A DNA stretch of 32,551 nucleotides, taken from the NCBI GenBank assembly GCA_001556025.1, contig LSIB01000087.1:1-32551 (forward strand). Reading direction: 5' to 3'. Origin of the DNA: Rhizobiales bacterium CCH3-A5. GTDB taxonomy: Bacteria > Pseudomonadota > Alphaproteobacteria > Rhizobiales > Beijerinckiaceae. Below, piece after piece: positions 1 through 32,551 of the stretch; positions within the stretch are counted from its first letter, which is position 1; the number at the start of each line of letters is the position of its first letter. Under the pieces are notes generated by a model. That model was given only the letters and a program-made list of their open reading frames with translations, had not been told where the DNA came from and made no database searches. A program made the translations under genes and the position numbers.

Positions 1-2
1 TC

Positions 3-299
3 ACCGGCAAGATCGGCCAGCTCAACGAACTCGTCGCCGCCTTCCGCACCGGCCACGAGGCCGGCGCGCCGGCCCGCCCGGCGGCGGCCTACGCCCCGCC
101 CAGGCTCCGTGCGACCGACCATGCGGCCGCTGCCGCTGGCCAGATCTCGGGCAACGCCGCCGAACCCGCGCGCCTGCAGAAGCTCGCCGAGGCCGCCTTC
201 GCCCAGAGCCGCGCCTCGCCCGCGCCTGCACCCATGCGCGCGCCGGCCAAGAAGATCGCCAATTCCCGCGCCGGCGACGCCGGATGGGAAGAGTTCTGA
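3..299 (+). CDS. Methyl-accepting chemotaxis protein, C-terminal fragment
   Basis: The reading frame is open from the left edge and stops with TGA at 297-299, leaving 98 residues. It begins with GKIGQLNELVAAFRTG, which resembles the tail of a chemoreceptor signalling domain, where the last helix ends in a short phenylalanine-containing segment. An Ala/Pro-rich linker follows, then the terminal residues GDAGWEEF. A C-terminal xWxxF pentapeptide is the known docking tether for CheR/CheB on chemoreceptors, so this is most likely a transducer with an adaptation tether. The signalling hairpin and sensor domain lie outside the window. The identification rests on a short tail, so it is good but not certain. 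Confidence 0.7.
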   Translation, partial: TGKIGQLNELVAAFRTGHEAGAPARPAAAYAPPRLRATDHAAAAAGQISGNAAEPARLQKLAEAAFAQSRASPAPAPMRAPAKKIANSRAGDAGWEEF

Positions 300-372
300 G
301 CCATTGATCCGCGCCGCCGCCCGGGTGGCGCGGATGATTTCGTCGAAACGTCATCGAATGCGCGCGACGGCG

Positions 373-400
373 TTGACAGCCCCGCCTCGCCCCCGTAAAC
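373..400 (+). promoter_or_regulatory. Probable sigma-70 promoter of tRNA-Leu
   Basis: TTGACA at 373-378 is a perfect -35 box. About 16 bases later comes GTAAAC (395-400), a plausible -10 box. The tRNA begins 12 bases downstream. The stretch 300-411 holds no other gene. Confidence 0.5.
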
Positions 401-411
401 GAACCGCCGTT

Positions 412-498
412 GCCCAGGTGGCGGAATTGGTAGACGCACCAGCTTCAGGTGCTGGCGCTCGCAAGGGCGTGGAGGTTCGAGTCCTCTCCTGGGCACCA
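412..498 (+). tRNA. tRNA-Leu (anticodon CAG)
   Basis: The acceptor strands GCCCAGG (412-418) and CCTGGGC (488-494) pair perfectly. Discriminator A495 and an encoded CCA (496-498) follow. The anticodon stem CCAGC/GCTGG closes the loop TTCAGGT with anticodon CAG at 446-448. The T arm contains GGTTCGAGTCC. The long variable arm between the anticodon and T arms is typical of a class II tRNA such as leucine. A phage-type integrase gene follows at once, so the 3' end of this gene is probably the attachment site of an integrated element. Confidence 0.97.
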
Positions 499-525
499 CT
501 CTTTTTCGCCTTCGGCGTCAAAGAG
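499..525 (+). terminator. Possible hairpin after tRNA-Leu
   Basis: CTCTTT (499-504) can pair with AAAGAG (520-525), with an inner GCC/GGC pairing around a TTC loop. It sits directly after the CCA end and could terminate the tRNA transcript. It may equally be part of the integration junction. The stem is interrupted and no U-run follows. Confidence 0.3.
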
Positions 526-580
526 TTAAGCATTGATAACGAGTTACATGGTATCCGCTTTGACACCGCGGTTTGACACC

Positions 581-2383
581 ATGGCTCTTGCAATGTCCCG
601 ACCCTTCACTACCAAGCAGGGTTCCTACTATCTGAATGTGAAGGTGCCCAAAGCCCTTCGCGCGCAGGCCAAGGGCCGACGCGTCAGCCTCCCTGTGGCG
701 GGAGAACTGCACAGCGTGGTGATCGGCGAAAAGGTCGTCTTGTCGCTGAGGACCAAGGACCCGGAGACGGCAAAGACGCGCTTTCGCTTGGCGGCGCAGG
801 CGCTTGGTCAATACTTCGAGGCCCTGGAGAAGGGGCCTCAGCCGCTGACGCGCACCCAGCGGACCGCGCTCGTTGGCGACATCTACAGGGAGGCGGTGCG
901 CGATCTCGATGCCGACGACAGTTTTCTAGACGCCATCGAGACGACGACCGCAGAGTTCGACGCCAATGTTGGGCACCACCTCGGCACGGCGCCCGCCGAC
1001 GAAACGGTAGACGGCATCCCTGCGCGGCCCGCTGACGAGAAGACGGCCGAACTCCTGGCCGCGATCGACACGTACGATCCAAAGGCGCTCGCCGCCTGGG
1101 CCCTGAAATACGAAACCGATCCCGCCAAGCGCGCGGTCGCGCTCGAACAGCTCTACGGCCCCCTCGTCGACGGCGAGATCGCCCGCAAGCAGATCCTCGT
1201 CGACGAGACGTCCCGCAGCAAAACGCTCGAGATCATGGATCAGGCTGCGGACGCTTTCGGGGAGATGGCGACGCGCCGGCTGACCAGCCTGGACTTCAGC
1301 GACCCGTTCGGTGCGGGGCTGCCGGCCTGGAACGCGCCGATGCCTGCGACGCCCGGTCCTGCCGCTGCACCGCGTGGCGTCCTGACCGTGGAGAAGCTCT
1401 TCGCCAAATGGAAAGAAGAGAACGCCACCTCGCGCTCTCCTTCGACGTTTCGCCGCTACGGCTTCTCGATCGATGCGTTGATTGCCTTCTGGGGCGAGAA
1501 GGACGTCAGGCTGATCACGCCTGAGGATGTCTTGGCCTTTGCCCAAGAGCGCAAGAAGACCATTCCAGTTGCAACCGTCAACAAGAACGATCTCGTTGCC
1601 GTCTCGTCGATCCTGGGGTGGGCCACGACTCTTCTGGCCGGGAGGCTTCTGGCGTCAAACCCGGCCTACAGGATCAGGCTTCCCGAAGACAGGAAGACGG
1701 TCACCCGCGAGAAGCGGTTCCGTGACAGCGAGATCGCCGCCATCCTTCTTGCCGCGCGGAAGGCGCGCTTCAATGCGAAGATGCCCCGCGCGTCGGCATC
1801 GAGGCGCTGGGCTCCCTGGATTTGCGCCTACACGGGCTGCCGGATCCAGGAGACCTGTTGGGTCACGAAGGACGACATCTACCGCGACGGCGATGTCTGG
1901 CTGATCAACTTCCCGAAGACCAAGATCGACATTGCCCGGCGCGTCCCGCTCCACCCCGCGCTGATCGAGGAGGGCCTGCTCGACTTCCACGCCAAGGCTC
2001 CGTCAGGTTACCTGTTTTGCGGCGACGTGCCCCAAAAGCCCGGCGCCACTCGCACCCAGCAGGAGCAGCGCGCGAGCGAACTCTCGGAATGGATTCGCGA
2101 GCAGGTCACTCTGGATGCAAGCCTCAGCCCGAACCATGGGTGGCGTCACACCTTCATCACACGAGCAGAAGATGCCGGGATCGCCAAACGGCAGAGCAAT
2201 GCGATTACGGGTCACAACACGAAGAAAGACGCCAGCGACGGCTACTATGCGCCGAGCGCCGCGGAGCTGAAGAAGATCATCGATATGTACCCGCGTTACG
2301 ATCTCGATCTCAAATCGGGCGCGACCTCGCCGCTGGAGGCGGACGCGGAGCGCGGGTTGGAGATTCCCGATCGTACAGAATGA
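581..2383 (+). CDS. Tyrosine recombinase / integrase
   Basis: This is a site-specific recombinase of the phage integrase family, about 600 residues long, which would cut and rejoin DNA at the adjacent tRNA-Leu attachment site. The N-terminus (TKQGSYYLNVKVPKALR) looks like the small DNA-binding domain seen in this integrase group. A SAM-like core-binding region lies around residues 265-380. The C-terminal catalytic domain shows Arg421 (GCRIQE), His519 and Arg522 (HGWRHTF), His545 (TGHN) and the likely nucleophile Tyr555 or Tyr556 (DGYYAPS), so the R-H-R-H-Y set appears complete. No strong ribosome-binding site marks the start; ATG at 548 and 593 are alternatives. The 9-base sequence TTTGACACC occurs twice just upstream (559-567, 572-580). 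No excisionase gene was recognised. Confidence 0.93.
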   Translation: MALAMSRPFTTKQGSYYLNVKVPKALRAQAKGRRVSLPVAGELHSVVIGEKVVLSLRTKDPETAKTRFRLAAQALGQYFEALEKGPQPLTRTQRTALVGDIYREAVRDLDADDSFLDAIETTTAEFDANVGHHLGTAPADETVDGIPARPADEKTAELLAAIDTYDPKALAAWALKYETDPAKRAVALEQLYGPLVDGEIARKQILVDETSRSKTLEIMDQAADAFGEMATRRLTSLDFSDPFGAGLPAWNAPMPATPGPAAAPRGVLTVEKLFAKWKEENATSRSPSTFRRYGFSIDALIAFWGEKDVRLITPEDVLAFAQERKKTIPVATVNKNDLVAVSSILGWATTLLAGRLLASNPAYRIRLPEDRKTVTREKRFRDSEIAAILLAARKARFNAKMPRASASRRWAPWICAYTGCRIQETCWVTKDDIYRDGDVWLINFPKTKIDIARRVPLHPALIEEGLLDFHAKAPSGYLFCGDVPQKPGATRTQQEQRASELSEWIREQVTLDASLSPNHGWRHTFITRAEDAGIAKRQSNAITGHNTKKDASDGYYAPSAAELKKIIDMYPRYDLDLKSGATSPLEADAERGLEIPDRTE

Positions 2384-2429
2384 CGCGTTGGCGTGCCGAC
2401 GTGTTGCCTGCAAGAGTGCGTGGATGCGC

Positions 2430-2459
2430 CTGACCGAAGTCCGTTTGGACTTTGGTCAG
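2430..2459. terminator. Bidirectional hairpin terminator between convergent genes
   Basis: The 13-base arms CTGACCGAAGTCC (2430-2442) and GGACTTTGGTCAG (2447-2459) enclose a GTTT loop. The plus-strand RNA pairs along the whole stem with one G-U wobble. It separates the integrase from the convergent minus-strand array, and the stop codon of the last array gene (2456-2458) lies inside it. There is no U-run. Confidence 0.6.
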
Positions 2460-3319
2460 AGGGACGGGCTCAAGCCGGTCCCATAGCCTTGTCCCCTGGA
2501 CTTCCAGCTCGCGGCGACCCGGCGCCGCGGCTTGACGACGTGGTCGTGGATGATGGCCTCGACGATGCGCAGGAGACGTTGGGCGTCGCGGCTCTTGGGA
2601 CGGAAGAAGTAGAACTCCAGCGCAGCGCTCGCTCGCTTGATCTCGCCGAAGCCGTAGCCGGTCGCCCGCATGAACTGCATCGGCGCGATGCCGAGCAGAT
2701 CGCAGTGAGCCTGCCCGGCCGGGCTCGCGAGCCAGAGATTGAGCGCGGCGTTGCGCATTCGGGTGTGCAGGCGCTTGTCGAACTCGCGCACCGAAAGGTC
2801 GTCCGGAAGGCGGATCGCGAGCGAGCGCTCCGCGAGGATGACCGGTGAGCCCGGCAGCGGGCCACTCTCGGGCAGGATGTGCTGCAGCATCCAGTTGTCG
2901 TAGCCGAGGTCGCTGCAGGGAAGGCCGTCAGCGCTCGCGGTGAGCGCGCCATAGCGGTCGGCGTTGAGCTCGCGCATGCGGTCGCGCAGATTGACCTGGG
3001 CGGTGACCGAGACCTTGTGCACGGCCATCCTGAGGCGACGCGCGAGGCCGAGCAGGCCGGTCGCGACCGGCATCCGATTGTCCTCGCCGCATCCAGCGCA
3101 GTACACGAAGACGAGCTTGCCGGGCTTGTAGGCGACCTGGAAGCGCGGTGTGACGAAGGCGTCCTCGGGCAGCTTGACCATGGCTTTGCCGCCGACCCGC
3201 GGCCACCGGGTCGGGTACCATTCGGTGACCGCACCGGCGCTTCCTTCTGGCAGCAGCCGGCTGCCGACCGCGCGCTTCGTCTGGTCCGTCGTGCTTTTGC
3301 TGTGATCGATCGTCGTCAC
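2456..3319 (-). CDS. Conserved-looking protein of unknown function (last gene of the array)
   Basis: About 287 residues from a GTG start; a longer frame open to 3430 adds a low-complexity basic N-terminus that overlaps the upstream gene and is probably not translated. I do not recognise the family. A short YCAGCGEDNR segment near residue 80 carries two cysteines, too few for a clear zinc site. The C-terminal third (GYGFGEIKRASAALEFYFFRPKSRDAQRLLRIVEAIIHD) is rich in aromatic and charged residues. Visible features do not include a signal peptide or membrane helix, so a cytoplasmic protein is likely. It follows the Lon-like ATPase by 67 bases on the same strand, which suggests a shared transcript. 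Confidence 0.7.
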   Translation of the reverse strand: MTTIDHSKSTTDQTKRAVGSRLLPEGSAGAVTEWYPTRWPRVGGKAMVKLPEDAFVTPRFQVAYKPGKLVFVYCAGCGEDNRMPVATGLLGLARRLRMAVHKVSVTAQVNLRDRMRELNADRYGALTASADGLPCSDLGYDNWMLQHILPESGPLPGSPVILAERSLAIRLPDDLSVREFDKRLHTRMRNAALNLWLASPAGQAHCDLLGIAPMQFMRATGYGFGEIKRASAALEFYFFRPKSRDAQRLLRIVEAIIHDHVVKPRRRVAASWKSRGQGYGTGLSPSL

Positions 3320-3386
3320 TGTTCTTCGTCTCCGTGCGGGCTCCCCGGGGGCATTCCCGTTCTCACCCTCACTGCCTTGACGACGC

Positions 3387-4589
3387 CTACTTTGACCTTG
3401 GCCGCATGAACCCGATCGGCTCTCTCGCACCCTTCACGTCGCAGATGTCCTCGGCGGCGGTGACATCGGCGACGGTAAGATGGCGCCGCCCGGCCTGCGC
3501 GGCGAAGCCGAGCGCCAGCGCGACGAGCCGGCGAATGCCGCGCGGATTTGTTCGGGCAAGCCGCCCCAGCACCGGCTCGTCCGGCAAGGCCAAGAGGTCA
3601 CCATGCGCCGTGATGATCTCGGTGGCGATGCTGCTGGCGATCGCGCGCAGCATGGCGCCGTCCGGCGGCGTGATCGCAACGATCAGGAACCTGTCCTGGA
3701 TGAAGCCTGGCAGCGCATCGAGATCGTTCGCGGTCGCGACGATCAGGCACCTCGAGAGGTCGAACGGGACGCGCAGATACTCGTCGACGAGGACGCAGGC
3801 ATTCTCCGCTTCGAGCAGGCCGAGAAGGCTGTTGTAAGGCTTCTCGGTCGAGTGGGTGACGAACTTGTCGACCTCGTCGAGCAGAATCAGCGGATTGGCG
3901 GTGTCGCCTCCGAGCAGAGCTTCGGTCAGCACGCCCATGCGCGCGCCGCGCCAAGTGGGCGGGTGACCAATCAGCAGCGCTTGCGCATCGGAGTTGGTCG
4001 CGCAGCTGAAGGCATGCTGCTCGACGCCGAGCGCAGCGGCGAGCCGGCGGGAGAAGTGGGTCTTACCCAGCCCGGGCGGGCCGACGAGCAGGAGCGGCGG
4101 GAAGGCGATTGCCGTGCCGGCCACCGCCGACAGCGCAACGGCCCGCTCGATCAGGGCGATGACCGTCACGAAGCCCGGGCATTCCTCGCGGAGCTTCGCA
4201 AGACGTTCCGGCGTATGCTCATCCGCCCCCACGAGGTGGCGCAGCGGCTCCTCGCCCGCGAGTGCGCGCAGCCGTTCGAGCCGCGTCTGCTCGTCGCTGG
4301 AGGCAGCGGCGAAGGCCATCGCGGTCTCGTCGAAGACGTCGCCGCCGGGTTGGGCCAGCCTGAGCTGCTTCAGCAGCGCTGGCTTGTCGAAGATCGCGAG
4401 CGAGGGTCCGCGCGGTGGCGCGTCCGATCCGGCATCGTGGTCGCCACAATTTGCCTCCGGTTCGAACGCCCCCCCATCGGGACGTTGCCGGCGCAGATGG
4501 CTGAGCAGCGCACCGTTCTCATCGTGACGCCAAGCCTGTGCAAACGCGTCCTTGGCGTGCTCGGAAACTGCGGAGGTCCCGGTGCTCAT
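3387..4589 (-). CDS. Lon-type AAA+ ATPase without protease domain
   Basis: About 400 residues, starting at the ATG 8 bases after the preceding stop. A variable N-terminal part of about 150 residues is followed by an ATPase module that reads like the core of Lon. Walker A is GPPGLGKT (170-177), followed by a Lon-like TWRGARMGVL stretch. Walker B is LILLDEVDK (234-242). After that come YLRVPFDLSR and the sensor-1 segment ATANDLDALP (286-295), Arg300 in QDRF, and a sensor-2-like NPRGIRRLV. The frame ends just after the small ATPase subdomain, so the Ser-Lys protease domain of Lon is absent, as is the Lon N-terminal substrate domain. It is therefore probably an ATP-driven remodeller rather than a protease. 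The ATP-binding assignment is firm; the role is unknown. Confidence 0.88.
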   Translation of the reverse strand: MSTGTSAVSEHAKDAFAQAWRHDENGALLSHLRRQRPDGGAFEPEANCGDHDAGSDAPPRGPSLAIFDKPALLKQLRLAQPGGDVFDETAMAFAAASSDEQTRLERLRALAGEEPLRHLVGADEHTPERLAKLREECPGFVTVIALIERAVALSAVAGTAIAFPPLLLVGPPGLGKTHFSRRLAAALGVEQHAFSCATNSDAQALLIGHPPTWRGARMGVLTEALLGGDTANPLILLDEVDKFVTHSTEKPYNSLLGLLEAENACVLVDEYLRVPFDLSRCLIVATANDLDALPGFIQDRFLIVAITPPDGAMLRAIASSIATEIITAHGDLLALPDEPVLGRLARTNPRGIRRLVALALGFAAQAGRRHLTVADVTAAEDICDVKGAREPIGFMRPRSK

Positions 4590-4597
4590 GACCGGCC

Positions 4598-5542
4598 TCA
4601 CAACTCGACACCGCTGAGGCGCGTGACGAAGGGAGGACCCTGCCGCGCGATCCGCCGCCCGACGCCGAGCGCGATTTCGACCAGCGCGCGCATCCAATCG
4701 GGATCGACGGCGCGCTCGCAGATCAGGCGCTCGACCTCCATCTTCACAACGAGGTCGTCGTGGCTGCGTGCGGGCCAGAGCCCGATCCGGCAGAGTTTTG
4801 CATAAGCGAGAACGCGCCCGCCGCCGATCGCCCCATACCAGTGCGGGCCGATGTCCTCCTGCTCCGACCAGACATCGACTGAAGCCAGACAGGCTTTCGC
4901 CTCGTCGAGAAGTGAGATCAGATCGGGCGGTCCGTTGAACCACGCTTCGAGCGCGGGAGCGTCCTCGAGCCGATAGGCGCCGTGCACGCTGGTGTCGCCT
5001 GCCACTCCATCGCCGCAGATCGCGCCGCCGCGGAACCGTCTCGCCAGTTCGGCAAGCTCAGGCGGAACGCGCCCGTCGCGGGTGGGCCCCATGGTGTGAG
5101 ACGAACCGGGGCCGCGCAGGGCGCGCATCATCAGCTCCGTGGCATGAACGCCGCCGCCGTCGGCGTACTGCAGCGAACGCTCCTGCGACAGCAGCGTCCG
5201 GGCGAAGCGATCCTCTGACGAGATCGGGGGCACGAGCAGCATGGCGATTTCGCCGGCGTGGCCGAGAACGGCCAGTGCGTTTGCCGTGTCGACACGCTGC
5301 TCGAGCGCAGACGGGTCTGCCTCCGCGAGTGCGAGGAACCGCTCGTACTGCCTGGAGTGTTGGAGCGCGCGCTCACGCAGCGTCAGGAGCGGCGGCAGGC
5401 GGTCGAAGAGCGTGGCATGGCGCTCTAGCTCATCGGAGCCCTCGGGCAGAAGCGTCTCAAAAGCGGCGAGCTCATCGACGACGATCCTCGTGCCGGTGGA
5501 AAACCTGAGATCGTGAAGCGTCGAGGCGACAATGTCGGTCAT
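4598..5542 (-). CDS. Array paralog 4 (unknown family, WPAR motif)
   Basis: 314 residues, family not recognised. It is clearly related to the next upstream gene: both have VVDELxAxExLxPE near the start, LFxxLPxLL, a PDLxxLLDxA stretch around residue 205 and a C-terminal AYAKLCRIGLWPARSHDD segment. That last motif, with consensus [IL]WPAxTxxDxxxK, recurs near the C-terminus of all four tandem genes here. A second, weaker copy (AMLLVPPISSEDRFAR) lies near residue 100, which hints at an internal repeat. No signal peptide or clear membrane span is visible. The gene follows a hairpin terminator and a leader, with ACCCCAGGGA upstream of ATG as ribosome-binding site, and is followed closely by the Lon-like ATPase. 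Confidence 0.8.
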   Translation of the reverse strand: MTDIVASTLHDLRFSTGTRIVVDELAAFETLLPEGSDELERHATLFDRLPPLLTLRERALQHSRQYERFLALAEADPSALEQRVDTANALAVLGHAGEIAMLLVPPISSEDRFARTLLSQERSLQYADGGGVHATELMMRALRGPGSSHTMGPTRDGRVPPELAELARRFRGGAICGDGVAGDTSVHGAYRLEDAPALEAWFNGPPDLISLLDEAKACLASVDVWSEQEDIGPHWYGAIGGGRVLAYAKLCRIGLWPARSHDDLVVKMEVERLICERAVDPDWMRALVEIALGVGRRIARQGPPFVTRLSGVEL

Positions 5543-5608
5543 GGTCTGGCTTCAATCCCTGGGGTCGGCCTGTCCGCCCCTTCACGATCAGAGTCCCGTC
5601 ATGACAAA

Positions 5609-5632
5609 AGGCGCGTCGGTGAAGACGCGCCT
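5609..5632 (-). terminator. Intercistronic intrinsic terminator (array junction 4)
   Basis: On the minus strand AGGCGCGTC and GACGCGCCT pair over 9 bp around a 6-base loop, followed by TTTT. It lies 36 nt after the stop of array paralog 3 and about 65 nt before the start of paralog 4. The same arrangement recurs at three other junctions of this array. Confidence 0.7.
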
Positions 5633-5667
5633 CTCGTTATCCTGGGCGTGGTGCCACGACGCTTCGG

Positions 5668-6609
5668 TCAGCCGCGCTCATCGACGTTGAGGAAGCGGGA
5701 GCTCTGGCCCGAGACCGTCTCCCCCTGGCCGAACGCGATCTCCCACAGCGCGCCGAGCCGGTCGGGATCGGCATCGCGTCCGCGGACGAGTTCGCGCGCG
5801 GCGATCTTGGCGGCGACGTCCGCCTGCGTCCGGGCCGGCCACAGCGCGACGCGCAGCAGGCGGGCATAGGCGAGGATCAGCCCGCCCTCTATGGCATCGG
5901 TGGTCATGCCATCGGGCTCGGCGACGTCCCGAACCCGATCGACCAGATTGAGCAGACAACTTGCGCCGTCGAGAAGCCCGGCGAGATCAGGCGCGGCATT
6001 GAAGTACGCCTTGAGGCTTTCGGCCTGCTCCAGGGTGTGAACGCTGGCAGCACCGGGGCCGGCGACCCTGACCGGCCGAAGCGCGCCCGCGCGGCGCGCC
6101 ATCGTCTCGATCAGCTCGCGCACGGCGTCGCCGGTCTCCGGCAGCATCAGTTGCTGCGGACGCCGCGGCAGTTCGCCGACCGCCCGGCGGGCGAGCGCGA
6201 CATCCTCGCCATCGCCATGACGGTCAGAATGGCGAAGCAGGTTGCGGCCGAATTGCTCGCGCGCCCACACGTCGTCGTCGGAGCGGACCGGCAGCAGGAG
6301 CAGCGCCAGGTTCGACGCATTGGTCATGATCGTCAGCGCGTTGACGACGTCGATCCAGGTCTCGACCTGTTCGGGCTCGCGGCCGATGAGCCCGATGATG
6401 CGGCGGACCTGCTCGGTATGAGCTTGGCCGCGCCCTTTGACTTCCAACAGCGTGGGAAGCTGGTTGCGGAAGAGCGCGAGGCTCTCAGCCTCGCTGGGCG
6501 CCTCGGGAACGAGGCGCTCCAGCGCGGTAAGCTCGTCGACGACGTGATGCAGGGTCGCATCGATGACGATGGCGCTGAGCAGTTCGTCGCGGCGGGTCTT
6601 GGTGTTCAT
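5668..6609 (-). CDS. Array paralog 3 (unknown family, WPAR motif)
   Basis: 313 residues, family not recognised, the closest relative of the 314-residue gene downstream. Shared features are the N-terminal VVDELTALERLVPE, LFRNQLPTLL, WIDVVNALTIM, FNAAPDLAGLLDGA and the C-terminal EGGLILAYARLLRVALWPARTQADVAAK. An N-terminal half-copy of the last motif is seen in LALLLLPVRSDDDVWAR. The protein looks soluble and largely helical. The ATG is preceded by a CCCACAGGACTC leader that is repeated, with changes, before the other paralogs. A strong terminator lies on each side of the gene, so it may form its own transcript or depend on read-through. Confidence 0.8.
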   Translation of the reverse strand: MNTKTRRDELLSAIVIDATLHHVVDELTALERLVPEAPSEAESLALFRNQLPTLLEVKGRGQAHTEQVRRIIGLIGREPEQVETWIDVVNALTIMTNASNLALLLLPVRSDDDVWAREQFGRNLLRHSDRHGDGEDVALARRAVGELPRRPQQLMLPETGDAVRELIETMARRAGALRPVRVAGPGAASVHTLEQAESLKAYFNAAPDLAGLLDGASCLLNLVDRVRDVAEPDGMTTDAIEGGLILAYARLLRVALWPARTQADVAAKIAARELVRGRDADPDRLGALWEIAFGQGETVSGQSSRFLNVDERG

Positions 6610-6681
6610 GGTCTTGCTTTCGAGTCCTGTGGGGTGATCTGCTCTCGGCAGTCGCTTTCCCTCCCGTCCCCGGAATCAAAA

Positions 6682-6709
6682 AAGGCAGCGCCGGTGTCGG
6701 CGCTGCCTT
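6682..6709 (-). terminator. Strong intrinsic terminator (array junction 3)
   Basis: A perfect 12-bp stem (AAGGCAGCGCCG with CGGCGCTGCCTT) with a 4-base loop is followed on the minus strand by a run of T residues (TTTTTTGATTCC). It lies 29 nt after the stop of array paralog 2. It is the most canonical of the four junction terminators. Confidence 0.85.
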
Positions 6710-6737
6710 CCTTGTCGTTACGTAGGCCGCTGGGCTG

Positions 6738-7739
6738 TCAGACCAACTCGTTAAAGTCGAAGACGAGGTCGTCGCGGGCATCGACCGGCAGCGACTTGAC
6801 CCAGGCGGCATCCGCCGTGACGTGCCGGACCGCGCCCTGCATGTTCACGGGATCGCCGAGTTCGCCGCGCAGATTGATCAGCGATACGATCTCGCGTTTC
6901 GTCGCGAGCGCGGCACGGGTGTGAACGGGCCAGATCATGACCTGCGCCGCGGCCAGGTAGCCGGCGATACGGGCGCCTTCGGCGGCCTCAATCAGTTCAC
7001 TCGCGTTCTGAGGGCCACGGCCGGCGAGCGTGATCAGTCGATCGCAGATCTCGAACATTGCCTTCGCCCGCCGCAGCAGGTGATCGAGGTCGGGCGCGGC
7101 CTTGGCGAAGCCGACCCAGGCGGCGATCTCGGTATGGGCGTAGGCTGGCAAGCCTCCGCGCAGCTCCAGACCCTCGGTCAGGTTCCAGCGCTCCAGCGGC
7201 CAAGTCGAGAGCCCGCGCTGGTCGCCCTGCGGAGGGGATGTAGGCGGCGGCAGCATCAGCGCGGGCACGGAGAAGGCCGCGCGCTTCCAGCGCACGCGGC
7301 GCGCCAGCGTCGCGTGCATCGTCGAGACGAAGGTCTTGTCTCTGTGATGGTGCAGCGCGCCGATCTGATCGGCCAGCGCGAGCTTGGCCTCGGCTTGATC
7401 GAGGTCGTCGGCCGGCCAGATCGCGGTGAGAGCGACGAGGCTGAGGCTCATGATCTGCAGCCCGGCGCAAACGCGCTCCTGGACATCATGCTCCAGTACG
7501 TCGAAAAGCCCGAGCCGGAACTCCTCGCTCTGAAGGCTCTTGGCGGTCCGCGCCGCGTTCTTCAGGTCGATCGGCTGGCGACGGAAGGCCGCGAGTTCGG
7601 AGACGCTGGGATCGTCGCCCCCAGTGATCTCCATGGCCACGGCGATCGGGTCGCGCAGCGCCTTGTCCTCGTACGCGTCCACCGGGCCACCGGTGCGCGC
7701 GGCGAGCGAGCGCCCGCCATCCTGCTGATTTTTGGTCAT
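6738..7739 (-). CDS. Array paralog 2 (unknown family, two IWP motifs)
   Basis: 333 residues from the ATG at 7739. This start was chosen because its leader aligns with those of the other paralogs; an in-frame ATG at 7754 is an alternative. The family is not recognised. It matches the next upstream gene over its length. Both contain an N-terminal GLQIMSLSLVALTAIWPADDLDQAEAK-type segment (around residue 110), a central RGLSTWPLERWNL-type stretch, PDLxxLLxRxxAM, and a C-terminal AAEGARIAGYLAAAQVMIWPVHT segment. The IWP motif therefore occurs twice in the protein, suggesting two repeats of about 150 residues. The downstream two paralogs share the C-terminal motif. No export signal is visible. Confidence 0.82.
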   Translation of the reverse strand: MTKNQQDGGRSLAARTGGPVDAYEDKALRDPIAVAMEITGGDDPSVSELAAFRRQPIDLKNAARTAKSLQSEEFRLGLFDVLEHDVQERVCAGLQIMSLSLVALTAIWPADDLDQAEAKLALADQIGALHHHRDKTFVSTMHATLARRVRWKRAAFSVPALMLPPPTSPPQGDQRGLSTWPLERWNLTEGLELRGGLPAYAHTEIAAWVGFAKAAPDLDHLLRRAKAMFEICDRLITLAGRGPQNASELIEAAEGARIAGYLAAAQVMIWPVHTRAALATKREIVSLINLRGELGDPVNMQGAVRHVTADAAWVKSLPVDARDDLVFDFNELV

Positions 7740-7805
7740 GTTGAACTTTCTCATGTGGGTCACGACCATCTGGCCGCACGTCTCCCTCCGCTCCTGAGAA
7801 TCGCA

Positions 7806-7831
7806 GATGGCGCCCCCGCAAGGACGCCATC
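7806..7831 (-). terminator. Intercistronic hairpin (array junction 2)
   Basis: GATGGCG and CGCCATC pair over 7 bp around a 12-base loop. On the minus strand the hairpin is followed by TGCGATTCTC, the position where the sister junctions have a T-run and GATTCC. It lies 27 nt after the stop of array paralog 1. It is the weakest of the four and may be a decayed terminator. Confidence 0.45.
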
Positions 7832-7857
7832 GCCATGTCCTCTCTCCGGCGATTTCG

Positions 7858-8859
7858 CTACACTATGGGGATCCACTGCGGGTTGAGCTCGAGCGCTGCC
7901 CCGAATCGGAACCGCCGGGCGATGAAGTTCGCCTCGCTGACCAGATGCCGAATCGTGGCCTGCATGTGGAGAGGATCGTGCCGGCAGGCGCGGTCGTTGA
8001 TCAGCGCCACCAGCCTGAACTTGGCCTCAGCGTCCGCCGAGTGTAGCAGGGCCGGCCAGATCGCGGCCCGGGCCGCGGAAAGGTAGGCGAGGATCCGAGC
8101 GCCCTCCGCAGCCCGGCGCATCGCCGCGCTGTCGGGCTCGTTGCGATGGGCAATCACCGTGAGGCGATCGGCGATCGCGATCATCGCGCTGAAGCGGTCG
8201 ACCAGCGCGGTCAGGTCAGGATAGGCGTCGACGAAGGCCTTCCACCGGGCGATGCCGCAAGCATCCAGGGTGGCCGGCCCGCCGGCCAGCGGCACCGCGT
8301 CGATGAGATCGAACCGCGACAGCGGCCAGGTCGCGAGACCCCTGTCGGTGGGCGCCGGTCCGGGAGGGCCTGGAGGCACGACGAGCGCGCCGACGTCGAA
8401 GGCGGCGCGGTGGAGCCTGACGCGGGCCGCGTCCTCGACCGAGAGCATCGGCGCCGTCCCGAAGTCGGAGTCTTCGGAGTGTGGCTGCGTCTCCCGAGCG
8501 AGCGCCCGTTTGGCGTCGGCATCATCGATCGAGTCCGTCGGCCAGATCGCCACGATCGCCGCGCAGCTCAAGCCGACGATCTGCAGTCCGACCTCTGCCA
8601 TGCGCTCCTCGTAGGTCCGTTCGAGGCCGAGCGGCAGTCGGTCCGCCTCGTCGTTGCAGCGCTTCGCTTCGCGCGCGAACAGCTTCAAGTCGGGGGCGTG
8701 ATCGCGCACCGCCATCAGCTCGGCGAGCGAGGGATTGTTGCCGATGCTGCGGGTCGCCTCGTCGAGCGGGTCGCGGATCGGCCCGAGTGGCCGGTTGCCG
8801 CCGCCGTCGTGATCCGTCGCGACGGGCGTGAGGTCGCGGTCCTGGTCGTTGTTCGTCAT
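7858..8859 (-). CDS. Array paralog 1 (unknown family, two IWP motifs)
   Basis: 333 residues, the same length as the next gene downstream, to which it aligns throughout. The ATG at 8859 is preferred over 8883 because the leader CCCACAGGATTCAAAAGACC leads into it. Shared segments are LQIVGLSCAAIVAIWPTDSIDDADAKRALA (around residue 110), RGLATWPLSRFDL, AYPDLTALVDRFSAM and AEGARILAYLSAARAAIWPALLHSADAEAK near residue 270, then DPLHMQATIRHLVSEA. The family is unknown to me. The doubled IWP motif and helical character suggest a two-repeat scaffold. The exonuclease gene lies upstream, separated by a terminator and leader. Confidence 0.82.
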   Translation of the reverse strand: MTNNDQDRDLTPVATDHDGGGNRPLGPIRDPLDEATRSIGNNPSLAELMAVRDHAPDLKLFAREAKRCNDEADRLPLGLERTYEERMAEVGLQIVGLSCAAIVAIWPTDSIDDADAKRALARETQPHSEDSDFGTAPMLSVEDAARVRLHRAAFDVGALVVPPGPPGPAPTDRGLATWPLSRFDLIDAVPLAGGPATLDACGIARWKAFVDAYPDLTALVDRFSAMIAIADRLTVIAHRNEPDSAAMRRAAEGARILAYLSAARAAIWPALLHSADAEAKFRLVALINDRACRHDPLHMQATIRHLVSEANFIARRFRFGAALELNPQWIPIV

Positions 8860-8927
8860 GGTCTTTTGAATCCTGTGGGTCACAGCCCCATCGGCTGCGC
8901 TTCACCTCCGTCCTCCCGGAATCGAAC

Positions 8928-8949
8928 AAGGCGCCGTCGCCGGCGCCTT
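8928..8949 (-). terminator. Intercistronic intrinsic terminator (array junction 1)
   Basis: AAGGCGCCG and CGGCGCCTT form a 9-bp stem with a 4-base loop. On the minus strand GTTCGATTCCGGGAGG follows. It lies 31 nt after the exonuclease stop. The GATTCCGGG sequence that follows is also present after the junction-3 terminator. Confidence 0.7.
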
Positions 8950-8979
8950 CTCATCGTCATCCGCCCCGGGCTGTTCGGT

Positions 8980-10386
8980 TCAGGCCGCGAGCTGGAAGAA
9001 CCGGCTCTGCTCGCAAAGCCACCGCTCGATCGCGTCGAGATGCGCATGCCGGGCGGCGTCCCCTGCGGGAAGCGTCTGTCGCAGCAGCGCGATCTCACCG
9101 AGCGCTTTCGGCAACGTCAGCCAGGGCACGTCGGCTTGCGTCGTCAGCCGGTCACGCAGCCAGGCCTGGCCCTTCTGCCAGCCCGCCGGCGACAACGTCT
9201 GCGGCGCCTCCAGCAGCGCCAGTCGATTGGCGAAGGCTTTCAGCCGCTCGTCGCCGAACCCGGCCGCGATCGCGGCCCGGTCCTCCCAGGGTGAGGCATG
9301 CCAGCGGGCGCAGGCCCGGGCATCGTCGTTTGAGAGGAAACCGCCGCTGTAGAGCGTCGCCTCGGGGTAGGGCGAGGGTTCGCGATCGGTGAAGCGGTTG
9401 GCCAGGGCCGTCGCGAGGTTCGCCCTGAAACCGGCATGCTCCCGGATACGGGCAGCGCGCTCGTTGTAGAGCGCGGGATCCCGCTGATCGTCCGGCAGCG
9501 TGTGGCAGCCCTGTTCATAGGCGATGAGGATCGGCTGGGCGTTGGTCTTGATCGTCCGGATCGGACGAACGCCACGCTGCGAGAACAGCGCGATGATCTC
9601 CTCGGCGGGCAAGTCGAGATAGCTTGCCGGGTCGACTGTCAGATCGACGGCGGCCCATGAGGTCGCGACGGTCGGGTTCGGCGTCACGCCGACAACGGGC
9701 GTCAGTCGAGAGACGCCGCCGAGCAGAAGGACCTCGCCGCCGGCCAGCATCCGGTTCGGCACGGCCTTGTCGGCGAGGGCGAGCATGGTCGCGACAGTGG
9801 TCGGCGCGACCTCGCTCAGGTGCCGGAACAGGGCCAGCGTCGCCCGGGTGTCGGCCAGCGCGTCATGCGCCTCTTCTTCGGACAGCGCGATGCCGTTGGC
9901 CCGGCAGATGTCGCCGAGCTTGAAGCTCGGTTTGCCGGTCGCGCCAAGCGGTATGGCCAGAGCGGAAGGCTCCAGCAACGCCACCGCCCTGACCATGGTC
10001 AGGAGGTCGGCGCGCCGATTGCCGTTCAATTGCGTCGCATAGGGCGGGAGGAGATGGGTGAAGTACGCGTGTCTGAGGATCTCCTCGTCGAACCGGATAC
10101 CAGAGTAGCCAAGTATGGTGGCCGGCGCCCACGACGCCAGGGCCTTCGCGATGACGTTCAACATCTCCGTCGGTGACAGCGGCGCCTGTTCGAGCTGTTC
10201 GGGCCGGATGCCGGTCGTCAGGAGTGCGCCGGGCGACGGCACGATATGGGCCGGCAGCCGGCAGCGGAGCGAGAGCTCGCCCAGCGGCGCGAGGTTCTCA
10301 TCGGCATGGATCAGGGCCGCCTGCAACGGCACGTTCCATTGCGGTTCGAGACCGCTCGTCTCGAGATCGTAAATTACGAAGGACAT
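8980..10386 (-). CDS. sbcB: Exodeoxyribonuclease I (SbcB-like, DEDDh family)
   Basis: 468 residues, close to the length of E. coli exonuclease I. It would degrade single-stranded DNA from the 3' end. The DEDDh catalytic set is visible: Asp7 and Glu9 in IYDLETSG, Asp100 in GYSGIRFDEEILR, and His174 with Asp179 in AHDALADTRATL. The remaining 280 residues correspond to the SH3-like and C-terminal regions of the ExoI family. The ATG at 10386 is preceded by AGGACCAGAAGCCG, a good ribosome-binding site, 13 nt after the stop of the small upstream gene. ExoI is normally a chromosomal repair gene; here it sits in a run of unknown genes next to an integrase. The gene symbol is by family; it may be an accessory copy. 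Confidence 0.9.
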   Translation of the reverse strand: MSFVIYDLETSGLEPQWNVPLQAALIHADENLAPLGELSLRCRLPAHIVPSPGALLTTGIRPEQLEQAPLSPTEMLNVIAKALASWAPATILGYSGIRFDEEILRHAYFTHLLPPYATQLNGNRRADLLTMVRAVALLEPSALAIPLGATGKPSFKLGDICRANGIALSEEEAHDALADTRATLALFRHLSEVAPTTVATMLALADKAVPNRMLAGGEVLLLGGVSRLTPVVGVTPNPTVATSWAAVDLTVDPASYLDLPAEEIIALFSQRGVRPIRTIKTNAQPILIAYEQGCHTLPDDQRDPALYNERAARIREHAGFRANLATALANRFTDREPSPYPEATLYSGGFLSNDDARACARWHASPWEDRAAIAAGFGDERLKAFANRLALLEAPQTLSPAGWQKGQAWLRDRLTTQADVPWLTLPKALGEIALLRQTLPAGDAARHAHLDAIERWLCEQSRFFQLAA

Positions 10387-10399
10387 CGGCTTCTGGTCC

Positions 10400-10864
10400 T
10401 CAGTGCCGGCTCGGCGAGCCGGGCGGCATCGGCGCCTTGCGCAGGGTGATGCCGAGCTCGCGCGCATCCTCTTTCATCGCGGCCTCGACCATCACCGCGG
10501 TTCGCGACCGGTTGATCTCCTGCTCGTCGAACGCCATGGCCTCGGCGACCATGATCTTGCGCTCGAAATGCCCGATCTCGCGCGCCGGTGCTTCAGCCAG
10601 CATGAAGGCGTAGAGGCGCGCATGGGCGCGAGCGCCCTCTGCCATCTGTAGGGCCGTCAGGCCGCCATGCTCGGGAAATGACCGCTCAGGCTGCTGCTCG
10701 AGCAGCAGCGCGTGCGCCAGGGCTTCCTGCCAGAGCCAGAAGAACCGCTCCGGCTGATCGGTCGTCAACTGGTAGCCGCGCTGGTAGCGCGACAGATGCG
10801 CGGCCGTCGGCCGCGCCTCGCCTTGGGCGGTGTCGCCGCCCTCCGTGTTGCTATTCACTCTCAT
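10400..10864 (-). CDS. Small unknown protein, first gene of the array
   Basis: 154 residues, family not recognised. The body is predicted helical: ERFFWLWQEALAHALLLEQQP, then MAEGARAHARLYAFMLAEAPAREIGHFERKIMVAEAMAFDEQE. The AEGAR start of the second segment resembles the AEGARIxxY block of array paralogs 1 and 2, but the similarity is too short to claim kinship. The start codon lies 2 nt after a 9-bp hairpin whose loop holds GAGAGA. The exonuclease gene follows after 13 nt, so the two are probably co-translated. Confidence 0.65.
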   Translation of the reverse strand: MRVNSNTEGGDTAQGEARPTAAHLSRYQRGYQLTTDQPERFFWLWQEALAHALLLEQQPERSFPEHGGLTALQMAEGARAHARLYAFMLAEAPAREIGHFERKIMVAEAMAFDEQEINRSRTAVMVEAAMKEDARELGITLRKAPMPPGSPSRH

Positions 10865-10866
10865 AC

Positions 10867-10894
10867 CCGTTCCGGTTCGTCTCTCCCGGAACGG
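10867..10894 (-). promoter_or_regulatory. Leader hairpin at the start of the array
   Basis: CCGTTCCGG and CCGGAACGG form a perfect 9-bp stem with a 10-base loop, GAGAGACGAA on the minus strand. The hairpin ends 2 nt before the ATG of the first array gene. The purine-rich loop is the only candidate ribosome-binding sequence. The TTCCGGGAG part also occurs in the leaders before array paralogs 1 and 3. Confidence 0.5.
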
Positions 10895-11070
10895 CTCGTC
10901 GGCTCAGGTTCGCAGGGGTTCCCAAGACAGGGTTCCGGTTACCGCATTTGCCTTGAAGCCTATGCTGCATGTCGTGCTCGCCAACGCGAAAGTTGGCCCT
11001 TAGCTGACGCTTAGAAGGTCTGCTTCAGGGCGGTCTCCTAAAGCCTGGAGTCGAGCCACACAGGCTGGAG

Positions 11071-11841
11071 CTAAGCGCGCATCCACCCCCATTTGGCGAA
11101 GATGCGCTGGCCTTCAGCCGAGGCGAGAAACTCCACAAAGCCCTTGGCTTCCGGTCGCATTTGCCCACGCTTCGTCAGGGCTATGCCCGTGTCACGATAG
11201 ATCCGAAGGTCCGGCTCGACCTCGACGACGTCCGCGAGTGTTGGGTTGGCGACCTGCCAGATCGTCCAGATCAGCCAGGCGTCGAGCGAACTGTCCTCGA
11301 CCCACGCCTTCCGGGCGTCGGCGCTGTTCTTGGCGACCTTCCCAATGTTGGAGCGAAAGGCTTTGACGTCAGCGATGCGGCCGAGCCGGCCAGCTACGTC
11401 CTCCCACAGGCCCTGCTGGCCAGCGCCGTTGACGACTAGGATGCTGTGGCCGGGCTCGAGCAGGGTCTTCACGCCGCCGACCTTTTTTGGGTTGCCCGGC
11501 CGGACCAGGATTGCGGAGGCGCGCAGGTAGAGCGGCTGCACGGTTGAGGGATCAATGCCGGGCATCGCTTCGATGAAGTCCGACATCATCACCTCGGAGC
11601 CGCTGAAGATCATGTCGGCGTCCTTGGTCGCCTTGTCCTTCCAGGCCGGAAGCGGACCGGCTTCGACCTGTACTTCGATGCCTTGCGCCTTGCCGAAGGT
11701 GGCGGCAGCCTCCTTCATCGCCGGCATCGGCCCGCCGGGGCCGTAGACGCGTAGAGGCTCGGCGGCGCTTGCCGGCGTAGCAAGCGAGGCGGCAAGTCCG
11801 GCGCCGAGGATCCCGATATCGCGACGGCTGAGATGGGTCAT
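11071..11841 (-). CDS. Periplasmic solute-binding protein, AcfC-like
   Basis: 256 residues. The N-terminus MTHLSRRDIGILGAGLAASLATPASA is a twin-arginine-like or Sec export signal. The mature part begins LRVYGPGGPMPAMKEAAATFGKAQGIEVQVEAGP and contains ADMIFSGSEVMMSDF and YLRASAILVRPGNPKK, typical of the AcfC group of ABC-type periplasmic binding proteins related to ModA-type anion binders. The bound ligand is not known for this group. The gene lies 34 nt after the YeiH-type exporter on the same strand, so an anion or sulfur-oxyanion ligand is a reasonable guess. No permease or ATPase is adjacent, so it may act in sensing or buffering rather than uptake. Confidence 0.8.
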   Translation of the reverse strand: MTHLSRRDIGILGAGLAASLATPASAAEPLRVYGPGGPMPAMKEAAATFGKAQGIEVQVEAGPLPAWKDKATKDADMIFSGSEVMMSDFIEAMPGIDPSTVQPLYLRASAILVRPGNPKKVGGVKTLLEPGHSILVVNGAGQQGLWEDVAGRLGRIADVKAFRSNIGKVAKNSADARKAWVEDSSLDAWLIWTIWQVANPTLADVVEVEPDLRIYRDTGIALTKRGQMRPEAKGFVEFLASAEGQRIFAKWGWMRA

Positions 11842-11875
11842 GGGTTGATCCTTTCGTTTTTCCGGAGGCGCCGGC

Positions 11876-12973
11876 TCACGCCACGCCGATGAGATGAATG
11901 AGGCCGAACGAGATGGCGGCGAGCGCGAGCAACGAGAGGACGACCGCGCCCGTGACCCGAGGGCCGGCCCTGGCCACCGAGCGGATGTCGACGCCGAGGC
12001 CAAGCGCAGCCATCGACACGATCGTGAGCAGGTTCGCAACCGTCGCCAGCGGCGAAAGAAGGGCGGTCGGGATGAGGCCGGCCGAGCGAAACGCCGCCAT
12101 CACGAGGAAGCCAACGATGAACCAGGGCACGAGATGGTGGACGGCGATCCGCTTGGGCGCCGGGCGATCGCCGGCGGTCACATGCGGCGCAGGTTTGTCG
12201 GTCTCTTCGCGCAGGCGTCCAGACAGCATCGACAGGACCAGCACGACCGGGCCGAGCATCAGGACGCGCACGAGCTTGACGAGTGTGCCGACCTGGATCG
12301 CGGCTGCACCCGCCGGAGCCGTGGCCGCGATGACCTGGGGGACAGCATAGACCGTCAATCCCGAGAGCACGCCGAATTGGTGAACGCTCAGGCCGAGCGC
12401 CGGGATCAGGAGAGGCAGGCCGAGGACCACGACGACTCCGAGAACCGCCGTGAAGGCGATCGAGGCTGCGACGTCGTCTCCATCAGCGCCGATGACGGGC
12501 GCGACCGCCGCAATGGCCGAGTTACCGCAGATCGAGTTGCCGCAGGCGACGAGGATCGCCATGCGCTGTGGCAGACCGAGCAGGCGGCCGATGGCATAGC
12601 TCAGCCCGATTGCGACGAATACGACGACCGCGATTCCGATCAGCAGGCCAGCTCCAGCCGCGGCGATCGTCGCCGCGCTCAGCGAGGCGCCCAGCAACAC
12701 CACCGCGATCTCCAGCAGGGTCTTGGCCGAGAAGGAAATGCCGGGCCGCCAGCCGCTGCCTGGCGTCCACAGCGACCGGATCACTGTGCCGATCAGGATC
12801 GCCATGACGAGCGCCTCCAACCATACCCGGCCGAAATAACCCGCCTCGACATGTTCGATTCCCAGCGCGACCGCCGACACACCGACGCAGAGCAGAACGC
12901 CGGGCCAGATGGGCAGGGCGTCGAGCGTAGAAGAGGAATTTAAAGGCGTTCTCGACTGGGTCGGCAGGGTCAT
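11876..12973 (-). CDS. yeiH: YeiH-family putative sulfite/sulfate exporter
   Basis: About 365 residues with ten or so hydrophobic segments, matching the YeiH (UPF0324) inner-membrane family in length. Typical stretches are RVWLEALVMAILIG, AKTLLEIAVVLLGASLS, and the signature ACGNSICGNSAIAAVAPVI, then VYAVPQVIAATAPAG. The family is annotated as a putative sulfate or sulfite exporter on the basis of context. Start ATG 12973 has GGA 8 bases upstream; ATG 12985 is in frame and also possible. It shares a strand with the small membrane protein upstream and the binding protein downstream. A divergent LysR gene and a nearby sulfite dehydrogenase support a role in sulfite detoxification. Confidence 0.87.
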   Translation of the reverse strand: MTLPTQSRTPLNSSSTLDALPIWPGVLLCVGVSAVALGIEHVEAGYFGRVWLEALVMAILIGTVIRSLWTPGSGWRPGISFSAKTLLEIAVVLLGASLSAATIAAAGAGLLIGIAVVVFVAIGLSYAIGRLLGLPQRMAILVACGNSICGNSAIAAVAPVIGADGDDVAASIAFTAVLGVVVVLGLPLLIPALGLSVHQFGVLSGLTVYAVPQVIAATAPAGAAAIQVGTLVKLVRVLMLGPVVLVLSMLSGRLREETDKPAPHVTAGDRPAPKRIAVHHLVPWFIVGFLVMAAFRSAGLIPTALLSPLATVANLLTIVSMAALGLGVDIRSVARAGPRVTGAVVLSLLALAAISFGLIHLIGVA

Positions 12974-13022
12974 CGCGGCATCCATTCGTTCGATGCGTGA
13001 TCTGTCGCTTACCGTAATTGAT

Positions 13023-13277
13023 TTATCCAACAGGTTGTTTCTCTTGTTTCGATCGATAAATTCGATTGGTATCGATTGAAGCGCGATCAGCTTTGGCTGC
13101 GAGCCTGAGGAAGGCTGCGCCGGCAATTATGATCGAGCCGAACACACTGCCGGCGAGGACATACAGAATGCGCTTGCCCCATGGTCCCTGCCGCGCGCTG
13201 TCGGTCGTGAGGCGCGCGGGATGGTCGTCGAAATGGTGCGGCGGTGGCTGGTTGTGGTCGGGCTCGATGCTCGTCAT
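13023..13277 (-). CDS. Small single-span membrane protein
   Basis: 84 residues. A polar, His/Pro-rich N-terminus (HNQPPPHHFDDHPARL) is followed by one clear transmembrane helix, ILYVLAGSVFGSIIIAGAAF (residues about 37-56), and a basic tail. I do not know the family. It starts about 34 nt downstream of the -10 element of a candidate ECF promoter and precedes the YeiH-type exporter gene. The 3' part runs into AT-rich DNA that may also hold a regulator site, so the reading frame is plausible but not proven. Confidence 0.55.
   Translation of the reverse strand: MTSIEPDHNQPPPHHFDDHPARLTTDSARQGPWGKRILYVLAGSVFGSIIIAGAAFLRLAAKADRASIDTNRIYRSKQEKQPVG
13052..13076. promoter_or_regulatory. AT-rich dyad, possible LysR operator for yeiH
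   Basis: ATCGA-TAAAT-TCGAT (13052-13066) is a perfect dyad, and a further ATCGAT follows at 13071-13076. The surrounding 12990-13080 is much richer in A/T than its flanks and lies upstream of the exporter gene. LysR regulators bind such interrupted dyads, but no contact evidence exists here. Confidence 0.3.
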
Positions 13278-13310
13278 CAGGCATGCTCGCTGTCGGGAGG
13301 GATGATGAGG

Positions 13311-13337
13311 AGACGCAAAGGCCCTTCGATTTATTCC
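13311..13337 (-). promoter_or_regulatory. ECF-sigma promoter of the exporter operon
   Basis: Read on the minus strand, GGAAT (13337-13333) and CGTCT (13315-13311) are separated by exactly 17 bases. The same boxes and spacing lie upstream of sorA. The site faces the small membrane protein, yeiH and the binding-protein gene. Its -35 box is 15 bases from the divergent LysR start codon, so the two promoters must overlap. Confidence 0.65.
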
Positions 13338-13351
13338 GGCGAGGCGTTCGT

Positions 13352-14242
13352 ATGACTCTCGAACAACTGCGGATCTTTGTTGCGGTCGCCGAGCGCGCGC
13401 ACGTCACGCGCGCCGCCTCCGATCTCAATCTGACGCAGTCAGCAACCAGCGCGGCGATTGCGGCCCTGGAGTATCGGCACGCGGTGAAGCTGTTCGATCG
13501 CGTGGGTAGGCGGATCGCGCTAACCGATGCCGGCCGACTGTTTCTCCAGGAGGCGCGGGCGATCCTGACACGCGCGGCCGCCGGCGAGCAGATCCTGGCC
13601 GATCTCGCGGGGCTGAAGCGCGGCAGGCTCGCTTTCGCCGCGAGCCAGACGATCGGGAACTATTGGTTGCCGCCAAGGCTTGCTGCGTTTCGCAAGCGCC
13701 ACCCGGGCATCGAAACACCGCTGGTGATCGGCAACACCGAGACCGTGACCACCGCCATCCATGACGGGCTGGCGGACATCGGCTTCGTCGAGGGCGAGAT
13801 CGATGATCTCCATCTCACCCAGGAGAGCGTCGCAACCGACGACATGAGCATCGTCGTCTCGCGCGATCATCCGTGGTCCGTGCGTGATGCCGTCACTCCT
13901 AACGAGTTCGGCGAAACGTCCTGGATTTTGCGCGAACCGGGCTCGGGGACGCGGCAGCTTCTGGAAACGGTGCTACGGGAAGCGGGACGCACGCTCGCAG
14001 ACCTCGACGTCGCGCTCGAACTGCCCGCCAACGAAGCCGTTCGCGCCGCGGTCGAAGCTGGCGCCGGCGCGAGCCTGATGTCGCGGCTCGTCGTCGCGAG
14101 CGCGTTGCGTTCCGGAGGGCTCGTGGACGTGGCGGCCGACATCCCACCGCGCCGCTTTCTGATACTGCGGCACAAGGAGCGTTACGTTAGCCGGGCCGCG
14201 CAGGCCTTTCGCGAGCTGCTCGACGAGGAGCAGTCCCGATGA
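13352..14242 (+). CDS. LysR-family regulator, YeiE-like
   Basis: 296 residues. The N-terminal winged helix-turn-helix is clear: MTLEQLRIFVAVAERAHVTRAASDLNLTQSATSAAIAALE, then LFDRVGRRIALTDAG. A periplasmic-binding-type effector domain follows from about residue 90 (GRLAFAASQTIGNYWLPPRLAAFRKRHPGIE). It lies divergent to the YeiH-type exporter operon, the arrangement seen for yeiE/yeiH, and YeiE-type regulators have been linked to sulfite. A sulfur-oxyanion effector is therefore likely but inferred. The stop overlaps the next gene's ATG by 4 bases, which indicates co-translation. The upstream frame open from 13244 overlaps the divergent promoter and is not used. Confidence 0.88.
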   Translation: MTLEQLRIFVAVAERAHVTRAASDLNLTQSATSAAIAALEYRHAVKLFDRVGRRIALTDAGRLFLQEARAILTRAAAGEQILADLAGLKRGRLAFAASQTIGNYWLPPRLAAFRKRHPGIETPLVIGNTETVTTAIHDGLADIGFVEGEIDDLHLTQESVATDDMSIVVSRDHPWSVRDAVTPNEFGETSWILREPGSGTRQLLETVLREAGRTLADLDVALELPANEAVRAAVEAGAGASLMSRLVVASALRSGGLVDVAADIPPRRFLILRHKERYVSRAAQAFRELLDEEQSR

Positions 14243-14817
14243 TGGCCCCTAACAGGCAGCCGGCCCATGTCGCGCCGCTCAATCGCTTTGCCGCAGTGCT
14301 GCGGGCGCGCCATGGCGACGTGCCGGATTTCGATCCCTTGGATGGCGGCATCGCAGCTCGCCTGCTCGTGCTGCTGGAAACGCCCGGCCCGGCCTCGGTT
14401 TCCACCGGCACGACATCGCGCGACAATCCCACCGGGACGGCTCGCAATCTGACCCGATTTCTCGATGGGCTCCCGCTGTCGCGATGGGACACGGTGATCT
14501 GGAACGCGGTGCCATGGCGGCTGCCACGCCGTGGCGGGAAGCTCGGGCGGCCGACCCGAATGGACATCGAAGCTGCTGCGCGCGATTTGCCGGCGCTGCT
14601 CGCGCTCTTGCCGCGTGTGCAGGTCGTGGTTCTCGCCGGCCGCGTCGCGCAGAGCCTTCGGCCCGCGCTGGATGCAGCAAGGCCCGATCTCACCGTGATC
14701 GCGATCCCGCATCCGAGCCCGACACATCTCGCCGCGTCACCCGCTGCGAGGGAGCGGCTCTTCGGCGAGGCCTCGCGCCGGGAGATCGCTGTCGCCATTG
14801 CGGATGAGGCCGGCTAG
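14239..14817 (+). CDS. Uracil-DNA glycosylase superfamily protein
   Basis: 192 residues. Features of the uracil-DNA glycosylase-like fold are LLVLLETPGPAS (residues 42-53), SRDNPTGTARNLTRFL, the TVIWNAVPW strand, VVLAGRVAQ and the late IPHPSPTHL loop, which corresponds to the HPSP-type leucine-loop motif of the superfamily. These proteins usually remove uracil from DNA, though activity has not been shown for this alphaproteobacterial subgroup. Its ATG overlaps the LysR stop (ATGA), and the sigma factor gene follows 15 nt after its stop. Why a DNA-repair-type protein sits in a sulfite locus is unclear; sulfite promotes cytosine deamination, so a protective role is conceivable. Confidence 0.8.
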   Translation: MMAPNRQPAHVAPLNRFAAVLRARHGDVPDFDPLDGGIAARLLVLLETPGPASVSTGTTSRDNPTGTARNLTRFLDGLPLSRWDTVIWNAVPWRLPRRGGKLGRPTRMDIEAAARDLPALLALLPRVQVVVLAGRVAQSLRPALDAARPDLTVIAIPHPSPTHLAASPAARERLFGEASRREIAVAIADEAG

Positions 14818-14832
14818 TCTGGCATTGCTCCA

Positions 14833-15363
14833 ATGAGGATCGAAGCCCTGCGCGACGCGGTCGAAACGGCACTGAGGCAGAACTGGCAGCGGCTTTTCGG
14901 CTATGCGCTGCGGCTCAGCGGCGACCGTGACGCGGCGGCCGACCTTCTGCAATCCTGCGCGATGAAGGCGTTGGCGAGCGACACCGTGCCCGATGCGTCA
15001 GGCATCCGGTCCTGGCTTTTCGCGATCCTGCGGAACGGCTTCTTCGATGATCGCCGCCGGGCCTCGGTGCGCTCGGACAATCGCGAGGTCGAGACGGGGC
15101 TGGAGACACCCTGGCGCCACGACGATCGGCTGATCGCGGAGATCACGGTCAGGCAGGCGCTCGAAAGGCTGGACGCGACACACCGCGACATCATCGAACT
15201 GGTCGATCTCGCCGGCTTTCGTTATGCCGAAGCGGCGGAGATTCTGGGCGTGCCGGTCGGGACCGTCATGAGCCGATTGAGCCGCGCACGCCTCGCGCTG
15301 CTGGACGAGATCGGCGGACGGAACGTGACGCCCTTTCCGACGGGGCGCCGCCATGTCGGGTGA
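14833..15363 (+). CDS. ECF sigma factor
   Basis: 176 residues, the usual size of an extracytoplasmic-function sigma factor. Region 2 covers about residues 15-78 (RLFGYALRLSGDRDAAADLLQSCAMKAL, then IRSWLFAILRNGFFDDRRR). Region 4 covers about residues 112-163, with LERLDATHRDIIELVDLAGFRYAEAAEILGVPVGTVMSRLSRAR holding the helix-turn-helix that reads the -35 box. It overlaps the anti-sigma gene by 11 bases. The gene has no strong ribosome-binding site and probably relies on transcripts from upstream. Three promoter-like sites with matching boxes in this locus are its likely targets. Sulfite-responsive ECF factors are known in Sinorhizobium. Confidence 0.93.
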   Translation: MRIEALRDAVETALRQNWQRLFGYALRLSGDRDAAADLLQSCAMKALASDTVPDASGIRSWLFAILRNGFFDDRRRASVRSDNREVETGLETPWRHDDRLIAEITVRQALERLDATHRDIIELVDLAGFRYAEAAEILGVPVGTVMSRLSRARLALLDEIGGRNVTPFPTGRRHVG

Positions 15364-16162
15364 CGATAGCGAGATGATGAACGGGCAGGCCGTGTCCTGG
15401 GAACGGCTCAACGCCTATGTCGATGGAGAACTGGCGCCGGCGGAAGCTGCGTCGGTCGCATCGGCCGTGGCACACGACTCCGGTCTCGCAAGAAGAGTTG
15501 CCACCCTGGCTGCGCTGAAGGCCAATGTGGCGGGCCTGTCTGAGGACACCGCGCCGCCCTTCGCCATTTCCGCACGCGGGACGAAAACAAGGGGATCCGC
15601 GCGCCGTCTGGCGGCGATCGCCGCAACGCTTGCCCTCGTCGCCGGCATGGGTTCCGCGATCTGGTTCGCGACTTTGGGTCCGCGCAGCGAGGACATGAGC
15701 GACGCGCTGATGGCGCATCGGCCGTGGCTGGCTGGTGGCGAGGCTCCTGCGACCGCTGCTCTGTCCGTCGAACTCGCCGGCGCACGGTCGACCGCTCTGC
15801 CTGATCTGTCCGCGGCGTCGCTTCGTCTGGTGCGCCTCGACGTCAAGCCCGGCCTCGCCCGGAATGGCGAGGTCTTCGCGGGCTATGAGGGGCCGAACGG
15901 CTGTCGTGTCGGGCTCTGGGTCTCGCCGGAACCATCGACGAGTGCAGCCGAGCCCGTGCGGTCGACGGAGGACGGAATCTCGATCCGGGCCTGGCGCAAC
16001 GGTGATATCGGCTACGCCATGGTCGGCGTCGGCATCGACGAGGCGCGTCTCGACCTGATCGCTGCCCTGGCCGCGATGTCGCTCCGCAACGACGGTCCTG
16101 CCTCCCAACAAATTGCCGCGCTGAACGACATCAGGACCACGGGTCGGCCCTGCACGGCCTGA
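15353..16162 (+). CDS. Membrane-bound anti-sigma factor
   Basis: 269 residues. The cytoplasmic N-terminus (WERLNAYVDGELAPAEAASVASAVAHDSGLARRVATLAALK, residues 16-56) is the anti-sigma domain typical of alphaproteobacterial ECF partners. It lacks the HxxxCxxC zinc motif seen in many of them. One membrane helix spans about residues 85-107. The remaining 160 residues would be periplasmic, with GYEGPNGCRVGLWVS around residue 183 and a single-copy Cys that could matter for sensing. It would hold the sigma factor inactive until a periplasmic signal, plausibly sulfite, is perceived. The gene overlaps the sigma gene and is followed by the sorA promoter. Confidence 0.88.
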   Translation: MSGDDSEMMNGQAVSWERLNAYVDGELAPAEAASVASAVAHDSGLARRVATLAALKANVAGLSEDTAPPFAISARGTKTRGSARRLAAIAATLALVAGMGSAIWFATLGPRSEDMSDALMAHRPWLAGGEAPATAALSVELAGARSTALPDLSAASLRLVRLDVKPGLARNGEVFAGYEGPNGCRVGLWVSPEPSTSAAEPVRSTEDGISIRAWRNGDIGYAMVGVGIDEARLDLIAALAAMSLRNDGPASQQIAALNDIRTTGRPCTA

Positions 16163-16188
16163 ACCTTTCAGACCTTCTCTTCAAGAGT

Positions 16189-16215
16189 GGAATAATTCGA
16201 CGGGGTCGCGCGTCT
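16189..16215 (+). promoter_or_regulatory. ECF-sigma promoter of sorA
   Basis: GGAAT (16189-16193) and CGTCT (16211-16215) are 17 bases apart. The boxes match those upstream of the exporter operon on the other side of the locus, and both sites share AA after GGAAT. Transcription would begin near 16222, about 30 nt before the sorA start codon. Confidence 0.7.
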
Positions 16216-16220
16216 TGTCT

Positions 16221-16241
16221 CCCGAGGAACATGTCCTCGGG
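16221..16241 (+). promoter_or_regulatory. Leader hairpin overlapping the sorA ribosome-binding site
   Basis: CCCGAGGA (16221-16228) and TCCTCGGG (16234-16241) form an 8-bp stem around ACATG. The last three G residues are the start of the GGGAGAA ribosome-binding sequence (16239-16245), so the folded RNA could limit translation of sorA. Confidence 0.5.
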
Positions 16242-16250
16242 AGAAACGCC

Positions 16251-17576
16251 ATGCTCGAAGAAGCAGTCACGCGGGACGCCGCGTCCAATGACCAATCCAG
16301 TTCCCATATCGTCGAAATGCCTTCGGCCTCCCGCCGCAGCATTCTGCTCGGCGGCAGCCTCGCCGCGATCGGGGTGGCGGCCGGGCTTGGCGCACCGCTC
16401 GGTTCACGCTCGAATGGCGGCCTGTCCTCCGCTTCGGCGCAAGGCGCTCCGGCGGCAGCGCCAAAAGTCCCGCAACCGTTCGACTTTCCGGGCAAGGACA
16501 AGGGCTTGGCGTTGCTGGGCGACCGGCCGCTCGTGGCCGAAACGCCCGAAAGCCTGCTCGACGACGACACCACGCCGATCGCGAAATTCTTCATTCGCAA
16601 CAACGGCCAGCTGCCCGAGGAGGCCAAGGACGCCGATGCCTGGTCGCTGAAGATCGAAGGCGAGGTCGACAAGCCGCTGACGCTGACGCTGGGCGAGCTG
16701 AAAAAGCGCTTCACTGCCCACAGCTTCCGCATGGTGCTGGAATGCGGCGGCAATGGCCGCTCCTTCTACCAGCCGGCCGCGCGCGGCAACCAGTGGACCA
16801 ATGGCGGCGCCGGCTGCGCAGAGTGGACCGGCGTGCGCCTCGCCGACGTTCTGAAAGCCGCCGGCCTGAAGGACAGCGCCAAGTTCACCGGGCATTTCGG
16901 CGCCGACCCGCATCTTTCGGGCGACACTACCAAGGACGCGATTTCGCGAGGCATGCCTATCGAGAAGGCGCTGGAGCCGCATTCGCTGATCGTCTGGGCG
17001 ATGAATGGCGAGCCGCTGCCGCATATCCATGGCGGGCCCTTGCGCCTCGTCGTGCCGGGCTGGCCGGCTTCGCTATCCTCGAAATGGCTCAACCGCATCC
17101 TCGTGCGTGCCACGCCGCATGACGGCCAGGGCATGGGCGGGACCTCCTATCGCGTGCCGACCGTGCCGCTGGTTCCGGGCTCCAACGCCGACGGCAAGAT
17201 CAACTTCACCGACCTGACCTCGATGCCGGTCCGCGCCATCATCACGGCTCCGGCGAACGGCACGCGCCTGCCGGCAGCCGCCCGCGATGTCTCGCTGCGC
17301 GGCGCGGCCTGGGCCGGCGATCACGAGGTCGCCAATGTCGAGGTCTCGTCCGACGGCGGGCAGCGCTGGCATACGATGACGCTGGCCAAGCCGAAGAACC
17401 GCTACGACTGGGTGCGCTGGACCGGCTCGCTCAAGCTGCCGAGCGAAGGCTATTTCGAACTCTGGGTGAAGGCCACGGATTCACGCGGCGTCGCGCAGCC
17501 CCATGTCGCGACGAACTGGAACCCACAGGGCTACGGCTCGAACCCGATGCATCGCATCGCCGTGCTGGTGGGCTGA
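16251..17576 (+). CDS. sorA: Sulfite dehydrogenase, molybdopterin subunit (SorA-type)
   Basis: 441 residues from ATG 16251, which has a good GGGAGAA site; a TTG at 16215 is unlikely. It belongs to the sulfite oxidase family, oxidising sulfite to sulfate in the periplasm with electrons passed to cytochrome c. The twin-arginine signal SASRRSILLGGSLAAIG (Arg28-Arg29) fits export of a folded molybdoenzyme. Cys165 in VLECGGNGRSFYQP is the molybdenum ligand of the family. HIHGGPLRLVVPGWPASLSSKWL is another family signature. A C-terminal Ig-like dimerisation domain starts near residue 335. The downstream SorB-like cytochrome begins 2 nt after the stop. An ECF promoter precedes the gene. Confidence 0.93.
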   Translation: MLEEAVTRDAASNDQSSSHIVEMPSASRRSILLGGSLAAIGVAAGLGAPLGSRSNGGLSSASAQGAPAAAPKVPQPFDFPGKDKGLALLGDRPLVAETPESLLDDDTTPIAKFFIRNNGQLPEEAKDADAWSLKIEGEVDKPLTLTLGELKKRFTAHSFRMVLECGGNGRSFYQPAARGNQWTNGGAGCAEWTGVRLADVLKAAGLKDSAKFTGHFGADPHLSGDTTKDAISRGMPIEKALEPHSLIVWAMNGEPLPHIHGGPLRLVVPGWPASLSSKWLNRILVRATPHDGQGMGGTSYRVPTVPLVPGSNADGKINFTDLTSMPVRAIITAPANGTRLPAAARDVSLRGAAWAGDHEVANVEVSSDGGQRWHTMTLAKPKNRYDWVRWTGSLKLPSEGYFELWVKATDSRGVAQPHVATNWNPQGYGSNPMHRIAVLVG

Positions 17577-17578
17577 CG

Positions 17579-17932
17579 ATGGCGGCATTCCATAAGCTGA
17601 AGGCGGTGGCGCTCGCCGCCGCTCTTCTCACCGTTCCGGTCTGCGCGTTCGCGCAGGCCGAGGACACGCCCGAATCCATTCCGGACTTTCCCGGACGCGA
17701 CGAGACCTTCGGCTACTGTGTCGGCTGCCACTCGATGAAGGTCGTTGGCCGTCAAGGGATGAACCGCGCCCGCTGGGACGAGACCCTGGCCTGGATGACC
17801 GACAAGCACGCCATGCCCGCGCCCGACGACGAGATGCGAAAGGTGCTGCTCGACTATCTCGAAAAGGCGTTCCCGCCGGCGGCGCCGAAACAGGGCGGCG
17901 GATGGGTCAGCCCGTTCGCGCCGCAGAAGTGA
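17579..17932 (+). CDS. sorB: Cytochrome c subunit of sulfite dehydrogenase (SorB-like)
   Basis: 117 residues. A Sec signal peptide (MAAFHKLKAVALAAALLTVPVCAFAQA) is followed by a single heme-binding motif CVGCH (residues 47-51). Met79 in KHAMPAP is the probable axial ligand. It begins 2 nt after sorA, as expected for the heme partner of the SorAB enzyme, and would carry electrons from the molybdenum centre to a periplasmic cytochrome. The short C-terminal extension (PKQGGGWVSPFAPQK) is typical of these proteins. The family match is by motif and context. Confidence 0.87.
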   Translation: MAAFHKLKAVALAAALLTVPVCAFAQAEDTPESIPDFPGRDETFGYCVGCHSMKVVGRQGMNRARWDETLAWMTDKHAMPAPDDEMRKVLLDYLEKAFPPAAPKQGGGWVSPFAPQK

Positions 17933-17945
17933 GGAACGACCTGTG

Positions 17946-18335
17946 ATGATGAAGATGATCCTCCCGCTCGTTGCGCTGGGCCTGCTCGCGCAAGCTCAGG
18001 CCCGTGCGCAGGATGCCGCCGCCGGCGAGAAGACCTATGCCCAGTGCCGGGCCTGCCACCAAATCGGCGAGACCGCGAAGAATACGGTCGGCCCCGTCAT
18101 GAACGGTGTGATCGGCCGCAAGGCGGCGGAGCGCGAAGGCTACAGCTACAGCAACGCGATGAAGTCCTCGGGCCTGACCTGGGACGAAGCCACCTTCGCC
18201 GACTACATCAAGGACCCGAAGGCGAAGGTGCCCGGCACGAAGATGATCTACGCCGGGCTGAAGGACGACAAGCGCATCGCTGATCTGGTCGCCTTTCTCA
18301 AGCAGTTCGACGCAGAGGGGAAGAAGGCGCCCTGA
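17946..18335 (+). CDS. Class I cytochrome c, periplasmic electron carrier
   Basis: 129 residues, with a GTG three bases earlier as an alternative start; GAGGAA lies just upstream of both. After a signal peptide ending ARAQ, the heme motif CRACH (residues 34-38) is followed by GPVMNGVIGRKAAEREGYSYSNAMKSSGLTWDEATFADYIKDPKAKVPGTKM, the pattern of mitochondrial-type/c2 cytochromes. Met in PGTKMIYAG is the sixth heme ligand. It would accept electrons from the SorAB-type enzyme and pass them to a terminal oxidase. It is the last gene of the sorA operon and its stop codon forms the loop of a terminator. Confidence 0.92.
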   Translation: MMKMILPLVALGLLAQAQARAQDAAAGEKTYAQCRACHQIGETAKNTVGPVMNGVIGRKAAEREGYSYSNAMKSSGLTWDEATFADYIKDPKAKVPGTKMIYAGLKDDKRIADLVAFLKQFDAEGKKAP

Positions 18336-18345
18336 GGGCGCCTTC
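18323..18345. terminator. Hairpin terminator with the stop codon as loop
   Basis: GAAGGCGCCC (18323-18332) and GGGCGCCTTC (18336-18345) form a perfect 10-bp stem. The three-base loop is TGA, the stop codon of the cytochrome gene. It separates the convergent sorA and propeller operons. There is no strong U-run on either strand. Confidence 0.65.
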
Positions 18346-18357
18346 CAGGAAACCTCC

Positions 18358-19791
18358 TCACGGCGCCTGCGACTGCAGCACGGTCCCCGGCTTGTCCGGG
18401 GTGCCGGCCAGAATGACGAGATAACGCTTGCGATCGGGCTCGGCGTCGGTGACCACCTGCCGGATCGGCCCGACCGCATTGACGATCGCGGCGCCTGCCG
18501 GATTGGTCATGAAGGGCGCGAGCGGCTGGACGCCGGTCTCTCCTTTCGCATCGTTCGCCAGCGCGAGGATGTAAGGCGCTTTGGGCTCGAGGCCGGTGAC
18601 GGCCGCCTGCAGCATCTGGATCGGACCCTGATTGAACAGTGTCACCTGCGTGACCGCCTTGCCGTCGGAGCCCGCGAGCGAGAGCTGCGCCGAGTTCTGC
18701 GCCGCCGAGAGCGGCTGAAGGTTGGCTGTTCCGTCACCGCTCGGGACCGCGTTGGGCACATAGGCCACACCCTGCGGTGCCTGGCCGACGGGCACCGTCG
18801 CAATGACGGCCTGCTTTGCGGTATCGATCACCGCGACCGCATCAGCGTTCTCCAGCCCGACATAGACGCGCGTGCCATCGCCGGACGGCCACAGCCCGTG
18901 CGGCAGCGCGCCGACCGGGATCGTCGCGGCCTGCGAGAAATCGCCGGTGCGGAACACCTTGATCTCGTTGGTGCCGCCGACCGTGACATAGGCGAACTGA
19001 TCGCCGTCGCGGCGTACGATGTTGACGTGGTTGGTGATCGGCCCGGTGTCCAACGTCTTCAGCGCTCTGAACGGCGGCTTGGCTTGGAAGACCATGGTCT
19101 TGCCGACATCCTTCAGCGTCAGCCAGAGCTGCTCGCCATCCGGTGTTGCGGCGAGATCCGGACAGAACGGGCTCTCCTGCTTCATCCGCCCGACGACCTT
19201 GCGGGTCCTGGTGTCGATCGCCACCGTCTCTGGCGAGAAGGAGGAGCAGACGAAGCCGTAACGCCCATCGGGCGAGAAGATGGTCATGCCCGGCCCATTC
19301 GGCACCTTGATCCGCGCGGTCGACGCGAATGTCTTGCCGTCGAGCACCTGGATGTAATCCTCGCCGCGCACCGAGACCCAGACCTCCCTGCCGTCCGGCC
19401 GGAAGAAGGCCTCGTGTGGCGATCGCCCAACATAGGCGACTTGCTTCACAGTGTTGGTCGCGGTGTCGATGAAGCTGACCGAGTTGGAGCCGATCGAGAC
19501 GACGGCGAGTGTCTTGCCATTCGGGGAGAAGCCCATGCCGTGGACAAGCACCTGCCCGCGATAGAGCGGGCTCAGATTGGCCGGCGTCGGCTCACCAAGC
19601 TTGATCACGCCGAGCAGCTTGTTCTGCGAGGGATCGATGACCGAGACCGTGTTTGAGAATTGGTCGGAGGTGTAGAAGCGGTCCTTGGCCGTGATTGGAA
19701 CGTCTGGAGCCGCGGCCCGACCAGGAGCCTGGCCCGCACAGACGGGCGCGGCGCTCGACAGCAGGAGCAAGGTGGCGAGGGCGCGCTTCAT
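18358..19791 (-). CDS. Exported YVTN-type beta-propeller protein
   Basis: 477 residues. A signal peptide (MKRALATLLLLSSAAPVCA) is followed by repeated blades with the pattern VSVIDPSQNKLLGVIKLG, VSFIDTATNTVKQV, VAVIDTAKQAVIATVPVGQAPQGVAYVP, typical of seven-bladed YVTN/YncE propellers. The last 110 residues form a separate domain (LSAAQNSAQLSLAGSDGKAVTQVTLFNQGP to the end) that I cannot identify. Periplasmic propellers of this type accompany redox enzymes and metal or anion metabolism, but a specific function is not known. It overlaps the upstream DUF305 gene by 4 bases, so the two are co-expressed, probably under the third ECF-type promoter. Confidence 0.88.
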   Translation of the reverse strand: MKRALATLLLLSSAAPVCAGQAPGRAAAPDVPITAKDRFYTSDQFSNTVSVIDPSQNKLLGVIKLGEPTPANLSPLYRGQVLVHGMGFSPNGKTLAVVSIGSNSVSFIDTATNTVKQVAYVGRSPHEAFFRPDGREVWVSVRGEDYIQVLDGKTFASTARIKVPNGPGMTIFSPDGRYGFVCSSFSPETVAIDTRTRKVVGRMKQESPFCPDLAATPDGEQLWLTLKDVGKTMVFQAKPPFRALKTLDTGPITNHVNIVRRDGDQFAYVTVGGTNEIKVFRTGDFSQAATIPVGALPHGLWPSGDGTRVYVGLENADAVAVIDTAKQAVIATVPVGQAPQGVAYVPNAVPSGDGTANLQPLSAAQNSAQLSLAGSDGKAVTQVTLFNQGPIQMLQAAVTGLEPKAPYILALANDAKGETGVQPLAPFMTNPAGAAIVNAVGPIRQVVTDAEPDRKRYLVILAGTPDKPGTVLQSQAP

Positions 19792-20231
19792 GGCTTCTTC
19801 TCCATGTGGGAATGATTGGCATGGCCCTGTGCGGGTGCGGGTGCGGCTGTCGGCTTCGGCGCCGGCGTCTCGCCGAGGATGCGCTGCATCACCGCGATCT
19901 CTTGCCGCTGCTCGACGATGATGCCCTGGGCAAGTCGCCGAAGCCGCTCGTCCTTGCCGAAGCGGAGCTGGATCTCGGCCATGTCGATCGCGCCCTGATG
20001 ATGCGGGATCATCATCGCTGCGAAGTCGCGGTCCGGATTGCCGGTCGGCTTGGCGGCCGCCATGCCCTCATGCATGCGCGCCATGGCGCGATCCATCTCG
20101 GATACGAAGAGTTTGATGTCGGTCGACGTTATCCCCGCCGCGCCGCTCTGCTGCGCCAGTGTCGGGGAGACGGCGGCGGCGAGCAAAAGGGCAAGCGAGG
20201 CCGCGTGTCGCATCTTGAGTGTTCGTGGCAT
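19788..20231 (-). CDS. DUF305 family exported protein
   Basis: 147 residues from ATG 20231, which has an excellent GAGGAG site 6 bases upstream; a longer frame to 20312 is ignored. A signal peptide (MPRTLKMRHAASLALLLAAAVSPTLAQ) is followed by the DUF305 domain, with FVSEMDRAMARMHEG, the hallmark MMIPHHQGAIDMAE and LRRLAQGIIVEQRQEIAVMQ. A His-rich tail (GHANHSH) follows. DUF305 proteins are helical bundles often tied to copper or other metal handling, and the HH pair suggests metal binding. The stop overlaps the propeller gene start (ATGA). A GGAAT-N17-CGTTT element sits just upstream. Confidence 0.88.
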   Translation of the reverse strand: MPRTLKMRHAASLALLLAAAVSPTLAQQSGAAGITSTDIKLFVSEMDRAMARMHEGMAAAKPTGNPDRDFAAMMIPHHQGAIDMAEIQLRFGKDERLRRLAQGIIVEQRQEIAVMQRILGETPAPKPTAAPAPAQGHANHSHMEKKP

Positions 20232-20260
20232 ATCGGCTCCTCGGTGGTGACCTGAGCCTG

Positions 20261-20287
20261 AAACGCACGGCGCGACGCTCCCATTCC
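20261..20287 (-). promoter_or_regulatory. Candidate ECF-sigma promoter of the DUF305 operon
   Basis: On the minus strand GGAAT (20287-20283) and CGTTT (20265-20261) are 17 bases apart, as in the other two sites of this locus, with one change in the -10 box. Transcription would start about 20-25 nt before the DUF305 ATG, leaving room for the GAGGAG site. Confidence 0.5.
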
Positions 20288-20604
20288 CGCGCGGCCTTCG
20301 GATGCCCAACACATCCGCGTGAAGTCGCTGAGTATCGGGCGGTAAGCTGCCCGCTGGGCAACGTCCGCTTTTCGGCAGTCACTCAATGTCCGGAAATGGC
20401 GCTGGCCCGATGAGCGACACAACTGAGAGCCCGTCACCCAGCGACAGCCTTCCTTTCGCAGCAGCCGCCATGGCCCTCATCCGACGCATCGCGCGAACGC
20501 GATGAGTTTCGGGGCGGACTCTGAGATTGCGCAGATTATCGCGCGCACTTCCCATAGGCTGCGACTGCGGAACGGCGCTATTCGCTTACCAGCGTGCGCT
20601 CGCG
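20288..20604. other. Intergenic stretch without a supported gene
   Basis: A 31-codon frame at 20410-20505 (+) has no ribosome-binding site or recognisable sequence. I see no hairpin terminator for the binding-protein gene that ends at 20605. Confidence 0.5.
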
Positions 20605-22161
20605 TCAGGCCTTGGCGAGCCAGGCTTCGGCGAGCTGCCAGGCGCCGCCGGAATCCAGCACGATGTTGTTGAGCTCTTTGCGGGCCACATGGCGCGCCTC
20701 GCGGAAGAACAGCCAGGAATAATAGTCGTTCTTGTTCAGGGCAGCCTGGAGATCCTTGTAGATCGCCTTGCGCTTGGCCTGATCGGTTTCCTCGCGGCCC
20801 TGATCGACCAGCCTGAAGACCTCCTCGTCCTTCATCCCAGACCAATTCTGCGAGGCGGCGCGGCCGAAGAACGGCCCGAAGACATGGTCGGGGTCAGCTC
20901 GCGGAACGTTGACGCGGCCCATGGCCAGCTCGTGCTGGAGGCCGAGGACCTTCGGCACCCAGGCTTGCCGCTCCAGAATCTCGATCTCCATGTTGATCTT
21001 GAACGGCTTGAGTTGGGCTTGGACGATCTGCGCGACCTGGGTGTCGGGGTCGCGCTGGATGATCGAGAGCTTGCAGGTGAAGCCGTTGGGCTGGCCGCCT
21101 TCCTTGAGAAGGGCTTGGACTTTGGCCGGATCGAGCTTGGGCGCAGGGACGCTGGCATCGAATGACCAGTCGGTCGGCGGCACCCAGGTCGGCGTGACCG
21201 CGCCGAAGCCGCGGGTGATGCCCTTCATCAGCACATTGCGGTCGATGCCGTGATTGACCGCCGCGCGCAGCGCCGGGTTGGCAAAGATGCCCTTGCTGAC
21301 GTTGAAGGTCAGCCATTGCGCGATGCCCGGCGGAACCGCGACGAGCTTGAGTGCCTCGTTCTTCTCAACCTCTTCGAAATCACGCGGCGTCACGCCATCC
21401 ACCAGATGGACGCCGCCCGATTTGACCTCGACCATCTTCACGGCCGTGGTCGGGATGATGCGCAGCGTCACGGCGTCGGCATAGGGCAGCTTCTTGCCGT
21501 CCGCTCCGTCACGCCAGTAGCGCTCGTTGCGCACGAAGCGGATCTGGCTGCCGCCGACCCATTCGGCGAACTTAAAAGGTCCGGTGCCGACGGGTTGGCG
21601 GCCGAAATCCTGTCCGAGCTTCTTTAGGGCCGCCGGCGAGCACATCATGCCGGCCTCGACCGCGAGCGACGCCAGAGCCGCGCCCGAGGGCCGCTTTAGA
21701 TTGATCCGGACCGTCATCGGATCGACTGCCTCGGCGCTGGCGATGTCGGCGAGGTCGGGGCTGCGCGGCGCGGTCGAGCCGGGGGCAATGACGCGCGCGA
21801 TGTTGAAGACGGCCGCCTCGGCATTGAAGGGCTCGCCATCATGGAAGACGACGCCCTCGCGCAGTTTGAAGACGACGGACTTCTTGTCCTCCGACCATTC
21901 CCATTTCGTCGCGAGGGAAGGCTGGAGATTGCCCTGCACGTCGAATTTGAGCAGGCCTTCGAACATCTGGATCAGCGCGTAGCGATCCGAGGTCGGCGCG
22001 TCGCCCATGATCGGATCGAGGCTCTTGGGTTGCAGGTCCATCGAAGCGACAATGGTGCCGCCGAGGACCGGGGAGCCCTGCTGCGCGAAGGCTGGCAGGC
22101 CGGCGACAAAGCTCAGGCTCGAAGCGCCGAGCAAAATGTCGCGACGTGAAATCATCTCCAT
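20605..22161 (-). CDS. ABC transporter substrate-binding protein, family 5
   Basis: 518 residues from ATG 22161, placed by GGAAGGAG 9 bases upstream. The N-terminus MEMISRRDILLGASSLSFVAGLPAFA has a twin-arginine-like pair. The mature part shows the family-5 (peptide/nickel/opine) pattern: GGTIVASMDLQPKSLDP, LATKWEWSEDKKSVVFKLREGVVFHDGEPFNAEAAVFN and PVGTGPFKFAEW. It would capture an oligopeptide or, given the neighbours, an acid-sugar compound in the periplasm. It is transcribed away from the fadR-like gene; its cognate permeases are the two genes after that regulator. An 18-bp repeat lies 49 bp upstream of its start. Confidence 0.92.
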   Translation of the reverse strand: MEMISRRDILLGASSLSFVAGLPAFAQQGSPVLGGTIVASMDLQPKSLDPIMGDAPTSDRYALIQMFEGLLKFDVQGNLQPSLATKWEWSEDKKSVVFKLREGVVFHDGEPFNAEAAVFNIARVIAPGSTAPRSPDLADIASAEAVDPMTVRINLKRPSGAALASLAVEAGMMCSPAALKKLGQDFGRQPVGTGPFKFAEWVGGSQIRFVRNERYWRDGADGKKLPYADAVTLRIIPTTAVKMVEVKSGGVHLVDGVTPRDFEEVEKNEALKLVAVPPGIAQWLTFNVSKGIFANPALRAAVNHGIDRNVLMKGITRGFGAVTPTWVPPTDWSFDASVPAPKLDPAKVQALLKEGGQPNGFTCKLSIIQRDPDTQVAQIVQAQLKPFKINMEIEILERQAWVPKVLGLQHELAMGRVNVPRADPDHVFGPFFGRAASQNWSGMKDEEVFRLVDQGREETDQAKRKAIYKDLQAALNKNDYYSWLFFREARHVARKELNNIVLDSGGAWQLAEAWLAKA

Positions 22162-22209
22162 TGCGCGATCTCCTTCCATGGCGCTATTCATAACGCCGGC
22201 GGCTTTACC

Positions 22210-22227
22210 TATCAGATATGTTATGAG
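22210..22227 (+). promoter_or_regulatory. Operator copy 1 (near the binding-protein gene)
   Basis: TATCAGATATGTTATGAG is an 18-bp sequence found again at 22372-22389 with two differences. Its first nine bases are the exact reverse complement of the first nine of copy 2 and are a near-perfect dyad (TATC-A-GATA). Placement at both ends of the divergent promoter region suggests binding by the adjacent GntR-type regulator. Confidence 0.6.
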
Positions 22228-22272
22228 ATGGGCAAATGGATTTTGTCGTGCCTCGATATGGGGATGCGCAGA

Positions 22273-22305
22273 ATCAATGCTGCATATGCGAGATTCAGCA
22301 TTGAT
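22273..22305. repeat. Inverted repeat in the divergent promoter region
   Basis: ATCAATGCTG (22273-22282) and CAGCATTGAT (22296-22305) are perfect 10-base inverted arms separated by 13 bases. It sits midway between the two operator copies and could be a further regulator site or a transcript hairpin. Confidence 0.45.
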
Positions 22306-22371
22306 GGGCTGGCCGAAGCGCCGACTGGCGGCGCGCGATCGAACCCCGTTGACCCGGACTGCGTCACAAGA

Positions 22372-22389
22372 TATCTGATAAGTTATGAG
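22372..22389 (+). promoter_or_regulatory. Operator copy 2 (overlaps the regulator start codon)
   Basis: TATCTGATAAGTTATGAG matches copy 1 at 16 of 18 positions. The start codon of the GntR/FadR gene (22385-22387) lies inside it. Repressor bound here would block its own transcription or initiation, as in negative autoregulation. Confidence 0.6.
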
Positions 22390-23122
22390 CGATATCGCAG
22401 CACTTCAGCCCGACAAGCAGCGCCTGACCGAAGCGGTGACGCAATTCGTGATCGACCGCGTGGCGGAGCGCGTCTTCCGTCCCGGCGACTCGCTGCCCTC
22501 GGAGTCAGACCTCGCCAAGCGCTTGAACGTTTCGAAGCCAGTCGTTCGCGAGGCGCTCGGACGCCTGTCGGCGCTGGGCATCGTTCAGATCCAGCAGGGC
22601 AAGCCGACGACCGTGAAGGGCCTTTCGGTTGCGCCGCTCGATCAGTTCCTGCGCCTGGCTGTCCGGGTGACCGATAATGGGCTGCGCGAGGCGGTGGAGC
22701 TGCGCCGGGCCATCGAGGTCGAGGTCGCATCACTGGCCGCCGAGCGGGCCTCGCCGCTACAGCTAGAGCCGGTCGAGGTGGCTTTAGAGAAGATGCGCGC
22801 CAACATCGACGGAGATTTCGAGCGCTGGCTGCAGGGCGACCTTGCCTTTCATGTCTCCCTGGCGCGCTGCTCCGGCAATGCCCTGCTCGAACACCTCGTC
22901 AATGCTCTGGCGGAGACGATCAAGTTCACCCAGCGCGCGCTCGGCTTGCAGCGTGATCTGCGGGACCCAGCGGCGACCGTCGCGCGTCATCAGGCGATCA
23001 TCGACGCCATTCGCGCACGCGACCCGGCGGCTGCCCGCGCCGCAATGACCGCGCATTTCGCCGTGTCCGATGCCGTCATCGCCGAGATCGCGCGCGATCA
23101 TCGCCGGCTCGATCGCTACTGA
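22385..23122 (+). CDS. GntR-family regulator, FadR subfamily
   Basis: 245 residues. The N-terminal winged helix-turn-helix (residues about 12-78) has the GntR pattern FRPGDSLPSESDLAKRLNVSKPVVREALGRLSALGIVQIQQG. The all-helical FCD effector domain follows (about 95-230), with LREAVELRRAIEVEVASLAAERA, FHVSLARCSGNALLEHLV and HQAIIDAIRARDPAAARAAMTAHF, which include the metal-binding Asp/His positions of the domain. Regulators of this kind respond to carboxylic acids and sugar acids. It is the first gene of an operon for two permeases and three enzymes and probably represses that operon and the divergent binding-protein gene. Confidence 0.92.
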   Translation: MSDIAALQPDKQRLTEAVTQFVIDRVAERVFRPGDSLPSESDLAKRLNVSKPVVREALGRLSALGIVQIQQGKPTTVKGLSVAPLDQFLRLAVRVTDNGLREAVELRRAIEVEVASLAAERASPLQLEPVEVALEKMRANIDGDFERWLQGDLAFHVSLARCSGNALLEHLVNALAETIKFTQRALGLQRDLRDPAATVARHQAIIDAIRARDPAAARAAMTAHFAVSDAVIAEIARDHRRLDRY

Positions 23123-23132
23123 GGGACGGGCC

Positions 23133-24074
23133 GTGCTCAGCTATCTCGGCAAGAAGCTCGTCCAGATGCTCCCGGTGGCCTTCTTCGTCACCGTCATCGT
23201 CTTCTCCTTGACCAATCTCCTCCCCGGCGATCCGACAGTGACGATCCTCGGCGAGCAGGCCACACCCGAGCAGCGCGCCGCCGTACGGGTCGAGTACGGG
23301 CTAGATCAGCCGGCGCCCATCCGCTACGTCACCTGGCTCACCCGCGTCGCCCAGGGCGAATTCGGCCGCTCGCTGCGGACCCGCGAGGATGTCGGCGCGA
23401 TGCTGGCTGCGCGCATCCCGGTCACGCTGCAGCTCGGCCTTCTTTCGATCCTGATCGCGGTGGCGATCGGTGTCCCCGCCGGGATTCTCGCCGCCCGCTT
23501 TCGTGGCGGTCTGATCGACGTCGCGGCGAGCCTCGTCGCCATGTCCTCGGTGGCGGTGCCCTATTTCTGGATGGGTGTGCTGCTGATCATGCTGTTCTCG
23601 CTGCAGCTCGGTTGGCTCCCACCCTCTGGCCATGTCCGCTTCCTCGACGATCCCGCCCAGAACATGAAGCTGATGGTGATGCCGTCGCTGACGATCGGCA
23701 CGGCCTTTGCGGCGCTGGTGATGCGCCAGACGCGGGCCTCGATGCTTCAGGTCCTGTCGATGGATTATGTCCGCACGGCCCGCGCGAAGGGCTTGAGCGA
23801 AAGGCTCGTGCTGCTGCGCCATGCGCTGCGCAACGCGCTGATCCCGATCATCACCGTGATAGGCTTGCAGGTCGGGGCGCTGCTCGGCGGCGCCGTGGTG
23901 ACGGAAACCGTCTTCGCGCTTCCCGGTCTCGGCCGGATGCTGGTGGATGGCATCTTCCAGCGCGACTTCCCGGTGATTCAGGGCGCGATCCTGTTCATCG
24001 TCATCGCCGTGTTCATGGTGAACTTGCTGACCGACATGCTCTACCGGGCCTTCGATCCGCGGGTCGAGGCCTGA
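23133..24074 (+). CDS. ABC transporter permease, DppB type
   Basis: 313 residues from a GTG preceded by GAGGGACGGG; the longer upstream frame overlaps the regulator and is discarded. It is an inner-membrane permease of the dipeptide/oligopeptide/nickel class with six hydrophobic segments. The N-terminus LGKKLVQMLPVAFFVTVIVFSLTNLLPGDPT is characteristic of DppB. The cytoplasmic EAA-type loop, which contacts the ATPase, is DYVRTARAKGLSERLVLLRHALRNALIP. It begins 10 nt after the regulator stop. Its partner permease follows after 4 nt. Confidence 0.93.
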   Translation: MLSYLGKKLVQMLPVAFFVTVIVFSLTNLLPGDPTVTILGEQATPEQRAAVRVEYGLDQPAPIRYVTWLTRVAQGEFGRSLRTREDVGAMLAARIPVTLQLGLLSILIAVAIGVPAGILAARFRGGLIDVAASLVAMSSVAVPYFWMGVLLIMLFSLQLGWLPPSGHVRFLDDPAQNMKLMVMPSLTIGTAFAALVMRQTRASMLQVLSMDYVRTARAKGLSERLVLLRHALRNALIPIITVIGLQVGALLGGAVVTETVFALPGLGRMLVDGIFQRDFPVIQGAILFIVIAVFMVNLLTDMLYRAFDPRVEA

Positions 24075-24078
24075 GGCA

Positions 24079-24981
24079 ATGGTGGCCGTGACCGGATCGA
24101 TGCCGCGTTCGCCCGTCCAGGAACAGCGCGCACCGCGTTCGCCGAGCGCGATCATCCTGCGCCGCATCCTGACGTCCTGGCAGGGCCAGTTCGGGGTGTT
24201 GGTCCTCGCCGTCATCGTCGCGCTTGGATTGCTGGCGCCCTGGATCGCGCCCTATTCGCCTATCGATATCGACCCGGACGCCTTCTCCATGCCGCCGAGC
24301 CCGGCGCACTGGTTCGGCACAGACGAAATCGGGCGCGACGTGCTGTCGCGCGTCCTGCACGGCGCGACGGTTTCGCTGCAGGTCGTCGTTTTCGCGATCG
24401 GCCTGGCCTTGATCGTTGGCTCTGTCCTCGGACTGATCTCAGGCTGGCTCGGCGGACGCTGGGATGCGCTGATCATGCGGGTGATGGACGCCTTCCTGGC
24501 TTTCCCGCTCCTGGTGCTGGCGCTTTCCATCGTCGCAGTGCTCGGCCCCGACCTCATGAACGCCATGCTGGCAATCGCCATCACCAAGATGCCGGGTTTT
24601 GCCCGCCTCGTCCGGGCGGAGGTGCTGAGCCTGCGCGAGGTCGATTATGTCATCGCGGCCAAGGCGGCCGGTGCCAGCCCTTGGCGGATCCTGTCTCGCC
24701 ACATCTGGCCGAACGTCTCCGGCAACGTCATCGTCTACGGATCGCTCTCGGCCTCGCAGGCGCTGATCACCGAAAGCGCACTGTCCTTCCTTGGCCTCGG
24801 TGTCCAGCCGCCGACGCCGAGTTGGGGCTACATGGTCGCGACCGGCATCCAGTTCTACCAGTCCTGGTGGATGAGCTTCTTTCCCGGCCTTGCGATCTTC
24901 CTCACCGTGCTGGCGCTGAACTTCCTCGGTGATGCCGTGCGCGACGCCTTCGATGCCAGGCTCGGCGATCGCCATGACTGA
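24079..24981 (+). CDS. ABC transporter permease, DppC type
   Basis: 300 residues. The N-terminal helix and periplasmic loop AHWFGTDEIGRDVLSRVLHGATVSL are the DppC signature. The EAA-type loop is REVDYVIAAKAAGASPWRILSRHIWPNVSGNVIV. It pairs with the permease just upstream to form the channel. No ATP-binding subunit (DppD/DppF type) follows; the next genes are metabolic enzymes. The energising ATPase must be encoded elsewhere or shared with another importer. The stop overlaps the next gene by 8 bases. Confidence 0.93.
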   Translation: MVAVTGSMPRSPVQEQRAPRSPSAIILRRILTSWQGQFGVLVLAVIVALGLLAPWIAPYSPIDIDPDAFSMPPSPAHWFGTDEIGRDVLSRVLHGATVSLQVVVFAIGLALIVGSVLGLISGWLGGRWDALIMRVMDAFLAFPLLVLALSIVAVLGPDLMNAMLAIAITKMPGFARLVRAEVLSLREVDYVIAAKAAGASPWRILSRHIWPNVSGNVIVYGSLSASQALITESALSFLGLGVQPPTPSWGYMVATGIQFYQSWWMSFFPGLAIFLTVLALNFLGDAVRDAFDARLGDRHD

Positions 24982-25735
24982 AGCGAGCGGTCTTTATCCC
25001 GATCTCGCGGGTCGGCGGGTGCTCGTCACAGGTTCGTCGCAAGGTATCGGCCTGGCCATCGCGAAGGCATTGGCCGGCGTCGGCGCCAGGGTCTGCATCA
25101 ATGCCCCCTTGCCCGGTGCGGACCTGGACGATGCCTGCCGCCAGGCCGGCGCCACCCTGGGCGTCGCGGCTGATCTGTCCCAGCCCGAGGAGGTCGCGCT
25201 GCTGGTGGCAGCGGTCGGGAAGGCGCTCGGCGGGATCGATATCCTCATCCTGAATGCCGCTCTGCAGGAGCGGCAGCCCTGGGCAGGTTTCGAGCGCGCC
25301 TCGATCGACCGGCAATGGGAGCTGAACCTCGCGGCGAATTATCGCCTGATCCAGGCTTTCGTGCCCGCTATGGTCGAACGCGGCTTCGGCAGGCTGATCG
25401 CAATCGGTTCAATCCAGCAAGTGCGCGAACATCCGGAGATGCTGATCTACGCGGCCAGCAAGGCAGCGCTCGAAAGCATGGTCCGCACCATCGCCCGGCA
25501 GGTCGCGGGACAAGGGGTCACCTGCAATGTCTTGGCCCCAGGCGCGATCGCGACCGCGCGCAACCGCGAGGTGCTGGCGGACGCGGCCTATCGCGACACC
25601 GTACTCGGACGCATCCCGGCAGGGCGCCTCGGAACGCCAGAGGACTGCGCCGACGTCGCACTGTTCCTCGCTTCGAACGCCGCCCGCTACGTCACCGGCA
25701 CGACGCTCTTCGTCGACGGCGGCATGCATCTCTAA
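24974..25735 (+). CDS. Short-chain dehydrogenase/reductase (SDR)
   Basis: 253 residues, classical SDR length, from ATG 24974 overlapping the permease stop. The cofactor motif is TGSSQGIG (19-26). The structural Asn is in LNA (94), and the catalytic Ser146, Tyr159 and Lys163 lie in AIGSIQQ and YAASK. GTTLFVDGGMHL is the usual C-terminal end of this family. It would oxidise or reduce a hydroxyl/keto group of the imported compound with NAD(P). The substrate cannot be read from sequence, but the following dehydratase and aldolase-like genes point to a sugar acid or lactone pathway. Confidence 0.92.
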   Translation: MTEASGLYPDLAGRRVLVTGSSQGIGLAIAKALAGVGARVCINAPLPGADLDDACRQAGATLGVAADLSQPEEVALLVAAVGKALGGIDILILNAALQERQPWAGFERASIDRQWELNLAANYRLIQAFVPAMVERGFGRLIAIGSIQQVREHPEMLIYAASKAALESMVRTIARQVAGQGVTCNVLAPGAIATARNREVLADAAYRDTVLGRIPAGRLGTPEDCADVALFLASNAARYVTGTTLFVDGGMHL

Positions 25736-25748
25736 GGGAGAATGGCCG

Positions 25749-26939
25749 ATGAAGATTGTCGATATGAGGGTGCGCTGCGTGGCGATCCCGCTCAACGCGC
25801 AGCTTCGCCACAACACCGGAGTCCATCCCGGCTATTTCCTGCGCACCATCCTCGAACTGGTGACGGATGAGGGCCTCATTGGTCTCGGAGAGGTCGGCGG
25901 TGGCGACCAGCGCGGCGCGCTGACGAAGCTCAAGTCGCGCATCATCGGCATGGACCCGTTCCATCTCGAGCTGATCAAGCTCAAGACCCTGCGGGCGATC
26001 TACTATCTCTCCAATGCCAGGCTCTATGCAGCGATCGAAATGGCCTGCCTCGACATTCAGGGCAAGGCGCTGGGCCGCCCGCTCTGCGACCTGATCGGCG
26101 GACCGGTTCGCGACCGCATTCCGATGATCGCCTATCTGTTCTGGCGCTACGATCGACCGGGCGGCGGTCATGACGAACATCCCGAAGACATGGCCGATCT
26201 CTGCCAGGAGTTGCACGAGACCCTCGGCGTCACCGCCATGAAGCTGAAGGCCGGCGTCTTCGAGCCGACTGTCGAGGCGCGGGCCGTCGAGCTCTGCCGC
26301 GACCGGATGGGCCCGGACTTCGGACTGCGGATCGACCCCAATGGTGTGTGGTCGGTCCCGACGGCGATCCGCATCGGCCAACGGCTGGAGGCGGTTGGGA
26401 TGGAGTATTTCGAGGATCCGTCCTGGGGGCTGGAGGGCAATGCCGCCGTGCGCAAGGCGGTCCGCACACCGATCGCCACCAACATGTATCCGGCAAAGTT
26501 CGATGACCTCGGCCCTGCTATTCGCCTCGGCGCCGTCGACATCGTGCTGACGGACATCCATTACTGGGAAGGCCCGCGCGGCGTGAAGGACCTGTCGGCG
26601 GTCTGCCGCACCTTCGGCCTCGGCGTTGCGATGCATTCGGGTGCCGAGTTCGGCATCGAGCTCGCTGCCATGCTGCACACCGCTGCCACGATCCCCGAGA
26701 TGAGCTTCGCCGGCGACGCCCATTACCACTACCTGACCGATGACATCATTGAGGGTGGGCTGATGAAATACGAAGGCGGGGCCATCCGCGTGCCGACCGG
26801 GCCCGGTCTCGGCGTTCGGCTCGACGAGGATAAGATGCGCCATTACGGCGCTCTCTACGAAGAGAAGGGCGATTACTACGCCCGTTTCCACCAGGACCCG
26901 TATCGACCCGATTGGCATCCGGTGGTTGGCGGGTTGTGA
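25749..26939 (+). CDS. Enolase-superfamily acid-sugar dehydratase (glucarate dehydratase subgroup)
   Basis: 396 residues from ATG 25749, with GGGAGA upstream. The N-terminal capping domain runs to about residue 125 and is followed by a TIM barrel. Catalytic features are the KxK motif at Lys165/Lys167 (MKLKAG), metal ligands Asp196 (RIDPNG), Glu222 (YFEDP) and Asn245 (TNMYP), and the general-base dyad Asp269 with His296 (AMHSGAEFG). Asn as third ligand together with KxK and a His-Asp pair is the pattern of the glucarate dehydratase subgroup. It would dehydrate an acid sugar to a 2-keto-3-deoxy acid. The exact sugar is undetermined. Confidence 0.9.
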   Translation: MKIVDMRVRCVAIPLNAQLRHNTGVHPGYFLRTILELVTDEGLIGLGEVGGGDQRGALTKLKSRIIGMDPFHLELIKLKTLRAIYYLSNARLYAAIEMACLDIQGKALGRPLCDLIGGPVRDRIPMIAYLFWRYDRPGGGHDEHPEDMADLCQELHETLGVTAMKLKAGVFEPTVEARAVELCRDRMGPDFGLRIDPNGVWSVPTAIRIGQRLEAVGMEYFEDPSWGLEGNAAVRKAVRTPIATNMYPAKFDDLGPAIRLGAVDIVLTDIHYWEGPRGVKDLSAVCRTFGLGVAMHSGAEFGIELAAMLHTAATIPEMSFAGDAHYHYLTDDIIEGGLMKYEGGAIRVPTGPGLGVRLDEDKMRHYGALYEEKGDYYARFHQDPYRPDWHPVVGGL

Positions 26940-26958
26940 CAGCCCCGCTTGCGGCTAC

Positions 26959-26974
26959 GCCGTTCTGAAACGGC
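26959..26974 (+). terminator. Small hairpin between dehydratase and RraA-like gene
   Basis: GCCGTT and AACGGC form a 6-bp stem with loop CTGA. It lies in the 78-bp gap before the last operon gene. No U-run follows, so it may modulate rather than end transcription. Confidence 0.35.
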
Positions 26975-27017
26975 TTCACGAAGATCAGACCTCGCTGCCA
27001 ACCATCAGGAACGCTCC

Positions 27018-27758
27018 ATGTTCGACATTCCCAAGATCAATCGCCCGGCGAAGGCTCTGGTGGACGGGCTCGCCAGCATCGGCACCGCCACGGCATCGAG
27101 TGAACTCTACAAGATGGGCATCCGGAATCCCCTGATTTCGGGAGCCGTGCCGCACTCCCGCGGCAAGGTCGTCGCCGGGCCGGCCGTCACCCTCCAGTTC
27201 ATGCCGAAGCGCGAAGATCTTTATGGCGACGGCGAGTACGCGGATCGAGAGAAGCAGCTGCACAGGCATGCGCTCTATCACATCGAAGCCGGCGACATCG
27301 TTGTCGTGGACGCCCGCGGCGACATGGAAAGCGGCATTTTCGGCGAGATGATGCTGACTTACTTCGCCGGCAAGGGCGGCAAGGGCATGGTCATCGACGG
27401 CGTCATCCGCGATGCCGCCAAGGCGTTCAAACTCGACATCGGCTACTGGATGCGTGGCGTCAGCCCGAATTTTCACACCCAAACGACGCTGATGCCCCAC
27501 GCAGTGAACGTACCCATCGCATGCGGCGGCACCTATGTCAGGCCAGGCGACATCATTATTGCCGACGATGACGGGGCCATCTGCGTGCCGATCGCCTATG
27601 CCGAGCGGCTGCTCGAAGTCGGCAGTCGTCACGTAGAATGGGAGGACTTCTCTCGCCTCATGCTCTCGAAGGGAGGCGACCTGCGTCGCTATTACCCGCT
27701 GGCCCAGGAGGCCGAGCCTGAATACTTGGCTTGGAAGGCGCAGCAGGAAAGAAGTTGA
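27018..27758 (+). CDS. RraA-like aldolase/decarboxylase family protein
   Basis: 246 residues from ATG 27018, with AGGA 8 bases upstream. It belongs to the RraA/HMG-aldolase family, whose catalytic members cleave 4-hydroxy-2-oxo acids to pyruvate with a divalent metal. The family signature GMVIDGVIRD has Asp127, Arg131 and Asp132 as likely substrate and metal contacts. A second signature is GDIIIADDDGAICVP. The N-terminal VDGLASIGTATASSELYKMG and the C-terminal extension after residue 215 are longer than in E. coli RraA (161 residues). Together with the dehydratase it could complete breakdown of an acid sugar. A regulator-type function (RNase E inhibition) is unlikely in this operon. Confidence 0.88.
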   Translation: MFDIPKINRPAKALVDGLASIGTATASSELYKMGIRNPLISGAVPHSRGKVVAGPAVTLQFMPKREDLYGDGEYADREKQLHRHALYHIEAGDIVVVDARGDMESGIFGEMMLTYFAGKGGKGMVIDGVIRDAAKAFKLDIGYWMRGVSPNFHTQTTLMPHAVNVPIACGGTYVRPGDIIIADDDGAICVPIAYAERLLEVGSRHVEWEDFSRLMLSKGGDLRRYYPLAQEAEPEYLAWKAQQERS

Positions 27759-28127
27759 GGTCGCTGGCTGGCGACGCTGCTCTTAGTTGCTCGCTGCTCC
27801 AGACTGACACTCATAAACGTCCGCTATCCGGCGGGTCACGAACGTCCGAACGTGGCGCAATTTGCCCGGGCGAACGGCGGGCGGTTTTGTGAAGGGTTTC
27901 GGATGCCGGCCCATGCGGGCGGGTTTTGACCGGGCTGAGGGCCGGCGTTCGAAAGCCTCCAGGGGAGTAAGCCGCGGCCCGGGGCCGTGGGCCTATGGGG
28001 ATTTCGCCGCGCGGCCTGTTGGGCGGGATCGTGCGAGGCGCGGGTCGGCGGAGTAAGCGCCGACCGAGGTGCTCGGGAGCCCGTGCTTGGCTGCACCTCG
28101 TAGTAATCCGGGCCCACCGCAATCTGC
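27759..28127. other. Intergenic stretch, probably decayed
   Basis: No frame here has a start site or recognisable protein. It marks the change from the catabolic operon to the mobile-element region. The ACGTCCG sequence occurs twice near 27816-27850. Confidence 0.45.
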
Positions 28128-28352
28128 ACAACCGTGCACGAAGATCGCGAGGCGGTGCCTGGGGAGCACGATGTCGGGCCTGCCCGGCAGCTTGGCGTAG
28201 TCGAGCCGGAACCGGTGGCCGCGGGCGTGGAGCCACCGTCTCACCTTCATCTCGGGACCCGTGTCGCGGCGCTTGTTCGCCCGCATGACGTTGCGGGTGG
28301 CGGCGGGTACGGCAGGTGCGATGTCGGCGCTTGCATCGGTCATGACGGTCAC
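28128..28352 (-). pseudogene. vsr: Truncated Vsr very-short-patch-repair endonuclease
   Basis: The first 75 residues match Vsr: RNVMRANKRRDTGPEMKVRRWLHARGHRFRLDYAKLPGRPDIVLPRHRLAIFVHGC. Vsr nicks at T:G mismatches made by deamination in methylated sites. The sequence should continue with FWHGH, which holds essential residues, but diverges directly after HGC into unrelated residues. The catalytic Asp region (GRPDIVLP) is present; the rest of the domain is lost. No DNA methyltransferase gene, the usual neighbour, is found in the window. It is a remnant of a restriction-modification or phage module. Confidence 0.8.
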
Positions 28353-28410
28353 CCTCTGCGGTTCCTCGGCCCGCGTCGACCCGTTTTCTGGGTTGCGCGA
28401 GGAGGACGGG

Positions 28411-28765
28411 CTACCCGGCGATGCCCTTGAGGCGCCCGAGCAGGCCCGAGAGCCTGGAGATGACGCCCTGGTGGTCCGGTGCCTTCCCCGCCGCGATCTG
28501 CCCCTCGATGAGGCCCTTGATCTCGACGAGGTCCGCCCTGGGGGATTGGCGCGGTTACTAACCTCACCAACCCGTAGAACTCGAGGTCCTCGAGGTTGTC
28601 CTTGATGAGGGCCCGGATCTCGCGGGCGCGCTTGCGCCCGATGCGCTTGCCGATGTCGAGGTCCATCATCATGGGCTCGCCGTCGAAGACGTAGAGTCGG
28701 TAGCCATCATGGGTGAACAGCGCCGGTCCGGCGGTGGCCACGGAGGTCGTCTGGCTGTCGGCCAT
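28411..28765 (-). pseudogene. Broken phage-type regulator (paralog of the gene at 31682)
   Basis: The first 70 residues from ATG 28765, which follows AAAGGGAGG, read LFTHDGYRLYVFDGEPMMMDLDIGKRIGRKRAREIRALIKDNLEDLEFYG. They align with VFHHEGRRLFLIDGEPRVVDEDLGIDLEMRRARDIRSNLI of the intact gene near the right end. The frame then breaks near 28545. The coherent continuation RADLVEIKGLIEGQIAAGKAP, up to a TAG at 28411-28413, is in another frame. Middle sequence is missing, so a deletion plus frameshift is likely. The leader GATCCGCGTAA before the start also resembles that of the intact paralog. Confidence 0.7.
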
Positions 28766-28836
28766 GGCGGCCTCCCTTTACGCGGATCAACGGACGAAAT
28801 GGCGTTGATCTTGCCCGAATCCTGGGCTTCCGGCGA

Positions 28837-28904
28837 ATCCTGTCAGGATCGCGGAGGCTCGGATCGGCCCTGGCTCTCGACAACCTGCCACCGCCCTGTC
28901 AGGG
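28837..28904. repeat. Two CCTGTCAGG palindromes
   Basis: ATCCTGTCAGGAT (28837-28849) and CCCTGTCAGGG (28894-28904) share a palindromic CCTGTCAGG core. A third CTGACAG core occurs at 29114-29120. They could be regulator sites or terminators. The surrounding 28766-29110 has no supported gene. Confidence 0.4.
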
Positions 28905-29115
28905 TGGTGCGGCTCAGGATGAGACGCGCGGGATTGAGGTCGCCAGACCGTCTCGAGAGCACCGATCGGCGGCCGCGAAGCGCCCCGATCCGCCGTCTGC
29001 AGGACCCCTCGGAGAGCACGGGCAGGAGAAGCGGGAGCGCCGCCTGCCACGCTTTTTGCAGCTCCGCGAAGCGAGTGCGGCAAAAACGTATGTCGTGCCC
29101 TAACTCCCCTCCTCT

Positions 29116-29309
29116 GACAGGCTATGAGCGTTGTAGCTCTGCACCCTTCTAGCCTGTCTTGTAAGTCCTTGAAAATGCTCGTTGTAGAGCCCTGATCCTA
29201 CCCTTTTCAGGACGTCTGGAGGGCCCTTTTACTCAGGCTCGTGGTAGAGCCCCGCGCCGGCTGTGTAACCCGCTGGCGCAACCCGTTGTAGGGTCACTTT
29301 CCGGTTGTG
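29116..29309 (+). repeat. Array of four hairpins with a GTTGTA loop
   Basis: Four short hairpins have nearly the same six-base loop and different but complementary stems. They are GAGC-GTTGTA-GCTC (29127-29140), GCTC-GTTGTA-GAGC (29177-29190), GGCTC-GTGGTA-GAGCC (29236-29251) and ACCC-GTTGTA-GGGT (29281-29294). Three have an outer stem too: GACAGGCTA/TAGCCTGTC (29116-29124/29150-29158), GTCCTTGAAAA/TTTTCAGGAC with one bulge, and CGCAACC/GGTTGTG. Spacing is 44-60 bases. Stems that change in step while the loop stays constant point to a structure-recognised element in RNA or single-stranded DNA. Confidence 0.65.
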
Positions 29310-29351
29310 ACTTTGCCTGTCCGGCCCCATGGAGCCGAAGTCGACAACCTA

Positions 29352-29491
29352 CTTACCGACTTGACGTCGTATAACGGTTGCAGTAACTCTACCAACCGGA
29401 AAACGCCGGCGTGTCTCGGTAAGTTTTCCGCCTTAAAGAACATACCGTTCGGAATACGAATCACCGGGATGTGTCTTGAAGAGTCGGTAAG
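29352..29491. promoter_or_regulatory. Repeated TTACCGA half-sites upstream of the first unknown gene
   Basis: CTTACCGAC (29352-29360) and its reverse complements CTCGGTAAG (29415-29423) and GTCGGTAAG (29483-29491) occur within 140 bases. They precede the gene starting at 29526. They look like half-sites of a regulator, but no partner is known. Confidence 0.35.
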
Positions 29492-29525
29492 CGATTTTTC
29501 GGGCATCGAGAGACGGAGTCGAGTG

Positions 29526-30134
29526 ATGCCCATCGCCGAGGTCAACGCGATCAGCCAGGTGAAGCGTTCGCGCCGGGTCGCCCAGCGCGTGGCGGACCGC
29601 GTCAAGGCCGGCACCCTGAAGCCGGGCGAGGTCGACTTGGCCGACCTGATGTTCGGTCGTTCGAGCGTCGACGACAAGCTGGCCAAGGTCGGCTTCCTGG
29701 ATGAGGACTTCGGGCTCGACGAGCTGGCCGAGGCCTATGCGAAGTCGATGGTCTGGGTGATGGACCGGGCCGGCAAGGACAAGGTCGACGAGCTCGATCG
29801 CAAGATCCGGGAGAAGTTGGCCCAGGCCCGCGTGCCTGGCAAGCGCGATCCGATCTTCCCCGGCCGGATGAACCCGTCCGGCCGGACCGAGGAGTCGGAG
29901 AGGATCATCGCGCGCGACGACGCGTCGGCGGCCAGGGTCCTGGCGGTGCACCTGCACCAGCGGGCGTTCTACCGCGCGCTGTCGCTTGCGATGCTCAAGC
30001 TGGTCACGGACCAGATGGAGGGCAACGCCAAGCCGGGCTTCGAGCACGGGGTCATCAAGATGGGCCCGGTTCGGGACGCCGAGTGCGACGTCGTGATCGA
30101 TAAGGTCCGCAGGCGCGTGCCGTCCGATGTCTAG
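29526..30134 (+). CDS. Unknown protein of the mobile region, first of an overlapping pair
   Basis: 202 residues from ATG 29526, chosen for the GGAG 7 bases upstream; the frame extends further up without a credible start. I do not recognise it. It is charged and helical, with MPIAEVNAISQVKRSRRVAQRVADRVKAGTLKPGEVDLADLMFG, then DDKLAKVGFLDEDFGLDELAEAYAKSMVWVMDRAG. No membrane segment or signal peptide is visible. It overlaps the next gene by 8 bases, so the two are translationally coupled. The position after a long structured noncoding region suggests expression from there. Phage or plasmid origin is likely from context only. Confidence 0.75.
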   Translation: MPIAEVNAISQVKRSRRVAQRVADRVKAGTLKPGEVDLADLMFGRSSVDDKLAKVGFLDEDFGLDELAEAYAKSMVWVMDRAGKDKVDELDRKIREKLAQARVPGKRDPIFPGRMNPSGRTEESERIIARDDASAARVLAVHLHQRAFYRALSLAMLKLVTDQMEGNAKPGFEHGVIKMGPVRDAECDVVIDKVRRRVPSDV

Positions 30135-31221
30135 GCGGCCCAAGCCCGGATCGGTCGTCGAGAGGGTCGACGAGCTGACGCGCGAGGTCGATCGCATCAG
30201 CCTGAAGGCGGCGCTGGGCCTTGCCCTGTCGGAGGAGGAGCTCGACTTCGTCGGGCCGATCCCGCTGAAGTCGGACTTCACCCGCGAGGAGGTCATCGTC
30301 CTCCTCGGCGACGGGGCCAAGGGCGTCCCCCGGATGCTCCCCGTCGACGTCGCGCTCGGCCGGCTGGGCATGCCGATCGTGCGGGCCCGTCCCGATGGGA
30401 CGGCGGAGCGGCTGAGGAAGGAGTTCCCGAAGGCCTGGGCCGCCAGGGAGAAGGCCGATCGGGCGATCGCGCTGCACGTCGCGAAGACGTACGTCGAGGT
30501 TCCGAAGGGCTGGTTCCCCGATCGCGAGCGCCTCGCGATGGCGGACGTCGTCGGGCCTGAGGCCAACGCGGCCGGCGTGGTCGACCTGCCGCCGGGCTCG
30601 CGCGAGTTCCTCGTCGACATGGTCCCTCGGTATCGCTTCGACCTTCTGCCCGACGGCTTGCGGCTGGCGACCTACCAGATGTGGCACCGCCGGCGCCTTG
30701 CGGGCCTCGTCCCGTTCGAATGCGACGGGCTGGTCTTCGGGGCGTGGGACGACGCCTTCGACGCCTATGACGTCCCGGCCCGCTGCTTCCGGGGGCCGGG
30801 CGTGGCCTTCGCGGCCTGGCGGGCGATGCTGGTCCGGGACGTCGTCCTGTCGCATGCGTGCGACGGCGACTGGGACTGCCCGGGCAAGGTCGTCTGCCGG
30901 GAGGGTCCGCACGCGGCCTACTTCGGCTGCGTCCTCGGCTCGGCGATGTTCGACCTCGACGGCGTGGAGTGGCCGAGCTGCGGCGAGGGCCTCGCCCGCT
31001 GCTACCGGGCTCTCGCCGAAAGGCCGGGCCCGATCTGGGCGGCGGGTGCGATCAGGGAGCGGCCGGAGACGCCGTTCGACATCTCCAAGCACGGCTTCCG
31101 CTACCCTCGCGGGCCCGTGACGGATGAGTACGTGGCCCGCTACGGCCCTGGCTACGTGCCGGGCGCGCCCGCCTGCCCGGAGGCGATGATGGGCTGGACC
31201 GGTCGCTTCGTCTCGGCCTGA
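30127..31221 (+). CDS. Unknown protein of the mobile region, second of the overlapping pair
   Basis: 364 residues, family not recognised. The N-terminal third is basic and helical (VERVDELTREVDRISLKAALGLALSEEELDFVGPIPL). The middle has FPDRERLAMADVVGPEANAAG. The C-terminal half is rich in Trp, Cys and aromatic residues: RYRFDLLPDGLRLATYQMWHRRRLAGLVPFECDGLVFGAWDDAFDAYD, then SHACDGDWDCPGKVVCREGPHAAYFGCV. The cysteines in the last stretch might bind metal, but no known motif fits. Length and context suggest a phage or plasmid accessory protein. Its ATG overlaps the stop of the preceding gene. Confidence 0.75.
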   Translation: MSRRPKPGSVVERVDELTREVDRISLKAALGLALSEEELDFVGPIPLKSDFTREEVIVLLGDGAKGVPRMLPVDVALGRLGMPIVRARPDGTAERLRKEFPKAWAAREKADRAIALHVAKTYVEVPKGWFPDRERLAMADVVGPEANAAGVVDLPPGSREFLVDMVPRYRFDLLPDGLRLATYQMWHRRRLAGLVPFECDGLVFGAWDDAFDAYDVPARCFRGPGVAFAAWRAMLVRDVVLSHACDGDWDCPGKVVCREGPHAAYFGCVLGSAMFDLDGVEWPSCGEGLARCYRALAERPGPIWAAGAIRERPETPFDISKHGFRYPRGPVTDEYVARYGPGYVPGAPACPEAMMGWTGRFVSA

Positions 31222-31252
31222 GGCCGGGATCCCCCTTCGGATCGCTTCCCGC

Positions 31253-31274
31253 GCGCCGGCTCTCGGGCCGGCGC
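31253..31274 (+). terminator. GC-rich hairpin after the overlapping gene pair
   Basis: GCGCCGGC (31253-31260) and GCCGGCGC (31267-31274) pair over 8 bp with loop TCTCGG. CTTGCGTT follows, a weak T-rich tail. It lies 31 nt after the stop of the gene pair. Confidence 0.6.
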
Positions 31275-31635
31275 CTTGCGTTCGGGGGCTCACGGAGAGA
31301 GGTTTTCCTCTTGGGGACGGGTCCCTCCCTGGCGTCAGCCCCTAGGGTGGGAGGGGCCTTTCGTCCCTGTCGGCCCTCATGGGACGACGCCCCCTTGGCC
31401 CGCCTTGTCTGGCGGGAGCTTTGCGACCGTGCGGGCCTGGGGGCCGGAGCTCCTCCGTTTCGGCTGACGCGAAACGGTCGTCGCTGTCTTCCTGTAGTCG
31501 GCGTCCCCTGAGGGGAGGCGCGAGGAGAGGATGGGTCCTGGTCGGTTTGCCCGGCCGAACCCCGTTCGGACGCCAATCGGGTCTAACAGCCGCCGACTTT
31601 CGCCTTGAAGGGCTGTTTTGCCCTGCGGGCGCCTG
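31275..31635. other. Intergenic stretch without a supported gene
   Basis: Several small hairpins occur here, including AGAGG-TTTT-CCTCT near 31298 and AGGGC-TGTTTT-GCCCT near 31606. A 66-codon frame at 31311-31511 looks partly protein-like (LARLVWRELCDRAG) but has no start site or known relative. Confidence 0.4.
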
Positions 31636-31685
31636 CCACGATCCCTCGACGAAGTGATTCGCGTAAGCGTGGAGAGGGATCGTGG
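31636..31685 (+). promoter_or_regulatory. 12-bp inverted repeat masking the start of the right-end gene
   Basis: CCACGATCCCTC (31636-31647) and GAGGGATCGTGG (31674-31685) are perfect inverted arms separated by 26 bases. The right arm contains most of the ribosome-binding sequence (GAGAGGGA) and the GTG start codon at 31682. In RNA the stem would hide both. As DNA it could be an operator. The loop holds GATTCGCGTAAGCG, also found, with changes, before the broken paralog. Confidence 0.65.
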
Positions 31686-32500
31686 CCGAGGCGACCAAGG
31701 ACCATTCGAATCTGCCGCAGGCTGCGAAGCCGACCGTCTTCCATCATGAGGGAAGGCGCCTGTTCCTGATCGACGGCGAGCCGCGCGTCGTCGACGAGGA
31801 CCTCGGCATCGATCTTGAGATGAGACGTGCGAGGGACATCCGGTCGAACCTGATCGACCCGAACCGCGCGAAATTGCTGATGTTGGGCGACATTTTTCAA
31901 GTCGACCCCAAGGCGCGCGAGTTGGTCCGCGTCCACGATGACGGGGACTCTCCGCAACTGCGTTTTGAGAACGCAGTTGCGGAGCAGGTCTTCGCCCTCC
32001 TGAAGACGGAGGGCTTGATCGATTTCTCGAAGCCGGGCGAGAAGCCCAAGATCAACTTCCTGAACGCCGAGCAGGCCAAGTTCCTGATCGTGTCGTCGGC
32101 AACGCCGAAGGGCCGCGATCTGCTCGTCGACCTGATCAGGATCGAGAAGGCCTGGAGGGACGGCACGCTCGGCCCGGCCCGTCCGGCCGTGGAGCCGCCG
32201 ACGGCGCCCGACCCTGACGGCAGGCAGGCTCTCCTGGAGGGGCTTCGCGCGTCGGTTCGGGCGAAGGAGGACGTTGACCTCAATTTCTTCCACCGGGAGG
32301 GCATTGTCTTCGCCGCCGTGCTCACCCGCATCCACGTCCTCGCGGATTCGGTCGCCGAGGCCCTCGGGATGACGGCCGAGGGCTTTGCCGCCGAGCTGGC
32401 GAGGTGGCCCTGCCTGTCGCTGCTGGCCGAGATGCCGGAGCTCGGCGTGCCCCATGGCCCCTGGCTCGCCCGGTGCCACGTCACGTTCCTCCTGAGCTGA
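31682..32500 (+). CDS. Phage-type regulator, intact paralog
   Basis: 272 residues from a GTG start with GGAGAGGGATC upstream. The N-terminal segment VFHHEGRRLFLIDGEPRVVDEDLGIDLEMRRARDIRSNLI (residues 19-58) resembles the N-terminal domain of phage antirepressor-like proteins, with the typical GEP..DxDLG pattern and an xxIR helix. Its middle part (FLNAEQAKFLIVSSATPKGRDLLVDLIRIEKAWRDG) resembles the ADLVEIKGLI block of the pseudogene at 28411. A Pro-rich linker near residue 170 is followed by a C-terminal helical domain that I cannot identify. It probably regulates phage or island genes. The inverted repeat over its start suggests feedback or translational control. Confidence 0.75.
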   Translation: MAEATKDHSNLPQAAKPTVFHHEGRRLFLIDGEPRVVDEDLGIDLEMRRARDIRSNLIDPNRAKLLMLGDIFQVDPKARELVRVHDDGDSPQLRFENAVAEQVFALLKTEGLIDFSKPGEKPKINFLNAEQAKFLIVSSATPKGRDLLVDLIRIEKAWRDGTLGPARPAVEPPTAPDPDGRQALLEGLRASVRAKEDVDLNFFHREGIVFAAVLTRIHVLADSVAEALGMTAEGFAAELARWPCLSLLAEMPELGVPHGPWLARCHVTFLLS

Positions 32501-32551
32501 TGGGGTGGATGCCCCCTCCGTCCGGCATCGTAAGGTGCCAGTGAGCGCCAT

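Follow-up and report, generated by a model that had tools for sequence, protein, structure and literature searches.

Tycheposons spread in phage particles or vesicles. As characterized in the excerpted text of PMC10872708, these elements have a tRNA gene at the border, a tyrosine recombinase and cargo, and measure 4–200 kb. The excerpted text of PMC11389934 states that the movement of many genomic islands is still unexplained. A further point of comparison is ClpX, whose IGF tripeptide sits in a loop of the large AAA domain according to the excerpted text of PMC9035409.

The locus described here comprises eight minus-strand ORFs (2456–10864) beside a tyrosine integrase at a tRNA-Leu gene. Positions refer to the window, the whole stretch of 32,551 nt that was analysed, and its features are as follows:

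412–498, plus strand: tRNA-Leu(CAG), the island attachment gene (ARAGORN, Rfam RF00005); in other Bosea genomes, island ends carry copies of its 3′ end
470–507, plus strand: att core, the tRNA 3′ end and about 9 nt; 27–40 nt copies at island ends elsewhere
533–2383, plus strand: tyrosine integrase, DUF6538 and Phage_integrase (Pfam); start uncertain, 533 or 593
2456–3319, minus strand: g8, alpha/beta protein (structure model, pLDDT 88.4; co-variation with the integrase)
3387–4589, minus strand: Lon-type AAA+ ATPase without protease domain, C-terminal PIGFM (sequence matches to Lon)
4598–5542, minus strand: p1 paralog (sequence similarity among paralogs)
5552–5641, minus strand: structured element before p1 (weak match to R1, E = 0.002)
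5668–6609, minus strand: p2 paralog (sequence similarity among paralogs)
6622–6717, minus strand: structured element before p2 (element comparison)
6738–7739, minus strand: p3 paralog; longer starts up to 7769 possible
7747–7838, minus strand: structured element before p3 (element comparison, covariation)
7858–8859, minus strand: p4 paralog, all-helical model with two tandem modules (pLDDT 86.1; halves, hhalign 96.4%)
8867–8957, minus strand: structured element before p4 (element comparison, covariation)
8980–10386, minus strand: exoI, SbcB-like DEDDh exonuclease (Pfam and further profile matches)
10400–10864, minus strand: g1, small protein, possible relative of one p module (hhalign to the p C-half)
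11071–32551, unstranded: probable island cargo (Pfam: LysR regulator, Mo-oxidoreductase, beta-propeller, peptide ABC transporter, mandelate-racemase-like enzyme)

The likeliest starts are 4589 (instead of 4943) for the ATPase and 3319 for g8, and with these no genes overlap. The cargo scan covered 10 ORFs against Pfam, three of them without a match. ARAGORN also reported a tRNA-Ala within exoI (10285–10364), to which Rfam gives no support. An earlier note, made from this sequence, had recognized eight same-strand genes next to an integrase, among them a single-strand exonuclease, a protease-less Lon ATPase, a four-member paralog family and genes of no known family, and each element of this description holds. 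In particular, searches of Pfam, PADLOC, PHROGs and NCBIfam return nothing at E ≤ 0.001 for the p proteins, g1 or g8, and no named system in these collections fits the composition, as the note had supposed. The gene set matches none of the PADLOC 2023 anti-phage systems, where only exoI strongly matches a specific model, and no description of the module was found in the open-licence literature, among the matches listed. That note did not extend to the scale of the islands, the att repeats at tRNA genes, the structured element preceding the paralogs or the C-terminal IGF motif.

Bosea is a soil bacterium, and in its genomes copies of the tRNA 3′ end delimit islands of about 7–220 kb, sometimes in tandem, with the module at the integrase end. 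At tRNA-Leu the island lengths are 97 and 151 kb in genome G033, 69, 54, 30 and 7 kb in G029, 27, 220 and 31 kb in G028 and 141 kb in G057, with direct repeats of 27–40 nt in all four; at tRNA-Glu they are 92 kb in G057 and 156 and 79 kb in G028, with repeats of 33–36 nt. No second att copy was found within the 32,551-nt window. A small island ending at about 11,032, where three loci (L004, L007 and L017) stop matching, was set aside once a genus-wide tRNA search had located att copies at distances reaching hundreds of kb; a local att search within 9 kb of the cassettes at 23 loci returned shared words of 13 bases at most. When the insertions were compared with empty sites, left flanks matched in 6/6 genomes, and a right flank was matched for G029 alone, by G038 and G012 in pieces of 72–116 nt; the evidence for an empty site is partial, which counts against the backbone reading.

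Nine att-bounded segments carry a long open integrase frame by the tRNA or an att copy. Eight of them contain lon and g8, and seven of these eight also g1 and exoI. The ninth, the 7 kb segment of G029, contains no module; its integrase frame is open and divergent (515 aa, 36% identical). This segment therefore speaks against regarding the module as a backbone. A VirB4-type secretion ATPase (PF03135) is absent from eight of nine cassette-bearing genomes, and the copy in G032 lies on contigs other than that of the cassette; a relaxase (PF03432) occurs in six of the nine, in three of them about 8–29 kb from the cassette, and G029, G057 and G017 have none. Because the module stands at the integrase end of islands bounded by tRNA repeats, the eight genes are on balance probably the conserved, integrase-proximal backbone of large tRNA-integrated Bosea cargo islands, serving their maintenance or mobility rather than anti-phage defence. 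As to function, the leaning of the earlier note towards defence or anti-defence found no support, and its other suggestion, element maintenance or transfer, fits better because the module lies next to the integrase on islands that reach about 220 kb.

All five families occur together in 37 of 56 loci, or in 38 when L060 and L061, which form a single contiguous stretch, count as one; the 56 leave aside L028–L058 (short copies), L090 (a g8 fragment) and L091–L119 (junctions, plasmids and later fetches). g8 is present in 27 of 67 genomes of the genus and in one of 396 other sampled genomes of the order, where the search was coarser and scored only part of the candidates. The co-occurrence beside integrases raised earlier stands for the most part: of the 33 loci in which g8 is followed by 2.5 kb of sequence or more, 24 have an integrase or tRNA no more than 6 kb away on that side. 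The remaining nine have neither at that distance; they include two distant g8 homologs as well as L072, where such a feature lies 7 kb away. The note had named separate occurrence of the genes as counter-evidence, and in part they do occur apart: G017 has four split halves, L062, L070 and L078 are partial copies, L026 is an orphan p gene, L085–L088 are distant single homologs, and 41 plasmid records hold ExoI relatives, four of them with at least 80% query coverage.

Mantel correlations are highest for g1 and exoI (r = 0.70, n = 44) and for g8 and the integrase (r = 0.60, n = 16); the other eight pairs lie at 0.13–0.31, among them g8 and lon with r = 0.24 (n = 43), although lon is nearer to g8 than the integrase is. 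As read from these sequence distances, inheritance is mosaic with two co-inherited ends, g1–exoI and g8–integrase. Integrase relatives in the genus at E ≤ 1e-78 have g8 within about 7 kb in 14/16 cases, and matches at E of 1e-61 to 1e-45 in 0/11, at least two of the latter being pieces; these eleven weigh against the backbone reading. DUF6538 is missing from three of four other integrases checked, in one falling below the Pfam cut-off. The g8 model matched no known fold (best E = 0.1, in the viral library). The strand order of g8 had suggested a GIY-YIG nuclease; there was no such Pfam match (88 members, E ≤ 1), no relevant PDB sequence match and no fold match, a missing match that does not exclude nuclease identity.

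The exonuclease matches Exonuc_X-T_C (E = 2.6e-19) and RNase_T (E = 7.5e-08), and its putative DEDDh residues (D7, E9, D100, H174, D179) are invariant in 21/21 aligned ExoI sequences. A distant Bosea homolog, L086, adjoins a CapP-like M78 peptidase. Comparison of g1 with the p proteins by hhalign gave 17% in one case and 30.5% (P = 5e-4) with the p C-half, which is suggestive of g1 being a one-module p protein.

The ExoI also scores high with the PADLOC model of DRT-associated SbcB (E = 3.6e-81). This, together with the peptidase neighbour of L086, the deep allelic mosaicism and a nuclease–ATPase pairing that would also suit a conflict system, favours an anti-phage or anti-plasmid system carried on islands, in which p senses, the ATPase remodels and ExoI destroys single-stranded DNA. 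We regard this reading as unlikely: no other cassette protein has a specific PADLOC match (the ATPase has weak AAA matches, best E = 7e-06), no reverse transcriptase domain is present in the nine proteins, and in the samples searched the cassette is nearly confined to one genus, mostly at the integrase ends of islands. Besides, no p proteins were found in viral contigs, and plasmids yielded one distant g8 homolog.

The paralogs pair as p1–p2 (35%, E = 6e-41) and p3–p4 (39%, E = 2e-57), with p2–p3 at E = 2e-07; the p4 model matched no known fold. Before 131 of 156 paralog matches stands an element of about 90 nt with two hairpins, about 7–17 nt upstream of the matched start of most p proteins. 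Covariation is strong in 71 copies, out of 114 distinct ones, the p1 and p2 types having been left out by eye; in 35 of the 71 the hairpin 2 pair at columns 70–88 is unpaired. Structure-free related sequences can outscore shuffles in such controls, and a slid control is safer. RNAalifold recovered only hairpin 1 from 70 copies because hairpin 2 of the p1 and p2 types is misaligned.

In 11 genomes, with 150 of about 5,000 candidates scored per genome, the element gave 39 matches of at least 30 bits, 38 of them in cassettes or right beside p genes and one beside a weak g1 piece. At E < 5e-4 there were 44, seven lying outside the cassettes known at that stage: two strong ones adjoin p genes, one adjoins a weak piece of g1 (19 bits), and four stay below 30 bits without explanation. 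Two cassette-free genomes gave 26.1 bits at best. No described counterpart was found, and the element can be used as a search probe for cassettes.

We infer that it is a shared leader co-regulating the dose of the p genes. An attC-like recombination site that shuffles p units would account for their variable number (1–6 per cassette) and order, for the relocation of lon in L018 and L020–L022 and for two broken G017 cassettes that stop at the element. However, its position just ahead of most p starts argues for the leader, and homologous recombination is enough to explain the shuffling; the attC-like alternative thus seems distinctly unlikely. Least probable is an addiction or stability module against island loss with no role in mobility, which is favoured by the several integrase-proximal copies coexisting in one genome, but no toxin or antitoxin family is found in the nine proteins (Pfam, PADLOC, PHROGs, NCBIfam) and the copies do not exclude one another for g1, exoI and lon. 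Incompatibility between coexisting copies likewise found no support: within-genome identity is not lower for these three genes, with P = 0.14 for g8 and P = 0.01 for the integrase, the last from three pairs only.

Among named families the ATPase comes closest to Lon, with PDB Lon entries matched at E values as low as 5.4e-36. The match is confined to the AAA part, and the protein ends at 400 aa, lacking the C-terminal Ser-Lys protease domain. Walker A and B and the putative arginine finger and sensor 2 arginines are invariant in 23/23 ATPases; in later loci a simple-pattern scan did not recover Walker A of L067 or Walker B of L068, L070 and L078. A C-terminal [IM]GF occurs in all 45 ATPases with the C-terminus in view (43 IGF, 2 MGF), and among 154 unrelated ORFs [IVLM]GF lies in the last 60 residues in eight and in the last 30 in none. 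This tail resembles ClpP-docking motifs, and the ATPase may bind ClpP, as predicted from one tripeptide in related sequences. The C-terminal GF is not a trait of all Lon-like plasmid ATPases: it is present in three (Variovorax MGF, Raoultella VGF, Acidovorax MGF) and absent from four, which were matched over a shorter stretch. No report of a protease-less Lon with IGF was found in the open-licence literature, among the matches listed. If the docking is true, the Lon-type ATPase and ClpP would form a new unfoldase–protease pairing.

Returning to the island backbone, we propose that the module works on behalf of the island itself. Integration and excision of the element would fall to the integrase, with g8 as a partner in directionality or synapsis; ExoI, probably with g1, would trim 3′ single-stranded ends arising from excision or replication; the Lon-type hexamer would unfold or evict proteins from these complexes and may use its IGF tails to pass them on to the ClpP of the host. 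For the helical p proteins we propose a role as interchangeable adaptors or scaffolds, their dose co-regulated by the shared leader elements. The roles of g8 and p4 are guesses, because their models match no known fold. More tentatively, and with considerable doubt, these large islands (up to about 220 kb), which seem to lack conjugation machinery, could owe their movement or retention to machinery of a new class: an unfoldase of Lon type that has no protease domain and borrows host ClpP through IGF tails, a dedicated ExoI, a new-fold integrase partner (g8) and variable helical adaptors, each under a cognate structured leader. With one backbone shared by the large islands of one genus, the question of island movement becomes testable on eight defined genes.

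Among known systems, the DRT systems with RTasSbcB share the ExoI model match, whereas their reverse transcriptase partner is missing among the nine proteins here. Lon protease (endopeptidase La) resembles the cassette ATPase in its AAA+ module; unlike Lon, the latter has no protease domain, a short N-terminus without Lon match and a C-terminal IGF tail. With ClpX/ClpA-type partners it shares the IGF tripeptide, a candidate filler of the hydrophobic sites of ClpP, but the predicted position is a C-terminal tail, not the loop given for ClpX in the excerpted text of PMC9035409. Integrative and conjugative elements have the tRNA site and tyrosine integrase in common with the Bosea islands and differ in the VirB4-type ATPase. 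Tycheposons, as far as the excerpted text of PMC10872708 extends, share the tRNA border, the tyrosine recombinase and large cargo; the backbone of ExoI, Lon-type ATPase, p proteins and g8 is not named there, and tandem arrays are a feature of the Bosea islands.

The eight-gene cassette of the window converges on an integrase beside a tRNA gene:

412-498, tRNA-Leu(CAG), left end of the window
533-2383, plus strand, DUF6538 tyrosine integrase (int), right after tRNA-Leu(CAG)
minus strand, eight-gene array g1, exoI, p4, p3, p2, p1, lon and g8, converging on the integrase

In alignment, ExoI keeps the residues taken for DEDDh. The lon product is a Lon-type AAA+ ATPase without a protease domain, with nucleotide-binding residues kept in all 23 aligned copies; in copies examined later, a simple pattern search did not pick up Walker A in locus L067 or Walker B in L068, L070 and L078. 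Proteins p4, p3, p2 and p1 are paralogs of one another. The AlphaFold model of p4 is all-helical (pLDDT 86.1), its two halves being tandem copies (hhalign 96.4%, E = 1.1e-9), and that of g8 is alpha/beta (pLDDT 88.4); fold searches returned no match of note for either. A perfect inverted repeat with 9-base arms (10865-10895) ends a few bases 5′ of the g1 start, and loci L025 and L006 carry an altered version of it, also before g1. A tRNA-Ala called by ARAGORN within exoI (10285-10364) is probably false, as it lacks Rfam support. The genes beyond 11,071, on the far side of g1, resemble metabolic cargo; the first of them also adjoins g1 in genomes G002 and G033, and lies 4 kb from g1 in G007.

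The genome that the window belongs to is Bosea-like: named relatives of p4 come nearly all from Bosea, with one bin labelled Stutzerimonas. In genome contigs, a p-family alignment search gave 24 loci, each under the title Bosea or Hyphomicrobiales/Rhizobiales/Beijerinckiaceae bacterium; in viral contigs it gave none. Of the 67 genomes in the genus that includes G007 (Bosea sp. CRIB-10, with locus L012), g8 was matched in 27, at least one of these (G039) by a fragment only, and exoI in 26 at E ≤ 1e-30, including G046 and G068, which have a distant ExoI and no g8. In a sample of 397 genomes of the order, with at most six candidates scored per genome and unlisted genomes possibly including Bosea, g8 was found in G007 and one other only. 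As G011, the genome of L018, is not on the genus list, the range of the module is not strictly limited to the genus. The six g8 matches of G002 represent five places and one fragment. Plasmid records contain relatives of ExoI (41, four with a query coverage of 80% or more) and of the ATPase (82, none reaching 80%). At L086 (7001-9344), genes for a 171-aa M78/ImmA (CapP-like) peptidase and a 134-aa protein are followed by a distant ExoI; this ExoI group may form a small unit of its own for defence or damage response.

All five families (g1, exoI, p, lon, g8) occur together in 37 of 56 loci (38 if L060 and L061 are joined), with one to six p genes per full cassette; in L018 and L020-L022, lon is placed between exoI and the p genes. 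Of the incomplete loci, five run off a contig end, four are halves of split cassettes in G017, three are partial copies, four consist of one distant homolog each, and one is an orphan p.

With the tRNA-Leu region as query, Bosea genomes yielded extra same-strand copies of the tRNA 3′ end (att copies) far off, from which island ends were read in genomes with one large contig:

G033: 878,347; 975,007; 1,126,459
G029: 1,280,086; 1,211,226; 1,157,224; 1,127,160; 1,119,740
G057: 73,754; 214,665
G028: 5,158,557; 5,131,788; 4,911,295; 4,880,034

Likewise, tRNA-Glu is repeated at island ends in G057 (92 kb) and G028 (156 and 79 kb). In G017, 2.2 Mb separate tRNA-Leu from its second copy, so this genome looks rearranged. 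No second att copy was found in the window. The first tRNA past g8 in 23 loci is Leu, Glu, Arg, Gly, Gln, Met or Val.

Judged from these contexts, the cassette is the backbone of the islands. Several tRNA or inner att copies are immediately adjoined by an integrase, and nine att-bounded segments show a long open integrase frame at that position (two in G033; 69, 54 and 7 kb in G029; two in G057; 220 kb and the first tRNA-Glu segment in G028). Eight of the nine carry lon and g8, seven of these also g1 and exoI; the exception, the 7 kb segment, has a divergent integrase (36%). Neither g8 nor exoI was matched on the G029 30 kb segment, which has only a 243-nt integrase piece, or on the G028 27, 31 and 79 kb segments; among the G028 segments, the integrase check covered the 27 and 31 kb ones and gave no match there. 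Across the genus, 16 integrase matches reach E ≤ 1e-78, and 14 of them have a g8 within about 7 kb; none of 11 weaker matches does. DUF6538 is absent from three of four other integrases checked, in one of them falling below the Pfam cut-off. VirB4 was not found in eight of nine cassette-bearing genomes; relaxases occur in six of the nine, three of them about 8-29 kb from a cassette.

Between cassettes, the distances for g1 track those for exoI (r = 0.70, n = 44), and the distances for g8 those for int (r = 0.60, n = 16, DUF6538-type integrases only), against 0.13-0.31 for the other eight gene pairs; alleles are thus shuffled, and the genes at each of these two ends stay together. For g8-lon, r is only 0.24 although lon is the closer neighbour of g8, closer than int, which favours a functional link between g8 and the integrase over mere neighbourhood. 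In G017, cassettes are split megabases apart into g1-exoI and p-lon-g8-int halves (L063, L064, L065, L066), and a remnant in G029 (L119, C2 199009-203050) has its order shuffled to g8-lon-p-p. A gene pair with no assigned role (about 340 aa and 485-497 aa) sits on the opposite strand between the second and third p in L008 (4689-7174), L010 (12216-14725) and L077 (10300-12776); the L008 pair had no Pfam or PADLOC match.

Gaps between cassette units contain a conserved two-hairpin element. In 71 chosen copies, standard pairs fill 95.2% of pair cells, both sides change at 11 of 16 pairs, and both-side-change cells number 115 against 35 in shuffles; slid controls lowered pairing to 36-49%. A covariance model gave 194 matches from 70 sources (E ≤ 0.1), 161 of them on the sense strand: 132 precede a p gene, 19 lon and three g8, two terminate broken G017 cassettes and five have no ORF behind. 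Counted from the genes instead, an element precedes 131 of the 156 p hits, and Rfam gave no family at gathering score in these stretches. The element could alternatively be a recombination site. For most p proteins, only some 7-17 nt separate it from the matched start, so a leader co-regulating the p genes is the simplest reading. An orphan p with its element occurs in L026 (9904-10942), about 3.3 kb from an integrase and with no other cassette gene found beside it. Extra p genes with their own elements lie beyond g8 in L069 (4199-5197), L071 (13983-14912), L075 (2978-3919) and L076 (3517-4440), and in L065 (G017) an element is followed, after 12 nt, by the start of a peptide transporter gene.

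The otherwise variable ATPase tail contains [IM]GF in all 45 cassette copies with the C-terminus in view (43 IGF, 2 MGF; identity down to about 35%, L060 being a C-terminal piece only). These ATPases are related, so this is conservation rather than 45 independent events. Among unrelated ORFs of the same loci, [IVLM]GF occurs in the last 60 residues of 8 of 154 and in the last 30 of none. Plasmid-borne Lon-type ATPases in L001 (7818-8789), L002 (7239-8813) and L105 (2410-3831) end in MGF or VGF; four other plasmid relatives do not. ClpX is described as docking on ClpP via IGF loops (PMC9035409), and by analogy we hypothesize that the cassette ATPase may dock on ClpP through its tail.

Anatomy, islands, element and conservation are observations at the sequence level. 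As to function, we lean towards a maintenance or mobility module, in which the integrase and g8 would perform integration and excision, ExoI would trim ssDNA ends, the Lon-type ring would remodel or degrade proteins in those complexes, perhaps with ClpP, and the p proteins would act as exchangeable adaptors. A role of the cassette in defence appears unlikely, and one in addiction distinctly more so.

Scans of the cassette proteins against PADLOC, PHROGs, NCBIfam and Pfam matched the gene set to no named system, and no report of it was found among the open-licence papers listed by literature searches. Large tRNA islands have already been described, tycheposons, as presented in PMC10872708, being such islands too; the cassette core of the islands described here is unusual and testable.
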